Below are positions 1 through 64,000 of a stretch of 64,000 bases of DNA, one piece after another. The translations under genes were made by a program, and so were the position numbers. The notes below the pieces were generated by a model that worked only from the letters and a program-made list of their open reading frames with translations, had not been told where the DNA came from and ran no database searches. Each line of letters opens with the position of its first letter. The first letter of the stretch is position 1. The stretch comes from Enterococcus moraviensis ATCC BAA-383. GTDB taxonomy: Bacteria > Bacillota > Bacilli > Lactobacillales > Enterococcaceae. The stretch covers positions 372,001-436,000 of the forward strand of contig NZ_ASWB01000002.1 of assembly GCF_000407445.1 (NCBI RefSeq), in the 5' to 3' direction.

Positions 1-309
1 CGCTTGATTTATACTAAGACCAGTCGTTTATATGCTGAAACGCTTGAACCAAATAGTAGTATGATGATTAATTTGGATGGTGAGTATGGTGGAGACGCAC
101 CAATGGAATTCACGAACTTACATCAACATATCGAAATGTTTGCCAATGCGGATGCAATTCCATCAAATGCGATTATGGGCTCAGTTCTAGAAGATTATGA
201 TGACGATTCGGAGAACGAAGACGAATATCTTGAAACGAGTAAAGAATTTGTAAAAGAAGTCGAACGTTTAACGGAAGAAGACATTGATAATAACGGAAAA
301 ATTGGTTAA
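1..309 (+). CDS. dagK: Diacylglycerol/lipid kinase DagK, C-terminal part
   Basis: The window opens inside this gene, with frame 1 open from base 1 to a TAA at 307-309. The visible 102 residues resemble the C-terminal beta domain of YegS/BmrU/DagB-type lipid kinases, ending in a segment around LNLDGEYGGDAP-like residues (here MINLDGEYGGDAPMEF) where these enzymes close the lipid-binding domain, followed by an acidic tail. Family members phosphorylate diacylglycerol and recycle it into phospholipid synthesis at the membrane. The catalytic N-terminal domain lies outside the window, so the call rests on the tail and on its position before rlmCD, an order I know from enterococci. A strong terminator follows. 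Confidence 0.72.
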   Translation, partial: RLIYTKTSRLYAETLEPNSSMMINLDGEYGGDAPMEFTNLHQHIEMFANADAIPSNAIMGSVLEDYDDDSENEDEYLETSKEFVKEVERLTEEDIDNNGKIG

Positions 310-351
310 TCTGTCACACTTAAAAAAGTAGCTAGCTTTGAGAAATAAGAA

Positions 352-392
352 GAAAGGCACAAAAACGTTGAAAGAAGTTTTTGTGCCTTTTA
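352..392 (+). terminator. Rho-independent terminator after dagK
   Basis: A 14-bp inverted repeat (AAAGGCACAAAAAC at 353-366, GTTTTTGTGCCTTT at 377-390) is followed by a short T run. It closes the dagK transcription unit before the next promoter region. Confidence 0.85.
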
Positions 393-516
393 GCTTATCT
401 TGAAGCAGCTGCTTTTTAATGCCGTCAAAACAAATTTAGAGAACAAAACAAAACGAATCATTGGTTTTGTCGTGCACTCTTTTTTTGGTTAAGCTATTCC
501 GTAACAATATGAAAAA

Positions 517-562
517 ACACTATATATGGATTGGTTAAAATTAGAAACACAATATATTGTAT
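517..562 (+). promoter_or_regulatory. Pair of NrdR boxes upstream of the deoxynucleoside uptake/salvage genes
   Basis: Two 16-bp near-palindromes fit the NrdR consensus acaCwAtATaTwGwgt: ACACTATATATGGATT at 517-532 and ACACAATATATTGTAT at 547-562. Their starts are 30 bp apart, about three helical turns, close to the 31-32 bp spacing usual for NrdR box pairs. A -10-like TATAAA (560-565) overlaps the second box, so binding would block transcription. NrdR is the ATP/dATP-sensing repressor of ribonucleotide reductase genes. Its use here is an inference from the match and from the downstream genes. Confidence 0.7.
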
Positions 563-690
563 AAAAAATGTCTCATAATTGATAATTGAGAAGAATTCTC
601 ATTGACTTGTGATCAAAACAGAGGTAAATTAAATAAGTCGTCATTTCTGCAGAAAATGATAAATAAGTGTAAGTGAAAGGTTTGTTTGAG

Positions 691-1380
691 ATGCGGTCAA
701 ATTTTATTATAAACGATTTTAAAGGGTGGGAGAGAAAGAATTATCTTTTTTTATTCTTGATGATCATCGTACAAATAGTGGCGTTTTTCTTTAATCCATC
801 AAGTTGTATTACTTTAATTGGTGGTTTATCTGGTATTATCTGTGTGAATTTAATTGCACAGGGGAAAGCCAGTAATTATATATTTGGATTTATAAGTGCG
901 CTTATTATAGGGTATTTTGGGTTGAAAACGAGAGTATACGCTGAAGTTTTGCTTCAAACATTTTATATTGTGATGGACATTACAGGGTTGTATACTTGGT
1001 TAAAGGTTAGTGAAGATGGATCGGGTAGCGTAACGGATGTCAAGATATTGGCAGGAATTCAATGGCTTTACGCTGGATTAGTTTGGTTAGGAATTGGTGT
1101 TGTTGCCTATTATCTTTTGGGATTTGTTAATGATGCACAGCAAATGCTCGATGCAGTGACCTTTAGTGTGTCTGCAACAGGAATGTTATTGATGATCAAA
1201 AGATACCAATCGCAATTTGTTTTTTGGCTTTTAGGTAACTGTTTCTCACTAGTTTTATGGTTTAGGGCTGGAACCCACGCTGGTGGAGATTATGCATTGT
1301 TTGTTATGTATTGTATGTATACATTTAACTCGATTTATGGCATGATACATTGGTTGAAAATTAAAAAAAATAATAATTAA
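691..1380 (+). CDS. Pnu-family transporter (PnuC-like; possibly deoxynucleoside-specific)
   Basis: A 229-residue integral membrane protein with about seven hydrophobic helices. It shows Pnu-family features such as the aromatic segment with DITGLYTWLK-type residues and a C-terminal YTFNSIYGMIHWLK helix. Pnu proteins are facilitators that let in vitamins or nucleosides that a cytosolic kinase then traps. The next gene, 15 bp downstream, encodes a deoxynucleoside kinase, so a deoxynucleoside substrate (the proposed PnuN subtype) fits better than nicotinamide riboside. A GTG at 673 lies in frame, but ATG 691 has AAAGG at 676-680 and is preferred. The NrdR box pair upstream supports a link to dNTP supply. 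Confidence 0.82.
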   Translation: MRSNFIINDFKGWERKNYLFLFLMIIVQIVAFFFNPSSCITLIGGLSGIICVNLIAQGKASNYIFGFISALIIGYFGLKTRVYAEVLLQTFYIVMDITGLYTWLKVSEDGSGSVTDVKILAGIQWLYAGLVWLGIGVVAYYLLGFVNDAQQMLDAVTFSVSATGMLLMIKRYQSQFVFWLLGNCFSLVLWFRAGTHAGGDYALFVMYCMYTFNSIYGMIHWLKIKKNNN

Positions 1381-1395
1381 TAGGTAGGGAGTTCG

Positions 1396-2037
1396 ATGGC
1401 AGTGATCGTTTTAGCAGGTACAATTGGTGCAGGGAAATCAAGTTTAACAGAAATTATTTCAGAACATTTAGGGTCAGATGCGTTTTACGAATCCGTTGAG
1501 GATAATGAAGTATTGCCTTTATTTTATGCAGATCCTAAAAAATATGCCTTTCTTTTACAAATTTATTTTTTGAATAAACGATTTGATAGTATCAAACAGG
1601 CACTCTCCCATGAAAATAATGTATTAGATCGTTCTATATATGAAGATTCTTTATTATTTCATTTAAATGCTGATCTGGGTAGAGCTAACGCGACTGAAGT
1701 AAAAGTATATGATTCTTTATTAGAGAACATGTTACAAGAATTACCCTATGCAGCGCATAAAAAACGTCCGGATTTATTAGTTCACATTAAAATATCGTTT
1801 CCAAAGATGCTGGAACGAATTCAAAGACGTGGACGCGCTTATGAACAGATAGAGCAAGACCCATCATTATATGACTACTACAAAGAATTAAATAATCGTT
1901 ATGAAAAATGGTTTGAAGAATACAATGAGAGTCCGAAAATTCAAATAGATGGAGACGAATACGATTTTGTAGAGAGTGAAGAAGCAAAAAAACAAGTGAT
2001 TCAACTTATCGAGAATAAGTTAGCTGAAATCGATTAA
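1396..2037 (+). CDS. Deoxynucleoside kinase (dAK/dGK family)
   Basis: A 213-residue kinase with an N-terminal P-loop GTIGAGKSS, a DRSIYEDSLLF segment that is the DRS motif of deoxynucleoside kinases, and an arginine-rich lid QRRGRAYE near residue 143. These enzymes phosphorylate deoxyadenosine, deoxyguanosine or deoxycytidine to the monophosphate for dNTP salvage. Exact base preference cannot be read from sequence. It is probably co-transcribed with the Pnu-type transporter, so uptake and trapping of deoxynucleosides would be coupled and, through the upstream boxes, repressed when dNTP levels are high. Length is normal for the family. Confidence 0.88.
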   Translation: MAVIVLAGTIGAGKSSLTEIISEHLGSDAFYESVEDNEVLPLFYADPKKYAFLLQIYFLNKRFDSIKQALSHENNVLDRSIYEDSLLFHLNADLGRANATEVKVYDSLLENMLQELPYAAHKKRPDLLVHIKISFPKMLERIQRRGRAYEQIEQDPSLYDYYKELNNRYEKWFEEYNESPKIQIDGDEYDFVESEEAKKQVIQLIENKLAEID

Positions 2038-2170
2038 TGGGTTATCATAATGGAAGAGAGATCTGCTTGATGCTTTTTTTCATTCTTTTAGCCGTATAAA
2101 GAAACTCTCTATTGCTTTTCTAGCATTTTTTCATTAGAATGGGAGAAGCGCATTAAAGAAGGAGCGACTT

Positions 2171-3541
2171 ATGAATAATTTTCCAGTAAACAAAAATGAA
2201 ACAATCGAAGTTGATATTATTGATCTGACACATGAAGGAATGGGTGTTGCCAAAGTTGATGGTTACCCGCTTTTTATAGAAAATGCTTTGCCAGGTGAAA
2301 AAATCGAAATCAAAGTTTTGAAAGTCGGCAAAAGTTTCGGCTACGGAAAAGTAGTGACGATTTTAAAATCAAGCGAAGACCGTGTACCAGTTAAAGATGC
2401 GAATTTTACAAAAGTAGGTATCAGCCCATTACAGCATTTAGCGTATGGTGCTCAATTAACATTTAAAACTGACCAAGTAAAAAATGTAATGCAACGTGTT
2501 GCAAAATTACCGGATGTTCCTGTTTTAGATACGTTAGGTATGAACAATCCTTGGGGCTACCGCAATAAAGCGCAAATTCCAGTTAGAAAAATTGAAGATA
2601 AATTACAAACAGGTTTTTTCAGAAAAAATAGTCATGATCTTATTCCGTTAGAACATTTCTATATTCAAGATCCTAAGATTGATGAAGCAGTCATCAAAAT
2701 TCGTGATATTATGAGACGTTACAGTATCAAACCTTATAATGAATCTGATAATACTGGTAATTTACGCCATATCGTAGTTCGCCGTGGCTATAACACGGGT
2801 GAAATGATGATTGTTTTAATTACTAGAACAGCGAAATTATTCCCAACAAGCAAGATTATTCCAGATATTTTAGAAGCATTACCAGAAGTTGTGAGTATAG
2901 TTCAAAATGTGAATTCTAAAAAAACAAACGTGATTTTCGGTGACGAAACGATTCTGTTACACGGTGAAGATAAAATGATCGACACGATTTTTGATTTGAA
3001 ATTTGAAATTTCGTCTCGTTCATTCTACCAAGTAAATCCTCAACAAACAGAAGTAATGTACAATAAAGTGAAAGAATACGCTGCCTTGACGGGTGAAGAA
3101 ATCGTTGTGGATGCGTATTGTGGAATCGGTACGATCGGATTAACATTAGCCAAAGATGCCAAACATGTTTATGGTGTGGAAGTTATTGAGGAAGCAGCAA
3201 AAAATGCTGAAAGTAATGCAAAATTAAATAATATCACCAATGCAACATTTACAGCTGGATTAGTAGAAGAAGCATTACCAAGAATGATCGAAAATGATAT
3301 CAAGCCAGATGTTGTGATCGTTGATCCACCACGTAAAGGGTTAGAAACAAGTTTAGTTGAGACTTTGATTGAAACAAAACCAAAACGCATTGTTTATGTT
3401 AGCTGTAATCCAGCAACATTGGCACGTGATTTGGCCTTACTTGTTGAAGGCGGCTTTGAAGTAAAAGAAGTCCAACCAGTGGATAACTTCCCGCAAACGA
3501 CTCATATAGAGTCAGTGACTTTGTTAACAAGAAAGGTGTAA
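2171..3541 (+). CDS. rlmCD: 23S rRNA (uracil-5-)-methyltransferase, RlmCD/RumA family
   Basis: A 456-residue protein with an N-terminal TRAM domain (about residues 8-65), a central linker domain and a C-terminal SAM-dependent methyltransferase domain. Visible motifs are VDAYCGIGTIGL (SAM binding), VDPPRKGLE and VSCNPATLARDL, whose cysteine is the catalytic nucleophile. Family members make m5U in 23S rRNA; in Bacillus one enzyme serves two positions. Only two cysteines are present, both in the catalytic domain, so the [4Fe-4S]-ligating cysteines of E. coli RumA are missing. The start ATG 2171 has AAGGAG upstream. Confidence 0.92.
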   Translation: MNNFPVNKNETIEVDIIDLTHEGMGVAKVDGYPLFIENALPGEKIEIKVLKVGKSFGYGKVVTILKSSEDRVPVKDANFTKVGISPLQHLAYGAQLTFKTDQVKNVMQRVAKLPDVPVLDTLGMNNPWGYRNKAQIPVRKIEDKLQTGFFRKNSHDLIPLEHFYIQDPKIDEAVIKIRDIMRRYSIKPYNESDNTGNLRHIVVRRGYNTGEMMIVLITRTAKLFPTSKIIPDILEALPEVVSIVQNVNSKKTNVIFGDETILLHGEDKMIDTIFDLKFEISSRSFYQVNPQQTEVMYNKVKEYAALTGEEIVVDAYCGIGTIGLTLAKDAKHVYGVEVIEEAAKNAESNAKLNNITNATFTAGLVEEALPRMIENDIKPDVVIVDPPRKGLETSLVETLIETKPKRIVYVSCNPATLARDLALLVEGGFEVKEVQPVDNFPQTTHIESVTLLTRKV

Positions 3542-3544
3542 AAA

Positions 3545-3673
3545 ATGGACACAAAAAAGAAAATGCTAGAATTGATTAAAAAGAAACAAAGTGGCGGCAG
3601 ATCGAAACAAATGGAAACGCCAAAAAATGATCGTAAAAACATGAGAAAAGGACCTAAAATTTATAATAAATAA
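3545..3673 (+). CDS. Small basic protein following rlmCD, function unknown
   Basis: A 42-codon frame, MDTKKKMLELIKKKQSGG at its start and ending in KIYNK, begins 3 bp after the rlmCD stop and ends just before a terminator. It is very lysine-rich (14 of 42 residues) with no hydrophobic segment. The AAGAAAGGTG just upstream of ATG 3545 can serve as ribosome site within the rlmCD tail. Its tight coupling to rlmCD and the terminator right after it support a real gene. I do not recognise a family; an RNA- or ribosome-associated role would be a guess. Confidence 0.6.
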   Translation: MDTKKKMLELIKKKQSGGRSKQMETPKNDRKNMRKGPKIYNK

Positions 3674-3700
3674 ATTGATCCTTTCTGATTTGATGTATCT

Positions 3701-3750
3701 AAAAGAGCAAAAGAAAACGAATTTCCGTTTTCTGTTGCTCTTTTTATTTT
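3701..3750 (+). terminator. Rho-independent terminator after the rlmCD unit
   Basis: The arms AAGAGCAAAAGAAAACG and CGTTTTCTGTTGCTCTT pair with one mismatch around a 6-nt loop and are followed by TTTTTATTTT. Confidence 0.88.
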
Positions 3751-4008
3751 GTTATGAATAGAAAAGCGCATCAATTCTTTCTAGAACGTGCTTCATATGA
3801 TTAATTGTTATTTCATATTAAAAACCTTGCGAAAACATTTTAAAAGTATTTCCTGCTTTTATTTTATATGGTAATATTGTAGTGTGAAATATTATATAAA
3901 TAGTAAAAAATACAAAAAATGGAAGTGGGAAGAATTCGCTTTAGAGTAATCTAAGCGATATTCCTCTATTTTAGTGGGTAGTGAGATATAACTGGGAGGG
4001 TATTTAGT

Positions 4009-4233
4009 GTGGTAAAGAGTCAAATAGTAGAAATACACATAAGTAATCATAGAGAAGCAAAGGAAATGTCTCAAGCTGATCTTGCAAATAGAGTTGGTGT
4101 TGTTAAGCAAACGATTATTAATCTAGAAAAAAATAAACATAATCCTTCATTGATGTTGATGTATGCTATTTCAAAAGAACTAGAAACTACGATAGAGGAG
4201 CTAGTAACGTTTGAACGCATAAAAAATGAGTGA
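4009..4233 (+). CDS. Small XRE-family HTH transcriptional regulator
   Basis: A 74-residue single-domain protein that starts at GTG with GGGAGGG upstream. It carries a Cro/XRE helix-turn-helix: MSQADLANRVGVVKQTIINL, followed by EKNKHNPSLML and the typical LETTIEEL tail. Such 65-75-residue stand-alone regulators usually act as repressors of their own promoter or of a neighbour. It sits 18 bp upstream of an acetyltransferase gene and may be co-transcribed with it. The 335 bp upstream of it contain only AT-rich promoter-like sequence. Confidence 0.85.
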   Translation: MVKSQIVEIHISNHREAKEMSQADLANRVGVVKQTIINLEKNKHNPSLMLMYAISKELETTIEELVTFERIKNE

Positions 4234-4251
4234 TTACGTAGGAGTATCATA

Positions 4252-4830
4252 ATGATAGAAACTAGAAGATTGATTATTAGAGAGATAGAAGAAACGGAAT
4301 CGGACTTGAATGCGATACACAAAATCTTATCAGACGATGAGGTGAATCAATATCTTCCGTGGTATCCTATGAAGAGTATTGAGGACACAAAAAGATTTTA
4401 TAAAAACAATATTGAACGGAACTATAAACGAAATAAAGGATATTATTTCCTGGTTTGCCTCAAAGAAAATACTCTTCCAATTGGATATATAGCAGTGAAT
4501 GGAGCACAAGGACATGACTTTGGCTATGGTTTACAAAAAGAATATTGGGGCAAAGGGATAATGACAGAAGCCGGTAAGGAATTGATTGCCTTTTTAAAAG
4601 AACAAGGATGGACATATATTACGGGGACGCATGATATTCATAATGTAACGAGTGGCAGAGTAATGGAAAAACTTGGATTAAGTTACAATTATTCCTACGA
4701 AGAACAATGGCAACCTAAAGATATAACCGTAACATTTAGACTATATCAATTAAATCTTGATGGAAATAAAAAAAGAGTGTACAAAAAATATTGGGATGAC
4801 TATCCTAGGCACTTTATAGAAGATCTATAA
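4252..4830 (+). CDS. GNAT-family N-acetyltransferase (RimJ/RimL-like)
   Basis: A 192-residue GNAT protein beginning METRRL-like (MIETRRLIIREIEE), with the acetyl-CoA loop visible in YGLQKEYWGKGIMTEAGKEL and the helix NVTSGRVMEKLGL. This layout is that of the RimJ/RimL subfamily, which acetylates protein N-termini or small molecules. The substrate is not predictable. The C-terminal 25 residues (NKKRVYKKYWDDYPRHF) are charged and look normal for homologues annotated as such. Probably in one unit with the HTH gene just upstream. Confidence 0.85.
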   Translation: MIETRRLIIREIEETESDLNAIHKILSDDEVNQYLPWYPMKSIEDTKRFYKNNIERNYKRNKGYYFLVCLKENTLPIGYIAVNGAQGHDFGYGLQKEYWGKGIMTEAGKELIAFLKEQGWTYITGTHDIHNVTSGRVMEKLGLSYNYSYEEQWQPKDITVTFRLYQLNLDGNKKRVYKKYWDDYPRHFIEDL

Positions 4831-5340
4831 ATCAAAGATAGTTTATAACATCAGGCACTTAAAACGCAAAGAAAATAGTTATTCCTACTAAATCAAAGTT
4901 AAATGGAATCAAAAAATAAGTAACGATCACCGCTACAGAGAATCTGGAAATACGTAAAAAACAAACAGCTGCTTATCCTTATGTTCATAAATGGTTGGGT
5001 TGGTAATTTACAAAAAAGGAATAGCATGTGGATAAACAACTGTTTGAAATCAGGCTCTGCATACCTGTTTTTTTGAAAAACATTAGTATCTATCTTCCGC
5101 CAGGTAGATACTAATGAATACTGACGTACTGAGAATTATTCAATGCATGTGCTATTTAGTCCAGTAAATTCAGAAAAATATTTGTTTGCATGTTTATTTT
5201 CTTGACTCATATATAGTATACGCATTGATTTGGAAATCATTTTAGACTAAAGAGACGTACATGGTGAATAAATAATTCTAGTAATGTCAGCTCGTAAATA
5301 CCAAGAGATGAATAGGAAATTCGGTAAGAAAAAAGGAGAT
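4831..5340. other. Gene-free stretch with isolated hairpins
   Basis: No convincing gene is seen. A stop-free tail at about 4925-5005 (ending AYPYVHKWLGW before TAA) could be a decayed gene end, but no start is visible. CAGG-loop-CCTG followed by seven T at 5051-5074 looks like a weak plus-strand terminator. ATTAGTATCTA/TAGATACTAAT (5083-5116) is a perfect 11-bp inverted repeat that reads as a terminator on the minus strand, where it runs into GTTTTT. It occupies the same relative place as the hairpins that precede the two RNA cassettes downstream, so it may be a third, decayed cassette. Confidence 0.4.
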
Positions 5341-5376
5341 CTTGGTAGTTACTATTTATAAAAAGAGCGAAAAAAT

Positions 5377-5600
5377 ACAGTATTGGTCACCAACCAATAC
5401 TGTGCAAGAGTTCAATGAATAACCATTGATTATCCGAATTACACAAATTTTGTAAAAAAACACTAGTATTTCTTACAAAAGTTAGGTAAAATGAATAAGT
5501 CAATGCGCATTGACTGGGCAACTTGTATTGTCAGTTTGTGCTGACGATACAGGGCTCTGTAAGAGGATTTGCGGTCTTCTTTCAGAGTGCCTGTTTATTT
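5377..5600 (+). ncRNA. Structured RNA cassette, copy 1
   Basis: A block of five hairpins without a convincing reading frame. Hairpin A (5377-5403) is a stem that reads as a terminator on the minus strand. Hairpin B is TCAATG/CATTGA (5412-5429). A -10-like TAAAAT (5487-5492) precedes GTCAATGCGCATTGAC (5499-5514), TGTATTGTCAG-TTTGTG-CTGACGATACA (5524-5551), and a terminator-like CTCTG/CAGAG stem with a GATTTGCGGTC apex (5555-5587). GGCA/TGCC (5517-5520, 5588-5591) can close a three-way junction. The stems recur with paired changes in copy 2, so the structure is probably real. The transcript could be one plus RNA or two divergent RNAs. No family is recognised. Confidence 0.6.
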
Positions 5601-5645
5601 TGTTTTTCGCTCTAATTATCCTGTAATAAATTCAAAAACAAAAAA

Positions 5646-5866
5646 ATGGTATTAGCCAACAACTAATACCATGAAGCATTCGATAAATAAGCATCGACTA
5701 AAATTCATTGAATAAGTAAAAAGAACTGGTAATTATTACTTACTTTTAGTACAATGAATAGAGTCAATAATATATTGACGAGGCAACTTGTATTATTAGT
5801 TTGTGCTGATAATACAGGGCTCAGCGGGATGATTTGCGGTCCTCCTGCTGAGCGCCTTTTTTATTT
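5646..5866 (+). ncRNA. Structured RNA cassette, copy 2
   Basis: This is the second copy of the cassette with the same order of hairpins. Hairpin A is ATGGTATTAG/CTAATACCAT (5646-5672), running into T7 on the minus strand. Hairpin B is TCGAT/ATCGA (5679-5698). A -10-like TACAAT (5750-5755) is followed by GTCAATA/TATTGAC (5763-5779), TGTATTATTAG-TTTGTG-CTGATAATACA (5789-5816), and CTCAGC/GCTGAG with the same GATTTGCGGTC apex (5820-5852), then CGCC and six T. Loops TTTGTG and TTTGCGG are unchanged from copy 1 while the stems differ compensatorily. The apical loops contain YUNR-type U-turn sequences typical of antisense RNAs, but no target is visible nearby. Confidence 0.62.
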
Positions 5867-5869
5867 TGT

Positions 5870-6218
5870 TTTGTAATGTTATCTTAACTTAAAGATAGGA
5901 GTTTAGTCAATACGATTTTCTGAAATAGTAAAAAATTGGGGTATATGAGTAAAAAAAATGTTTGGATTATTGGGATAAATATCTATCTCTAGAGTGATTC
6001 TTAACTTTTTGTTCGTATGTTATAGTCGAATAAATAGTACGAAAATAGAAACAAAAAAATCCCATCTTAGAAAAGACAGGATCGATTCTTATTTTATCTT
6101 TGGGGAAGATAATTAAGTAACTCTCTATGTTTAAATAATAATAGATTTCAACAAATTTAGCTACTTCAATAAATTCTCATCGATAAAACTTTTTTGAATA
6201 AAGCACGTTTTATAAAAA
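5870..6218. other. Intergenic stretch without recognised features
   Basis: AT-rich sequence between the RNA cassettes and the DUF1801 gene. I see no open frame of note, no strong terminator and no repeat. Confidence 0.4.
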
Positions 6219-6590
6219 TTATTCTCGCCAAAATTTTGTATAATCGATTTTTTCCTGTACATTGTAATCAATGATGTTTTTCAGTAACGTGAAGTCAATA
6301 GGCTGATCCCAAGTGATTTTGATGATATTATCTGTGTGTGCATAATCGGATTTCTCTATGTCTTTTTTGAATGTCGCAATCGTAACTGTTTCTGGTGCAA
6401 TGGAAAGATGCTTTTTAGAAGGACTATACGAGATAATGAATGTTCCGTGATCAGTAAACATTGGCTGATTCCATTTGATTACGACACTAAATTGCGGATA
6501 AGTTTTCATCGTCCATTCAAATAGTTCTTCTAAACGTTTCCGATGATCAGGTTCACTAATAGTTGAAAAAAATTCCTGTATATCTTTCAT
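6219..6590 (-). CDS. DUF1801 / YdhG-type protein
   Basis: A 123-residue protein of the DUF1801 family (YdhG, sometimes named iron chaperone, frataxin-like fold). Visible family features are the N-terminal helix with LFEWTMKTYP, the VVIKWNQPMF strand, and a HLSIAPE segment in mid-protein. ATG 6590 follows GAGGGTC upstream on the minus strand. The biochemical role of the family is poorly defined; the iron-chaperone label comes from Bacillus work on a homologue and should not be over-read. It is a single-gene unit on the minus strand. Confidence 0.85.
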   Translation of the reverse strand: MKDIQEFFSTISEPDHRKRLEELFEWTMKTYPQFSVVIKWNQPMFTDHGTFIISYSPSKKHLSIAPETVTIATFKKDIEKSDYAHTDNIIKITWDQPIDFTLLKNIIDYNVQEKIDYTKFWRE

Positions 6591-6701
6591 GGTAGACCCT
6601 CTTTTCTTTCTGATTCTTATTTTCTTTATTATAATATAGGAACACCATCGAAGAAACTATTTGCTTTGATGAGGCTAATTTAGTAAATGGAGGATTGGAG
6701 C

Positions 6702-7250
6702 ATGACAAGATATATCGCGTTACTACGTGGGGTTAATGTCGGTGGGAAAAATCGTGTTGTCATGGCAACATTAAAAGCACGCTTTGAACAACACGGGTTT
6801 AAGGATGTCAGTACTTACTTAAATAGTGGCAATGTTATTTTTTCTAGTGAAGGACGAGATGTTTTACAACTGACAGAGGATTGCGAGAAATTGATTGAAG
6901 CAGAGTTTGGTCTTAAAATCATAGTGACGATTGTTTCAGCCAAAGAGCTGCTTGAAGCATTAGAGCAAATGCCAGAATGGTGGAATGTGGACAAAGAATC
7001 AAAACACAATGTCATTTTTGTGATCCCCCCAACAACGACCGAAGAAGTAATCAATTCAGTTGGCGAGGCCAAAATAGAGTACGAGAAAGTTGCACATCAT
7101 GAAAGAGTAATTTTCTGGTCAGCGCCAATCAAAACTTTTTCAAGAAGTCGTTGGTCAAAAATCGTCGGCACTAAGATGTACAGTCGAATTACGATTAGGA
7201 ATGCGAATACTGTCAATAAACTGGCTGAACTTGTGCAAAAAAATAATTAA
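6702..7250 (+). CDS. DUF1697 family protein
   Basis: A 182-residue protein beginning MTRYIALLRGVNVGGKNRV, the signature opening of DUF1697. It continues with TYLNSGNVIFSS and a C-terminal WSKIVGTKMYSRITIRNANT segment, both characteristic. An in-frame ATG at 6687 exists, but GGAGGATTGGAG lies between the two, so 6702 is the likely start. The function of DUF1697 is unknown. The gene stands alone between the minus-strand DUF1801 gene and the SDR promoter. Confidence 0.9.
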   Translation: MTRYIALLRGVNVGGKNRVVMATLKARFEQHGFKDVSTYLNSGNVIFSSEGRDVLQLTEDCEKLIEAEFGLKIIVTIVSAKELLEALEQMPEWWNVDKESKHNVIFVIPPTTTEEVINSVGEAKIEYEKVAHHERVIFWSAPIKTFSRSRWSKIVGTKMYSRITIRNANTVNKLAELVQKNN

Positions 7251-7258
7251 AAAAGAAC

Positions 7259-7289
7259 TTGTCTTGGAGGTACCTCCAAGGTTTATACT
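7259..7289 (+). promoter_or_regulatory. MerR-type promoter/operator of the SDR-merR unit
   Basis: TTGTCT (-35, 7259-7264) and TATACT (-10, 7284-7289) are separated by 19 bp instead of 17. The spacer region holds a perfect 18-bp palindrome, CTTGGAGGTACCTCCAAG (7263-7280). This is the classical architecture of promoters that a MerR-family activator untwists. The MerR gene is the second gene of the unit. Confidence 0.88.
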
Positions 7290-7334
7290 TTCCTTGTTGA
7301 TCGATCAAACAACAAAAAGAGAGGAAGTATAGAG

Positions 7335-8183
7335 ATGAGTAAAAAGGTCTGGTTCGTAACAGGAGGTTCAAAAGGGTTAGGATTAATTTTAACAAAAGCG
7401 TTGCTAAATAATGGGCATCAAGTTGTCACAACAAGTCGAAATAAAGAAAGTTTAATTCAAAAGGTGGGACCTGAAAGTCCAGCGTTTTTACCTGTTAGCA
7501 TGTCGCTGACAGATGAAACAGATATCAAACGTGTAATTGCGTTAGCCGTTGAAAAGTTTGGGAGGATCGATGTCTTAGTAAACAATGCAGGATTTATGGT
7601 AGCAGGAGCTGCGGAGGATTTAACGGATGAGGAAGTTCGTGCCTGTTTTGATGTCAATGTGTTTGGGACATTGAATACGATGAGAGCTATTATACCGATC
7701 ATGCGAAGTCAAAAATCTGGCTATATCATCAATACATCATCGATTTCTGGCCTTTATGCTGGCGCATTTGAATCAACCTATGCCGGAACAAAATTTGCAA
7801 TCAATGGAATTTGCCAAGCTGTTGCAGAAGAAGTCAAACCGTTTGGAATCCACGTCATCAATGCAGCACCAGGGTATTTGCGAACAGAATTTCTATCAGA
7901 AAATTCCTATGCGATGTCTCATACAATCAGTGAGCCATACAAAAAATCAGTAGAAGAACGTTTAGGTTTTGTTGCTACGATGAATGGGAATCAAGCTGGA
8001 GACCCTGAAAAAGTTGCTGCACTTTATATGGATATAGTTGAAATGGCACAACCACCTTTAGAATTAATGGTAGGTAGTGATGCATACGAGTTAGCTTTAA
8101 ATATGGCAAATCAGAAAATACAAATGACTGAGCAATATAAAGAATTGTCAGAGTCGATTGATTTTATACAAAAGGAGAAATAG
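7335..8183 (+). CDS. Short-chain dehydrogenase/reductase
   Basis: A 282-residue classical SDR with the N-terminal TGGSKGLG cofactor loop (residues 9-16), the NNAGF motif, the catalytic serine within INTSSISG, and YAGTKFA, which is the YxxxK active-site pair. SNK residues after the second strand (TTSRNKES) suggest NADP rather than NAD preference. The substrate is not predictable. It is preceded by a MerR-type promoter and followed, with no gap, by the MerR gene, an arrangement typical of stress- or aldehyde-responsive oxidoreductases. Confidence 0.9.
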   Translation: MSKKVWFVTGGSKGLGLILTKALLNNGHQVVTTSRNKESLIQKVGPESPAFLPVSMSLTDETDIKRVIALAVEKFGRIDVLVNNAGFMVAGAAEDLTDEEVRACFDVNVFGTLNTMRAIIPIMRSQKSGYIINTSSISGLYAGAFESTYAGTKFAINGICQAVAEEVKPFGIHVINAAPGYLRTEFLSENSYAMSHTISEPYKKSVEERLGFVATMNGNQAGDPEKVAALYMDIVEMAQPPLELMVGSDAYELALNMANQKIQMTEQYKELSESIDFIQKEK

Positions 8184-8582
8184 ATGACGATCAAAGAAAT
8201 GGCAGAGCTAGTAGGCATTTCTGCGGATACATTAAGATACTACGAACGAATCAGTGTAATCCCAGCTGTTACAAGAACAGTTCATGGCGTTCGCGATTAT
8301 GATGAGATTCACCTTGAGTGGATTCAGTCGATCTTAAAATTAAAAGCGTCTGGCATGACATTGGAAATGATCATTGAATACGTTCGTTTAGCAAATGTAG
8401 GTGATTCTACGATTGAAGCAAGAAAACAATTGCTGGAAGAAGAACAGGAACGTATTACAGCGAAAATCGAAGAGCTGCAGGATAGACTGGCGACAATAAA
8501 TCTTAAAATTGCTGATTATTATGAAGACTTATTACCTAAGACGACTGCGATGATCAATAAGATGAAACCTAAGATAGACTAA
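8184..8582 (+). CDS. MerR-family transcriptional regulator
   Basis: A 132-residue regulator whose ATG follows the SDR stop directly (TAGATG), with AAAGGAG inside the SDR end. The winged helix is MTIKEMAELVGISADTLRYYER, then a DNA-binding wing and a long dimerisation helix (about residues 80-120). There is no cysteine in the effector region, so a metal ligand site of the MerR/CueR kind is absent. It belongs with the non-metal, organic-stress group (AdhR/NmlR-like). It very likely controls the palindrome in the 19-bp spacer upstream of the SDR gene. Confidence 0.9.
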   Translation: MTIKEMAELVGISADTLRYYERISVIPAVTRTVHGVRDYDEIHLEWIQSILKLKASGMTLEMIIEYVRLANVGDSTIEARKQLLEEEQERITAKIEELQDRLATINLKIADYYEDLLPKTTAMINKMKPKID

Positions 8583-8721
8583 GTGACATAAAAAATAAGA
8601 AAAGTGGAAAGCCCTGTGAAAAGGTTTTTCTGCTTTTTTAACCTATATTGAAACTAACTCATTTTACGCTTATAATGAATATTACGTTAAAAAGATGGAA
8701 ATGTGTTGGGGGAAAAGAAGA

Positions 8722-9201
8722 ATGTGGCAGTTTATAAAAGATAATCTATTTATGATCAAAAGAGCTGGGTTGTTGTATAATATGAAACCTAGAAATACGT
8801 TTTTACTTACTTTAATACTTGGGGCAACGGGGATTCCAAGGATTTTAAATAGAAATTTTATTTCAGGTGGTATTTTACTCTTTGTATTTATCGTTACGAG
8901 TGATTGGGATAACGACATACTTATTTGGATTGGGGTGTTTGATGCTGTTACGAGCCTTTTTTATCGAGAACCAGAACCCAAAAAGCAAACGGTTGAAGAT
9001 AGACATAAGGTAACGAGAGCTGCAGTAACAAAGGATGTCTCAAAAGAAAAGTCTAACGAACCCCCAAAAGAGCGTATTAAGATAAGACCCAATCAGGAAA
9101 ATACGATCAAAGTAGGAAATAAAATCTGTCATTTTTGCGGTGCACCGATGCCGACAAACGAAAGTGTTTGTTCTTATTGTAAAATGGAAAGTACACAGTA
9201 G
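8722..9201 (+). CDS. Membrane protein with C-terminal zinc ribbon, unknown function
   Basis: A protein of about 159 residues with one or two hydrophobic segments (around TFLLTLILGATGIPRIL and FISGGILLFVFIV), a charged linker, and a C-terminal CHFCGAPMPTNESVCSYC zinc ribbon (two CxxC knuckles). Such tail-anchored-like proteins with a double-CxxC ribbon are common in Firmicutes without known function. ATG 8722 is preferred over 8695 because of the GGGGGA stretch upstream. The next gene begins 15 bp after the stop and may be co-transcribed. Confidence 0.65.
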   Translation: MWQFIKDNLFMIKRAGLLYNMKPRNTFLLTLILGATGIPRILNRNFISGGILLFVFIVTSDWDNDILIWIGVFDAVTSLFYREPEPKKQTVEDRHKVTRAAVTKDVSKEKSNEPPKERIKIRPNQENTIKVGNKICHFCGAPMPTNESVCSYCKMESTQ

Positions 9202-9216
9202 AAAGTTGAGAAAATC

Positions 9217-10299
9217 ATGAATTTAAGGAAAAGTATTAAAGTATTTTTAAGTGTTCTATCCATTTTTATCGCCATCATTCTAGTTTATGTCGGCTATGTT
9301 TATTTCAGTTATGGAAGAATTGCGGATAACGAGCCTGTTGAAATCACTCAAAAGGCTAAAATGAACCAAGCGGCAACTAATAAAGAATACAAAATTTCAA
9401 CGTTTAACATAGGCTATGGCTCTTACACGCCAGATTACACCTTTTTCATGGATGGCGGTAAACAATCTAAAGCAGTCAGTGAAGCAAGTGTTGTCAAAAA
9501 TATCTCTGGTGTGATCGATACGATTAAAAAAATCGATCCGGATTTTGCTTTGTTCCAAGAAGTTGATGAAAAAGCTACCCGTAGTCGCGGTGTAGATGAA
9601 GTGACACAAATCAATCAGCAATTTTCTGATTATACTAGTGTGTTTGCTACAAATTATGATTCAGCCTTTTTAATGTACCCCATTCTAGACCCAATCGGAA
9701 AATCCAAATCGGGTATTCTTACATTGAGTAACACAACGATTGAAGAGAGTACACGTTATAGTTTACCAATCGAAACGAATTTTAATAAATTTTTTGATTT
9801 AGATCGTGCGTTCACGGTCTCAAAAATTCCAGTTGAAAATGGCAAATATTTGATGCTGTATAATGTTCATTTATCGGCCTATATCAAGGATCAAAAAATC
9901 CAAAAAGAACAAGTGCATAAATTATTCGATCATATGGAAAATGAATACAAAAAAGGGAATTATGTCGTTGGTGGTGGCGATTTTAATCATGATCTACTGG
10001 ATTCTTCGACTGAAATATTTAAAAACGACCCAACAGAAGAATATACATGGTTACAACCTTTTCCAAAAGAAGAGCTACCGAAAAATTTACAAGTTGCAAC
10101 ATTGAGTGAAACGAAAATTCCAGTTCCTTCAGTGCGTAATTTAGATAAACCATATACAAAAGGGGAGTCCTTTGTAGCATTAATAGATGGATTTATTGTT
10201 TCTGATAATGTTGAGAATGTCAGTGGAAAAGTGAGTGATGCTGAGTTTGAAAATTCAGATCATAATCCAGTTGAAATGACCTTTAAGTTAAAACCATAA
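9217..10299 (+). CDS. Membrane-anchored endonuclease/exonuclease/phosphatase family protein
   Basis: A 360-residue protein with an N-terminal membrane anchor (FLSVLSIFIAIILVYVGYVYF) and an EEP domain outside. Visible EEP motifs: STFNIGYGSY, LFQEVDE (metal-binding Glu), YNVHLSAY, GGDFNHD (catalytic Asp/Asn) and SDHNPVEM (general base His). The family includes sphingomyelinases, phosphodiesterases and nucleases. The anchored, exported form suggests an extracellular phosphodiesterase, but the substrate is unknown. A strong bidirectional terminator separates it from the convergent lipoprotein gene. Confidence 0.85.
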   Translation: MNLRKSIKVFLSVLSIFIAIILVYVGYVYFSYGRIADNEPVEITQKAKMNQAATNKEYKISTFNIGYGSYTPDYTFFMDGGKQSKAVSEASVVKNISGVIDTIKKIDPDFALFQEVDEKATRSRGVDEVTQINQQFSDYTSVFATNYDSAFLMYPILDPIGKSKSGILTLSNTTIEESTRYSLPIETNFNKFFDLDRAFTVSKIPVENGKYLMLYNVHLSAYIKDQKIQKEQVHKLFDHMENEYKKGNYVVGGGDFNHDLLDSSTEIFKNDPTEEYTWLQPFPKEELPKNLQVATLSETKIPVPSVRNLDKPYTKGESFVALIDGFIVSDNVENVSGKVSDAEFENSDHNPVEMTFKLKP

Positions 10300-10300
10300 A

Positions 10301-10354
10301 AAGAATAGCCTGAAACATCCTTTTTTGAGTGATGTTTCAGGCTATTCTTTTTTT
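10301..10354. terminator. Bidirectional terminator
   Basis: An 18-bp stem AGAATAGCCTGAAACATC / GATGTTTCAGGCTATTCT with T/A runs on both sides lies between two convergent genes. Confidence 0.92.
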
Positions 10355-10356
10355 GA

Positions 10357-12693
10357 TTATTCTTCTATTTTTACGACAGTTTCTTTCCCGTCATTCATGA
10401 TCAATGCTGTTTGGCTGGCAACATGAACACCATCTGAATTGTAATCAGTCTTAGAGAAATTAGCAATTACAGATAATGTTTCACCGAATTCAGTTTTTTG
10501 AACTAAACGATCATCTGTCAATACTTGAAAGTTAGTCATTTCATGTTGCAAAGCTTTCTTTTGGAAAGGACTCCAAATTTTAGCATTTTCGGAAATATCC
10601 TGTTTATGTTCTTCCCAGCTATTTTTATCGAGATGCATCATTGGTGGCGTGTTGTACAAATACTCTTTCATGCGACGCTCACCGACTTGGTCTTTGATTT
10701 TATAACTATCCCATTCCCATTGATGAGAGGTAATCACAGAACGGTTGTAAACAAGTTTATAAAGCGGAAGAGAATAAACAGGGTCAGTGTAAATTGCTTT
10801 GTATTCTTCTTTTATTGGTACGACTTTTTTATATTTCGTAGGGATACCGCCATCTAGTGCAGCATAGCTTCCTACATAATAGTCACTATCTTTGTTTTCC
10901 CGCATATCAGGATCAGACCACATAATAACAGGTGTTTCAATTCCATGAGCAAAGACCATTTCTTTTGAGGCAAAGTCATTCCCACCTTCAGAACCAACAA
11001 CTAAACCTTTTTGATTGAAATAGGCCATGCGTTTTAAACGTCCTGCAACATCTTCAGTTTGAGTAGTCAAATGATCAGGACTATAATCGTTATAAATTTC
11101 ACCAGCAGCATCTGTATCTAAGAACCAAGAATTAAAGGGAATTCCGTTTTGAGTGATTCCTTTAAACCGTTCTTCTACATCAGGGAAAACGAGCGTTGGG
11201 TTCAATTTACGCCCTTTTCCTAAGAAACCAGCTACTTTTTCACCATTTTTCTTGGTGACTGTGGCATTCTCATAGAGATCAGAGTTAGGAAAAGAAGCGG
11301 TGTTCCAATCAATACTGGCATTTTCTTGAATCGATTGATACGAATCATAAGGACCAATCAAATAGCCTTCATCCGCAGCGGTTTTCACCATTGAAGGATT
11401 CATCAAGCCATTTGCCCAATTGGGTAAGCCAATCCACGCATTTTCTATTCCTGCTTTTTTCATCTCTTTAAAAACGTCAGATGAAGTTACTTGTCCCCAT
11501 TGTTCAAGTGGGGGAGTTAAGTCAGCAGTAACACCAGCTAATAGATGTTTATTTAAAGTATATCGTTCTTGTTCACTTAGCTGATCAAGCCCTTTTTCAA
11601 TTAGATTTTTAGCTTCTGCATCCGGATTTTTAAAAATATCTTTATTGTAAAATTGTGGATAGAGCAACACATAGTTAAGCGAGGTCAAAAAGGTGTTTTT
11701 CTCATATTTGTACCCTTCATTCCGTTTAAACGCTTCTAGGGCGTTCAAATATTCTTCAGAGCCATCTTCGCCATATTGATTTAGTAGTTCACCGATCCAT
11801 TGGAAGATAGGTTGATCGATCATTTTTGGTAATTTACGCCAGTTGATATCTTCTGTATTTAAAATGCGACTGTTCCAATAATAAACCTGGATTGCACCAC
11901 GCATTTCTTTGATTTCGGGATTTTCTTTTTCTTTTTCATCTAGCGTTTTGAATGCACCTAATTTAATGCGATCCATTTGGTAGGTTTTAGCAATCGCTAC
12001 TGGATCATTGTCGGTAATGTAAAGACGATAATGCACTGTTTTATTTTTGTCGAAACCAATAAAATGGTGACTTGCTTCTAAGGTAAGGTGAGGCTCAGTT
12101 TTCGTTAAAAGATCATTGTTAAATGTGTTGTCCGTAACAAAAGTTGCAGCAAATGTTTCATGGTTCGTCGTGAAAAAGCTCATTGAGAAAGCTTCACTCA
12201 TAGATAATTCTTCATTTTGATTAAAATAGGCAAGCCACTCTTTCTGGTCATTAGGAATCGTTTTTCCTTCTGCAATTGGTAATATATAATTTTTAGCATC
12301 TAGTTTTGGCCAAGTAACTGTGTTATCTTCATCCGATAAACTTGTAAGAGTAACCGCAAGATGATTTGTTTCTTTTTTCAATGTGACCTTGAGTTGTTCA
12401 TTAGGATAAGTCCAACTGACCTCTTCATTCTTCTTTTTTAAATCGGTCACTTCTTTTGCTTCTTGTGGTTTGGATACTTCTGCTTTTTCTCCATTTTCGG
12501 TAATCGAGACGGCAAATGTTGTTGGATCGACATCAAAGGAAAAATCAGTTTTGGCATAGGTTTTATTTTTTTCCACTTCTTTGTTGGCAATCAGTTCTTC
12601 CGATTTGTCAGTTGCATTGGTTTTGTTGATATTACAAGCAGATAAAGATAATGCAATGGCGGTTAGACTTAGATAAATCGTACATTTTTTCAT
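10357..12693 (-). CDS. Large lipoprotein resembling a glycoside hydrolase
   Basis: A 778-residue lipoprotein starting MKKCTIYLSLTAIALSLSACN with lipobox LSAC. ATG 12693 has GGAGG eight bases upstream, so the 21 extra in-frame residues are left out. The first half resembles a beta-rich carbohydrate-binding region. The second half (from about residue 400) has the order of a (beta/alpha)8 glycosidase, with candidate acidic residues in FLDTDAAGEIYNDYSPDH and IMWSDPDMREN. It recalls GH101-like or DUF5696 proteins, but I cannot assign a family with confidence. It likely acts on host or dietary glycans at the cell surface. Confidence 0.7.
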   Translation of the reverse strand: MKKCTIYLSLTAIALSLSACNINKTNATDKSEELIANKEVEKNKTYAKTDFSFDVDPTTFAVSITENGEKAEVSKPQEAKEVTDLKKKNEEVSWTYPNEQLKVTLKKETNHLAVTLTSLSDEDNTVTWPKLDAKNYILPIAEGKTIPNDQKEWLAYFNQNEELSMSEAFSMSFFTTNHETFAATFVTDNTFNNDLLTKTEPHLTLEASHHFIGFDKNKTVHYRLYITDNDPVAIAKTYQMDRIKLGAFKTLDEKEKENPEIKEMRGAIQVYYWNSRILNTEDINWRKLPKMIDQPIFQWIGELLNQYGEDGSEEYLNALEAFKRNEGYKYEKNTFLTSLNYVLLYPQFYNKDIFKNPDAEAKNLIEKGLDQLSEQERYTLNKHLLAGVTADLTPPLEQWGQVTSSDVFKEMKKAGIENAWIGLPNWANGLMNPSMVKTAADEGYLIGPYDSYQSIQENASIDWNTASFPNSDLYENATVTKKNGEKVAGFLGKGRKLNPTLVFPDVEERFKGITQNGIPFNSWFLDTDAAGEIYNDYSPDHLTTQTEDVAGRLKRMAYFNQKGLVVGSEGGNDFASKEMVFAHGIETPVIMWSDPDMRENKDSDYYVGSYAALDGGIPTKYKKVVPIKEEYKAIYTDPVYSLPLYKLVYNRSVITSHQWEWDSYKIKDQVGERRMKEYLYNTPPMMHLDKNSWEEHKQDISENAKIWSPFQKKALQHEMTNFQVLTDDRLVQKTEFGETLSVIANFSKTDYNSDGVHVASQTALIMNDGKETVVKIEE

Positions 12694-12842
12694 AGGTTCC
12701 TCCTCGTATAGGATCATAATTTTTTTCCACTTTTGTTTGATAAAAAGCTGATTCAATAGATAAGCAGACTCGCATGACTCAATAACATAAACTCAGTCTA
12801 ACAAGCCAATGTTACAGAAAAATGCCAAACGCAAGTAAAAAA

Positions 12843-13036
12843 AGGTGTCTGGGACAGAACTCTGCGAGTCATATCCCAGACACCTAGTATCCGAATAAAC
12901 GATGGGAGCAAATGGTCCTCGATGCTTCGAGGATCAGAGTGAAACGAGAACCGTAGAGGCAGAAGCAACCCCTTCGGAAATAAGCTGACATTCACAAAAA
13001 TCGGAAGTCCAATTTTCGTGAATGTCAGCTTATTTC
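12843..13036. repeat. Intergenic element with two long hairpins
   Basis: The 350-bp gap between the lipoprotein and the kinase gene holds two strong dyads. One is AGGTGTCTGGGA / TCCCAGACACCT (12843-12885). The other is a stem of about 28 bp, GAAATAAGCTGACATTCAC / GTGAATGTCAGCTTATTTC plus inner pairs (12977-13036), flanked by CCCC and GGGG. The GC content is higher than the surroundings. It looks like a mobile or repetitive intergenic element of the kind scattered in enterococcal genomes. Only one copy lies in this window, so that claim is inference. It can terminate transcription on both strands. Confidence 0.6.
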
Positions 13037-13042
13037 TCGGGG

Positions 13043-14464
13043 CTAAACACTCCTGTCTAAACCTCGTTCCCCAGATTTATAAAAATGTAAAATAAAAATC
13101 AATGTCTGATGAACTAATTTTGCTTCAACCGTAAAACCATGTTCATTCATGATTGACTGAACGATCGACAACCCAAGACCTGTTCCGGAAAGGTTTTTAT
13201 TTCGTGATTTCTCATGAACGTAAAAGGCTTCCCAAAGCTTATTGACATCAAATGCTGAAGTTAAAGAAGTTTGATTACTAATCGTAAATTCAATAAACGC
13301 ATCTGTTTCTCGCCAGCTGGCTTGGATTTCCTTATCTGTGGTGTATTTAATACTGTTAGTTAATAAATTATCAAACACTCTTTTCATCAAAAGCGGATCA
13401 GCGTCAATCAATGAAAGAGGTGTATCTGTATTTGCTTCGAGTAATAAAATAGCTTCTTTATCCATTGAAGGCCCAAGTTCCGTTACGGTTTGACGCCAGC
13501 TATCGGACAATTGTAATGGTACTTTATGGATTGGTTGCTGCTGTTCTAATTTTGCATAGTCTAATAGTTGATCTACAATATCATTTAATCGCTGGGTTTG
13601 TTGTAAAATGACTTCCAGATAAGTTCCATCATCTAAATCGTCTTCAATTCCAGAGTCATATGCTTTGATCAAAGCGATGGGCGTTTTTAATTCATGAGTC
13701 AGATCTGCTGTAAATTGTTTTAACTGCTCATTTTTAGCAAGTAAATTTTTCTGGTAAGTGGCTAAAGCATAACTCATCTTGTTGATACTAAGTGCTAATT
13801 CACCAATTTCATTTGCTGGGATATCCGTAGTTGTTACAAAAGTCAACGCCGTGATTTCTTCTGCTACTTGTTTTAATTTAACCAAAGGATCTGTTATTCT
13901 CCGAACGGAAATATAAATCAGAACAATAATCAATAGTAAGGTGACACTTAGTGAAATAAAATTAAATGTGTTGATCAAGTTTGCTGTTTCTGAAAAATTT
14001 ACGGTCGAGACACCGACTAAATAAAACGTACCCTCAATAATTTTCATCTCAACTAAGAAACTGGACTTTTGTTTTCCTTGATCGAAATTTCGTTGGATAG
14101 CCTGATCATTTGCTTGTAGCTGGTCTAATGTTTCTTGGGTGATCCAAAAACGATTTAACGCTACTTGTTTTCGATTCAACGCAATATTTAAGGCTTCATT
14201 AAAATCATCAAGTGAGCTCCCGTCTACATCTTGTGTGATGATTGTGACTTGATTGTTGTTTTCTAATTCAGTCAAGTGTTGTTCTGACTGGTCATTATGA
14301 TGAAGCTCGGACATGACCGAGGTAACTTTTTGTTCCATTTTAGAAAAATAGTAGTGGGGAACAATCAAGCTATTCAAAATAAACATAATAACAAAGCTAC
14401 CAATAATGATCAGTGTAAATGTCAACGTAAGCGTGGTACTGATTTTTCTAGGTTTCTTTTTCAA
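13043..14464 (-). CDS. Sensor histidine kinase of a two-component system
   Basis: A membrane kinase of 473 residues: transmembrane helix 1 (about residues 15-35), an extracellular sensor of some 130 residues, helix 2, a HAMP segment, the HisKA box ADLTHELKTPIALI with its phospho-accepting His, and a HATPase_c domain with the N box DNLLTNSIKYT and G box GTGLGLSIVQSI. The likely start is TTG 14464, which overlaps the response-regulator stop by 17 bp. The last ten residues (SGERGLDRSV) are encoded at the edge of the adjacent intergenic element and may replace the original C-terminus. The signal is unknown. Confidence 0.85.
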   Translation of the reverse strand: MKKKPRKISTTLTLTFTLIIIGSFVIMFILNSLIVPHYYFSKMEQKVTSVMSELHHNDQSEQHLTELENNNQVTIITQDVDGSSLDDFNEALNIALNRKQVALNRFWITQETLDQLQANDQAIQRNFDQGKQKSSFLVEMKIIEGTFYLVGVSTVNFSETANLINTFNFISLSVTLLLIIVLIYISVRRITDPLVKLKQVAEEITALTFVTTTDIPANEIGELALSINKMSYALATYQKNLLAKNEQLKQFTADLTHELKTPIALIKAYDSGIEDDLDDGTYLEVILQQTQRLNDIVDQLLDYAKLEQQQPIHKVPLQLSDSWRQTVTELGPSMDKEAILLLEANTDTPLSLIDADPLLMKRVFDNLLTNSIKYTTDKEIQASWRETDAFIEFTISNQTSLTSAFDVNKLWEAFYVHEKSRNKNLSGTGLGLSIVQSIMNEHGFTVEAKLVHQTLIFILHFYKSGERGLDRSV

Positions 14465-15092
14465 TGAGATAGCCCACTCCTCTTTTGGTGGTGATGATCT
14501 CATCGCCAACTTTTTCTCTAAGTCTTCTAATATGAGTATCCACAGTGCGTGCAACCCCGTCATAGTCCATTCCCCAAATACCGATCAAAAGCTGTTCTCT
14601 AGTCAAAATTGCGCCTTGATTTTTGGCTAGCATCATTAGTAAATCAAATTCCTTTTTTGTCAAATCCAATGGCTGATCTTTTTTCCAAACTTTTAAATTA
14701 GCTGGTTCGACCAACAAATCTTTGATGTAGAACGAATGAGCTAAATTAAGTAATTTTTTTACGCGCAACAATAGTACTTGAGGATGAAAAGGTTTGGTAA
14801 TATAGTCATCTGCACCACTGGATAAAGAAAGAAATTCATCTTCACCTGTTGATTTTGCTGTTAACATCAAGACCTTTAACGAGCTTTCAGCTTTGATCGT
14901 TTTAATGACCTCAATGCCATCAATTTTAGGCATCATCCAATCAATAATAGCTAAATCCACTTTTTCTTGATAAAAAATATCTAATGCTGCCTCACCATCC
15001 AGTACAGTGTAGACAGTAAATCCGTCTTTTTTTAAATAAGCACTAACGATTTGAACCATTTCGGGACTATCATCGGCAACTAAAATATTCAT
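14448..15092 (-). CDS. OmpR/PhoB-family response regulator
   Basis: A 214-residue regulator: receiver domain with DD near the N-terminus (VADDSPE), phospho-accepting Asp in LAIIDWMMPKIDG, conserved Thr/Lys in MLTAKS and DDYITKPFHP, then a winged-helix DNA-binding domain ending VGDEIITTKRGVGYLIE. ATG 15092 is chosen because AAAGGAG lies nine bases upstream; a TTG two codons earlier is less likely. It is translationally coupled to the kinase. The unit lies between a cell-wall hydrolase and a surface lipoprotein gene, so cell-envelope control is plausible but unproven. Confidence 0.9.
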   Translation of the reverse strand: MNILVADDSPEMVQIVSAYLKKDGFTVYTVLDGEAALDIFYQEKVDLAIIDWMMPKIDGIEVIKTIKAESSLKVLMLTAKSTGEDEFLSLSSGADDYITKPFHPQVLLLRVKKLLNLAHSFYIKDLLVEPANLKVWKKDQPLDLTKKEFDLLMMLAKNQGAILTREQLLIGIWGMDYDGVARTVDTHIRRLREKVGDEIITTKRGVGYLIEKET

Positions 15093-15198
15093 GAGCAAAA
15101 ACTCCTTTTAAAGATTCGTTAGTAACAGGGTCTACACTAAACTTTTTCAGAAATAAGCATAGTAAATCTGGATCAGAATATTTGCTGAGATGCTTTGT

Positions 15199-15768
15199 TT
15201 ATTTATCATACTTATATAATTTAAATTCATCAATCAATTGAATCAATTTTTCTGCATAGTCTGGGTCTGTTGCATAACCGCCATTTTGCAAAGCAACTGC
15301 TGCTTCTCGATAATTTTTACTTGTTTTGATACTTTCATAAGTGCCGCCTTTTAAAAATTCCATATGATCGGCCATTGATTCTTGGATCGTTTCGTATTTT
15401 TTAAAGGAATCATCAATTGTAATTCGTTCTCCATTGATAAACTCATCCGTCGGCATAATGCTGGATTGCTCATTAAAGGCCCCTTTGATCCCAAACAAAT
15501 TTTTTGCTTCTATAGCTAAATCGCTGCGACCCCAGTCAGATTCTAAAATCGCTTGGGCAATTGTAATACTGGCAAATAAGTGAGTTTGTTTTTGTAAAAG
15601 TTTTGCTTCAGATGCTATTTCGTCAATAAAAATCTGCTGATACGCAGTGGCTTCATCTTGAATGGGTTGTTCTTCTTTATTAAAAATAAGGAAAAGACTA
15701 GCAAATGAAAGAAGTAGAATCAATAGTAAAGGTAAAATATTTTGTCTTTTTAGAATTCCTTGATTCAT
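15199..15768 (-). CDS. Membrane-anchored glucosaminidase-domain protein (GH73-like)
   Basis: A 189-residue protein with an N-terminal signal anchor (ILPLLLILLLSFASLFLIF) and a GH73/glucosaminidase domain. Visible motifs: SITIAQAILESDWGRS, whose Glu is the catalytic acid, then LFGIKG, FKKYETIQESMADH and GGYATDPDYAEKL, all standard in FlgJ/LytG/AcmA-type enzymes. Such enzymes cut the glycan strands of peptidoglycan. It lacks the LysM repeats seen in the large autolysins, so it is probably a membrane-tethered housekeeping hydrolase. Confidence 0.88.
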   Translation of the reverse strand: MNQGILKRQNILPLLLILLLSFASLFLIFNKEEQPIQDEATAYQQIFIDEIASEAKLLQKQTHLFASITIAQAILESDWGRSDLAIEAKNLFGIKGAFNEQSSIMPTDEFINGERITIDDSFKKYETIQESMADHMEFLKGGTYESIKTSKNYREAAVALQNGGYATDPDYAEKLIQLIDEFKLYKYDK

Positions 15769-15916
15769 ATAATAACCTCTTTTCTTTAAGTGTTGTATTC
15801 AGTATAGAGGTTAAATGTTACGAAAATGTGCCAAATAAGTTAATATTTCCCTAGCTTTCTTACTAAATAATTCAGACAAACATTTTTATGTTACGAAAAA
15901 ATAATAAATAAAGTTC

Positions 15917-15971
15917 TTTACAATACAAAATAAATCATTTATGATTGTTTTGTCAATACCCCTATGGGTAT
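15917..15971 (+). promoter_or_regulatory. Promoter and CstR operator of the persulfide operon
   Basis: TTTACA (15917-15922) and TATGAT (15940-15945) with a 17-bp spacer form a good promoter. Around the start of transcription lies ATACCCCTATGGGTAT (15956-15971), a perfect ATACCC-N4-GGGTAT dyad of the CsoR/CstR operator type. The cstR-like gene is the last gene of the operon, giving a simple autorepression loop. Confidence 0.85.
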
Positions 15972-15984
15972 GAAGGAGGAGCCT

Positions 15985-16299
15985 ATGTTTTCATTTTTCA
16001 ATGTAAATTCAATTAGTACAACTGAACTTCAACTAAAATTATCAACACAAATTGAAGTGCTAGACGTCAGAGAAAAGACAGAATTCGCTGCGGGACATAT
16101 ACCTAGAGCCAAAAATATACCCCTCAGTAAAATAGACTCTTATACAAAAAAAGACAAAGAGCTAGTCTATGTGATTTGCCAGTCAGGTATGAGAAGTCGT
16201 CAGGCAGTCAAAAAATTAAAAGCTAAAGGAATAGAAGCCATCAATGTTAAAGGCGGAATGAATGCTTGGCGTGGTGCAATCAGAGGAGGGAAAGTCTAA
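15985..16299 (+). CDS. Rhodanese-domain sulfurtransferase
   Basis: A 104-residue single rhodanese domain with the active loop VICQSGMRSRQ, whose cysteine would carry the persulfide, and the C-terminal GGMNAWRG signature. Translation starts at ATG 15985, seven codons into the open frame, preceded by AAGGAGGA. It is the first gene of a four-gene sulfur operon and overlaps the reductase gene by one base (TAATG). Its expected role is to pass sulfane sulfur between low-molecular-weight persulfides and acceptors in the cytosol. Confidence 0.9.
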   Translation: MFSFFNVNSISTTELQLKLSTQIEVLDVREKTEFAAGHIPRAKNIPLSKIDSYTKKDKELVYVICQSGMRSRQAVKKLKAKGIEAINVKGGMNAWRGAIRGGKV

Positions 16300-17951
16300 T
16301 GCGTGTAGTCATTATAGGTGGAGTTGCGGGCGGAATGTCTGCTGCTACAAGATTAAGAAGATTATCAGAAGAAATCGAGATTATTGTTTTAGAAAAAGGG
16401 CCGTATGTTTCTTTTGCAAACTGTGGATTACCCTATTATGTATCGGGAGAAATTAGTGAACGCTCAGAATTGATTTTGCAAACACCGGAGCAACTGAAAA
16501 AAAGATTCAATATTGACGTTTATCCAGAAACAGAAGCAATTGAAATTGATCGTGAAAATAAAACAATTTCAACCTGTGCAAACAGGAAAGAGGATATCAT
16601 CCGTTATGATAAATTGATTCTTTCACCAGGAGCACAACCTGTTATTCCAACGATTGCTGGGTTAGACGAAGCGACAAATGTTTACACATTGCGGAATGTT
16701 CCAGATGTTGATAAAATCGTAGCAACAGTCAAAAATGAACAACCTAAGCGTGCTGTCGTGATCGGTGCAGGGTTTATTGGGTTGGAAATGGCAGAGAACC
16801 TTAGTCAGTTAGGAATAGACGTTACAATCGTAGAAGCAGCGCCACAAATTTTACCACCTTTAGATGAAGAAATGGCAGCATTTATTGAAAAAGAATTAAA
16901 GCAAAAAGGCATCACAGTATACACAGGAGCGGCTGCAACTGCATTTAAAGAGTCTGGCAAAAAAATCGAATTAAGCTCAGGTGAAACGATTATAAGTGAC
17001 TTTACTGTTTTATCGATTGGGGTTAAACCATCTAGTGACTTAGCGGTTAAAGCAGGTTTAACAACAGGTTTACGAGGGGGTATTCTGGTGGATCAAAGCT
17101 ATCAAACCAATGATCCAGAGATTTATGCCGTAGGGGATGCCATCGTAGTCAAACAACAAATCACAGATGAAGATGCCTTGATTTCACTAGCTTCACCAGC
17201 TAACCGTCAAGGGCGTCAGGTAGCAGATGTCATTGCTGGAGTAGCTCGCAAAAATCAGGGGAGTATCGGAACGGCAATTGTTCGAGTATTTGATCTTGCA
17301 GCGGCTAGTACAGGATTAAGTGAACGTCAATTGCGAAATAGCCAGTTAGAATATAAAGCTGTTCATACAACATCAAAAAGCCATGCAGGGTATTTTCCAG
17401 GTAGTCATCCAATCGTGATGAAACTATTATTCCACCCTGTCACAGGTAAAATCTATGGTGCCCAAGCAATCGGTCAGGATGGTGTTGATAAACGTATCGA
17501 TATTATTGCGACAGCGATCAAAGCCGGTTTAACGGTGATGGATCTGCCAGAATTAGAATTCACGTATGCACCGCCTTTTGGTTCAGCGAAAGATCCTGTA
17601 AACATGATCGGTTATGCTGCAGCCAATATTATCGAAGGTTTTTCTGAAAATATTCAATACTACGAATTAAAAGAAGCAATCCAAAATGGCGCCTTTCTTC
17701 TTGATGTGAGAAATCCTGGAGAGCTAAAAAATAATGGTGCACTACCGCATGCTGAAAATATTCCTTTAGATGAGTTAAGAGATCGTTTAGCGGAGCTACC
17801 AAAAGACCAAGAGATCATTGTCAGCTGTCAAAGCGGTCAACGTAGCTATTTAGCAGAACGAATTCTGAAAAATAATGGTTTCAATGTTAAAAATTTAGAT
17901 GGTGCTTTCCAAATATATAGTGCAATTTACCCTCAGGAGGTTATAAAATAA
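16299..17951 (+). CDS. CoA-disulfide/CoA-persulfide reductase with C-terminal rhodanese domain
   Basis: A 550-residue flavoprotein. Residues 1-450 are a pyridine nucleotide-disulfide reductase with the FAD loop IIGGVAGGMSAA, the single redox cysteine Cys42 in NCGLPYYVSG and a second nucleotide loop VIGAGFIGLEMAE. Residues from about 460 form a rhodanese domain with VSCQSGQRS. This fusion is the CoADR-Rhd/CoAPR type known from enterococci and bacilli, which reduces CoA persulfide or disulfide with NAD(P)H. Its place between two rhodaneses and upstream of cstR supports a role in clearing reactive sulfur species. Confidence 0.93.
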   Translation: MRVVIIGGVAGGMSAATRLRRLSEEIEIIVLEKGPYVSFANCGLPYYVSGEISERSELILQTPEQLKKRFNIDVYPETEAIEIDRENKTISTCANRKEDIIRYDKLILSPGAQPVIPTIAGLDEATNVYTLRNVPDVDKIVATVKNEQPKRAVVIGAGFIGLEMAENLSQLGIDVTIVEAAPQILPPLDEEMAAFIEKELKQKGITVYTGAAATAFKESGKKIELSSGETIISDFTVLSIGVKPSSDLAVKAGLTTGLRGGILVDQSYQTNDPEIYAVGDAIVVKQQITDEDALISLASPANRQGRQVADVIAGVARKNQGSIGTAIVRVFDLAAASTGLSERQLRNSQLEYKAVHTTSKSHAGYFPGSHPIVMKLLFHPVTGKIYGAQAIGQDGVDKRIDIIATAIKAGLTVMDLPELEFTYAPPFGSAKDPVNMIGYAAANIIEGFSENIQYYELKEAIQNGAFLLDVRNPGELKNNGALPHAENIPLDELRDRLAELPKDQEIIVSCQSGQRSYLAERILKNNGFNVKNLDGAFQIYSAIYPQEVIK

Positions 17952-18256
17952 TGTATAAATCAATGATGATCGACGAATTTGAACAACTAGAAAAAAGAAA
18001 TGAATTGGCAATTGTCGATGTGCGTGAAGTAGATGAATATGTTTCAGGACATATTAAAGGGGCAAAAAACATGCCATTAAGTATGTTGCAAGAAACAGCT
18101 ACATCATTAGAGAAAACAAAACCTTACTATATTATTTGCCATTCAGGTGGACGCTCACAAATGGCTAGTGAATATTTTGCCTCGTTAGGATATGATGTAA
18201 CGAATGTAATGGGCGGTATGTCCGCTTGGAGAGGAGATGTTGTGGATGGCATGTGA
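17951..18256 (+). CDS. Rhodanese-domain sulfurtransferase
   Basis: A 101-residue single rhodanese domain with active loop YIICHSGGRSQMA and C-terminal GGMSAWRGD. It starts at ATG 17951 overlapping the stop of the reductase (TAATG), after CAGGAGG. It is a second stand-alone sulfurtransferase of the operon, related to but clearly different from the first, so the two probably have different donors. Its last codons contain the ribosome site of the downstream cstR gene. Confidence 0.9.
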   Translation: MYKSMMIDEFEQLEKRNELAIVDVREVDEYVSGHIKGAKNMPLSMLQETATSLEKTKPYYIICHSGGRSQMASEYFASLGYDVTNVMGGMSAWRGDVVDGM

Positions 18257-18500
18257 TCCTAAATTAGCAAATCGCTTAAAACGTTCAGAAGGACAAATTC
18301 GTGGGATTCTAAAAATGATGGATGAAGAAAAAGATTGCCGGGAAGTGGTGACCCAATTGATGGCTGTTCGATCTAGTATCGATAAAGTCATTGGGTTGGT
18401 CGTAACTGAAAATCTGAAACAATGTATAGAAGACAAAAACATCGACTTAACAAGTGAAGATTTAGTCAAGGCATTAGAAATGATCGTAAAAACGAGATAA
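18246..18500 (+). CDS. cstR: CstR-type persulfide-sensing repressor (CsoR/FrmR family)
   Basis: An 84-residue all-helical CsoR/FrmR-family protein. With ATG 18246 (GAGGAG nine bases upstream) the two cysteines fall at positions 31 and 60, exactly the pair that forms di- to tetrasulfide links in CstR. The histidine that completes the copper site of CsoR (HLxxC) is replaced by asparagine (NLKQC), arguing against Cu(I) sensing. It should repress the operon through the dyad upstream of the first rhodanese and release it on persulfide stress. It overlaps the rhodanese gene by 11 bp. Confidence 0.92.
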   Translation: MACDPKLANRLKRSEGQIRGILKMMDEEKDCREVVTQLMAVRSSIDKVIGLVVTENLKQCIEDKNIDLTSEDLVKALEMIVKTR

Positions 18501-18502
18501 AT

Positions 18503-18545
18503 AAAAAAATCAGACATCAGCATGAGACTGATGTCTGATTTTTTA
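18503..18545. terminator. Bidirectional terminator
   Basis: The stem AAATCAGACATCAG / CTGATGTCTGATTT has T/A runs on either side. It ends both the cst operon and the convergent Crp/Fnr-type gene. Confidence 0.9.
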
Positions 18546-19148
18546 GTTTAGAGTGATAGGTACTTTCTTCTTGAGCAGCCATCCCGTTTTCTGCAGCTCA
18601 TTTAAAGAAATAGAAATCCTAGATTGAGAAGTACGACAGAACTTTGACAAAATTTCCTGCGTGATAAATTTGGGAAGTTCCAATTGGTCTGTTACCGTTA
18701 AAATACCGATATGATCGCTTAAATAAATTAAAGCTTGTTTGATTCGTTCAGTTGATGGTAAGTGTAAAAAATTGAAATAACTATAATGGCGCTGGAAGAT
18801 ATCTGCAAAATTAGTCAGCAGTAACTCATAATAGTGAGGGACTTTATTTAATGAATGAAGCAGCATCTCTTTTGATATAGAAAAAATCGTAGCCTGTTCA
18901 CTAATCACCCGAATACTATGTTCTTTTTGTTTAAAAGTGGAAAAACTGTCTAAACCAAAGAAGTCATTTTGTAAAATAAAAGAAGAAATATAACGTTTGC
19001 CTTCGTTGAGAATTTCAACCGAAATAACCCCATCCACAACATAATAAAGAGTAGTAGTTTTTTCATATTCGTCAATGATCAGACTATTTTTATCATATTT
19101 TTTTTCGATACAATCATGAGGCGCATTTTGCTTTAAGTACTCAATCAA
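18543..19148 (-). CDS. Crp/Fnr-family transcriptional regulator
   Basis: A protein of at least 201 residues with an N-terminal cyclic-nucleotide-binding-like beta barrel (about residues 20-115) and a C-terminal winged helix with ITQEILSKFCRTSQSRISISL as the recognition helix region. Cysteine spacing does not form an Fnr-type [4Fe-4S] site. The first standard start is TTG 19148, but it has no ribosome site. AAAGGAG lies at 19184-19190, in front of an open in-frame stretch beginning with an ATC codon (19175), so the true N-terminus may be nine residues longer and use a rare start. Being beside the cst operon, it could respond to redox or sulfur state. Confidence 0.82.
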   Translation of the reverse strand: MIEYLKQNAPHDCIEKKYDKNSLIIDEYEKTTTLYYVVDGVISVEILNEGKRYISSFILQNDFFGLDSFSTFKQKEHSIRVISEQATIFSISKEMLLHSLNKVPHYYELLLTNFADIFQRHYSYFNFLHLPSTERIKQALIYLSDHIGILTVTDQLELPKFITQEILSKFCRTSQSRISISLNELQKTGWLLKKKVPITLN

Positions 19149-19389
19149 CGCAGCATTATCTTTATATAATTCGATGTTAACCGTCTCCTTTCAAATGCAG
19201 CTTGCATTATTCTAAGTGTAAAAAGTATAACATAACTAGATTTTTTTTGAGTTTAAGTCTATAAAATTAGAAAGCGACAATTTATATCATTGATATAAAT
19301 TGTTTTTTTTATTTCCTCTAAAATAAGGTTTATCAGCTGAGTGTGTGACGTAAGCAGTACAGTGAGTAACTAGGAAAGGGAGGATGCTT

Positions 19390-19755
19390 GTGAATTATGA
19401 CGGGAATAGACCTATCTATCAACAAATCATCGAACAAGTTGAGCATTGGATCGCAAGTGATCATTGGCAACAAAATGAAAAAGTTCCATCTGTTAGACAA
19501 TTAGCCGAAGACATGGAAGTAAACCCAACCACGATTCAAAGAGCTTACAGTGTTTTAGAAAAAGAAGAAATGTTGATCAGCCAGAGAGGAATTGGAAAGT
19601 TCGTGACAAACAAAACCGAAAGAATAAGCGATTTACGTTTACGCTTGATTGAAGCACATTTGGCAGCCTTTATCACACAATTAAGAAAATTAGAACTAAC
19701 GCAAAATGAAAGAGAGCATATCATTGAACGGATTGTGAGGAGTACAAATGAATAA
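19390..19755 (+). CDS. GntR-family regulator, YtrA subfamily
   Basis: A 121-residue short GntR protein: winged helix with RPIYQQIIEQVEHWI and VPSVRQLAEDMEVNPTTIQRAYSVLE, then a short dimerisation tail without an effector domain, which defines the YtrA subgroup. These regulators almost always repress an adjacent ABC transporter operon, as here. GTG 19390 is chosen because GGGAGG ends six bases upstream; ATG 19384 touches that site. It overlaps the ABC ATPase gene by 8 bp. Confidence 0.88.
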   Translation: MNYDGNRPIYQQIIEQVEHWIASDHWQQNEKVPSVRQLAEDMEVNPTTIQRAYSVLEKEEMLISQRGIGKFVTNKTERISDLRLRLIEAHLAAFITQLRKLELTQNEREHIIERIVRSTNE

Positions 19756-20452
19756 ATTACAAATAATAAATAGTGGGAAGCACTATCGGAAAAACGTTTT
19801 TCAAGAGCTATCGTTTAATTTATACGAAGGTCAGATTCTAGGGATTTTAGGGAAAAATGGGACAGGAAAAACAACACTATTGGACTGTATTTCAGGACAA
19901 AAACAAGTCAATACTGGAATGATCAACTACAATGATCAACCACAAAGTAGCTTGGGGTTCAAAGCAAATATTGCGTATGTTTCGACGAAAAATTATTTTG
20001 AAGAAAACGAAACGGTGCGACAAATAGTAGTGGAATACGCTCTTTTGTTCCCAGCATTTCAGTTGGAAACAGCAGTAGCTCAATTAGAACTATGGCATAT
20101 CTCGTTAAAACAAAAATGGCAAGAACTATCAGAGGGGACCAAAATCAAAGTCAAAATAGCTTGTGAGTATGCAAAAGCTACAACCATTTTTTTATTAGAT
20201 GAGCCTTTTGCCTATTTGGATTATCCCTCCCGTATTCAAGTAAAAAAGATGTTGAGAAAAGCCAGTGGAGAAAACAAAATGATTATTGTTTCTACTAATT
20301 TTATTGAGGAGATGGACACCTTATTTACAGATGTTTTGTTTATGAATCCTTTTAGATATTGTGAAGTAATCAATCTAGAAGAGTTACGAGAGCAAAAAGG
20401 AATGTCTCTAAAAGAAATCTATGAGGAGGAAGCCGATGATACATTTATTTAA
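19748..20452 (+). CDS. ABC transporter ATP-binding protein
   Basis: A 234-residue ATPase with Walker A GILGKNGTGKTTL, a signature region reading LSEGTKIKVKIA in place of LSGGQ, and Walker B TTIFLLDEPFAYLD. It resembles the YtrB/BcrA-type subunits of antibiotic- or peptide-linked ABC exporters. Its membrane partner is probably the 221-residue protein encoded next. It is co-transcribed with and presumably repressed by the GntR protein. Confidence 0.88.
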   Translation: MNKLQIINSGKHYRKNVFQELSFNLYEGQILGILGKNGTGKTTLLDCISGQKQVNTGMINYNDQPQSSLGFKANIAYVSTKNYFEENETVRQIVVEYALLFPAFQLETAVAQLELWHISLKQKWQELSEGTKIKVKIACEYAKATTIFLLDEPFAYLDYPSRIQVKKMLRKASGENKMIIVSTNFIEEMDTLFTDVLFMNPFRYCEVINLEELREQKGMSLKEIYEEEADDTFI

Positions 20453-21098
20453 TTTTTATCATGAAAAAACCAAGAAGTTCTTTTTTAGTAATTTACTGTT
20501 GATTTTAACAAGCTATTTTGCCAAATATGTTTTTCAATTAATCATGCCTGAATCACGGTGGGAACGTCTGCCGATTCTTATTTCATTTATTACAGCAGTT
20601 GTGCTGTCTTGGCGTATCAATCGGCTAGATGTTCAATCGACCCAGCAAACGCTAGCAAGTACAGCAAATCAGTCGACTTTTAAAAAAATCACAGCAAAAT
20701 ATTTACTTTCTTACATTCAAGTGGTCGTGATTGCAGCAATCAATCTAGTGTTTAATTTTACGACTATTTCATTAAGTCTTTTACAGATACTCATCATAGC
20801 AATAGAACTAGCCGTTTATTTAGCTGGTATGATCAGTTATTTGATTTTGTTTAGAGCTGTGATTGCGAAACTCTGGTTACCCAATCTATCAAAAGGAGCT
20901 GTTGTTGCAATCGGCTGGTTTGTAATTCTTCTTTTGAATGATGTAGCTCGTCATTACTTTCCTCTTAACATAGATGGAAGCTTAACGCTCAATCATGGTG
21001 GATTTTACCCGAGCACATTTATTTTAAATGCCTGTTTGTCTGCAATAATCGTGTTTGTTTATCTTTGGCTGGAAAAAAATCAACGAAAGGAGGAATAG
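20436..21098 (+). CDS. ABC exporter membrane subunit (putative)
   Basis: A 220-residue protein with about six hydrophobic segments and no recognisable catalytic motif. ATG 20436 has GAGGAGG upstream and lies 17 bp inside the ATPase gene end, so the two are translationally coupled. Gene order, size and hydropathy suggest it is the permease partner of the ATPase at 19748. No sequence family is recognised with certainty. Confidence 0.7.
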   Translation: MIHLFNFYHEKTKKFFFSNLLLILTSYFAKYVFQLIMPESRWERLPILISFITAVVLSWRINRLDVQSTQQTLASTANQSTFKKITAKYLLSYIQVVVIAAINLVFNFTTISLSLLQILIIAIELAVYLAGMISYLILFRAVIAKLWLPNLSKGAVVAIGWFVILLLNDVARHYFPLNIDGSLTLNHGGFYPSTFILNACLSAIIVFVYLWLEKNQRKEE

Positions 21099-21099
21099 A

Positions 21100-23121
21100 A
21101 TGTATCAACTACAGAAAGTGTCGAAAAGCTTTACGATCGATAATAAAAAAGAACCAGTCTTACATGAAATCACGACCCATTTTAAAGCGGGTGATTTTGC
21201 TTTGATATTAGGCGCCAGTGGAAGCGGTAAGACTACATTGCTAAATATCATTAGTGGGCTCGATACTGCTTATGAGGGGGAAATTCTCTATGAAGGACAA
21301 AACTTAAAATCAGAAAATATGGATGACTTTCATAAAAATGAGATTGGGTTTGTTTTCCAAAATTTCAATTTACTCTCGCATTTATCAGTGTGTGAAAATG
21401 TCAAAAGTGCTCTTTACTTAGAGAAAACACTGAGTCCTGATGAGCGTACAAATCGAGCAATACAGCTTTTGACCAGAGTTGGTTTGGCAGATCATGCGAA
21501 TAAGTATCCTAGCCAACTTTCTGGCGGTCAAAAACAACGTGTGGCGATTGCTCGAGCCCTTGCCAATGATCCTAAGGTAATCATAGCAGATGAACCTACA
21601 GGGGCGTTAGATTTAGTCACCGCAGCATCAATTATTGAATTATTGAAACAATTAAGTAATGAGGGGACACTTGTGATTACGGTCACTCATGATGAAAGCT
21701 TAATGCGTTTTGCTACAAAGACAGTAAGAGTAAAAGATGGTCGAATTCTTAGTGACGATCGAATCAAAGAACCTGATTTTAACCCAAACCAATCTCAAAA
21801 CAAAACGGTTTCCAGCGTTGCACTTTCTTTAGGTGCCACTTTGAAGCTTGTCAGTAAAAATTTTTTCAGCCGGATTTTGCGAAATTTATTAGTAGCTTTT
21901 GGGACCTCGATCGGTATAACTGCGATTTTATTAGCTTTAGGTATCGGCAATGGTATCACTGATGTACTGGGGGGATTTTTTCAAACAGCTTATTCTCCAA
22001 ATCAAATAACTTCTTATTATCAAGACCCAGAACGAGGGGGACCGCCTAGGCCCTCAGAATTATTGAAAGTGGAAGAAATAAAAAAACTAAAAAAATTGTA
22101 TGAAAGTGAAGGGATTACAGAAGTATACGAGCGGTCCCATATTACAGGAATCCGTTTTAAATATCAGGAGCAACTTATTGAAAATCTCCCGCCAACACAA
22201 ATGGATGAGGCAAATCTCAGTAAAGAAAGATACAAAACTAATACAGTGTCAGACGGTTATTTATTGGCTGGTAGCTTTATAACTGCTGAAAAAACAGGAA
22301 TTGTTTTACCAGCCTCTGTTGCGAGAGAATTATTAGGATTGAAAAATTCAGAATTGACTAAAGAAAAAGTAGAGCAATTAATCTCCAAACCAATTACTTT
22401 AGTTTATCAAGGGCGCGAACAGAGACGTGAGCAATCACAAAATGATGGACCTATTGAAGTTGAAACAGTGATTCTAGGTGTTATTTCACCAGATGAGGAA
22501 GGGTTTGTTCAAGGGGTTATGGCATCACCAAAACTCTTTGAGGAAATGATCAAAACTATCGGGATCGATAGACCGATTTATACAATCGATGCCTTTGCTA
22601 AAAATCCGGAAGCTGCTGAAGTGTTCATTGAAAAATACAAAGAAGATCCAGCATATGAAAATTATGCAATCACAAATGCTTCATCATTTTTAGATACCTT
22701 TAAACAATTTACAGATATTATTGTTTATTTATTGGCCTTCATTGCAGGACTTTCTCTAATTGTAGCAGGCGTGATGATTGCGGTTGTTTTATATATCGGT
22801 GTTGTCGAGCGAACCAAAGAAATAGGTGTATTGCGTTCTATTGGATATAAAAAAGGCTATATCAAGCGTCTGTTTAGAATGGAAGCTATCTACATTATGC
22901 TTTTATCGAATATAATCTCAGTCACGTTTGCTTATTTGATTCAATTTATAGCGAATCCACTGATAGAATCTAGCATAGGATTTAACCAAATTGTTCAAAT
23001 AGCACCACTCAATGCATTAGCAACTTTAGGAATAACGGGTATATTAGGAGTGATATTCGCTTTATATCCAGCAGCAAAAGCAGCAAAATTAGATCCAATT
23101 ACAGCATTACGTTACGAATAA
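21100..23121 (+). CDS. MacB-like ABC transporter, ATPase fused to FtsX-type permease
   Basis: A 673-residue fusion. Residues 1-225 are an ABC ATPase (Walker A LGASGSGKTT, signature [15 protein letters not shown], Walker B VIIADEPTGALD). The rest is a MacB/FtsX permease: one helix after the ATPase, an extracytoplasmic domain of about 250 residues, and three C-terminal helices ending GVIFALYPAAKAAKLDPITALRYE, the hallmark of the family. ATG 21100 follows AAAGGAGGAA. MacB-type proteins drive export or mechanotransmission across the envelope and often confer peptide resistance. Confidence 0.92.
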   Translation: MYQLQKVSKSFTIDNKKEPVLHEITTHFKAGDFALILGASGSGKTTLLNIISGLDTAYEGEILYEGQNLKSENMDDFHKNEIGFVFQNFNLLSHLSVCENVKSALYLEKTLSPDERTNRAIQLLTRVGLADHANKYPSQLSGGQKQRVAIARALANDPKVIIADEPTGALDLVTAASIIELLKQLSNEGTLVITVTHDESLMRFATKTVRVKDGRILSDDRIKEPDFNPNQSQNKTVSSVALSLGATLKLVSKNFFSRILRNLLVAFGTSIGITAILLALGIGNGITDVLGGFFQTAYSPNQITSYYQDPERGGPPRPSELLKVEEIKKLKKLYESEGITEVYERSHITGIRFKYQEQLIENLPPTQMDEANLSKERYKTNTVSDGYLLAGSFITAEKTGIVLPASVARELLGLKNSELTKEKVEQLISKPITLVYQGREQRREQSQNDGPIEVETVILGVISPDEEGFVQGVMASPKLFEEMIKTIGIDRPIYTIDAFAKNPEAAEVFIEKYKEDPAYENYAITNASSFLDTFKQFTDIIVYLLAFIAGLSLIVAGVMIAVVLYIGVVERTKEIGVLRSIGYKKGYIKRLFRMEAIYIMLLSNIISVTFAYLIQFIANPLIESSIGFNQIVQIAPLNALATLGITGILGVIFALYPAAKAAKLDPITALRYE

Positions 23122-23142
23122 AAAAGAAAGTAGGAAAACAAA

Positions 23143-23673
23143 ATGAAAAAATTATGGAAAAATAAAATGTTTAAATACGGATTGATTGGAATTATACTGC
23201 TCGTATTAGGAGCGGCTGGATTTTTAGGCTACTATCGTTTAGCTAGAGCACAAGGCGTCATTTCAAGTTATGAAATAAATGAGGAACTAAAGGATAAACC
23301 AAATGTCTACAAAGCCGTAATCTATACTCAAGATCGTGCATTTAAAAATGAGGTGATCGATGAAGTTAAACGTAATTTAGTAGATGAAAATATTTATTTG
23401 AAAGTAGAACCAGTTGAAGAAATCGCAGAAAATAAAGTCGAAGACTGGGATAAAATAATCATCTTGTCCACTGTCCAATCAAGTGACCCTCCAAAACCAG
23501 CATTAGACTATATCAATAAGCATAAAGGTGAAGAGAAATTAAGTGTTTATCTAACGGCTGATTCAGGTGTATGGTCTAAGGACCCTGGATACCTAGATGT
23601 GACAACTGCTGCTTCTAAATCAGAAAATGTTACGGTTTTTAGCAGAAAAATCAAAGAGTTTTTATTGAATTAA
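23143..23673 (+). CDS. Membrane-anchored protein of the ABC locus, unknown function
   Basis: A 176-residue protein with a single N-terminal anchor (YGLIGIILLVLGAAGFLGYYRL) and an extracellular part of about 140 residues rich in charged residues, with no cysteine. It lies 21 bp after the MacB-like gene with its own ribosome site and ends the operon. Position suggests an accessory (adaptor-like) subunit for the MacB-type pump, but no coiled-coil or lipoyl-type adaptor motif is evident. Confidence 0.7.
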   Translation: MKKLWKNKMFKYGLIGIILLVLGAAGFLGYYRLARAQGVISSYEINEELKDKPNVYKAVIYTQDRAFKNEVIDEVKRNLVDENIYLKVEPVEEIAENKVEDWDKIIILSTVQSSDPPKPALDYINKHKGEEKLSVYLTADSGVWSKDPGYLDVTTAASKSENVTVFSRKIKEFLLN

Positions 23674-23929
23674 GGGTTCGTTCTTTAAGTGCAACAATTT
23701 TTAATACTTTTACAGAGAACAAATCTAAATAACTATCTTAAATAGTTCTATCTCTTCAAGTGTTATTGTTTTCGATTATCCTTAAAAAATACAGCTATCT
23801 GTAAGTGTTAGTAGTTCAACAGAAAATGATACAGTTGAGATCATAGATTTGAATAGATTTAGTGAAGAAATAAAGAGACAAACAGTTTTTATTGAAAAAG
23901 AAGTATTTCAACAATTTTTTTAACAATCC

Positions 23930-24095
23930 TGACTATCAAAAATTAAAAGTATCAATCAAAGAAAATTGAGTACCGACAATCAGAATACTAGGCGATCAAA
24001 AGGAAAGATCTTATGATTGAGTAATAAAAGAGCTGACACAGTTTTCATGTGTCAGCTCTTTTTAAATGTTCAACTCCCAAAAACAGCATTTTTTT
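23930..24095. repeat. Dispersed repeat copy R1 with terminator
   Basis: The copy begins CTATCAAAAATTAAAAGTATC and ends CCCAAAAACAGCATTTTT. In between it holds the terminator hairpin GAGCTGACAC/GTGTCAGCTC with a T run (24029-24064). The same order of motifs recurs at 30.6, 32.2 and 32.9 kb. The rest of the 23674-24146 gap contains no supported gene. Confidence 0.6.
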
Positions 24096-24146
24096 GAATA
24101 ATCAAATAATTATTGATTTTCCTTGGTATTTTTTATTGTTATACTG

Positions 24147-25526
24147 TCAAGGCTGCTCTTTTGATGTGACTATTTTTTTAAATACTGCGCGAAGAACTTG
24201 TATATCGCTTGAAGATAGCTCATTACTTATGTAAGTGGCTTGAGAACGTTCTAAATAGTTGAATAGGTCTGGAATAACAGATGTTGAAATACTAATATCT
24301 GCTTGAGCAGTATCTGAAGCGGATAAGAAAATAAGGTTAAATTCATGTGAAAAAATGGAATTAATTTTCGAACTCACTAAAGTTTGAACTATCATTGATT
24401 GATCTGTAACGAACTTTACATAAATTGGTGGCTCAAAAAAGACTTGCTTTTCCACTATACTAAATAATAAGACATAGCGATAAAGAAGGTATTTTCCATT
24501 GTCAAAATTTTTTTCAGGATGCATGGTTTGTAGATGTTTAATAAAATTAGTCATTTCTTTATACAAGTTAGGATAATCACTTGAACTAATAATAGCTGAA
24601 TCATACCCGCCTAAAGTGCCACCAAAACCTTTATACAGGCTAGCGTGTATATGGCTAGCTAAGGAGTATGAATCGAATAATTTAACATTTTCTATAGGTA
24701 GGCGAAGTGAATAAAAGTTTAATAGTTCTTCTTTATAAATGGCAGATGAACAAAAAGGAGTAGAATCTATAGACCGATGGTGTTCAGTAAAAAAATCGCC
24801 TAAAGTAGTTGCATAAATAAAGGCTTCTGCCTGAAGTTGACTTAAAAAGAAAACAGCCTCATTTTCGGTCCAATTTAAAGGACGCAAAAAAGATGTGCTC
24901 TTTATAGTTTCAAGGTACTTTTTAGAAATAGTGTGACAAATAATCAGATTCATATTTTTTGCTGTGGGGGTGTGACCCAGCTTCCATCGATGATAGTTAA
25001 CAGCTAATAAATAACATAATTTTTTTTGATAAGGAGGATCCAACGAAAGAAAGTTATCACCAAGTAAGTGCGTAAGAGTAGTTCGTATTTTTGGTTCAGA
25101 AATAGGAAAAGGCCAAGAAACTCTTTGGTAAGTTGCCCAAAAAGCAAGGTAAGCATAGAAACGAACGTGTAATTCATCACCAATTAAATAGTAGTAACGC
25201 TGTTTGCTTTTTAATTGTATATCAAATGGAGTGATTTGTTTTCTAAAGGAATGAATAGTTCTTCTGAATGTGGATTCACTAATATAATGTTCAATTGAAA
25301 ACTTGATACGACTTAATTTTTCATTAAAAAAAAGGCTTCTTAATAATTGTACAGAAATACTTTGTTCAACAATAAATGTAATAAACATAACTAGCTGAGA
25401 TTCGTCCTTAAATGAGCAGTAAACTTTACTCTTTTTGATTAATTGGATTAATTCTTGGCTACTATCAAACTTCTCAGCTTGTTCCTGTGTATATAAAAAA
25501 ATGGAAATCACAAATAGAGTAGTCAA
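24147..25526 (-). pseudogene. Mga-family virulence-type regulator, 5'-truncated
   Basis: A 459-residue frame whose body matches Mga/AtxA-type PTS-linked regulators: the second HTH (FSIEHYISESTFRRTIHSFRK), the region QRYYYLIGDELHVRFYAYLAFW and a C-terminal EIIB-like segment. The family is normally about 490-500 residues with another HTH at the N-terminus. Here that region is absent, and the first 18 residues are read from the antisense of an LPXTG gene fragment. I therefore think the gene lost its 5' end in a deletion ending near 25520. If a functional start exists it would lack the first DNA-binding domain. Confidence 0.65.
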
Positions 25527-25710
25527 TCAATCGATAGGCAGCCCGTTTGATGGCAAGGACTACAAGAAAAGAACCCCAAATAGTACCAAGCATCTGTTAC
25601 CTAAAACAGGAGAAATGAAAAACTCAGCTTATATTTTAGTTGGATTTAGTATTTTAAGCATAGTTTGTTTTGTGATCGGTTATGAGCGGTATCTCAAAAA
25701 AAAGATGTAG
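25520..25710 (+). pseudogene. C-terminal fragment of an LPXTG cell-wall-anchored protein
   Basis: The frame ending at 25710 carries LPKTGE, a hydrophobic span AYILVGFSILSIVCFVIGY and a positively charged tail RYLKKKM, a complete sortase sorting signal. Upstream the frame runs straight into the antisense of the Mga gene without signal peptide or ribosome site, so the 5' part is missing. Small LPXTG proteins and Mga-like regulators are frequent neighbours in enterococcal WxL clusters. One deletion probably removed the divergent 5' ends of both. Confidence 0.7.
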
Positions 25711-25879
25711 TTTGATAAATGAACCAGGGACGTCGTGGTTTCACCATAAAAGATAGAGTCTAATATAGAAATCTATAGTGATAAAGTAAAAATAAGTCTG
25801 CGAGTAAAAAAGTGGACGGGAATAAGTGTACAGAAATCAGATCAGAAGAGCTTCTTAATAATGATAGTAGTCAATTATC

Positions 25880-26130
25880 ATATTATTAACCTACTACATG
25901 GATTGTAAGATTACTTAAAAAGACAAAAAATAACCGTCTTATCTTTAGTAGGATAACGGTTATTTTTTAGTAACAGATATTTTCTATATATTCTTTTTAC
26001 GTTTGTAATAATGATAGTCAAACGTTTTACATACTCTCTAAATAGAGGGTTCTTTTTTTCTGTTTTTTCTCGATCATAACCCTGTGTGGATTCCCTCAAA
26101 AAAGAAATACGTCTCTTTTGGTATACAATG
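25880..26130 (-). pseudogene. Decayed copy of the type I toxin and tyrosine recombinase module
   Basis: This stretch is a shrunken copy of 33300-34170. The end of a toxin frame (about 25900-25935) and the hairpin ATAACCG/CGGTTAT (25927-25966) are followed by four separate blocks that match the recombinase gene at 33544-34098: the conserved-His region, CATACTCTCTAAATAGAGGG, AAGAAATACGTCTCTTTTGG, and the promoter TTTTAGCATAATAAC (beyond 26140). At least three internal deletions separate them, so neither gene works. The 62-residue minus frame here is an accidental fusion of these blocks. The remaining 25711-25880 shows nothing I recognise. Confidence 0.75.
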
Positions 26131-26181
26131 CACTATTATAGTTATATTTTAGCATAATAACATATTTGGAGCTATTAGAAA

Positions 26182-26251
26182 TAAAAATCCTGTCACATTA
26201 AAAGATAAATTACGCAGTTTTTAAAGGTTATTTTGCACCACTAAAACAAAC
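26182..26251. mobile_element. Outer left end of the Tn552-like composite with flanking direct repeat
   Basis: TGTCACATTAAAAGATAAAT begins at 26191 and matches 21 of the first 26 bases of the inverted right end at 39108. Similar GCA-containing subrepeats follow for about 50 bp. TAAAAATCC (26182-26190) lies just outside and is repeated exactly after the right end (39109-39117), as a target duplication would be. Nine bases is longer than usual for this family, so a base or more may match by chance. Confidence 0.75.
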
Positions 26252-26392
26252 TTCCAACCTAGAACAACTAAGTAAGAAGTATATTTATTCGATTCATATT
26301 ACTAATCTTGTTATTTTTAAGAATTTTTATGATAATTTGAGCGGATTTTATCTCTACAAATGCTGAAAATAATGAATTATTTAATATTTTTT

Positions 26393-26854
26393 TTAAACAT
26401 TATGAAGGTCATTCAACCTATTTTTTATTTCAATCATATTCTCAGGGATTTGACTAGATTCAATTAAGTCGTAAATAGAACAAGTCCCTAAATCGTTGGC
26501 TGTTTCATAATACCAACGTTTGTATTTGACTACGTTTAGAACATCTTGTAACTCATTAATTTGTTTTTCGAGTTCTTTCTGTCTCTCCTTAAACATTGTC
26601 AGTCGCTTGTTAATTGTAGAATCACCTTCCATAGTCCAATCTACAAAGGATTTTATATCTTTAATAGACATTCCTGTACTTTTTAAGCATTGAATAATAT
26701 GGATGAATTCTAAATCAGCTGGCTTAAACATTCTTGTACCTACGCTATTAGAACTACGTTCTACAAAATCAAATAGTCCTTCTTTTGCGTAATATCGTAG
26801 AGTGTACGGTGTCAAACCAGTTTTTTTTGAAATATCATTAATTGTTAGATACAT
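26393..26854 (-). CDS. MerR-family transcriptional regulator
   Basis: A 153-residue MerR protein: winged helix MYLTINDISKKTGLTPYTLRYYAKEG, wing, and a long coiled dimerisation helix (about residues 85-120), followed by a short C-terminal part with WYYETANDLGTCSIYDL. No metal-site cysteine pattern is present. It resembles the AdhR-type activators of alcohol/aldehyde dehydrogenase genes. It is divergent from a decayed SDR gene and an intact zinc alcohol dehydrogenase, with its presumed operator in the intergenic region. Confidence 0.87.
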   Translation of the reverse strand: MYLTINDISKKTGLTPYTLRYYAKEGLFDFVERSSNSVGTRMFKPADLEFIHIIQCLKSTGMSIKDIKSFVDWTMEGDSTINKRLTMFKERQKELEKQINELQDVLNVVKYKRWYYETANDLGTCSIYDLIESSQIPENMIEIKNRLNDLHNV

Positions 26855-26893
26855 TCTTATCCTCCTAAATTAAAAAAAATACTTGACTGATAG

Positions 26894-26922
26894 TTGACTA
26901 TTAAGTGTAAACTTAATATAAA
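26894..26922 (+). promoter_or_regulatory. Promoter with MerR-type dyad for the SDR/ADH genes
   Basis: TTGACT (26894-26899) and TATAAA (26917-26922) enclose a perfect dyad, TTAAGT-GTAA-ACTTAA (26901-26916). The core is like AdhR-type operators. The spacer from this -35 is 17 bp, unlike the 19 bp typical of MerR promoters. A second TTGACT at 26883-26888 is too far away to be the -35. Confidence 0.65.
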
Positions 26923-27032
26923 GTTGGCGAAGAAATTTGTCAATAACTAATTCAAATTGAGTACTGAAAAATTGTATATATATTAATTTGACTGTTGCGC
27001 TTAATATATGTAAAAAACAAGGAGGAATTTTA

Positions 27033-27297
27033 ATGATTTCAAAAAAATAAAATTTTCATTATAATTGAAGTTAAAGACGTAATTGGGAGGAAAGCGGCCT
27101 AACTATCAACTAAAGAAGGAACTAGCTTTATTTTAGTTGATAGAAATAAAAAAATGAAGTTCAGATTTAGGAGATTTATATTATAAAGTAATTGCTATCC
27201 AATATGATCTTTCTTATGGGAACTTCGTTCAAGCAATTGCAGTTAGTACAGGCTATACAAGTTCAAGAGGAATGGTTACTATTTATTTGAATTAAGT
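27033..27297 (+). pseudogene. Decayed short-chain dehydrogenase gene
   Basis: After AAGGAGGAATTTTA comes ATGATTTCAAAAAAATAA, then in shifted frames stretches reading as an SDR N-terminus: VIGRKAA, LSTKEGTSFILVDRNKK, and further on YDLSYGNFVQAIAVSTGY. The spacing corresponds to the glycine loop, the first helix and the RNK end of beta-2 in an SDR. Stops and frameshifts interrupt it throughout. It sits between the MerR-type promoter and the ADH gene, so the original operon was probably SDR plus ADH. Confidence 0.6.
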
Positions 27298-27389
27298 AAA
27301 AATATTAGTTAATATATTAAAGTTGAAAGGAAAAGAATTCCGAATAATTTAGCGTTTATGTGCATTCGGTAGTTCAAGGTACTATTAAT

Positions 27390-28436
27390 ATGAAATCTAC
27401 AATTTTTGAAAAAGCTGGTCTAGTAACAGTTCAAGAAGTGGACAAACCACATTTACAAGCTGATGATGATGTTATTATCAAAGTTGTCCGTGCGTGTGTT
27501 TGTGGCTCTGATTTATGGTCATATTCTCATGGTGACAACAAAGAAGCACACTCAATCAACGATGGACACGAAGCTCTTGGGATAGTTGAAGAAATTGGTT
27601 CTGCCATCACTTCTGTAAAACCTGGAGATTTTGTTATTGTGCCATTTACTCACGGCTGTGGTGAATGTGATGCTTGCCGCGCAGGATTTGACGGTACATG
27701 CGATCGTCATCAAGGTTTTACTAACTGGTCTAATGGTTTTCAATCGGAATATATACGATTCCATTATGCAAATTGGGCTTTGATCAAAATTCCTGGTCAA
27801 CCATCAGATTATACAGAAGGTATGATTAAGTCGTTATTAACTTTAGCAGATGTGATGCCGACAGGCTATCATGCAGCGCGTTGTGCTAATGTTAAAAAAG
27901 GTGATAAAGTTGTTGTTATCGGTGATGGTGCTGTAGGTCAGTGTGCAGTGATTGCTGCGAAAATGCGTGGTGCTTCTCAAATTGTTCTTATGAGCCGACA
28001 CAAAGATCGCCAGAACATGGCACTTGATTCAGGAGCTACTTCTGTCGTAGCCGAACGTGGTGAAGAGGGAATTAACAAAGTCCGTGAGATTCTTAGTGGT
28101 GGTGCAGATGCTGCTCTCGAATGCGTGGGAACAGAATCTGCTATTGAACAAGCCATTGGAGTTCTTCGCAATGGGGGTAGAATTGGTTATGTAGGAGTAC
28201 CACATTACAATAATCGACCACTAGGTTCAACATTCGCACAAAATATTTCAATAGCTGGTGGTTCTGCGTCTGTAACGACGTATAACAAACAATTTCTTTT
28301 AAAAGAAGTTTTAGATGGCAATATCAATCCTGGTCGTGTTTTCACCCAAATGTATAACTTAGATAACATTAATCAAGCCTATCAAGACATGCAAGACCGT
28401 AAAACAATTAAATCAATGGTTGTTGTATCTAAATAA
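27390..28436 (+). CDS. Zinc-dependent alcohol dehydrogenase family protein
   Basis: A 348-residue medium-chain dehydrogenase. The catalytic zinc ligands are in CVCGSDLWSY and GHEALGIVEEIG, the four-cysteine structural zinc lobe is CGECDACRAGFDGTC, and the cofactor loop is VIGDGAVGQCAVIAA. It resembles the threonine dehydrogenase-like, formaldehyde/aldehyde-related branch; the substrate is unknown. A GTG at 27360 is in frame, but ATG 27390 begins the conserved MKSTIFEK region. It is expected to be induced through the divergent MerR protein. Confidence 0.9.
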   Translation: MKSTIFEKAGLVTVQEVDKPHLQADDDVIIKVVRACVCGSDLWSYSHGDNKEAHSINDGHEALGIVEEIGSAITSVKPGDFVIVPFTHGCGECDACRAGFDGTCDRHQGFTNWSNGFQSEYIRFHYANWALIKIPGQPSDYTEGMIKSLLTLADVMPTGYHAARCANVKKGDKVVVIGDGAVGQCAVIAAKMRGASQIVLMSRHKDRQNMALDSGATSVVAERGEEGINKVREILSGGADAALECVGTESAIEQAIGVLRNGGRIGYVGVPHYNNRPLGSTFAQNISIAGGSASVTTYNKQFLLKEVLDGNINPGRVFTQMYNLDNINQAYQDMQDRKTIKSMVVVSK

Positions 28437-28538
28437 GATTATAAGTTTTAAAAAAGTAACTAAATTGGATGAATCTTCAACACAATGATATATTAATTCT
28501 CTAAAGAGCTTGGGAGGTAAGTCCCAAGAACCTTATAA

Positions 28539-28587
28539 TAGAAGACTGAAAATCATTTTTTACGATTTTCGGTCTTCTATTTTTTAG
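28539..28587. terminator. Bidirectional hairpin between ADH and the IS relic
   Basis: TAGAAGACTGAAAATCAT / ACGATTTTCGGTCTTCTA pair with a few G-T pairs or mismatches and run into T on the plus strand. It probably ends both the ADH transcript and the IS1182-type transposase relic. CTTGGGA/TCCCAAG (28509-28528) is a second small hairpin beside it. Confidence 0.75.
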
Positions 28588-28912
28588 ATTATTGGGAGAA
28601 TCCTTCTTATTTTCTGGCTTACTTAGCCTATATTTCCTTAAATTTACTGCCATTAACACGAATCCAATTTCATTGTGTGTCTACTGTTTTCCTCGAACAG
28701 AGAAACGAGTGAACCCTAAACCAGCCTTCAGATGTCCAAAAGCTGGTTCGACGTCAATTTTTGTTGGCGATAGAGTTTACCTGTTTCTTCTTCTGAAAGC
28801 AGCTGTTGAATTTTCGCTTTAAAGTATTACCAGTTCATGTTCTTTTGAATCTCATGATTCTTGTCACTCCTCGCTTTTGTACATTGGCTTCGAAGAGGAC
28901 AATTTTTGCTCC
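28586..28912 (-). pseudogene. IS1182-family transposase, C-terminal relic
   Basis: Read on the minus strand, this gives the C-terminal part of an IS1182-type DDE transposase: CPLRSQCTKA (cysteine motif), LLSEEETGKLYRQ, IDVEPAFGHLKAGLGFTRFS (the segment with the catalytic Glu) and THNEIGFVLMAVNLRKYRLS. There are two in-frame stops (TAA after NMNW, TAG after VRGKQ) and a frameshift at an A run before IDVEP. No N-terminal part is present. The plus-strand 76-codon frame over it is a shadow. Confidence 0.85.
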
Positions 28913-29111
28913 TACTATAACGATAGAAAATGTTCAATAGAATTGCTCAAAAATGGTTTAGGATGAAGTTGATATCTATATTATTTACTTATGCCCAAAA
29001 CATTCGTTTTTGGTAGTGGTTATTTTGTCGAATTAGAAAGATATTGTTTTTGTCTTTTTATATGATATAATTGTCGATATGAAACTTAAAAAAATTATGA
29101 AAGGATTAACA

Positions 29112-29519
29112 GTGAAAAAATTTGTTTTGTTAAGTTTGCTCATAGTATTAATGGTAGGGTGTTCAAAAGTTGATAGAAGAACGAAAGAAGTTCCTAAAAA
29201 AGAAGAACCTATTGGCTTGAAATTTGATGGGACGAAATTACAAATTGAGAATCATACTAATGAGGATATCATGATTTTAGATTCTGAGACTGAGTATTCA
29301 ATAAAGAAAGATGGTAAGTGGGAATTAGTTGATAGTATTCATGGTGACTTGATGCTAACTAGTTCAGTTCTTAGTAAAGAAAAATCAGAATTGGACTTAG
29401 CGATTAAGCTTTCTGAAATACAGTCAAATGAAATAAAAGTGACAGTCTATTATTCAAATGGACATAACTCAGATGAATATGAAGTAAAAAGTATTATATA
29501 CAACAAAAAGGGAGAGTAA
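29112..29519 (+). CDS. Small lipoprotein, unknown function
   Basis: A 135-residue lipoprotein (VKKFVLLSLLIVLMVGCSK, lipobox LMVGC) with an exposed lysine-rich linker and a beta-rich domain of about 95 residues. GTG 29112 is preferred because AAAGGA lies upstream with correct spacing. ATG 29079 would sit almost at the transcription start set by the TATAAT at 29064. It ends 3 bp before a secreted V8-like protease gene, so the two form an operon. Function unknown; a protease-linked inhibitor or chaperone is only a guess. Confidence 0.65.
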   Translation: MKKFVLLSLLIVLMVGCSKVDRRTKEVPKKEEPIGLKFDGTKLQIENHTNEDIMILDSETEYSIKKDGKWELVDSIHGDLMLTSSVLSKEKSELDLAIKLSEIQSNEIKVTVYYSNGHNSDEYEVKSIIYNKKGE

Positions 29520-29522
29520 AAA

Positions 29523-30521
29523 ATGAGAAAAAAGGGCCTATTACTGACTACGTTATTAACGATTCTGCTAAGTTCTGTACTTTTTTGGGGGAAAGCCGAA
29601 GCAACGCAAGTAGAGACAGATATTCAAACAAAAGAAGCTGAGTCTATTGATTTCAGTGCTAGCATGACAAAAAAAATGACTAGAAGTGGAGCGCAAGAAA
29701 TTACTATTGACGGTGATAAGTGGGATCAAATTGTTAAAGAAGCATATAGAAAAAAATTTCCTGATTACACTGGGGAAATTAGAATAACGGACATAAATTC
29801 TGGAGAAGAGATAACATTTGAGGAATCTTTTGGTGAATTAGATAATCCACTAACTAGAGCAAGAGTTTCTGCCCCCGTTACTGGAAACCCAAATAGCAGT
29901 ATTGGTAAAGTAAAGTTATACTATTTTTTAAGTGATGGAAGAGTGGAACATGGTTCAGCTACAGCTTTTAAGATTGCCAATGATAGATTTGCAACTGCTG
30001 GTCATGTATTTTATGATAAAGAGCATGGTTATGGTTGGGCTGGATCTGGCAGCATATTATTAGGATGTACACGATCAAAGACAGGTGGTATCAATACAAC
30101 AGCTCTTTACGGGATCACGCAACAAGTTACCAATATGGATTGGATTCAAACCCCATTACAGGATGCTTGGAGATCAGATTTTGGACATTTGAAAGTAAAG
30201 TTTTATGCTGGTAAAGCCCCAGCTAATTTGAGCATTTTGAAAGATCCACCAAGTCGAGGTTATGGTATGCTCTATGGATACAATGGGAAAGTTAATGACG
30301 TTACTTTTTCCAAAAGTTCGGGTAACTTAGTGACCGCCACCCACAATAAATGGTTTGGTTGGTTATATGAATCTTCGGGAATTCAATCTGCACCAGGGAT
30401 GAGCGGTGGTCCAGTAATGAATGCATCAAATCAGGTTATTGGAATACATTCTAATTCTGGGAACGGAGTATCAAGATCTGTAAAAATGAGTTCAACAGTA
30501 GTGAATGCATTATTTAAATAA
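29523..30521 (+). CDS. Secreted V8-like (glutamyl endopeptidase type) serine protease
   Basis: A 332-residue preproprotein: signal peptide (LLLTTLLTILLSSVLFWGKAEA), a propeptide of about 90 residues, then a chymotrypsin-fold domain. The triad is visible as His161 in FATAGHVFY, a likely Asp219 in SDFGHLKV and Ser294 in APGMSGGPV. It is close to the enterococcal SprE and staphylococcal V8 type, though SprE normally follows gelE in a Fsr-controlled operon, which is not the case here. Probably an extracellular protease carried as accessory cargo. Confidence 0.88.
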   Translation: MRKKGLLLTTLLTILLSSVLFWGKAEATQVETDIQTKEAESIDFSASMTKKMTRSGAQEITIDGDKWDQIVKEAYRKKFPDYTGEIRITDINSGEEITFEESFGELDNPLTRARVSAPVTGNPNSSIGKVKLYYFLSDGRVEHGSATAFKIANDRFATAGHVFYDKEHGYGWAGSGSILLGCTRSKTGGINTTALYGITQQVTNMDWIQTPLQDAWRSDFGHLKVKFYAGKAPANLSILKDPPSRGYGMLYGYNGKVNDVTFSKSSGNLVTATHNKWFGWLYESSGIQSAPGMSGGPVMNASNQVIGIHSNSGNGVSRSVKMSSTVVNALFK

Positions 30522-30602
30522 TTAAAAATGTAAAAAAGAAATAAATTAAGTTAAGAAATCGGATTATATCCTATCGATTTCTTAACTTTTTTATCATTTA
30601 AG

Positions 30603-30775
30603 GTTCCGACTATCAAAACTTAAAAGTATTGATGGTATAAAAACAAATAACAGCAATCAGGATATTAGGTTATCAAAAGTCATGATCATAATTTGAACAG
30701 CAACAGAGCTGACACAAAAAATAGTATCAGCTTTTCTTAATTGTAGTATTCCCGAAAACATTCATTTTTAGGATA
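30603..30775. repeat. Dispersed repeat copy R3
   Basis: CTATCAAAACTTAAAAGTATTGAT, then AATCAGGATATTAGGTTATC and CAAAAGTCATGATCAT, a hairpin AGCTGACAC...GTATCAGCT and CCCGAAAACATTCATTTTT, in the same order as the copies at 23.9, 32.2 and 32.9 kb. A separate terminator for the protease gene precedes it (about 30550-30590, AAGAAATCG/CGATTTCTT). Confidence 0.65.
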
Positions 30776-30845
30776 AGGACATTACAGAAAAATGTTCAAA
30801 TAGAAAAACAGCTACTCTCACCGGTTAAGTGTCAGTAGCTGTTTT

Positions 30846-32027
30846 TTAGAATATATATTCAGTGGTTTCTTTTTCTGCGCCATAATAGTTTCTTTCTATA
30901 GATCCTAATCTATTTACTTCAGACTTAATGAAGTCCGTATCAAGTGAAAGTTCATCAATAATATCTTTATAAAGTTCCAAAATATAATAAGGTGAAAACT
31001 CTTGATAAGGGAGTCCTAGACAAGCCAAATAAAATTTTTCTTGTGACCAGTCATTAATGTCGTTTCCAAGGTATTTGATCATATTTGAGAAAACAGTTCC
31101 ATTAATGTTTGTTCGGATATTATACACATAAACACTGAGTAAGTATTCTTTAAATCGATCACTATTCACGTAATCATTTCTATTGTAATATTCTTTCATG
31201 CTATTGAAAATAATAATTGTGTAGAGAATTTCAAATACTTTTTTCGTCAGTGTTTGATTGTAACCTGAGTCAAGAGCAACAGAGCGTACTAATTGCATTT
31301 CTAAAGTAGAATAACCACGAAAAAACTGTGGAATATTACCATATATTTTTAGTGTACCTTTGAACCCTACACTTCTAATTGATTTCCAAAAATTTTTTGT
31401 TTTAGAAGAGAGTAGTTCAAAGGAAATAGCATGGCCAATTTTTTTTCTAGAAAGATAAGTTTTATCCTCCATACGAACCAAAATCTCAAAGTATTTTTCA
31501 TATGGATCTAAGTCACTTTCATTTATTGGTGGAATGAATACTTCAGTGAGTAACGCATGAAAACTTTTGATCTTAAATTTTTCTTGTGACATTCTAAATA
31601 TTGCTATGAAAAAAAAGATTATCGATAACAATTGAACTAATGAATTACTTAGATTAGAAGGGAAAAAATTCATATAAGAAATATAAGTTTGAAACCTGGT
31701 ACTAGCGAAGACAAAGGAAATTAACAAGAGTATGAACTGATACTGAAAGACCATTAAAAAAAAGAAATCCAGAAGCTTGTATCGAAGCTTTGTAATAAAT
31801 TTAATTTTTTCCGAATCCTCAGTTAAAAATTCAAGATAGAGAAATGAAACAATAAATAAAAATAATAGACTCTCATTGATACTTATGATTTTTAGTATGG
31901 CTAAGCCAAATGTCATTAAATAAAACAAAATCATTTTTTGAGTTTCAGACATTCTAGAATAATTCATTATCGTTATGCAAGCAAAAAGAAAAAGAAAGAA
32001 AATATTATCACCAAATAATCCATTCAT
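30846..32027 (-). CDS. Polytopic membrane protein with a divergent GT51 (transglycosylase-like) domain
   Basis: A 393-residue protein with about five N-terminal transmembrane helices (residues 8-145) and a C-terminal half that follows the motif order of GT51 peptidoglycan glycosyltransferases. Motif I is RMEDKTYLSRKKIG (Glu187-Asp188), motif II is RGYSTLEMQLVR (238-248), then TKKVFEILYTI, RFKEYLLSVYVYN, and NINGTVFSNMIKYLG followed by LACLGLP and SPY. There is no transpeptidase domain. The second Q of the usual STxxQQ motif is absent. It could polymerise or bind lipid II, or be a non-catalytic relative. Single-gene unit with AAGGAGG. Confidence 0.6.
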   Translation of the reverse strand: MNGLFGDNIFFLFLFACITIMNYSRMSETQKMILFYLMTFGLAILKIISINESLLFLFIVSFLYLEFLTEDSEKIKFITKLRYKLLDFFFLMVFQYQFILLLISFVFASTRFQTYISYMNFFPSNLSNSLVQLLSIIFFFIAIFRMSQEKFKIKSFHALLTEVFIPPINESDLDPYEKYFEILVRMEDKTYLSRKKIGHAISFELLSSKTKNFWKSIRSVGFKGTLKIYGNIPQFFRGYSTLEMQLVRSVALDSGYNQTLTKKVFEILYTIIIFNSMKEYYNRNDYVNSDRFKEYLLSVYVYNIRTNINGTVFSNMIKYLGNDINDWSQEKFYLACLGLPYQEFSPYYILELYKDIIDELSLDTDFIKSEVNRLGSIERNYYGAEKETTEYIF

Positions 32028-32154
32028 TAAGTTCGACCTCCTTAATAGTCTTTGTATATTATATCACCCAATTTATTTTATTTGTTAAAATCGGTGAAAA
32101 TAGAAAGTTATTTGGGAGAAAGATGAAAGTAAGTGGATAATGAACTTTAATATT

Positions 32155-32318
32155 ATGCTATCAAAACTTAAAAGTATCGATTGAATAAATATTAGATGGA
32201 AGAATCAAGATAATAGGCTATCAAAAGTCACAATCATAAATATTACTTTTAAATAATCTGACAAGCTTATCTGGTTTCAATCCATTTAAAAGTGTCTATG
32301 CCAAAAACATTCATTTTT
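32155..32318. repeat. Dispersed repeat copy R4
   Basis: CTATCAAAACTTAAAAGTATCGAT, then AATCAAGATAATAGGCTATC and CAAAAGTCACAATCAT and, at the end, GCCAAAAACATTCATTTTT. It has the same motif order as the other copies. A promoter-like TTGTATAAT region follows before the next gene. Confidence 0.65.
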
Positions 32319-32452
32319 ATCGTATACAAAATCTTACATAAAACATGGAAAATATTCTTTTGATTGAAATAATGTACACATAGCTACTAATATTGTATAA
32401 TTGAATTGTATAAATTACAAAAAGACAAGAAACTAATAAAGGAGGTTTTTTA

Positions 32453-32845
32453 ATGAAGAGTATCAAAAATAATATAGAATCATTTTTGATTGAATCTATT
32501 GAAGATCCAATGGATAATGTTGTTAAAGAAGAATTTGATCCTTTTTTTTCTGCTGATATTGTTGAAACTTTGCAAGGAAAAGCTAGTTTAGAAATTCAAG
32601 ATAATAATAATTATATTACCAAAGATGTTAAACTGATTGATGTAGAATATGAAATTAACAATTCAAACTCTGGTATTGTGTACAGATTTATACTTGAAAA
32701 CGAATTTGATAATAAGAAAATTTTAACAATATCTATTAGCAAAATAGAAAATCCTCAAGGCACTCAATCTTTTTCAAAATATTATATTTATGAAAAAGAT
32801 AGTTTGAGAATCAGTTATAAATTTGTCTTTAAATATAATAAATAG
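32453..32845 (+). CDS. Hypothetical protein
   Basis: A 130-residue, acidic, soluble protein with no signal peptide or membrane segment and no cysteine. It starts at ATG 32453 after a full AAAGGAGG site. I recognise no family. The predicted character is beta-rich (alternating patterns such as IVYRFILENEFDNKKILTISIS). It is a single gene flanked by repeat copies R4 and R5, in the accessory part of the composite element. Confidence 0.6.
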   Translation: MKSIKNNIESFLIESIEDPMDNVVKEEFDPFFSADIVETLQGKASLEIQDNNNYITKDVKLIDVEYEINNSNSGIVYRFILENEFDNKKILTISISKIENPQGTQSFSKYYIYEKDSLRISYKFVFKYNK

Positions 32846-32932
32846 ATTGTATATTAATTTGCATACTTCTGTAATCTTAATTGCAATCGATAATTCACTA
32901 ATCAGATGGATTAGTGAATTTTTTATAACTAC

Positions 32933-33116
32933 ACTATCAAAAACTTAAAGTATTGATTTATTAGAAACGAAGGATCTATATCAAGATACCAGGTATTAAA
33001 ATTTACAATCCTAAGTAATAAAAATAGTAGAAAGTTTAACATGAATAATTCAGACACAATCCGATTGTGTCCGATTCTCTTAAAAGTGTGTTTCCCAAAA
33101 ACATTCGTTTATGGGG
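32933..33116. repeat. Dispersed repeat copy R5
   Basis: CACTATCAAAAACTTAAAGTATTGAT, an ATATCAAGATACCAGG core, then the hairpin GACACAATCCGATTGTGTC and TCCCAAAAACATTCGTTTATGG. This copy is less similar in its middle than R3 and R4 are to each other. Confidence 0.6.
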
Positions 33117-33247
33117 CAAGATAAAAAATAATTTATGAAGGCGTGTATTATGCTATAATTTAATAGTAGAGAAGTTGAGGCGGTGGCTATCTTTGAGGAG
33201 GTGGTGCATATGATTGTATGTACTAAATCTACGAAAGGAGAAGCCTT

Positions 33248-33352
33248 TTGTCAGCATTGGAAACAATACAACTGATTATAAGCTTTGGTATGTTTACTAT
33301 TGCTTTGATCAAGTTGGTTGTAGACTTGCTTAAAAAAGACAAAAAAAAATAA
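33248..33352 (+). CDS. Type I toxin, holin-like/TxpA-like small membrane peptide
   Basis: A 34-residue peptide starting at TTG with AAAGGAG seven bases upstream: MSALETIQLIISFGMFTI, one hydrophobic helix, and a lysine-rich tail DLLKKDKKK. This is the signature of the putative holin-like toxins that are paired with an antisense RNA in Gram-positive bacteria. The stop lies in a bidirectional terminator hairpin shared with a convergent antisense transcript, the normal design. A 21-codon frame (ATG 33210, after GAGGAGG) overlaps the toxin start and may couple translation. Such peptides depolarise the membrane when over-produced. Confidence 0.8.
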   Translation: MSALETIQLIISFGMFTIALIKLVVDLLKKDKKK

Positions 33353-33530
33353 CCGTCTTATCTTTAGCTGGATAACGGTTATTTTTTAACTAATTTAAAC
33401 CATGCTGCCGTCTTAAACGGTTCTACACTGAGGGCGTATGTCGAGTACGTCCTCTTTACATATACATAATAACACTTTTGTTATTGGAATTCCAGTCAGC
33501 GATCTATTGAGTTGTTACTTGGTGTAATGA
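33336..33530 (-). ncRNA. Probable antisense antitoxin RNA of the type I module
   Basis: The minus strand between the recombinase gene and the toxin carries ACCGTTTAAGACGGCAGC, a short hairpin with a U-rich loop of the kind seen in antitoxins of this toxin family. It ends in the hairpin AATAACCGTTATCC...AGACGGTTATT (33350-33386) that overlaps the toxin 3' end. A -10-like TATTAT lies near 33470 on the minus strand. The exact 5' end is not known. Base pairing would occur over the shared terminator and toxin tail. Confidence 0.6.
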
Positions 33531-33543
33531 TTGTTCGTTACAT

Positions 33544-34098
33544 TTAGAAGCCTAGACGGAAATTTTTAAGAGAATCGCTTATTTCGTCTTGTGTGATCCC
33601 AATGTATCGCTTAGTGATTTGTTGATTTGAGTGACCGAATATTTCCATTAAAAAGACAATATCTTTTGTACGTTTGTAATAGTGATAGCCAAATGTTTTA
33701 CGAAGAGTGTGTGTTCCGATGTCATTTCTATCTAAGCCAGCTGCAACCTTTTGAAAAATTTTGTAAACAGCTTTTGGCTGAAGGTGATCAGATCCTTTTC
33801 GACTAGGAAATAACCAATCATTATCGTCCATGTCTTTTATATAGTCTTCAATCTGACTTTGCATACTCTCTAAATAGAGGGTTCTTTTTTTTCCCGTTTT
33901 TTTCTCAATAATTTGGGGAGTACTGGAATATTTAATGTCACTTACTTTACGACAAACAATATCTGACATTCGCAATCCTGTGTTGATTCCGAACAAAAAA
34001 AGAAATACGTCTCTTTTGGCATATCGATGCCGACGTAGGAAAAAAAGAAAGTCATTAATTTCGTCATTTGATCGTAATGGCTGCACGTTGTAACTCAT
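33544..34098 (-). CDS. Short tyrosine recombinase
   Basis: A 184-residue recombinase consisting mainly of a catalytic domain. The catalytic residues can be followed: Arg43 in TGLRMSDI, Lys near residue 70, His130 and Arg133 in THTLRKTFGYH, His156 in FGHSNQQ and the nucleophile Tyr165 in KRYIG. The usual N-terminal core-binding domain is missing, as in small plasmid- or transposon-borne XerC-like resolvases. It is adjacent to a transposon end (34181), and a decayed copy lies beside the other left end at 26191. Confidence 0.9.
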   Translation of the reverse strand: MSYNVQPLRSNDEINDFLFFLRRHRYAKRDVFLFLFGINTGLRMSDIVCRKVSDIKYSSTPQIIEKKTGKKRTLYLESMQSQIEDYIKDMDDNDWLFPSRKGSDHLQPKAVYKIFQKVAAGLDRNDIGTHTLRKTFGYHYYKRTKDIVFLMEIFGHSNQQITKRYIGITQDEISDSLKNFRLGF

Positions 34099-34180
34099 GA
34101 TTTTACCCCCTGATAGAATGTGTTATTATATCTATATTTTAGCATAATAACGCATTGAGAGCTATCGGAAATACAAACCT

Positions 34181-34230
34181 TGTTACTTTTAGAGGTAAAT
34201 TGCACATATTTTAATCGATTTTTTTCTCTA
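34181..34230. mobile_element. Inner left-type transposon end
   Basis: TGTTACTTTTAGAGGTAAAT at 34181-34200, continuing TTGCACA, matches 22 of 26 bases of the inverted right end (39108 inward). It defines, with the right end, a 4.9-kb unit containing the structured RNA region, reverse transcriptase, resolvase, transposase and ATPase. The flank AAACCT is not repeated after the right end. Confidence 0.72.
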
Positions 34231-34239
34231 TATTTAGTT

Positions 34240-34612
34240 AGAAATAATTTCTAATTTATGTTAGAATATATGTGCCTGTCATGTAATAGGTGACAGAATA
34301 TAGTGTTTCAGACTTGCAAGCACGAACTGCTTGAAATGTTCAGGTAAGTGTAGCTTTGAGTTAATATCAAGAATTATTAATACTTCTTGAATTAACGTGA
34401 TTGATAAGTTGAGAACAAGTGATACAGATATGTTCATTTGAATTTCTCCTTTCATGAACCAGTCAATAATACTATAACAGATTAGTTGAATCTGTCGATT
34501 TGCTGCTTATAAAAAATGGCCGATAAAGCAGTCCATACGGCTCTGCGCAGGAAGGAATATTTGTCAGAAATCAAGTCTGCCGTTCCTTCCAGCTCCAAAA
34601 ATGAGGTGTAGA
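34240..34612 (+). ncRNA. Structured non-coding RNA region upstream of the reverse transcriptase
   Basis: About 370 bp between the inner transposon end and the reverse transcriptase gene are dense in hairpins: CTGTCA/TGACAG (34276-34296), CAAGCA/TGCTTG with loop CGAAC (34317-34333), GTTAAT..CAAGAA / TTCTTG.ATTAAC (34360-34396), CAGATT/AATCTG (34478-34494), CTGCTTAT/ATAAAGCAG (34503-34531) and GGAAGGAA/TTCCTTCC (34550-34590). A -10-like TAGAAT at 34262-34267 could start the transcript. No plus-strand frame exceeds about 28 codons. This matches the upstream template/scaffold RNA of DRT2- or DRT9-type defence systems. Confidence 0.65.
34279..34437 (-). CDS. Candidate small reading frame antisense to the RT-associated RNA
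   Basis: On the minus strand ATG 34437 follows AAAGGAG with an 8-bp gap and opens 52 codons: MNISVSLVLNLSITL at the start, then QEVLIILDINSKLHLPEH and an end YILSPIT. An in-frame ATG at 34455 also exists, and the frame is stop-free from 34506 to 34279 (75 codons), unlike all plus-strand frames here. The peptide would be hydrophobic and helical. It may be a small gene, or the coding potential may belong to DNA made by the reverse transcriptase from this RNA. No family is recognised. Confidence 0.35.
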   Translation of the reverse strand: MNISVSLVLNLSITLIQEVLIILDINSKLHLPEHFKQFVLASLKHYILSPIT

Positions 34613-34613
34613 T

Positions 34614-35969
34614 ATGTTAAGTTCTAATAAATATCAAACAAAAACATATTTGCATTTTGATCATAGAGTGAAGATTGAAAATGCAGAAAACTATGTTACT
34701 AATCCTAAAAAGATTGCTGGACATAGTTTTTTGCCTTTTATTCATTATGTAGATTCTTTTGATAAATATACTGGTAAAAACGACTTAGAAAGAAATAATC
34801 GACCGATCAAAGAAAAAACTCGGAAGATAATGTATGCGGGACACTGGGATAATTTTATTTATAAGTACTATGCTGATGAACTATTAAATCCAAAATACAA
34901 TGAATTTTGCTTAAATAGGAGTATTGATGATTGTGTAACAGCCTATAGAAATAACAAAAAAGGAAAATCTAATATTGATTTTGCAGCAGAGGTAATAAAT
35001 AGTATCGTAAAATATGAAGAAGCATTTATTTTAGTTGGTGATTTTACCCATTTTTTTGATAGCTTACAGCATTCATTATTAAAGCAGAGATTGGCAACCG
35101 TATTGGATGTAAAAATATTGAGTAAAGATTGGTTCAATGTATTTAATTCTGTAACTAAATATGGTTATTATGAAAAAAATTTACTTGTTGATCTATTCGG
35201 AACGGATAAACAAATAAAGAAATCAGGAAGAAAAAGCTACTTTAATCAATTGAGTGATTTCAGAAAATTTCAAAAAGTGTACACGACTAAAACAAATCCT
35301 GATTTAATTAAAGGAATACCTCAGGGAACAGCAATAAGTGCTGTGTTAGCAAATATTTATACAATTGATTTTGACTTAGCGTTACAAAAAACAGCGAACA
35401 AGTACTTAGGAATTTACAGAAGATATTCTGACGATTTCATTTTGATTATTCCGAAACAGAGTTTTAAAAAGGAAGAATTCAAATCAATTGAACAGCAAGT
35501 TAGGACCTTGGCTGAAGATAATAAAATTAATCTTCATGAGAGTAAGACCGAAATGTACTTCTATGCAGACAACAAAATCAAACTATTAGAAAACAATAAA
35601 AAAAGTAGTTTAGACTATTTAGGATTTACCTTCGATGGAAAAACTGTACAAATGCGCGGGAAAAGTACCTACAAATTTTATCGGAATGCAAAAAAGCTGA
35701 TTAATAAGGCTCATAGGACAAAAAGAAAAAAAGGATTAGATAAGATTCCTTATCGAAAAAAAATATACGAACTTTACACAGATATTGGCGATAAAAAAGG
35801 GAAACATAGTAATTTTATTTCATATTCTAAACAGGCACAAATCAAATTTGATAGTATATCTCCAAACACTAATAATATAATGATGAATCAAATAAAAAAT
35901 CGAAAAAAATATGTAGAAAAACGTTTAGGCTTCAAAATTCATACGAACATAAGAACTAGAGATATTTAA
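34614..35969 (+). CDS. Defence-associated reverse transcriptase (DRT2-like)
   Basis: A 451-residue stand-alone reverse transcriptase. Catalytic aspartates are Asp143 in [10 protein letters not shown] and the pair in [10 protein letters not shown] (273-274). [16 protein letters not shown] (234-249) is motif 4 and [10 protein letters not shown] motif 7. No maturase, endonuclease or CRISPR domain is fused, and no retron VTG motif is seen. The N-terminus ([33 protein letters not shown]) fits my memory of Drt2-family proteins, and a structured RNA region lies upstream as in DRT2. The subtype is an inference. It is convergent with the transposon resolvase, overlapping it by four bases. Confidence 0.82.
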
Positions 35970-36571
35970 TTCTCCAGTTCTTTTTTTATTCTATAGACGG
36001 TTTGTCTGGTGATTCCCAACTCTTTAGATATTTCTGAAATAGAAATGCCCATTACTAGTTTTTCGACAATTTGATGATAAATTGCCCTTTTTTGAAGATC
36101 TCTTGCTGTTTCTGAATATAATTTCGGACGCCCTTTATAAATTCCTCGCTCTTTTGCAATCTTAATTCCTTGGGCTTGTCGTCTTTTAGATTCCGTTCGT
36201 TCTTGCTCTGCAATCATAGCTAAAATCTGAATGATTAAATCTTTAATAAAGCGGTCGAGTAATGGATTACCAATTGCTTCAGCCATAATAGGAAGACTAG
36301 TTATTATCAATTGAACATTTTTGTTTTTCAGTTGATTGACGGTCAGAATAATTTCATCGTAATTTCTACCTAGTCGATCGATTGCCTCTACCATAAAAAT
36401 ATCAGACTCTCTCTCAAAATCCAATGCTTCTTTAAAAATTGGACGTTGCTCAACAGTCGCTCCAGATTTTTTCTCTATAAATATTTTTTCTGCACCTAAT
36501 TTTTCAAATTCTTGAATTTGTCTTTCCAAACTTTGATCGATCGATGAAACTCTTGCATATGCAACCTTCAA
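35966..36571 (-). CDS. Serine recombinase (resolvase/invertase) of the transposon
   Basis: A 201-residue small serine recombinase: [18 protein letters not shown] with the nucleophile serine at position 9 or 10, [33 protein letters not shown], a long E-helix and a C-terminal HTH ([22 protein letters not shown]). The likely start is TTG 36571 with AGAGGAG upstream; an in-frame ATG at 36601 has none. It resembles BinL/Tn552-type resolvases and should resolve cointegrates at the site between it and the transposase. Confidence 0.9.
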
Positions 36572-36589
36572 AAAAACTCCTCTTTTCTT

Positions 36590-36720
36590 GCTATTTATCA
36601 CACACCCTAATCATACAATTAGAAAACAGTAAAATCAACTACCCATACTTGTATGATTATCGTGTACCCTAATTAGACATTTTTTTCTACCTATGAAAAA
36701 ATGATCTTAAGAGAGGAGGT
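36590..36720. promoter_or_regulatory. Putative res site and divergent promoters
   Basis: The 155 bp between the resolvase and the transposase hold related, partly inverted motifs: CACACCCTAATCATACAATTAG (36601-36622), CATACTTGTATGATTATCG (36645-36663) and GTGTACCCTAATTAGACA (36662-36679). Three such subsites are what a resolvase binds, and both promoters must lie here too. Confidence 0.6.
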
Positions 36721-36726
36721 GAGAAC

Positions 36727-38166
36727 ATGGAACAGAAAAAATACTTGATTTATTATTCTGAAGACAAACGATTTGCAGCAATGAAAAAATATAAAATTAT
36801 AGAACCCTACTTGTCGAAGCAATGTTCGTTAAGTGAAGTTGCAACTAATTCCAACTATTGCATTCGAACGTTAAGGACCTGGATATCTAATTATAAGAAA
36901 AATGGATTAGTCGGACTTATTACAAAAGAGCGTTGTGATAAAGGGAAAATAGAAATATCTAACGAAGTTGAACAAATGATTAAAAAATATACTCTAATGA
37001 ATAAAAATATATCAATTGCTTCAATACAAAGAAAGATAGCTGTGTGGTGTAATGAAAATCAAATTACAGAACCGTCATATTATCAAGTTAGAAAAATTAT
37101 TGCTAATATTCCCAAAAACTTAACAGTGTTAGCTCAGGAGGGAGCTAAAAAATATTCTAATAAATTCGATTTGATATATTTGAGGGAAGCAGATTATCCA
37201 AATCAGATCTGGCAGGCTGATCATACGTTACTTGACATAAATATATTAAATTCAAAAGGGAGTTCAGTGCGGCCGTGGTTAACTATTATTTTAGACGATT
37301 ACAGTAGAGCTGTGGTTGGCTATTATATAGATTTTGAAGCACCTAACTCTTTAAAAACAGCTTTGACTTTGAGGCAAGCGATTTGGAAGAAAAAAAATCC
37401 TAACTGGCCTGTTTGTGGTATACCTGAAACATTTTATACGGATCATGGTAGTGATTTCACTTCTATACATTTAGAGCAAGTGGCTCTAGATTTGAAAATG
37501 TCACTACTTTTTTCTAAGGTAGGGGTGCCACGTGGTAGAGGTAAAATTGAACGTTTTTTTAATACAGTCAATACTATGTTTCTAGAATCATTACCAGGAT
37601 ATACAAAAAATAATAGTACAAAAAAATTGCTAACTGAAGAAGAACTTTTGATAGCATTTAATGATTGGTTACTGAATACTTATCACTATAGAATTCATGG
37701 AACAACTAAACAAAGGCCAATTGACATGTGGAATAGATCGGATTTTTTACCAAATATGCCAGATTCTTTGGAAAATCTCGACTTATTATTATTAGAAGTA
37801 AAAAAAGAACGTGTTGTACATTCTGACGGAATTCATTTATTTGGCTTGAAGTATATTCAACCCAATTTATCAGCATTTGTCGGGGAATCTGTAGAAATAA
37901 GGTATGATCCTAGAGACATTAGTGATATCCGTGTATTTTATAATAGAGAATTTTTGTGTACAGCTGTCTCGACAACATTAGAAAACTATTCAATCAGCTT
38001 AAATGATATAAGAAAAGAAAGGAATAGCGTGCGCCGAAACCTCTCTAATAATCTTCAAGTAACGACAGAAACAGTGATAGAGCATATGCAAGAGAATAGA
38101 CGGGTTGAAACAAATAGTCAGAGTAAACATAAAAAATCAACTCTAAGGAGCTATAAAAATGACTAG
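36727..38166 (+). CDS. DDE-type transposase, Tn552 p480/TniA family
   Basis: A 479-residue transposase. An N-terminal HTH (LSEVATNSNYCIRTLRTWI) is followed by an integrase core with the DDE residues Asp165 (IWQADHTLLD), Asp239 (FYTDHGSDF) and Glu275 (GRGKIERFFN), and a C-terminal Mu-transposase-type beta barrel (about residues 370-440). It begins at ATG 36727 after AGAGGAGG. It overlaps the ATPase gene by 8 bp. Such proteins need the partner ATPase for target choice, and in this family target sites are often resolution sites of other elements. Confidence 0.92.
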   Translation: MEQKKYLIYYSEDKRFAAMKKYKIIEPYLSKQCSLSEVATNSNYCIRTLRTWISNYKKNGLVGLITKERCDKGKIEISNEVEQMIKKYTLMNKNISIASIQRKIAVWCNENQITEPSYYQVRKIIANIPKNLTVLAQEGAKKYSNKFDLIYLREADYPNQIWQADHTLLDINILNSKGSSVRPWLTIILDDYSRAVVGYYIDFEAPNSLKTALTLRQAIWKKKNPNWPVCGIPETFYTDHGSDFTSIHLEQVALDLKMSLLFSKVGVPRGRGKIERFFNTVNTMFLESLPGYTKNNSTKKLLTEEELLIAFNDWLLNTYHYRIHGTTKQRPIDMWNRSDFLPNMPDSLENLDLLLLEVKKERVVHSDGIHLFGLKYIQPNLSAFVGESVEIRYDPRDISDIRVFYNREFLCTAVSTTLENYSISLNDIRKERNSVRRNLSNNLQVTTETVIEHMQENRRVETNSQSKHKKSTLRSYKND

Positions 38167-39013
38167 TACTTTTCAGTTTATTGAAACAAAGGAATATCAT
38201 AAATTTGTTGAATTTTGCGATTCGTGCGCTAAGTACAAATACATTGGTGTTTGTCATGGTCTACCAGGAGTTGGTAAAACAGTAGCTGCTAAAAATTACA
38301 GTAAATGGGAGACAATAAGTCCCACTGTTACAAAAGTACGATCATTAAATCAACGGAAAAATGATAAAATACCTATAGAAATAGCACAGGCGACTACAAT
38401 ATTTACTACAGCACCGCCTGTAAAATCTGCAAATTTATATAATGAACTTAGAAATTTAGCTATAAACCTTAGGTATTCTAAAAAATCTTTAGCTATCCAG
38501 GAAAATAAAATATCTGAAGAAGAAGCTCAAGAAATGTCTAAACATCTAATATATGCAGAGGATAATGAACCCTACAAATCAGTTGAATTAGTAATTATTG
38601 ATGAAGTAGACAGATTAAAATTACAAACTCTTGAAATTTTAAGAGACATATATGACCAAAATAATATTGGCATGGTTTTAATTGGTATGAACGGGCTAGA
38701 AAAAAAGCTATCTAGATACCCTCAACTTTATTCACGTATCGGTTTTTCACATGAATTTAAAAAAATAGCTAAAACTGAACTTCAGCATATACTGGAATAT
38801 AAGTGGCAGGAGGTTGGTCTTACAATATCTTATGAGGATTTTGAAGATTATGAAGCAATTAATAGTATTCTAAAGTTGAGCAATGGGAATCTTAGATTAC
38901 TTCAACGGTTGTTCACACAAATTGATCGCGTTATGGAAATAAACAATCTTCAAAAAATTACTACTGAAGTAATTGAGGTAGCTAGAAAATTATTAATAAT
39001 TGGTACTGTTTAA
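38159..39013 (+). CDS. Transposon AAA ATPase, Tn552 p271/TniB family
   Basis: A 284-residue ATPase with Walker A GLPGVGKT (residues 34-41) and Walker B ELVIIDEVDRL, followed by a sensor region GMVLIGMNGLEKKLSRYPQLYSRIGF that is typical of TniB/MuB-like regulators. It binds target DNA and activates the DDE transposase. An inserted stretch of about 35 residues (NKISEEEAQEMSKHL) lies between the two Walker motifs. It is the last gene before the right transposon end, followed by a terminator-like hairpin at 39025-39060. Confidence 0.92.
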   Translation: MTSTFQFIETKEYHKFVEFCDSCAKYKYIGVCHGLPGVGKTVAAKNYSKWETISPTVTKVRSLNQRKNDKIPIEIAQATTIFTTAPPVKSANLYNELRNLAINLRYSKKSLAIQENKISEEEAQEMSKHLIYAEDNEPYKSVELVIIDEVDRLKLQTLEILRDIYDQNNIGMVLIGMNGLEKKLSRYPQLYSRIGFSHEFKKIAKTELQHILEYKWQEVGLTISYEDFEDYEAINSILKLSNGNLRLLQRLFTQIDRVMEINNLQKITTEVIEVARKLLIIGTV

Positions 39014-39046
39014 TAGAAGATACGCACACTGTTTTTTCAAACGGTG

Positions 39047-39117
39047 TGTTTATCTTTTTCGTGCAGAATAAATCTCAAAAAGTGTGCAGTTTATCTTTAA
39101 AAGTGACATAAAAATCC
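39047..39117. mobile_element. Right end of the Tn552-like element with flanking repeat
   Basis: Read inward from 39108 the end is TGTCACTTTTAAAGATAAAC then TGCACAC, with further copies of the TTTAT/TGCAC subrepeats to about 39047. TAAAAATCC (39109-39117) follows directly and equals the sequence just outside the left end at 26190. Confidence 0.78.
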
Positions 39118-39251
39118 TTATTTTAAAAGGGATTGAATGGGTAAAAATGAATATATTTATGTATTCAAAAAGAAATGAATTCTACTTATTAATACTTTTC
39201 ATAACGAATTCTCATTTTAGTGTTGAATAGCGTATTTTAGTGCGCTATTCT

Positions 39252-39527
39252 ATGTTTAAGATAATGAAATTGAAAATAAATAGTTGGCAGGAGTTTGATA
39301 TACGACTTGAAGATCTTATCAATCGTTTGAATAAGCGTCATAAGGTCATGAACTCATTAGATTATAGAAAGCTGGTAGCAGATATAGAATTGTTTTCAAT
39401 GACATTTAGTGATATTTCGGAAGAACTACGATTAAAAGGATCAGTAAAAGAAATTTTATCTACATTAGAACAGTTATTACAAAAAGGATGTGTTAAATTT
39501 GTCTTCAATAAAATTAGTAGACATTGA
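39252..39527 (+). CDS. Hypothetical protein
   Basis: A frame of about 91 residues, mostly helical by composition (LEDLINRLNKRHKVMNSLDYRK), without membrane segments. No clear ribosome site precedes ATG 39252 or the in-frame GTG 39240, and it overlaps the start of a decayed acetyltransferase gene. It lies just outside the right transposon end. I recognise no family, and its reality is uncertain. Confidence 0.35.
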   Translation: MFKIMKLKINSWQEFDIRLEDLINRLNKRHKVMNSLDYRKLVADIELFSMTFSDISEELRLKGSVKEILSTLEQLLQKGCVKFVFNKISRH

Positions 39528-39937
39528 TAAAAAATTGGGCTATATTTTGTTCCATGTATCCAGGAGATGAAGGTGTAAACTTTGTATCCTCAAATGCATA
39601 TTCTCTCGTACAGTCTCATTTTGAAGAGAGTTGGATTACTAAAGGTATTATATATGATGGAGAATCTGTTGGTTTTGCGATGTATGGGCTCGACAAAGAA
39701 AATGATCGCTATGAACTCTGTCGTCTTATGGTTGATTATCGCTATCTAGGTAAAGGAATAGGTAAGAAAGTTATTCCTCTTATTATATCTGAAATGGTTG
39801 ATTGTTTTAATTGTCAAAAGATTTTTCTCAGTACTGGATCTGAAAATAAAAAGGCTATTACCTTATATGAATCGTTCAACTTTTTTTAAACTGGAGAGAT
39901 ACTAGAAAATGAACTTGTTTTTTGTCTGGAAGTTTAA
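39499..39937 (+). pseudogene. GNAT acetyltransferase (BltD/PaiA-like), broken by a frameshift and a stop
   Basis: A TTG start at 39499 after AAAAAGGA opens MSSIKLVDIDKK, which stays in frame only to an A6 run at about 39527-39532. The rest of the GNAT domain continues in another frame: DGESVGFAMYGLDKENDRYEL, YLGKGIGKKVIPL, SENKKAITLYES. A TAA then follows NFF, after which the same frame goes on TGEILENELVFCLEV to 39937, the normal C-terminus. Removing one A and changing TAA to AAA restores a complete diamine-acetyltransferase-like protein of about 145 residues. Confidence 0.75.
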
Positions 39938-40014
39938 ATTTAGAATCATTCTGTTTTAGGTTAAGTCTATGTGAAAGTGTTTTTTTGTATTATCAAAATG
40001 GATTAATTGGATAG

Positions 40015-40523
40015 TTAGACGAAAAAACAACAAAAGCAATTCTAATAAGTATAGCGTTAGCAGCTATATTTTTTTTGAGTAGCTGTCGCAAAGTGAGAAA
40101 GTAAAATAGTTAGAAGAAACTTGGTATGGTGGAGAATTAAGCGAGTGATCAATTGTTGAAAGCGATCAGTAAAGCTTAAAAGATGTATTAAAATTATCTA
40201 ATATGTACTCAAAAAAAGGAAAAATCTTTTCAATAGTAGGAAAAAGAATGAACGAAGCAATGAAGTTAGATAATATTATGGAGTTTATAAAGGGAACGAA
40301 TATAGAAACTATCGATCTTGTGTTTTTTACAGAAAATATTTCTTATCTGGATCATAAAGATATTACTGATTTTAGATCTAAAAAAGGGTTAATGCAAACA
40401 AAAATTATTTTTAAATATAATGATGCTAAAGTAACAATCAAGACACCACAAGTAGTCTTGACCTCTAAGTGGCAAATGACCAATCTTCTGTATTTAAAAG
40501 AAAAGAATTTTTTTATGCAATAA
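40015..40523 (+). pseudogene. Decayed lipoprotein gene
   Basis: A lipoprotein signal with lipobox LSSC is visible (AILISIALAAIFFLSSC, 40036-40086) but has no start codon and soon meets a stop. A second frame continues LEETWYGGELSE, then SLKDVLKLSNMYSKKGKIFS, broken by TGA and TAA codons before a 106-codon open stretch from 40203 to 40523. Together the pieces look like one protein of about 165 residues. The open C-terminal part may be annotated as a gene elsewhere, but it has no ribosome site. Confidence 0.55.
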
Positions 40524-40559
40524 GCTTTCCAAAAAAAGATTGTTATTAGGGAGTTACAA

Positions 40560-41039
40560 ATGAAAAAATATAGTTTTTTTGGTGGTATTTTCATATTACT
40601 TAGTTTGCTTTGTCTGATTATTTTTAATTTAAAAAGTAATCAAACAAATATAAATAATTTTGAAGGTGTAAAAGTTCGGAAAATCTTAGTATCAATTACT
40701 GATACAGAAAATCAAGAAAATAGTTTTTTACTTGATATTCAAAATGCGAAGGATATAGAAAAAATAAGCGCTTTGTTAATTGATATAGACAATTCTAATT
40801 TAAAAGAAATAAATGATTGGGGTTTATATACAGATTCTAAAACTTATAGAATTAGTGTACTTGAAGACTATCCCAAAGAAAGATTTTATTCTATTACAGG
40901 AAATAATATTTCTATAGGTACGGAATCGGAATCCTCCTTTTACTCTGTGACAAGCATAGGAAAAAGAAAGATAGAAAAACTTTTGAAATATGTATCCTCT
41001 ATAGAAAAAAATGACGGAAACGATAAGAGTTATTATTGA
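40560..41039 (+). CDS. Membrane-anchored hypothetical protein
   Basis: A 159-residue protein with one N-terminal helix (FFGGIFILLSLLCLIIFNL) and an exported domain of about 130 residues with no cysteine. It starts at ATG 40560 with AGGGAG upstream. No family is recognised. It begins a run of small membrane-protein genes to 43.0 kb, all on the plus strand with short gaps. Confidence 0.65.
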   Translation: MKKYSFFGGIFILLSLLCLIIFNLKSNQTNINNFEGVKVRKILVSITDTENQENSFLLDIQNAKDIEKISALLIDIDNSNLKEINDWGLYTDSKTYRISVLEDYPKERFYSITGNNISIGTESESSFYSVTSIGKRKIEKLLKYVSSIEKNDGNDKSYY

Positions 41040-41111
41040 AAAATCTTAATGTAAAAACTACTTTGTGTCCTAAAAACGATCAGTAGGAGAGATTCAATAT
41101 AATGATAATAT

Positions 41112-41432
41112 ATGGAAATTTTTTTTAGTATGGTACCTGTACATTGTTTACTATATAAAATAGTTGAAAAAACGACAAAATTATCAAAACAATTTATCTT
41201 GAATTTAACAGGAGTGCTTAGTGTGCTTTTATGGGCAATCGGAAGTTTTATATTAGATGTTTTGCCAAAAAGTTTAAGAGGAGATTATGAAACAATGTGG
41301 GGAAATTTAACAATATTTCCGATAGTGATTATCGTACTTCAGGCATTCATATTTATGTCGATATATGTTATAGCAATTAATCTTATTTTGTTCTATCAAA
41401 AACATAAGATATGTCCCAAAAAGAATCGATAA
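41112..41432 (+). CDS. Hypothetical protein with two membrane helices
   Basis: A 106-residue protein with hydrophobic segments at about residues 30-50 (NLTGVLSVLLWAIGSFIL) and 70-95 (IFPIVIIVLQAFIFMSIYVI). The ribosome site AGGAGAG lies some 22 bases upstream of ATG 41112, which is too far. A nearer ATG (41102) opens only eight codons, so the start may be damaged. No family is recognised. Confidence 0.5.
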   Translation: MEIFFSMVPVHCLLYKIVEKTTKLSKQFILNLTGVLSVLLWAIGSFILDVLPKSLRGDYETMWGNLTIFPIVIIVLQAFIFMSIYVIAINLILFYQKHKICPKKNR

Positions 41433-41473
41433 CTGCATGCATGAGATTCAAAAACAATTGATAGGAGAATGAT

Positions 41474-41935
41474 ATGGAAGATATTTTGATTTTTTCTATA
41501 ATACCAGCAATATTCTGGATGATTATCTTACTAATTTATATGAGTAAAAAAAGCCTTAAAAAAAAAGCTACTGAAATGACAATAGGAACTGTTGTAAAAA
41601 ATAGTCTTGGAAAGAGAGTAAGTAGTGAATCGACTCATTATTATAGGAAATTATTGATTGAATACCAGATAAAAGGAAAAATTTACAAATCAGAAATCCA
41701 GGTAAACCAATTAATATATTTCAAAAAAATTCCAATAGGACAAAAAACAGGTTTACCAGTTGGAACTAAAGTTGAATTACTCTACAATCCTAAAAATATA
41801 TCTCAAATTTATTCGAAGATTGATGATCAATTTAATAAAAAATTTCTTATGTTTTTCTTTTCTTGCTTTGCAGTATTTTTAAGTATATTTCCAATTTTGC
41901 TATTTTTACAAGAAATAGGAATATATATTTTTTAA
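41474..41935 (+). CDS. DUF3592-like membrane protein
   Basis: A 153-residue protein with N- and C-terminal helices enclosing a beta-rich domain. The middle (KLLIEYQIKGKIYKSEI, then VGTKVELLYNPKNISQIY) is the recognisable pattern of DUF3592 proteins, whose function is unknown. The ribosome site is AGGAG, with ATG 41474. It is part of the small membrane-protein cluster. Confidence 0.72.
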   Translation: MEDILIFSIIPAIFWMIILLIYMSKKSLKKKATEMTIGTVVKNSLGKRVSSESTHYYRKLLIEYQIKGKIYKSEIQVNQLIYFKKIPIGQKTGLPVGTKVELLYNPKNISQIYSKIDDQFNKKFLMFFFSCFAVFLSIFPILLFLQEIGIYIF

Positions 41936-41982
41936 CAAAAAAATTTTATTAAAAAAGAATCACTAAAGTAAGGAGATTAATA

Positions 41983-42303
41983 ATGATTATTCCATACATT
42001 CCTTTTCTTGTATTTGTAGAAATAGGAATAATTCACGTTTTGGTCTATTACTTATTTAATTGATTATGGAAAAATTTAAAGTTTGGACCAAGGTTATATT
42101 TAACAGGTTTGATATCAGGGGTGATTAGTTATGTGGTAGATTGGTATTGTATTTCCCCATTCCTATTTGTTAGAGCAACAGAGGGAGTTATGATAGGAAT
42201 CGGAGTATTTTTGTATATTTCTTGGGTGATAGTCCCTGTATGCTATTTGATATTTTTGAGTATTTTCTATCTAATCCAGAAAAGGCGAAAAAAGCATAAC
42301 TAA
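41983..42303 (+). pseudogene. Small membrane protein gene interrupted by one in-frame TGA
   Basis: ATG 41983 after AAGGAG opens MIIPYIPFLVFVEIGIIHVL and meets TGA at 42061-42063 after 26 codons. The same frame then continues for 80 more codons (LYLTGLISGVISYVVDWY, then WVIVPVCYLIFLSIFYLI) to TAA 42303. Replacing TGA by TGG gives one protein of 106 residues with about three helices. A single nonsense mutation is the simplest reading. No recoding signal is evident. Confidence 0.7.
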
Positions 42304-42312
42304 AGGAGGTAA

Positions 42313-42576
42313 ATGAAAAAAATGAAAAAAATTTTTTTTGCAAGTCAAATTTTATTAGCGATTAATCTATTTATACTTATTGTTCCACCGGCTGTTTTTC
42401 TAATTGCTTTTAAACTCTTTCCGAGCATAAATCCAACTGAAAATGGATTCGGAGCCTATCCATTGCTTTTCATAGTATGCGGGATTGCAGGTTTATTTGT
42501 AACTATTCCATTCTCAGCCATAATGATTATATTATACTTGTTATATAAATATAAATTCTCAAAAAACAGACAGTAG
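42313..42576 (+). CDS. Small two-helix membrane protein
   Basis: An 87-residue protein with two helices (LLAINLFILIVPPAVFLIAF and LLFIVCGIAGLFVTIPFSAIMIILYLLY) and a short positive tail. AAAGGAGG precedes ATG 42313; a second ATG three codons later is also possible. It shares a pattern of IVP, FP, a central glycine and a long second helix with the 70-residue protein at 42792, so the two are probably paralogues. Function unknown. Confidence 0.65.
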   Translation: MKKMKKIFFASQILLAINLFILIVPPAVFLIAFKLFPSINPTENGFGAYPLLFIVCGIAGLFVTIPFSAIMIILYLLYKYKFSKNRQ

Positions 42577-42584
42577 GAGGTAAA

Positions 42585-42719
42585 ATGAGTAAAAAAGAAG
42601 AGTTGCCAGTTGGCAAAATGATTGTTGGTCTAGTCATGCTGATCTTTAGTCCAATAATTATAGGTCTTGTAGTTGGTATTTTTTGGTCAATATTGGCTAT
42701 ATTAAGTACAAGGTGGTAA
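42585..42719 (+). CDS. Small membrane protein, 44 residues
   Basis: ATG 42585 follows AGGAGG and opens MSKKEELPVGKMIVGLVM, then a long hydrophobic helix (LIFSPIIIGLVVGIFWSILAIL) and STRW. The start is 8 bp after the previous stop. It fits the cluster of one- and two-helix proteins of unknown function. Confidence 0.65.
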   Translation: MSKKEELPVGKMIVGLVMLIFSPIIIGLVVGIFWSILAILSTRW

Positions 42720-42791
42720 TTCCCAAAAAAGGTCAGTAAAAGATTGGCAAAAAAATATAGCATGCTCGTGCATGTTTAGGAGAAAAGTGGA

Positions 42792-43004
42792 GTGAAATTT
42801 TTATACAAATTATCAATGATACTTTCGGGTATAAGTGCGGCATTAATTATAGTACCTCTTATAATTGCTTTAATATTTCCTAATAGTGAGTTTATGAAAG
42901 TTGGCTATATTTTTCCAATGTTGGGTATAATGATGGCCCCTTTTATTATTCTGTTCGTTATAATAATCCTTTTGATTAATTGGTTTATTAACAGAAAAGT
43001 TTAA
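42792..43004 (+). CDS. Small two-helix membrane protein
   Basis: A 70-residue protein starting at GTG 42792 (AGGAGAAAAGTGGA upstream), with two helices (ILSGISAALIIVPLIIALIF and MMAPFIILFVIIILLINWF). It is similar in layout to the protein at 42313. It is the last gene of the membrane-protein run. No family is recognised. Confidence 0.62.
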   Translation: MKFLYKLSMILSGISAALIIVPLIIALIFPNSEFMKVGYIFPMLGIMMAPFIILFVIIILLINWFINRKV

Positions 43005-43117
43005 AATAATTAATTAGAACGTCAAAAAGAGCCAACATCCATTTTAATCAATACGCGGTTTAAACTTGTAAAAAGAACGTACGTTTGGTATCCTGTTATT
43101 CATAAGGAGGGATAAGC

Positions 43118-43519
43118 ATGAGTGCAACATTCAGCGTAACAAAATGGGATGAACAACCAGTGAGTGAAGAAATGATCGATTTTCCAATCAACCGAGTTCA
43201 AGCAGAGTATGAACTTGAAGGTGATTTGAAAGGAAAAGCTTGGGTTGAGTATCTTCTCTATTATTTAGAAAGCAACAAAGAAGACGGTCATCTTGCAACT
43301 GCAAGAATTACTGGATTTCTTCACTTTGAAGGCCAATATAAAGGAAAAACAGGAACCTTTACAGCAGCTGAAAAAGGAATTTTTGACAAAGGATCACTTG
43401 ATTCTCCAGGAATGATCATTAAAGGAACGGGAGAGTTGCATTCACTGGTTGGCTCTTATCAGTATGATTTTGTTGGTGACAATAGTAAATTGATTTTGGA
43501 TTTTAAGGACAATGAATAG
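43118..43519 (+). CDS. DUF3224 domain protein
   Basis: A 133-residue beta-barrel-type protein of the DUF3224 family, recognisable from VTKWDEQP near the N-terminus, RITGFLHFEG, and GMIIKGTGELHSLVGS towards the end. It starts at ATG 43118 after AAGGAGG. Its gene overlaps that of a WYL-domain regulator by 8 bp, a pairing frequently seen, so the two are co-transcribed and probably co-regulated. Function of the family unknown. Confidence 0.88.
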   Translation: MSATFSVTKWDEQPVSEEMIDFPINRVQAEYELEGDLKGKAWVEYLLYYLESNKEDGHLATARITGFLHFEGQYKGKTGTFTAAEKGIFDKGSLDSPGMIIKGTGELHSLVGSYQYDFVGDNSKLILDFKDNE

Positions 43520-44399
43520 CTTATCCAGATTGTTTTATATCATGCATTATCTAACGATGCATAATAAAGTCAAGGCAACCATATTGGCAGAACAATTGGA
43601 AGTTTCTATCCGCACGATTTATCGAGATGTTGATACATTATCTTCATTAGGATTTCCAGTATACGCTCAAAGTGGGCGAGATGGTGGTATACGATTATTA
43701 GATACTCACCAGCTGTCGGCTACTTTTGTTGATGATGATGAGCAGGATCAAATTATGTTCGCTTTGCAAAATTTAGCCGCAACCGATTTAAAAAGTGTCA
43801 CACCATTAGTCAATAAGCTATCCTCCTTATTCAACAAAGAAGTGGAACCATGGATCGATATTGATTTTTCAACTTGGGGTCGTGAAGATGAGGCAGCAGC
43901 GATTGAACATATCACTAAAGCCAAAAATCAAAAAAAATGTATTATTTTTTCCTACACTAACGGTAAAGGGAGAAAGACTACACGAGAAGTCATGCCCAAT
44001 AAATTGATTTTTAAACAAAATGCTTGGTACTTAGCTGGCTATTGTTGTGTTAGAAATACAACTCGACTGTTTAAAATCAGGCGTATGACTGGATTGATCT
44101 TATCTGAACAAGATATTGATGAAGCCTATTTGACCAAAGACTATCAGCCAAAGTTTTCAAAAATATATATTGAGTTTAAAATCAAAACGGACCTACTCTA
44201 TCAAGTACAGGAAGATTTATTGGATATTGAAATAGAGCAAGGTACAGAAGTTACGACAGTAAAAACATGGCAAGTTGAGGGGACGTGGTTGTCCTCTTAT
44301 CTATTATCTTTTGGTGCTGCTGTAGAAGTGGTGAAACCACTCGAACTAAAAGAGAAAATCAAAGAAGAAATCATGAAAAGCACCCAAATCTATTTTTGA
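43512..44399 (+). CDS. YafY-type WYL-domain transcriptional regulator
   Basis: A 295-residue regulator: N-terminal HTH (ATILAEQLEVSIRTIYRDVDTL), a middle WYL domain with KLIFKQNAWYLAGYC and FKIRRMTGL (the residues that bind ligands), and a C-terminal WCX extension. Such proteins sense small molecules or nucleic acids and usually control neighbouring genes. It is translationally coupled to the DUF3224 gene, its likely target. Confidence 0.9.
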   Translation: MNSLSRLFYIMHYLTMHNKVKATILAEQLEVSIRTIYRDVDTLSSLGFPVYAQSGRDGGIRLLDTHQLSATFVDDDEQDQIMFALQNLAATDLKSVTPLVNKLSSLFNKEVEPWIDIDFSTWGREDEAAAIEHITKAKNQKKCIIFSYTNGKGRKTTREVMPNKLIFKQNAWYLAGYCCVRNTTRLFKIRRMTGLILSEQDIDEAYLTKDYQPKFSKIYIEFKIKTDLLYQVQEDLLDIEIEQGTEVTTVKTWQVEGTWLSSYLLSFGAAVEVVKPLELKEKIKEEIMKSTQIYF

Positions 44400-44478
44400 T
44401 GCTTTCGTTTAATTTTTTATTTTTCCTCTTGAAAGAATGTTTATTGATTGAGATAATAGCAGGGAAAAGAGGGATCAT

Positions 44479-44910
44479 ATGGGACAAATTTGGCTGGAAC
44501 GATTGCTTCGCTGGAATGCAAAGATTCAAAAATTATTGGTGGGAAGATATGCACGGATGGATCAGTTGAATAATACACTGATGAAAATCAGTTTAATCTT
44601 ACTATTACTTAATTTATTTCTACCGACATCAATTGCTTTTTGGTTAGCTGTGGTATTACTAATTTGGATCAATTATCGCTTTTTCTCAAAAAGAATTTAT
44701 CCACGCTCAAATGAAAATACTCGTTATGTAGCAAACATGCAGCAGTTAAAAAAGAAGTTCAATAATATAAAACAGAGAGTATATGCACGCAAAACCTATA
44801 CTTTTTTCAAGTGTCCGAATTGCAAACAACAATTACGAGCGCCAAAAGGTAAAGGGAAGATTAAAGTAAATTGCTCCACTTGCAAGGAGCAATTTACGAA
44901 AACGGTCTAA
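44479..44910 (+). CDS. Membrane protein with C-terminal zinc ribbon
   Basis: A 143-residue protein: two adjacent hydrophobic segments (about residues 38-70), a basic linker, and CPNCKQQLRAPKGKGKIKVNC with a second CxxC (CSTC), a zinc ribbon. It starts at ATG 44479 with GAGGG upstream. Function unknown; homologues in lactic acid bacteria carry the same layout. It ends in a strong terminator. Confidence 0.8.
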   Translation: MGQIWLERLLRWNAKIQKLLVGRYARMDQLNNTLMKISLILLLLNLFLPTSIAFWLAVVLLIWINYRFFSKRIYPRSNENTRYVANMQQLKKKFNNIKQRVYARKTYTFFKCPNCKQQLRAPKGKGKIKVNCSTCKEQFTKTV

Positions 44911-44911
44911 G

Positions 44912-44950
44912 AGAAGCTTCTGAGATAGGATTATATCTCAGAAGCTTTTT
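44912..44950 (+). terminator. Rho-independent terminator
   Basis: AAGCTTCTGAGATA / TATCTCAGAAGCTT with a 6-nt loop and T5. Confidence 0.9.
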
Positions 44951-45104
44951 GCGTTATTTCAAAAACGAACAATGCTGCTTTTTTTAAGATGTTCGTTCTG
45001 ATTTTTTGTTAATAGTTGAACAAATTATGATATAATAGGAAAAACTTATTTTGTATTGAAGAGTAGATAGTTTATTTAGCTTTTTTAAATTAGGAGGAAT
45101 TGTT

Positions 45105-45374
45105 ATGCGTGCGGTATTAACTGTAATTGGTAAAGACAAAGTAGGGATCATTGCAGGTGTTAGTCAGAAATTAGCTGAACTTAACATGAACATTTTGGAT
45201 GTTTCTCAAACGATCATGGATAGCTATTTTACAATGATGATGGTTTTGGAAATCTCTAAGGACAAAAATGATTTTGAAGAGATTCGGGCTGAATTAAACG
45301 CTCTAGGTGAAAAATTAGGCGTGACGATTAGTATTCAAAATGAAGAAATCTTCAATGTTATGCACAAACTATAA
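45105..45374 (+). CDS. ACT-domain protein (UPF0237)
   Basis: An 89-residue single ACT domain: MRAVLTVIGKDKVGIIAGVS, DVSQTIMDSYFTMMMV and LGVTISIQNEEIF. ACT domains bind amino acids. This small family sits next to the UPF0210 gene in many Firmicutes, as here (116 bp apart), and the two are assumed to work together in an undefined process. ATG 45105 follows AGGAGG. Confidence 0.93.
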   Translation: MRAVLTVIGKDKVGIIAGVSQKLAELNMNILDVSQTIMDSYFTMMMVLEISKDKNDFEEIRAELNALGEKLGVTISIQNEEIFNVMHKL

Positions 45375-45490
45375 TAACGAAAATAGTTGAATCAGTTAAG
45401 TAGGGATACAAAAGGAAAATAATTGAGGCAAAGAAAACCACAACTATTTTTCTAAGGGCCTACTGCGCTTTAAAATGAGGAGGAATCACT

Positions 45491-46834
45491 TTGGAAACAA
45501 ATCAAATTTTGGAAACGATCCGTATGATCGAGGAAGAAAATTTAGATATTAGAACAATCACAATGGGAATTTCATTGTTGGATTGTATTGATAGTGACAG
45601 CGATCGTGCCTGTCAAAAAATTTATGACAAAATTACTCGTCTAGCTAAAAATTTAGTTAAAGTTGGCGAACAAATTGAATCTGAGTATGGCATTCCAATT
45701 ATCAACAAGCGGATTTCTGTAACACCAATTAGTATCATTGCAGCAGCTAGCTCAGAGTCTAACTATGTAAAATATGCAAAAGCTTTAGATAAAGCGGCAC
45801 AGGCAGTGGGAGTGAATTTTATTGGTGGATTTAGTGCTTTAGTTGAAAAAGGCTATCAACATGGAGATGAAATCTTGATCAATTCAATTCCCCAAGCATT
45901 AGCAGAAACAGAATTTGTTTGTTCCTCAGTGAATATTGGTTCAACAAAAGCCGGTATTAATATGGATGCGGTTCGACATATGGGCTATGTAATCAAAGAA
46001 ACAGCAGCTCGGTCTGATATGGGCTGTGCTAAATTAGTTGTATTTGCAAATGCTGTAGAAGACAATCCTTTTATGGCGGGGGCTTTTCATGGTGTTGGTG
46101 AGGCTGATTGCGTGATCAATGTCGGTGTTAGTGGACCAGGAGTTGTCAAACGAGCGTTGGAAAAAGTAAAAGGAGAACCATTCGACGTTGTGGCAGAAGT
46201 TGTCAAACAAACGGCGTTTAAAATTACTAGAATGGGGCAATTAGTTGGTAAAATTGCTTCAGAACGTTTAGACGTACCTTTTGGAATCGTTGACTTATCC
46301 TTAGCGCCAACACCAGCAGTTGGGGATAGTGTTGCGTATATCCTTGAAGAAATGGGGTTAGAAAGCGTTGGAACCCATGGAACAACAGCTGCTTTAGCTT
46401 TGCTGAATGATGCAGTGAAAAAAGGTGGCGTAATGGCGTGTAATCATGTAGGTGGACTATCAGGTGCCTTTATTCCTGTTTCAGAAGATGCTGGAATGAT
46501 CGATGCTGTTACTAATGGTGCGCTTAATTTAGAGAAATTAGAAGCGATGACCGCAATTTGCTCCGTTGGTTTAGATATGGTTGCTATACCTGGAGAGACG
46601 TCTGCTGAAACAATTGCTGCGATGATTGCAGATGAAGCAGCAATTGGTGTGATCAATCATAAGACAACCGCTGTTCGAATTATCCCAGCAAAAGGAACAA
46701 AAGTTGGTGACATGGTGGAATTTGGTGGATTATTAGGCCGAGCACCCGTTATGAAAGTAAATGAGTATGCTTCGACTGACTTTATTTTACGTGGTGGACG
46801 AATTCCGGCCCCAATTCACTCCTTTAAAAATTAG
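45491..46834 (+). CDS. UPF0210/DUF711 (PFL-like) protein
   Basis: A 447-residue protein of the UPF0210 family with [12 protein letters not shown] near the start, [27 protein letters not shown], and [20 protein letters not shown]. It starts at TTG 45491 with GAGGAGG upstream. Crystal structures show a fold like pyruvate formate-lyase or class III RNR, but the glycyl-radical loop is not present, and no reaction is established. It forms a conserved pair with the ACT-domain gene. Confidence 0.93.
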
Positions 46835-46968
46835 ATTAAGAAAAATGTGTATATGTATTTGCGAAAAAATGATGTATGGTATAATAAATTATAAATATAC
46901 TCTGTTTCATTCAGCAATCACTGGATAAAACGAAAAGGTATTGAACTTAAAAAAGGGGATTTTAATTC

Positions 46969-47361
46969 ATGGAAATAAAACGTCAACAAGAAGTTGTAGA
47001 AGGATTTCACTATGACATGCGCACACAGGATATGGAAGAAGTTGAAACAGATCTTAGAGTAGGATTTTCTCCGATTGAATCAACAGATGAAAATTATCCA
47101 AAAGAAAATTCAATCATTGCAGCTCGTTTAGAGTTTCGCTTAGTATTTGAGGAATATGTTTTATCAGGTTCTGTTAGCCAAATCAATCATATAATCAATC
47201 ACAAAATTGAAAAACAAGAAGACATTTCTCAAGAAGAAGTGGACGAATTAGTTAGTCCGTTATTCAATATTGTACAACGTATGGCTTACGAAATTACTGA
47301 AATTGCATTGGACAAACCAGGAATCCAATTGAATTTCCAATCAACATCTGAAGAAGAATAA
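46969..47361 (+). CDS. DUF1149 family protein
   Basis: A 130-residue acidic protein matching DUF1149, a SecB-like fold found in lactic acid bacteria: GFHYDMRTQDMEEV at the start, ENSIIAARLEFRLVFEEYVLSG in the middle, EITEIALDKPGIQLNF at the end. Function unknown; the fold suggests an export-chaperone-like role. It is a single-gene unit with its own promoter region and a strong terminator at 47379-47420. Confidence 0.88.
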   Translation: MEIKRQQEVVEGFHYDMRTQDMEEVETDLRVGFSPIESTDENYPKENSIIAARLEFRLVFEEYVLSGSVSQINHIINHKIEKQEDISQEEVDELVSPLFNIVQRMAYEITEIALDKPGIQLNFQSTSEEE

Positions 47362-47378
47362 CAGTAGCGATATATAAT

Positions 47379-47420
47379 CTAAAAGGTTTGTGATAGTTTT
47401 AAACTATCACAAACCTTTTT
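47379..47420 (+). terminator. Rho-independent terminator
   Basis: AAAAGGTTTGTGATAGTTT / AAACTATCACAAACCTTTT plus T run. Confidence 0.92.
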
Positions 47421-47473
47421 TTCTATCATTATAGAAACAAAATAGTACCCATCGGCCTTTTAAATCAGGTACA

Positions 47474-47714
47474 ATAGGTGTATCACTGAAAATGATGTAC
47501 TTTATTTTTAGGGCGGATCATTGAAGAATGATCCCCGGGAACCTTTACTTCCTTTGATGTACTTGTCATTTCAATTGTGTCTGTTAGCTTCATTAGTTAG
47601 GACTGTTGAAAAAGATGAAATGTATCTGTGGCGAAAAGTGCTACAAACCTAGATTTCAAATTTTTGTCAGAGCTAAATGAACTTGCTGCGCATTCAAATT
47701 TAGGAGGGAAAAAA
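47474..47714 (+). promoter_or_regulatory. Long leader of the cystine transporter gene
   Basis: A -10-like TACAAT at 47470-47475 leaves a leader of about 230 nt. It contains GGATCATT/AATGATCC (47516-47535), a CCCCGGGAACC stretch, and a direct repeat GATGTACTT (47492 and 47557). No T-box or S-box core is visible. It may hold a regulatory RNA, but I recognise none. Confidence 0.35.
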
Positions 47715-49106
47715 ATGACAACACTCATCACTGTTTTAGTGGTCCTTGCATTTCTTGCTGTGTTATACGTCTTTTATCGGATGCAAGCAAAACACTACAA
47801 ATTTTCAACACGTGTTTTTGCAGCATTAGGTGTTGGTATTGTATTAGGTGCAATTATTCAATTCGCATTCGGTACACAAGACAAAGTCACAACCCAAGCA
47901 ATGGAATGGATCGGTATTGTAGGTAATGGATATGTAGCATTTTTACAAATGCTCGTAATCCCTTTAGTTTTTGTTTCTATCGTAGGAGCATTTACTAAAA
48001 TGAAAGAATCCAAACAACTAGGTAAAATCAGCTTTAATGTACTAGCAACATTGCTAGGCACAACGGCTGTGGCTGCGTTGATTGGAATCGGAACAACATT
48101 ATTATTTGGACTACAAGGTGCACAATTTACACAAGGAACGGCAGAGACGGCACGAATTGCAGAACTTGCAACGAGACAGGAAACCGTTGAAAATCTATCG
48201 ATTCCACAACAAATTTTAGCCTTTATTCCTAGAAATGTTTTTGCAGATTTTGCAGGTACACGTCCAACAAGTACGATTGGTGTCGTAATATTTGCTGCAT
48301 TTGTTGGTGTTGCATACCTAGGTGTGAAAAGAAAAGCACCAAAAGAAGCAGAATTTTTTGCCAATCTAATTGACAGTCTTTATAAAATCACGATGCGTAT
48401 CGTGACCTTGGTTTTACGCTTAACACCTTATGGGGTATTAGCGTTAATGACTAATGTAGTGGCTACAAGTGACTTCGAAGCAATCCTTAATTTAGGGAAA
48501 TTTGTTTTAGCTTCCTATGCTGCGTTGATTATTGTAATGCTGGTTCACTTGTTGATTTTAGTTGCAGTAAAAGTAAACCCAGTGAATTATTTGAAAAAAT
48601 CATTCCCTGTTTTAAGTTTTTCATTTACTTCTAGATCAAGTGCTGGAGCATTACCTTTAAATATTGAAACACAAACAAAAGCGTTAGGCGTTGATGATGC
48701 AACTGCTAACTTTGCAGCTAGTTTTGGTTTGTCTATTGGCCAAAATGGTTGTGCTGGTGTTTATCCTGCTATGTTAGCAACAATCGTTGCACCAACTGTG
48801 GGAATCAATGTATTTAGTTTAGAATTTATTTTAATGTTAGTTGCGATCGTGACAATCAGCTCATTTGGTGTTGCTGGTGTCGGTGGTGGCGCAACGTTTG
48901 CTTCATTGATTGTGTTAGGTTCAATGAACTTGCCAGTCGCAATCGTTGGTTTAGTAATCTCTGTAGAGCCATTGATTGATATGGCTAGAACAGCTGTTAA
49001 TGTTAGTGACAGTATGGTAGCTGGTATTGTGACTAGTTCACGGATCAATGAGTTAGATCGTGATGTACTAAATGATAGTAGTTTGGTTATCGAAGAAAAT
49101 GCATAA
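47715..49106 (+). CDS. tcyP: L-cystine/dicarboxylate-type cation symporter (TcyP-like)
   Basis: A 463-residue DAACS-family symporter with eight predicted helices and the two hairpin loops, including the serine-rich SFTSRSSAGALPLNIE and the GLSIGQNGCAGVYPAMLA segment. This Q-N-G-C variant belongs to the TcyP/YdjN cystine branch, not to glutamate or C4-dicarboxylate carriers. ATG 47715 follows AGGAGGG; 29 earlier in-frame residues are not conserved in type. It probably imports cystine with Na+ or H+. The bidirectional terminator 49146-49184 follows. Confidence 0.88.
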   Translation: MTTLITVLVVLAFLAVLYVFYRMQAKHYKFSTRVFAALGVGIVLGAIIQFAFGTQDKVTTQAMEWIGIVGNGYVAFLQMLVIPLVFVSIVGAFTKMKESKQLGKISFNVLATLLGTTAVAALIGIGTTLLFGLQGAQFTQGTAETARIAELATRQETVENLSIPQQILAFIPRNVFADFAGTRPTSTIGVVIFAAFVGVAYLGVKRKAPKEAEFFANLIDSLYKITMRIVTLVLRLTPYGVLALMTNVVATSDFEAILNLGKFVLASYAALIIVMLVHLLILVAVKVNPVNYLKKSFPVLSFSFTSRSSAGALPLNIETQTKALGVDDATANFAASFGLSIGQNGCAGVYPAMLATIVAPTVGINVFSLEFILMLVAIVTISSFGVAGVGGGATFASLIVLGSMNLPVAIVGLVISVEPLIDMARTAVNVSDSMVAGIVTSSRINELDRDVLNDSSLVIEENA

Positions 49107-49144
49107 AATGTGAGCACTTCTCTTCCCCAAGAGAGTTAAAAACG

Positions 49145-49185
49145 AAAAACAGGTAAGATCCGTTAAGGATCTTACCTGTTTTTTT
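49145..49185. terminator. Bidirectional terminator
   Basis: AAAACAGGTAAGATCC / GGATCTTACCTGTTTT between two convergent genes. Confidence 0.92.
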
Positions 49186-49994
49186 TATTGCCATACCAAC
49201 TGCATACCAACGCCAACTTCTTTAATAGGAATTCGAGAATGAATTTTTGCCTTAGCTTGAAAGGAAACACAATGACAAGGATACAAAGTAGTGATTTGAT
49301 TGTTTTCAAAATAGTCAATTGTTTTATCTAACTGTAAATCATCTTCAAACAAATGAAAACCACCAATAACGCCTTTAATTGTTTGAATACCTGTTACTTG
49401 TTTTGCGTATTCACAAATAGTGCTAATCCCACTGTGAGAACATCCTGTGATAATATAGAGCCCATCTTGGCCTTCTAAAACTAAAGCTGTATCATCTAAA
49501 ACATAGTCTGGAGTGAAAACCTCAGATAGTTTTGTTTCTCCTACTTGTTTACGAGGTTCGAAATCTATAAGCTCAGGAATTTCTCCTAGGAATGTGATCT
49601 TAGGCGAAAGTTTAATTGGTTGTTTCGAAAGAAGTAAATCGTATGTCGATTGTAATTCTTCTTTTGTTATAGTGGATCCAATGATCAAATCGTCTTCTTT
49701 TTTAGGAAAGAAGGTTAGCGGATGCGCAATGATTTGTGGTTTTTCTTTTGTAAAAATATTGGAGAGGAAGGCTAGTCCACCAGTATGATCATTATGACCG
49801 TGAGATAGGACTAATTTTGTAATTTGGCTTAAATCAATATTCAAAGCTGCTGCATTTTTTATAAAGACGTCACTGTATCCTGTGTCGAAAAGAATTTTTT
49901 CATCGCCATCTTCTAGATAAAAGGATAACGCTGGTTCGCCTAAGTAATAATGATCGATATAGACATTATTATCTACTAAAACAGTTAATTTCAT
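49185..49994 (-). CDS. MBL-fold metallohydrolase
   Basis: A 269-residue metallo-beta-lactamase-fold protein with metal motif LSHGHNDHTGG, further ligands in the GCSHSGISTICEYA and YPCHCV segments, and FDTGYSD near the N-terminus. This layout belongs to the 7,8-dihydropterin-6-yl-methyl-4-(beta-D-ribofuranosyl)aminobenzene-5'-phosphate synthase-like group, often of unknown substrate in Firmicutes. ATG 49994 with AAGGAG upstream is preferred over the ATG 15 codons earlier. Confidence 0.88.
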   Translation of the reverse strand: MKLTVLVDNNVYIDHYYLGEPALSFYLEDGDEKILFDTGYSDVFIKNAAALNIDLSQITKLVLSHGHNDHTGGLAFLSNIFTKEKPQIIAHPLTFFPKKEDDLIIGSTITKEELQSTYDLLLSKQPIKLSPKITFLGEIPELIDFEPRKQVGETKLSEVFTPDYVLDDTALVLEGQDGLYIITGCSHSGISTICEYAKQVTGIQTIKGVIGGFHLFEDDLQLDKTIDYFENNQITTLYPCHCVSFQAKAKIHSRIPIKEVGVGMQLVWQ

Positions 49995-50112
49995 TTTTTC
50001 TCCTTTTTGAAGCAAAATTATTTTCATAAAGCTTACCATAGGCTATGATAAAAAGTATATAATGATAAAGCATTTAGTTTAAAATGAGAAAAAAAGATGA
50101 GGAGTTTAAAAC

Positions 50113-50487
50113 ATGTTTACGAATCAAATAAAAATAATGTTATATGTAACAGATGTAGAGGAATCAAGTAAATTTTGGCAAAAAATTGGTTTTGTTGAAA
50201 AGGAAAGAGATGCTGTTGATGGTACTCTTGTTGTAGAAATTGCCCCAAGTGAAACAGCAGAAACAATGATTGTTTTGTATGACCTAGCATTTATTCAACA
50301 ACATTCACCAGAAGTTGCTGGAAATACGCCATCATTGATGTTTTTTGCTGAGGATGTCATTAATTTATATAAAAAAATGAAAGATGCTGGTGTGCGTGTT
50401 GGTGAATTAGTTCAATTACCAACTGGACTAGTCTTCAATTTTGCGGATAATGATGAGAATTATTTTGCAGTATCTGGACAAGAATAA
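50113..50487 (+). CDS. VOC-family (glyoxalase/bleomycin-resistance fold) protein
   Basis: A 124-residue VOC protein with two beta-alpha-beta-beta-beta modules: FTNQIKIMLYVTDVEESSKFW and TPSLMFFAEDVINLYKKMKDAG. It could be a lyase, dioxygenase or binding protein; metal ligands are not obvious (glutamates at EIAPSE and a C-terminal ENYFAV are candidates). ATG 50113 follows GAGGAG. A terminator (CTACGCTTTT/AAAAGCGTAG) follows at 50507-50537. Confidence 0.85.
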   Translation: MFTNQIKIMLYVTDVEESSKFWQKIGFVEKERDAVDGTLVVEIAPSETAETMIVLYDLAFIQQHSPEVAGNTPSLMFFAEDVINLYKKMKDAGVRVGELVQLPTGLVFNFADNDENYFAVSGQE

Positions 50488-50689
50488 GGCATATTAGACT
50501 GACAGGCTACGCTTTTCAAAAGAAAAGCGTAGTTTTTTTGAATTATATCCTGTGCATTTTTACACAAGCAAATAGCTCGCTTTTCCTATTTCTTTTTTTA
50601 TATACTAAATACGTATGATTAGAAAATAAGAACTGTACGGTTATTTTGGAGATAGCTAGGCAGTTTCGAAGAAAAAGGAGCAAGATAAA

Positions 50690-51631
50690 ATGGATTACCG
50701 CGTATTACTTTATTATAAATATACGACGATCGAAAACCCAGAAGAATTTGCAAAGGAGCACCTCGCTTTTTGTAAATCTTTAAACTTAAAAGGTAGAATT
50801 TTAGTCGCAACTGAAGGGATCAACGGTACACTTTCAGGTACGATTGCTGAAACTGAAGCATACATGGAAGCAATGTTGACCGATGACCGATTTAAAGATA
50901 CGTATTTCAAAATAGATGAAGTGCCAGAAAATGCCTTCCATAAAATGTTTGTCCGCCCTAGAAAAGAACTCGTTTCTTTAAGCCTAGAAGAGGATGTTAA
51001 TCCTCTTGAACTAACTGGAAAATATTTAGAACCAACTGAATTTAAACAAGCGTTGCTTGATGAAGATACAGTTGTGATCGATGCTAGAAATGATTATGAA
51101 TATGATTTAGGTCACTTTAGAGGCGCTGTTAGACCTGATATTCGTAACTTTAGAGAATTACCACAATGGATCAGAGACAATAAAGAACAATTTATGGATA
51201 AAAAAGTTGTTACCTACTGTACGGGTGGCATCCGTTGTGAGAAGTTTTCTGGTTGGTTGATCAAAGAAGGTTTTGAAGATGTTGCGCAATTGCATGGTGG
51301 TATCGCTGTTTATGGAAAAGATCCTGAGACAAGAGGCGAGTTATGGGATGGCAAAATGTATGTCTTTGATGAACGAATCAGTGTTGAAATCAATCATGTT
51401 GATAAAAAAATCATCGGCAAAGATTGGTTTGATGGGACACCTTGCGAACGTTACATCAATTGTGCAAATCCATTCTGTAATAAACAAATTCTAGCTTCAG
51501 AAGAAAATGAAGCGAAATATCTTGGCAGTTGCTCAGATGAATGTCGTCATCATCCAGCGAATCGTTATGTGATGAGAAATGAACTTTCAGAACAAGATGT
51601 AAAAGCTAGACTCGAAGCGATTGCACAGTAA
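50690..51631 (+). CDS. trhO: tRNA uridine(34) hydroxylase TrhO (rhodanese-related)
   Basis: A 313-residue protein of the YceA/YbfQ family: N-terminal acylphosphatase-like domain ([16 protein letters not shown]), a central rhodanese domain with [18 protein letters not shown] and catalytic CTGGIRCEK, and a C-terminal zinc-type region with four cysteines ([16 protein letters not shown], then [13 protein letters not shown]). TrhO makes 5-hydroxyuridine at tRNA wobble position 34. ATG 50690 follows AAAGGAG. A bidirectional terminator (GATTCGAAACAAA/TTTGTTTCGAATC) lies at 51637-51683. Confidence 0.95.
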
Positions 51632-51681
51632 TTAAAAAGATTCGAAACAAAACGATACGTCGGTTTGTTTCGAATCTTTTT

Positions 51682-52785
51682 TTATACTATAAAAGTAAAA
51701 AATAAGATAAAGCAGAGTAAAAAAACAAAGTTTACAGCAGTAAATTGTAAAAGAAATGCGTTTGATTGCTTAGGATAATACTCTTTATATAATTTAAAAC
51801 CTATTAAATTTGCTAATGAAGCAATAATAGTTCCCAAACCTCCCACGTTAAGCCCCCAAAAAAGCGCCTGAGACTGTTCTGTAAATGGTGCAATCAAAAT
51901 AGCAGCAGGAACATTACTGATGAATTGGCTGACAAAAATACTACCAAAAAAAGTACGTGTACTGGTCGTAAATTGCTCTTTTATGAAACTGGAAAGTACT
52001 TCTACTTGAGCAAAATTTCCAACGGCAATAAAGAAAAAAATAAACGTCCATAATAATTTATAATCGATTTGTGTAAGCATATCTCTATCATAAATGGTTA
52101 GAAGAACGACAGCGGTTGGAATGACGAAATAATAAGGGATGACATTAAAAACGCCTAAAAGAATGAAGCTACCAACCATGCTTAAAAAAAATAGTTTCTT
52201 TTTGTTGATTGCTGGAACGAAATTATGTTGTGGAGGAAGTGGTCTTTTTTTTATGAACAAAAAAGAAAACATTAAAATCAGTGTTGAAGCCAAAAGTAGA
52301 ACAATCGACCACTTGAAAAAAGACAAAGTAGAAAGAGAATAATAGGAAAATAAAAACAAGTTTTGTGGATTGCCAAAAGGGAAGAAGCTACTCCCTAAGT
52401 TTGCTGCAATAATCAGTAAGACAGCACCTAAAATCTTGTTCTCCATTTTTGAAAATTTTTTGATGATCGTTAAGTAAATTGGCATCAACGTAAGAATCGC
52501 AACATCATTGGTCAAAACCATAGAACTGAAAAATGACAAGATGGTTATGTTTCGAATTAGGCTACGAGTAGTGGCAGAAAAATCAATCATCTTATCAGCT
52601 AGATAGGTTAAAATCCCTAATTTCTCCAGATTTTTTACAAAAAGCATCAAACCCAATAAACAAAAAATAACTTTAAAATCAATTGAACCAAATGAAAATT
52701 TACCAAATGCAAAACTAATCATAGCAATCACAAAGGACAGTGAAAATAATACATCCTCTGCAAAAAAAGTGTAAACTCGTTTCAT
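51682..52785 (-). CDS. SLC13/ArsB-type anion permease
   Basis: A 367-residue transporter with about ten helices and ion-transporter superfamily patterns, including MVLTNDVAILTLMPI and NLGSSFFPFGNPQNLF, and FISNVPAAILIAPF in the second repeat. These NP-type loops are typical of the SLC13/ArsB/NhaD group. The substrate (arsenite, sulfate, dicarboxylate) cannot be told; no ars genes lie near. ATG 52785 with GGAG upstream is chosen over an in-frame start 10 codons earlier. Confidence 0.85.
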   Translation of the reverse strand: MKRVYTFFAEDVLFSLSFVIAMISFAFGKFSFGSIDFKVIFCLLGLMLFVKNLEKLGILTYLADKMIDFSATTRSLIRNITILSFFSSMVLTNDVAILTLMPIYLTIIKKFSKMENKILGAVLLIIAANLGSSFFPFGNPQNLFLFSYYSLSTLSFFKWSIVLLLASTLILMFSFLFIKKRPLPPQHNFVPAINKKKLFFLSMVGSFILLGVFNVIPYYFVIPTAVVLLTIYDRDMLTQIDYKLLWTFIFFFIAVGNFAQVEVLSSFIKEQFTTSTRTFFGSIFVSQFISNVPAAILIAPFTEQSQALFWGLNVGGLGTIIASLANLIGFKLYKEYYPKQSNAFLLQFTAVNFVFLLCFILFFTFIV

Positions 52786-52857
52786 TTCACAACGCTCCTT
52801 TTGTAGTCTGTTCAAATTTACTTTAAATAGACTAAATTATCAAGTGTAAAGTAAAAA

Positions 52858-52898
52858 AAGATAGATTGCTCTGTAACAGAGACAATCCATCTTTTTTA
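52858..52898. terminator. Terminator after the amino-acid importer operon
   Basis: AAAGATAGATTGCTCTG / CAGAGACAATCCATCTTT with one or two mismatches, T run on both strands. Confidence 0.88.
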
Positions 52899-52899
52899 A

Positions 52900-53637
52900 T
52901 CAAATATTGAGTACTTTATCCAAGAAATCTTTCGTCCGTTCATTTTGCGGATTTTCAAAGATTTGCTGTGGTGAACCGTCTTCCAAGAAATTACCACCAT
53001 CGATAAACATGACACGATTTGCTACTTCTTTAGCAAATCCCATTTCATGGGTTACGATGACCATTGTCATGCCTTGTTTTGCTAGTTTTTTCATAACGTT
53101 CAGTACATCACCGACCATTTCTGGATCGAGTGCAGAAGTTGGTTCGTCGAACAACATGATGTCTGGATTCATTGCTAAGGCGCGAGCGATTGCCACGCGC
53201 TGTTTTTGTCCACCAGATAATGATTCTGGATAACTATCTTTTTTATCAGCTAAACCAACTGTATCTAAAAGTTGAATTGCTTTTTCTTCGGCTTCCTTTT
53301 TTGAAAGGCGGCCTAAATCAGTTGGTGCTAAAGTAATATTTTCCATGATTGACAAGTGAGGGAACAAATTAAAATGTTGAAATACCATGCCAATATGCTG
53401 ACGCACTTTGTTGATGTTCGTGTTTTTATCAGTTAAGTTTGCACCATCGATGATGATATCACCGCTTGTTGCTTCTTCCAGTTGGTTTAGACAACGCAGA
53501 AAGGTACTTTTACCAGAACCTGAAGGGCCGATGACACAAACAACATCGCCTTCTTGAATGGATACATTGATATCATTAAGAACGGTATTATCACCATATT
53601 TTTTTACTAGATGTTCTACTAGAATTTTTTCAGCCAT
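52900..53637 (-). CDS. glnQ: Amino-acid ABC transporter ATPase (GlnQ-like)
   Basis: A 245-residue polar amino-acid importer ATPase with Walker [13 protein letters not shown], signature [17 protein letters not shown], Walker [17 protein letters not shown] and the switch His in [14 protein letters not shown]. It lies one base after the fused binding-protein/permease gene and forms a two-gene operon with it. Glutamine or glutamate is the likely substrate by analogy with the lactococcal GlnPQ system. Confidence 0.92.
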
Positions 53638-53638
53638 A

Positions 53639-55795
53639 TTATTTCACCTTCTTTTCCAAAACTTTAGCTAATTTCGTCAAGGCTGTAATCAAGATCAGGT
53701 ACATCATTGCGATAACAAAGTAAACCATTGTACTTTGTAAGTTTCTAGCAACGATGATTTTCCCTGTTTGCAATAACTCGATCAAACCGATTGCAGAAAG
53801 AATCGTTGTATCTTTTAAAGAAATAACAAATTGATTGACGAATGATGGAATCATGATTTTGATTGCTTGTGGTAAAATGATTTTTTGCATTGTACGGTTA
53901 TACGAAAGACCCAAGCTACGTGAGGCTTCCATTTGGCCAACAGGTACAGCCTTGATCCCACCTCGGACAATTTCAGAAATATACGCACTTGCATTTAAAG
54001 TCAGCGTAATGATCCCCGCTAGGAAAACAGGAATGTTGAAACCTAAGATTCCTGGTAAACCGAAGTAGATAAAGAATGCTAAAACCATTAAAGGAATACC
54101 ACGGATGATATCCACATAAATCGTTGAAATTACACGTAATGTTTTTGATGGAGAAGCACTAAATAATCCGAAAAGTACACCAACGATTAATGCTAAAATA
54201 AAGGAAATCAGCGTTAATTGAATCGTCATCCATAAGCCGTTCAATAGACGTTTCCAGTTGTTTTGGATCATACCAACAAACGTTGATTCGTCTACTTTGT
54301 TTTCAGTAGAGCCGTCTTTTACATACTTTCCGATGATTTCATCGTATTCACCAGTTCGTTTTAATTCTGCTAATCCTTCATTGAACATTTGAATCAACTC
54401 TGGATTTTTTCCTTTTTTCACTGCAAAACCATATTTTCCGCCTTCTTCACGAGGAATCGGAGTAATTAATGGTTGTTTTTGAGCAACGCCGTAACCAATA
54501 ACTGGATAGTCATCCATCATTGCATCGATCTCATTGATTTCAAGAGCGCTGTATAGTGCATCTGTCGTATCTAGATATTTGATGGAGTAACCATACTTAT
54601 CTTTATTCGCTTCAAGGAAATCAGCACTTTCCGTACCAATTTTAGCGCCCACTTTTTTGTCTTTTAAGTCTTTATAAGAATGAATGTTATCATTGCCTTT
54701 TTTGACAGCAATTTGAATACCGCTATTAAAATAAGGAGTAGAGAAGTCAAATGATTTCTCACGTTCATCAGTAATCGTCATTCCAGCAATCATTGCATCC
54801 GCTTGACCTGACTCAACCGCTTGAACGGCAGAACTAAAGCCGATAAATTTAAATTCAATAGTGAAATCTTGTAATTCTGCGATTCGATTAACTAAATCAA
54901 CATCAATACCTTCATATTTACCATCAGAATTTTGAAATTCAAATGGAGCAAATGTTGAGTCACTTGCAATTACATATGTGTCTTTTTTAGGTTGAATCTT
55001 TTTCATTTTAGAATCAGTATCAGTTGTTTCAGTTCCAGTGGAAATATACTTACTGATAATTTCATCATACTTACCTGAACTTTTTAATTCTTTCAATCCA
55101 GCGTTGAATTTTTCGATCAATTCTTTGTTTTGCCCTTTTTTAACAGCAAACCCATAAGAACTACCTGTTTCTTTTTTACCCACTAATTGAAGTTTTTGCC
55201 CATTTGTAATGGCATAACCCAAAACGGGGTAGTCATCGAAGATCGCATCAGCTTCGCCATTTTCTAGTGCTTGATAAAGACCTGTTGCGTCATCAAAGTT
55301 TTTGATAGTAAAGCCATATTTTTCTTGATTTTTCTCTAAGAAAGTAGCACTTTCTGTCCCAACTTTTGCTGCTACTGTTTTTCCTTTTAAATCTTCATAA
55401 CCTTTGATTTTATCATTGCCTTTTTTGACAGCCATTTGTAACCCACTATCGAAATAAGGTTCTGAGAAATCAAATGACTTCTTGCGTTCATCGGTGATAC
55501 TCATACCAGCGATCATACCATCCACTTGTTTTGACTGCACAGCTTGTATCGCGCTGTCAAAGCCCAGTGGTTTAAGATTTACTTTAAAATCTTGATCTTT
55601 TGCGATTGCTTGAAGCAAATCTACATCGATACCAACATACTCGCCTTTAGAATCTTGGAATTCAAAAGGGGCGAAAGTCAAATCTGTTCCTATATTATAT
55701 GTTTTTTCCTCAGCTTGAGCAGTCTGCCCAAGAGTAAATGTCAGTAGACTTGCCATCATCACAATGAATGAAAGTAAAAAGTGTTTCCTTTTCAT
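53639..55795 (-). CDS. glnP: Fused substrate-binding/permease subunit with two binding domains (GlnP-like)
   Basis: A 718-residue protein: signal peptide ([19 protein letters not shown]), two tandem type-3 solute-binding domains (each with GIDVDL, PYFDSG or PYFNSG, and [11 protein letters not shown]-like or GTESADFLE motifs), then a HisM-type permease ([18 protein letters not shown], and the EAA loop region [23 protein letters not shown]). The double binding domain and length match GlnP of lactic acid bacteria, where each domain has its own affinity. ATG 55795 has AGGAGG upstream; 23 earlier in-frame codons are not used. Confidence 0.92.
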
Positions 55796-56050
55796 AAAAT
55801 ACCTCCTATATTTGCATATTGAATAATTATATAGTAAGAAAAGGCAAAAACACAAGTCATTCACAATGATAAACGTAAAAAAAACTCATTTCCTTACATC
55901 TTATGTTAGGAAACATTACATGTTAAGAATGGAATAAAGAAGTGATGAACAAAAAATGAAACGAATTTTACCTCTATCATAGGCAAACAAAAAATTAAAT
56001 AAAATATAAATTAGTCAAAATTGCGTATACGTAAACCATTCTAAAACTAG

Positions 56051-56071
56051 CGAAAATATGTTCGGTATGAT
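56051..56071 (+). promoter_or_regulatory. LexA (SOS) box at the uvrB promoter
   Basis: CGAAAATATGTTCG (56051-56064) differs by one base from the Gram-positive LexA consensus CGAACnnnnGTTCG. It abuts the -10-like TATGAT (56066-56071), so a bound repressor would block the promoter of uvrBA, known SOS genes. Confidence 0.85.
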
Positions 56072-56077
56072 AAAATA

Positions 56078-56167
56078 ATGACAAGAGATTCTTTTAAACA
56101 AATAGATGTAAAAATTGTTGATATTGAATTGAATCCACAATTAAATGAAGTAAGAGGAGGATGTTGA
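56078..56167 (+). CDS. Possible 29-residue leader peptide before uvrB
   Basis: ATG 56078 sits about where transcription should start and opens MTRDSFKQIDVKIVDIELNP, ending RGGC and TGA one base before the uvrB start. The last codons contain the uvrB ribosome site AGAGGAGG. It has no ribosome site of its own and would need leaderless initiation. It could be a chance frame. Confidence 0.25.
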   Translation: MTRDSFKQIDVKIVDIELNPQLNEVRGGC

Positions 56168-58162
56168 ATGATAGAAAGAGAGACCTCCAATACATTTGAC
56201 TTAGTATCAAAATATAAGCCTGATGGAGACCAACCAGAAGCAATCAAACGATTAGTTGAAGGAATCGAAGGCGGAGAAAAAGCCCAAATTTTGCTTGGTG
56301 CAACAGGAACAGGGAAGACCTTCACGATTTCTAATGTCATAAAAGAAGTCAATAAGCCAACATTGGTTATTGCTCATAATAAAACATTAGCTGGACAGCT
56401 TTATGGAGAATTTAAAGAATTCTTCCCTAATAACGCGGTCGAGTATTTTGTTAGTTATTATGATTATTATCAACCAGAAGCATATGTCCCATCCAGTGAT
56501 ACATATATAGAAAAAGATGCAAGTATCAATGACGAAATTGATAAACTACGACATTCAGCGACGAGTTCATTATTAGAACGTAATGATGTTATTGTGATCG
56601 CTTCGGTGTCATGTATTTTTGGTTTAGGAGATCCTAAAGAGTACAGCGAACAAGTTGTGTCTATTCGTGTAGGGATGGAAATGGATCGTAGTAGATTATT
56701 GACCGATTTAGTAAATATTCAGTTTGAACGGAATGACATTGATTTTCAGCGTGGCCGTTTTCGTGTACGAGGAGATGTTGTGGAAATTTTCCCAGCTTCC
56801 CGAGACGATCATGCATTAAGGGTCGAGTTTTTTGGTGATGAAATCGAGCGTATAAGAGAAGTCGATGCGCTAACTGGCGAAGTAATCGGCGAAACAGAAC
56901 ATGTGGCCATTTTTCCAGCAACTCACTTTGTGACCAATGAAGATCATATGGAACATGCGATTTCGCAAATACAAGAAGAATTGGACGCACGTTTAACCGT
57001 TTTACGTAGCGAAAATAAATTATTAGAAGCGCAACGCCTCGAACAACGGACAAATTATGATATCGAAATGATGCGAGAGATGGGCTATACATCTGGTATT
57101 GAAAATTATTCACGTCATATGGATGGTCGTTCTGAAGGAGAACCACCGTATACCTTGATTGATTTTTTTCCAGATGATTTTTTACTTGTGATTGATGAGT
57201 CCCATGTCTCAATGCCACAAATACGTGGTATGTACAACGGTGACCGTGCTAGAAAACAAATGTTGGTAGATTATGGATTCCGTTTGCCAAGCGCTTTAGA
57301 CAATCGTCCATTACGTCTTGAAGAATTTGAAGAGCATGTCCATCAAGTAGTTTATGTTTCAGCAACACCTGGACCATATGAACATGAACAAACGGATACG
57401 GTAATTCCACAAATCATTCGACCTACAGGATTGTTAGATCCATTGATCGAGGTACGTCCGATTATGGGTCAAATTGATGATTTAGTTGGCGAAATTCATG
57501 ATCGTGTAGAAAAAGATCAACGCGTATTTATTACGACCTTAACTAAAAAGATGTCTGAAGATTTAACAGACTATCTCAAAGAGTTAGGAATAAAAGTGAA
57601 ATATCTCCATAGTGACATCAAAACATTAGAGCGAACAGAGATTATTCGCGATTTACGTTTAGGTGAGTTCGATGTATTGATTGGAATCAATTTACTTCGT
57701 GAAGGGCTAGATGTGCCAGAGGTATCATTGATTGCGATTTTAGATGCAGATAAAGAAGGATTCTTGAGAAGTGAACGTTCATTGATCCAAACGATTGGAC
57801 GTGCCGCTCGTAATTCAGACGGAAGAGTTATTATGTATGCTGATAAAATCACAGATTCAATGCAAAAAGCAATGGACGAAACCGCTCGACGTCGTTCAAT
57901 CCAAGAAAAATACAATGAAGAACATGGCATCACACCAAAAACTATCATTAAAGAAATTCGTGAATTGATTTCAATTTCTAAAACCAATGAAAAAGGTGAA
58001 ACAATCAAAATTGATAAATCTTATCATGAATTGAGTCGTCAAGAAAAAGCTGATTTATTGATGAAACTAGAAAAAGAAATGCGAGATGCAGCTAAAGCAT
58101 TGGACTTTGAAACAGCAGCTACACTTAGAGATACGATTTTGGAATTAAAAGCTGCAGAATAA
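56168..58162 (+). CDS. uvrB: Excinuclease ABC subunit B
   Basis: The full-length 664-residue UvrB. Walker A GATGTGKT lies near residue 40, the beta-hairpin region is [21 protein letters not shown], helicase motifs include [11 protein letters not shown] and QTIGRAARN, and a C-terminal UVR domain (about residues 625-660) binds UvrC. It acts in nucleotide excision repair, receiving damaged DNA from UvrA and loading UvrC. The LexA-like box upstream fits SOS induction. It is followed at 31 bp by uvrA. Confidence 0.98.
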
Positions 58163-58193
58163 AAGCTGTGTTTCACAGCAAAGGAGATAAATA

Positions 58194-61010
58194 ATGGCAA
58201 ATGATAAAATCGTCATTCATGGCGCGCGCGCACATAATTTAAAAGATATAGATGTTACCATACCTCGTGACAAAATGGTTGTGGTTACTGGATTATCAGG
58301 TTCTGGAAAAAGCTCGTTAGCATTTGATACCTTATATGCAGAAGGCCAACGACGTTATGTCGAAAGTCTTTCAGCATATGCTAGACAATTTTTAGGTCAA
58401 ATGGATAAACCTGACGTGGACAGTATTGATGGATTGAGTCCAGCTATTTCTATCGATCAAAAAACAACAAGTAAAAATCCACGTTCAACAGTAGGTACGG
58501 TAACGGAAATCAATGATTATTTGAGACTTTTGTTCGCTCGGGTAGGCCATCCTATTTGTCCTAACGATGGTACTGAAATCACAAGTCAATCTGTTGAACA
58601 AATGGTAGATAAAGTATTAGAGTTACCAGAAAAATCAAAACTTCAAGTTTTAGCACCTGTAATCGTTAAGAAAAAAGGGCAGCATAAAAAAGTTTTTGAG
58701 ATGATTCAAAGAGAAGGCTACGTAAGGATGCGTGTGGATGGTGAAACTTATGATGTAACTGAAGCACCTGAACTTGAAAAAAATAAAAAGCATGATATTG
58801 CGATCGTTATTGACCGAATTGTGGTAAAAGAAGGCATTCGTTCTCGTTTATTCGATTCATTTGAAGCTGCCTTACGTTTAGCGGATGGTTATGCTTTGGT
58901 TGATGTAATTGGCGAAGAAGAAATGTTATTCAGTGAGCATTATGCGTGTCCGTACTGTGGGTTTACTGTAGGTGAGCTAGAGCCAAGATTATTCTCTTTT
59001 AATGCGCCGTTTGGAGCATGTCCTGATTGTGACGGACTTGGAATTAAATTAGAGGTCGATCGTGACTTAGTAATTCCTGATTCAACAAAGACATTACGGG
59101 AAGGTGCAATCGCACCTTGGAACCCAATTAGCTCTCAATACTATCCTCAAATGTTGGAACAAGCAGCTGAAAGCTTCAATATTGATATGGATACACCATT
59201 CATAGATCTACCAGAAGAACATCAAGAAATTATTTTAAATGGTTCAAACGGAGAACCATTCCATTTTCATTATGAAAATGATTTCGGTGGTGTTCGTGAT
59301 GTTGAGGTACCTTTTGAAGGTGTTATAACCAATATCAAACGTCGCTACCATGAAACCAATAGTGATTTCACACGTGACCAAATGCGTTTATATATGACAG
59401 AATTAACTTGTCAAACCTGTAAAGGCTATCGTTTGAATCCCCAAGCATTGTCCGTTAAAATCGACAATACGAATATTGGGCAAGTCAGTGAACTCGCGAT
59501 TAAAAATGCAGTGAAGTTTTTCGAGACTGTCACATTATCGGAACAAGAACAAATCATTGCCAAACCCATTTTGAAAGAAGTAGAAGATCGTTTAAACTTT
59601 TTAAAAAATGTAGGGCTGGATTATCTAACACTTAGTCGGGCGGCCGGAACATTATCAGGTGGAGAAGCACAGAGAATTCGTTTGGCTACTCAAATTGGAT
59701 CAAACTTATCTGGTGTATTGTACATTTTAGATGAGCCGTCGATTGGATTACATCAACGAGATAATGATCGTCTGATCGAATCACTGAAAAAAATGCGTGA
59801 TTTAGGCAATACATTGATTGTGGTTGAACATGATGAAGATACGATGCGAGCTTCTGATTATCTGATTGATGTTGGACCTGGTGCTGGTCATTTAGGTGGG
59901 GAAATCGTTGCATCAGGAACACCAGATGAAGTAGCAAAAAATCCTAACTCGTTAACGGGTCAATATCTTTCTGGTAAAAAAGTGATTCCTGTGCCTAAAG
60001 AACGCCGTACGGGCAATGGTAAAAAAATCAAAGTTACAGGTGCGACTGAAAATAATTTAAAGAATGTCACCGTTGAATTTCCATTGGGGGAATTTGTGGC
60101 AGTTACTGGAGTTTCAGGATCGGGGAAAAGTACCCTAGTTAATCAAATCTTGAAAAAAGCCTTAGCACAAAAAATCAATCGTAATTCTAATAAACCTGGT
60201 AAACATAAGAGTATTACTGGATACAAGCATATTGAAAAAATTATCGATATCGATCAAAGCCCAATCGGTCGTACTCCAAGAAGTAACCCAGCAACCTATA
60301 CAAGTGTCTTTGATGACATTCGTGACTTATTTGCAAAGACTAACGAAGCAAAAGTACGTGGATACAAAAAAGGTCGTTTTAGCTTTAACGTAAAAGGTGG
60401 TCGATGTGAAGCTTGTCGTGGAGATGGGATTATTAAAATCGAGATGCACTTTTTGCCTGATGTTTATGTTCCATGTGAAGTTTGTCATGGTAAACGATAC
60501 AATTCTGAAACACTAGAAGTTCACTATAAAGGAAAGAATATTTCTGATATCTTGGATTTAACAGTGGAAGATGCAGTAGAATTCTTTAAACATATTCCAA
60601 AAATCCATCGTAAATTAAAAACAATCGTTGATGTAGGGTTGGGGTATGTAACGTTAGGTCAGCCAGCTACTACGTTATCAGGTGGGGAAGCCCAACGGAT
60701 GAAATTAGCGAGCGAGCTCCATAAAAATTCAAACGGTAAAAATTTCTACATTTTAGATGAACCAACAACTGGCTTGCATACTGATGATATTGCGCGATTA
60801 CTACTCGTGTTAGAACGATTAGTTGAAGCTGGTAATACGGTTCTTGTTATTGAACATAACTTGGATGTGATTAAATCAGCAGATCATGTCATTGATTTAG
60901 GGCCAGAAGGTGGAGATGGTGGCGGAACGATTGTCGCAACAGGGACTCCAGAAGAAATTGCTAAAGTGAAAGAGAGTTATACAGGTAAATATCTGTCGCG
61001 TGTTTTATAA
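58194..61010 (+). CDS. uvrA: Excinuclease ABC subunit A
   Basis: The full-length 938-residue UvrA with two ABC modules: Walker [14 protein letters not shown] and [13 protein letters not shown], two LSGGEAQR signatures, and zinc modules with CPYCGFTVG...CPDC and CEACRGDG...CEVCHGKRY. It scans DNA for lesions and hands over to UvrB. AAGGAG precedes ATG 58194. A terminator (GCACGTCC/GGGACGTG with T run) lies downstream at 61189-61240. Confidence 0.98.
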
Positions 61011-61458
61011 ATTGGTATACTCCATTTTTGAAAGTAATTTCATTGTTTTTAAAGAAAATATGAAGTTTAAGACAAAAATGTCTAACGGCATTGATTTATT
61101 CAGATACTTGAAGTAAAATCACAATCAGATAGATATATTGTTCAACCTAATTGGTATATATCTTTCCTTCTATAAATAATCCGTTCAAAAAAGAAATGCA
61201 CGTCCTTCTATTTAAAGGGACGTGTCTTTCTTTTTTTTGTGTAAAAAAAGTATTTTTAATTGAAAAAAAATATAGTAAATTATATAATAAATAAAAATGA
61301 GAAAAAAATAATAAAAAATGCTAAAACATATGTTTTTTAATCACTTTATTTTAAAAATAGTCAAAAAAAGGAAGTATCTATACGTAAGTTGAGTGATTTT
61401 TTTTTTGAAATCATGATATTCTATACTTAACAAAAAAGTACGAAAGGATGATTTTTTC
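61011..61458. other. Intergenic region after uvrA
   Basis: It holds the terminator at about 61189-61240 (AAAGAAATGCACGTCC / GGGACGTGTCTTTC, T8) and a very AT-rich promoter-like region (61245-61440). No gene is seen. Confidence 0.55.
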
Positions 61459-61665
61459 TTGGAAAAGAGAGAAGTTAGAATTGGCGCCTATTATGTTTGC
61501 CATGGATCAAATTTTTCTTGGTTTTTTGTAGGAGAAGCTATCTCTAAAAAAGAAGATGATGTACAAGTTAGAGTTGTTAAATGCCATCCATCAGATCGTC
61601 CAGCTATAAATTGTGATGATCCGATTTTGAGTTTAGATTATTTTGATGTTATTGAAGACGCATAA
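61459..61665 (+). CDS. Small conserved-looking protein, unknown function
   Basis: A 68-residue soluble protein starting at TTG 61459 with GAAAGGATG upstream. It begins MEKREVRIGAYYVCHGSNF and contains VKCHPSDRPAINCDDP, three cysteines in all. It is acidic at the C-terminus (DYFDVIEDA). I recognise no family. It is a single-gene unit ended by a perfect hairpin at 61731-61761 (AAGAGACTAGCG/CGCTAGTCTCTT). Confidence 0.65.
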   Translation: MEKREVRIGAYYVCHGSNFSWFFVGEAISKKEDDVQVRVVKCHPSDRPAINCDDPILSLDYFDVIEDA

Positions 61666-61899
61666 TTTACCCATTATATAGAAGTAATTTAATCAGCCTA
61701 TTAAAAGACAAAAGCTGACTAATGTGAAATAAGAGACTAGCGTGAACAACGCTAGTCTCTTATTTTAGTATCAAAATGGTATCTATAAATTTATTTATTT
61801 GAAATATCGTTTTTATTGCGTTTTTTGTATGTTTAACCAGTTATATATCAATTAAATTGGATTAATATCGTGTTATTGTAATTTTGTTCAAATATTTGG

Positions 61900-61928
61900 T
61901 TGACTTCCAGTACTATAGAATGTATATT
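61900..61928 (+). promoter_or_regulatory. Promoter of the secreted YusW-like protein gene
   Basis: TTGACT (61900-61905), 17-bp spacer, TATATT (61923-61928). The predicted start leaves a leader of about 65 nt. Confidence 0.7.
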
Positions 61929-62000
61929 ACTGTTGTAAGTTAGTTATTGAGAAATAACAACTACAAAAAAAAGGAAATGAAATAGGAAAGAAAGATCATA

Positions 62001-62837
62001 ATGAAAATGACACACTTAACAAAATCATTATTAGTAGCAGGAGTAGCTTTATCAATAGGAGCAGCACCATTTGTAGGAGCAGTGTCAGCAAGTGCAGCAA
62101 CTGTAATTTCTGAAACTACATATGAAAAAATCGTTAGTTTCACAAAAGATGATTTGAAACAAGCAACAAATGTACAATTAAATGCAACTACTGTAAACAA
62201 AATGTATACTGCACTAAAACAAGCAAAAGCTTGGGAAAAATTAGGCTACAATGCAGCTGATGCTAATAAAATCGCTAAACGTTTTGCTGATAGCCAATAC
62301 CAAGCAGTTGGTATTTTAACTGATATTGCACACAACGAAGCATTATCTTTAAAAGTAGTAACAATCAATAAACCTTACTTCAGTTCTGTAAATATCGGCA
62401 CAACTGGTGAAGTAACAAATCCTGGAACAGGCGAATCTTCAACAGAAGAACCAAATACTGGAGAAACTGGCGATACAGATGAGTCAACTTCAGAATCAAA
62501 TGAAGAAAGCAACAAAGGAACTCTAAGCAAATTAGTTAAAGAAATCGATGTTGATGTTGAATACAAAAACAAAGATATTGAATTCAAATATGAAGTAAAA
62601 TCAAATGGAACTGTAAAAGCTAAATATGTTAACGAATTTACAGGTGAAAAAACTGAAGGCGCTAAAGCTCAAAAAACAATCGAAGCTGTTTTTGAAGGAT
62701 TAGATGCTAAAAACAGTAGCCAAGCTCAAATCAAAAACCATGTAATCAATAAATTGGGTGCATCTCAAAACTTCAAAAAATTTGACTTTAAAGTGAAATT
62801 TGCTGACAAATCAAAAGTTGATTTTAAAATCAAATAA
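62001..62837 (+). CDS. Secreted protein with C-terminal YusW-like domain
   Basis: A 278-residue exported protein: signal peptide (SLLVAGVALSIGAAPFVGAVSASA), an alanine-rich helical region (residues 35-120), a low-complexity linker rich in Thr, Ser, Glu and Gly (about 125-170), then a lysine-rich beta domain (VDVEYKNKDIEFKYEVK, then VDFKIK) of the YusW type. No LPXTG or membrane anchor is present. Codon use is very uniform, suggesting high expression. The function of YusW-like domains is unknown. Confidence 0.78.
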   Translation: MKMTHLTKSLLVAGVALSIGAAPFVGAVSASAATVISETTYEKIVSFTKDDLKQATNVQLNATTVNKMYTALKQAKAWEKLGYNAADANKIAKRFADSQYQAVGILTDIAHNEALSLKVVTINKPYFSSVNIGTTGEVTNPGTGESSTEEPNTGETGDTDESTSESNEESNKGTLSKLVKEIDVDVEYKNKDIEFKYEVKSNGTVKAKYVNEFTGEKTEGAKAQKTIEAVFEGLDAKNSSQAQIKNHVINKLGASQNFKKFDFKVKFADKSKVDFKIK

Positions 62838-62968
62838 TTAAGTTCAAGGGATACTTTAATTTTAGAAATTAAAGTAAACAATGCATCTTGTATGGCATAT
62901 CATCAAAAGTAATGAGAATACAATTCAGTCTAGTCAAAAATATAGCGTTATATTTTTGATGAAATCTT

Positions 62969-63013
62969 AGTGGATGATACAAAACAGTTTACGTTTTGTA
63001 TCATCCACTTTTT
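62969..63013 (+). terminator. Rho-independent terminator-like hairpin
   Basis: GTGGATGATACAAAACA / GTTTTGTATCATCCAC stem followed by TTTTTCG. It lies about 130 bp after the gene, with a shorter hairpin (TTTAATTTTAGAAATTAAA) before it at 62852-62870. Confidence 0.8.
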
Positions 63014-63201
63014 CGTATAAGTAACTAGAAAAAAGTGACGTTCATTCGATAGAAGTTTGAAAATACTTGCTAATAAAGTACGATCTAAGCAACTCTCTTT
63101 CTTTTATAGAATATAAGCTCTTTCACTTATAATAAAAATAAGTTAAACTAAGCAGTAGAGTTCAAAAAGAAATCGTAACATTGGGAAGGCGGCAATCTGA
63201 G

Positions 63202-63534
63202 TTGGGGAAAACTAATCAGTTTAAAAAAGGTGTTTTAGAGCTGTGTGTGCTGTACCTATTACAGAATAGAGATCGTTATGGCTATGAGTTAACACAAAAA
63301 GTGGATAAATATATTTCATTGACAGAAGGTGCATTGTATCCAATTTTAAGAAGGTTGGTCAAAGAAGGATACTGTGAAACCTATTTAAAAGAGTCTTCCA
63401 ATGGCCCCGCAAGAAAATACTATAAAATCACAAGTGAGGGTAGGGAATATTTAACTGATTTAGAGTCAGAGTGGACTATTTTTGTGAAAAATGTATCGTT
63501 GATAAAAATGGAGGAAGATAATGAAGAGGATTGA
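63202..63534 (+). CDS. PadR-family transcriptional regulator
   Basis: A 110-residue PadR protein: winged helix with KGVLELCVLYLLQNRDRYGYEL, LTEGALYPILRRLVKEGY (recognition helix) and PARKYYKITSEGREYL, with the short C-terminal helix of the PadR-s2 type. TTG 63202, nine bases after AAGGCGG, is preferred over TTG 63181, which has no ribosome site. It overlaps a DUF1700 gene by 14 bp. PadR/DUF1700 pairs usually respond to envelope stress or small molecules, with PadR repressing its own operon. Confidence 0.88.
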   Translation: MGKTNQFKKGVLELCVLYLLQNRDRYGYELTQKVDKYISLTEGALYPILRRLVKEGYCETYLKESSNGPARKYYKITSEGREYLTDLESEWTIFVKNVSLIKMEEDNEED

Positions 63535-64000
63535 GAATTTCTTTGAGGAAATGAAATCTCATTTTTTAGAGAGTGATATAGATTCTTTTAATGAAATAAA
63601 AGAAGACTTATTAGAACAAATAGAGATTCAGTTGGAAGAAGGGAAAACAGAGCAAGAAATCTTGACAGGTTTAGGTGCGCCAGAAACAATTGCGGCTTCC
63701 TTCTATGAAGATAAAAGATTAGATAAAGCCTTGAAAGCAGAAACTGACATTATTGCAGTTGAAGATGTAAAAAAAGTGTATAAAAAGGATCGGAAACTAA
63801 AGAGAAAAAAGCAATTAAAGAAAGTGAAAACAGTTTTATATGTTCTCTTGACGGCTTTGACTTCAATCTTAGTAATCTATTTAGTTGGATTTGCTCTGAT
63901 TTATGCTGTTCAAGAAAAGTTTTTTGCTATTGGACCTATTAGTTTAGCTATTTTTTTCATATGTATTTTATATTATCTGATTAACTCTCTCAAGGGGAAG
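63521..64000 (+). CDS. DUF1700-family membrane protein, N-terminal part
   Basis: ATG 63521 after ATGGAGGAAGATA opens at least 160 residues, cut by the window edge. The cytosolic N-terminus (FFEEMKSHFLESDIDS, then LGAPETIAASFYED) is the HAAS-type DUF1700 domain, followed by a basic linker and helices from about residue 105 (TVLYVLLTALTSILVIYLV). These proteins accompany PadR regulators and are thought to hold them or sense the membrane. It is co-transcribed with and overlaps the PadR gene. Confidence 0.85.
   Translation, partial: MKRIENFFEEMKSHFLESDIDSFNEIKEDLLEQIEIQLEEGKTEQEILTGLGAPETIAASFYEDKRLDKALKAETDIIAVEDVKKVYKKDRKLKRKKQLKKVKTVLYVLLTALTSILVIYLVGFALIYAVQEKFFAIGPISLAIFFICILYYLINSLKGK

Follow-up and report, generated by a model that had tools for sequence, protein, structure and literature searches.

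A divergent DRT2 reverse transcriptase locus of Enterococcus moraviensis with a predicted 180-nt, GTT-bounded template for a stop-less antisense neo gene

A stand-alone reverse transcriptase (RT) gene preceded by a hairpin-rich non-coding RNA (ncRNA) raises the question of which part of the RNA the enzyme would copy, and on which strand the product would be read. Passages of PMC12039810 (Wilkinson et al.) and of the preprint PMC11100668 describe how DRT2 enzymes copy an ncRNA template in rolling-circle fashion by jumping between two ACA trinucleotides, giving repeats whose length is divisible by three, a promoter that arises across the junction (with a 17-bp spacing in PMC12039810) and a stop-less open reading frame, neo, on the strand antisense to the ncRNA. 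In the passages concerned, the preprint also reports that Neo is harder to annotate in DRT2 clades of greater divergence, for which it suggests that other mechanisms may operate. We addressed this question for a 64,000-nt stretch of Enterococcus moraviensis ATCC BAA-383 (hereafter the window, by which we mean the whole stretch that was analysed), which carries the following RT gene:

34614-35969, plus strand: DRT2 (UG2) RT of 451 aa, single domain, with GIPQG and YRRYSDDF (YSDD) motifs
34603-34608, plus strand: RT ribosome site GAGGTG, read by eye

The first-pass annotation, made from the letters alone, had described an enterococcal DRT2 relative with YSDD and GIPQG motifs and no fused domains. 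The open reading frame and the Pfam search bear out the motifs and the single domain, with RVT_1 as the sole match above cut-off. Profile comparison, which had been named beforehand as a check, gave the same answer: against the PADLOC profiles the RT matches Drt2 (PDLC03757) at E=2.8e-136, far ahead of the best non-Drt2 family, RT_UG17 (5e-21), and of Drt9 (9e-19), and in a PDB search the KpnDRT2 chains are the top solved structures (E about 5e-53). By these searches the RT belongs to Drt2/UG2 and not to the group II introns, retrons or UG28. The equivalog model NF041746 (Drt2) is also its top NCBIfam match, at 342.3 bits and thus under the curated cut-off of 390, a limit that is set by the database and does not define the family biologically. 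In a FastTree phylogeny of 95 RTs the window sits in supported sets of 16, 20 and 22 rows together with RTs from Listeria, Trichococcus, Oceanobacillus, Desemzia, Enterococcus sp. BWR-S5 and others, and its identity to any of the 95 rows is 62% at most. The window RT is therefore a divergent Drt2, and the locus is a real DRT2 locus of a kind whose mechanism is already known. Single-protein scans of viral and genome contig collections found no relatives.

Upstream of the RT, the following elements were placed by folding and by comparison with related loci:

34259-34267, plus strand: -10-like box, TGTTAGAAT, placed by alignment
about 34274-34604, plus strand: predicted ncRNA, its ends set from the aligned -10-like box and the relatives
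34276-34296, plus strand: 5′ handle hairpin
34299-34476, plus strand: template-closing hairpin, with arms 34299-34307 (TATAGTGTT) and 34468-34476 (AATACTATA)
34502-34508 with 34526-34532, plus strand: buttress hairpin
34518-34522 (GGCCG) with 34538-34542 (CGGCT), plus strand: pseudoknot
34552-34588, plus strand: tower hairpin

The 354 nt before the RT reach -89.4 kcal/mol against a shuffle mean of -75.4 (z -2.67), which beats 99 of 100 dinucleotide shuffles, and their predicted fold has several hairpins. To compare homologues, we used a MAFFT alignment of 19 loci, made up of the clade loci L053-L064, L067, L119, L030, L032 and L036 together with the window and L068, with L065 and L066 left out. 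All 6 pairs of the handle are changed on both sides across the 19 sequences (92.8% of cells paired). For the buttress and pseudoknot, 8 of 11 pairs covary in 12 sequences (79.5% of cells paired; covariation 0.410 versus 0.236 shuffled), and for the tower 5 of 9 in 11 sequences (98% paired), where these two tests were run on sub-alignments (12 and 11 of the 19 loci) picked after candidate pairs had been seen. None of 500 shuffles reached the covariation score of the handle, and the same holds for the buttress/pseudoknot and for the tower; the score drops for every helix once the partners are slid. By two weaker measures, shuffles match the number of pairs changed on both sides in 16, 2 and 1 of 500 (handle, buttress/pseudoknot and tower, respectively) and the number of further pair types in 159, 9 and 201 of 500, the latter showing no excess for the handle and the tower. 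RNAalifold on the whole 19-locus alignment recovered the handle as its sole helix. Of 21 loci given to a scripted pseudoknot search, 9 showed this layout with offsets that hardly vary and 4 yielded no hit, the single-locus scores in those 9 being modestly above shuffles (0 to 5 of 30 at least as good), and the template-closing hairpin lies at a near-identical place in 10 of the 19 loci. Both the fold and the covariation of homologous upstream regions, the latter another check named in advance, are in accordance with the earlier description of a structured, hairpin-rich RNA.

The published ACA rule is inapplicable in the window. ACA pairs at least 60 nt apart within 34240-34613 are separated by 62, 122, 131 and 184 nt, none of which is divisible by three, and this places the window outside the ACA subgroup of KpnDRT2 type. 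AAC and CAGA, which lie next to the template hairpin, were likewise rejected as jump sites, as by eye they leave no promoter spacing. The repeat was first spotted by comparing relatives, as a GTT that occurs in the left arm of the template hairpin and again just past its right arm:

34305-34307, plus strand: GTT-1, predicted end of each copying round, the counterpart of ACA-1, from sequence comparison
34305-34484, plus strand: predicted template, copied repeatedly, 180 nt or 60 codons
34485-34487, plus strand: GTT-2, predicted re-annealing site for the next round, the counterpart of ACA-2, from sequence comparison

The unit between these triplets has what a DRT2 template calls for, namely a flanking direct repeat, a length of 180 nt, which is a multiple of three, and an antisense frame that stays free of stops across the junction, with 60 codons per repeat, a ribosome site and an ATG. 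When the 180-nt unit was shuffled and closed into a repeat, 63 of 2000 shuffles had at least one antisense frame without stops; the window by itself is therefore no more than suggestive, and the decision falls to the relatives.

The first GTT comparison ran on 12 loci, among which the remnant L004 gave nothing. In all 11 loci with intact RNA, window included, the unit measures 177-192 nt (162 in L036) and has one antisense frame without stops, and several have additional open GTT pairs. The spacing between the rebuilt -35 and -10 boxes in those 11 loci is 17 bp (18 in L034 and 16 in L036), and the rebuilt promoter is weak in L036 (8/12), in the window (9/12) and in L003 (-35 TAGACA). As a side observation, L004 (G017:C47:16552-16914, from a genome of the same genus) is a remnant of a close relative without the RNA 3′ scaffold, in which the RNA 5′ part with the handle and most of the template are fused directly to RT codons about 9-51.

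We then read the columns of the window's GTT pair across the alignment. In 17 of 19 loci the unit so defined has a length divisible by three and lacks stops in the same frame, a result that is partly by construction since the rule was derived from 11 of the 19, and the rebuilt promoter scores at least 9.5/12 in 16 of 19, those below being the window (9.0), L036 and L119. The same three letters stand at both columns in 15 of 19 loci at shift 0, whereas none of the 24 other shifts tried (-12 to +12) gives such a match in more than 1 of 19. Shifts of -12, -9, -6, -3 and +3 likewise leave 17 of 19 loci divisible and stop-free, and shifts of -1 and +1 give an equally good promoter score, so that only the three-letter repeat singles out shift 0 and it is the repeat that fixes the junction. 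Template lengths in the 17 fitting loci are 165-192 nt and divisible by three throughout, whereas those of the segments on either side fall into all residue classes modulo three (9/6/4 and 8/6/5); a count of 19 of 19 divisible lengths would include L060 and L119, whose units come from a search requiring divisibility. All 17 fitting loci are stop-free against 0.62 expected from shuffles, and on the sense strand 0 of 17 are, in a set of loci that are related rather than independent and that leaves out L060 and L119 (the 2 of 19 that do not fit), L065 and L066. Among nine clade or near-clade loci that were new after the rule, six (L057, L058, L061, L062, L064 and L068) are divisible, stop-free and have a promoter of at least 9.5; five of these share GTT, and L064 shares the adjacent TCAAGT. 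L060 fits only with AAAT and L119 only at another column, and L065 and L066 (Streptococcus) do not fit, the antisense pattern being absent from them. The two genome collections from which loci were drawn overlap, for example in L003/L059 and L028/L054.

These alignments bear on whether a rolling-circle DRT2 in the window might use other template boundaries, which we regard as unlikely. A blind search of the window scores a 183-nt solution (TAATA) equal to the 180-nt one, ACAGA at 34293 and 34477 is a 5-nt repeat, and a second GTT pair in the window, 147 nt apart, is also stop-free. Against such boundaries, the ACAGA spacing of 184 nt is not a multiple of three, on which ground that jump was rejected, the aligned columns back the 180-nt GTT pair, and neither TAATA nor 183 nt is the top blind solution in any other clade locus.

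Read antisense, the GTT-bounded unit has the following predicted elements of a neo gene:

34314-34319, minus strand: -35-like TTGCAA, 17 bp from the -10-like box only once two repeats join
34471-34476, minus strand: -10-like TATAGT, giving TTGCAA-17-TATAGT across the junction
34446-34452, minus strand: candidate neo ribosome-binding site AAAGGAG, 8 nt before the ATG at 34437-34435
34305-34437, minus strand: linear start of the candidate neo frame, running from the ATG at 34437-34435 toward GTT-1 and on into the next repeat after the jump

The AAAGGAG, ATG and 75 stop-free minus-strand codons of the first-pass annotation are all present: the site is at 34452-34446, and the open frame begins at 34506 and extends to 34282, which makes exactly 75 codons. 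The first ATG given by the ORF finder (34455) precedes the AAAGGAG, and the ATG properly placed behind that site is the one at 34437-34435. The annotation had left it open which strand the published Neo reads, and the passages of both DRT2 papers that describe it place it antisense to the ncRNA, which favours the open frame seen here. Its suggestion that this frame is the coding part of the template held for the antisense strand and for the absence of stops but not for the extent, since the coding unit is most likely the 180-nt circular unit bounded by the GTT repeats rather than the 75-codon linear frame.

The annotation had also allowed for an ordinary small gene, here one that crosses the ncRNA region from its own linear promoter, and in the window such a gene is easily drawn: a linear antisense TCGACA-16-TATAGT is as good as the rebuilt promoter, the AAAGGAG follows, and a 58-codon ATG frame (34279-34455) stops at a TGA beyond GTT-1. 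The relatives make this reading very improbable. Even at the best of five spacings, the linear -35 of the other 18 loci scores no more than 4/6, the mean -35 match is 5.3/6 in the concatemer versus 2.9/6 in the linear genome, and the linear frame runs on for 2 to 170 nt past GTT-1, so that where it ends varies from locus to locus. In the 17 fitting loci the codons ahead of the ATG also lack stops, a feature that an ordinary gene could do without, and the codon-position signal of such a gene is absent: changes in the neo frame number 126, 93 and 108 of 420 at positions 1, 2 and 3 in seven pairs, with no third-position excess.

Without that excess, constraint on the exact Neo protein is weak. 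Single-repeat Neo translations are 54-68 residues long and 45-58% hydrophobic by a residue set chosen in this analysis, and those of the close relatives have the pattern ICYNxI...M...LLDSxKL in common. For the published systems, passages of PMC12039810 trace the majority of conserved Neo residues to the promoter and the ACA elements and mention a hydrophobic bias. Weak amino-acid conservation is also what might be expected if the RT and RNA were functional and the clade's cDNA acted as DNA, with the open frame as a by-product. DRT9 (UG28) and DRT10 (UG17), the second-tier profile matches of the window RT, likewise pair a class 2 UG RT with an ncRNA; unlike the predicted product here, theirs is poly-dA or tandem-repeat DNA, these related class 2 RTs working via DNA products with no coding product reported in the relevant passages of PMC12483538 and PMC12632851. 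We give this possibility hardly any weight for the window's clade, where divisibility by three, the absence of stops and the promoter geometry are maintained and most blind solutions have a ribosome site before a start.

The blind solutions come from a motif-free search of 94 of 96 upstream regions (L118, of 251 nt, and L127, which contains N, were dropped), in which each region was compared with 20 shuffles of itself and with its sense strand. Among the 94, 81 score above their own sense strand and 11 below. The non-redundant set has 86 loci: 68 of them do better than every one of their 20 shuffles, 74 score above and 10 below the sense strand, and 4 have no candidate. The rebuilt promoter reaches at least 11/12 in 52 of the 86 and 12/12 in 25, and the loci with a perfect promoter have 105-225 nt per repeat. 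As a positive control, two E. coli DRT2s (L143 and L144), whose RTs are 56-57% identical to KpnDRT2 over 197 residues, gave ACA and 117 nt as the top solution, the commonest repeat length in passages of PMC12039810, with TTGACA-17-TATAAT in L144 and TGGACA-17-TATAAT in L143. Within the clade, L059 fails to beat its shuffles (9/20), the search prefers a 96-nt solution in L036, and unit lengths overall are 162-204 nt.

In a promoter-only test we used the 32 of 86 loci with a unique top promoter pair and let the promoter, at spacing 17, set the offset. That offset is divisible by three in 22 of 32 loci (binomial P 4.5e-5, a nominal value as the loci are related) and stop-free in 20, and 19 have a direct repeat of at least 3 nt there. 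Such a repeat occurs in 3 to 12 of 32 or 33 loci at spacings 14-16 and 18-20, and spacings 14 and 20, being three off, retain the divisibility counts.

Related loci share like repeats in the blind search: GATTG with 129 nt in L088, L093 and L099; ATTG with 126 nt in L082, L084 and L100; GTGA(A) with 150-162 nt in Bacillus-like hosts (L070, L077-L081 and L094); ATGA with 138-141 nt in two Paenibacillus; and GTAT with 132-135 nt in two phage records. There are also close kin with discordant or failed solutions, such as L073/L076, L092/L095 and L101/L103, and the clustering of motifs on the RT tree was judged by eye. This sharing is the ground on which we think it fairly likely that the DRT2 jump signal is any short direct repeat rightly placed, and not ACA as such. 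The repeat would be lineage-specific (GTT here; ATTG, GATTG, GTGA, ATGA, GTAT or ATA in other lineages), whereas the sigma-A promoter with its 17-bp spacing and the endless antisense gene would be retained. Hidden neo genes would then lie across Bacillota DRT2s in which they have so far escaped annotation, and one Streptococcus lineage may be sense-coded.

That lineage is represented by L065 and L066 (Streptococcus infantis and S. mitis). In the 340 nt upstream of the RT they share a hydrophobic sense-strand ORF of about 63 codons, and their sense-strand concatemer solutions coincide in position (180/204 and 186/210 nt, with promoters of 10/12 and 9.5/12). These two similar sequences may encode the effector in a strand-flipped or a conventional form.

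For the window, we consider it highly probable, judging from sequence comparison, that the locus is a divergent DRT2 abortive-infection system in which the 180-nt GTT-bounded template is copied into a stop-less antisense neo gene. We infer its steps in the cell, Neo toxicity included, as follows. One promoter would give the ncRNA and then the RT mRNA, and the RT would bind the handle, buttress/pseudoknot and tower, by analogy with the published KpnDRT2 structure. On infection the RT would copy from 34484 down to 34305, and the cDNA end AAC, templated by GTT-1, would re-anneal to GTT-2 so that copying restarts. The outcome of such jumps would be head-to-tail 180-nt repeats, a gene that is not present as such in the chromosome. 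Second-strand synthesis would make each junction set TTGCAA 17 bp before TATAGT, the repeats would be transcribed antisense to the ncRNA, and translation from AAAGGAG-N8-ATG would yield a stop-less, hydrophobic protein of 60-residue repeats, Neo, that may arrest the cell.

As far as the published passages describe it, KpnDRT2 of Klebsiella pneumoniae is like the window in its homologous single-domain RT, its ncRNA with a 5′ handle, pseudoknotted buttress and tower, and in the hairpin-closed template and antisense stop-less repeat ORF that are predicted here; its junction promoter with 17-bp spacing has a candidate counterpart in the window that scores 9/12, no better than the linear alternative. 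KpnDRT2 differs in jumping at ACA rather than GTT, in a template of 120 nt (published 111-129) versus 180 nt, and in its Neo sequence, and the window's host is Gram-positive. The window's closer kin are the DRT2s of its own supported RT clade, which supply the aligned loci that share a triplet.

The locus lies among genes of mobile elements:

33544-34098, minus strand: tyrosine recombinase, from profile matches
35966-36601, minus strand: serine resolvase, from profile matches
36727-39013: TnsB-like (Mu/TnsB-like) transposase with an AAA ATPase partner (weak TniB match), from profile matches

The resolvase, transposase and AAA genes at 35966-39013 form a set that we take to resemble the Tn552 family, and a repeat scan around the locus gave no inverted repeats assignable as transposon ends. 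Stretches of the resolvase and transposase genes recur in another genome of the genus (G015), on a different contig from its DRT2. A recombinase gene lies directly beside DRT2 in the window, in L135 (tyrosine-type) and in L144 (recombinase family), in unrelated hosts. Short degraded copies of parts of the integrase and of the region before the RNA, 76-90% identical, lie at 25992-26224 on the same contig. The Rfam family rli28 matches 33144-33323 (plus strand, 80.8 bits), which holds by eye a small hydrophobic peptide of about 34 codons from a TTG, presumably resembling a type I toxin, and stretches just upstream of this match recur 776-794 bp earlier.

A literature search that took in sections of the two DRT2 papers and passages of others found no description of a non-ACA jump motif, and the window's jump signal, repeat length and lineage are undescribed in the literature so covered. 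A lineage-specific jump signal would explain why Neo annotation is difficult in divergent clades. Together with the fixed promoter geometry, a lineage-specific repeat would provide a simple rule for predicting hidden neo genes from sequence, and the template-jump mechanism would become testable by swapping repeats. It would also make a larger set of Neo proteins available for finding how cells are arrested.
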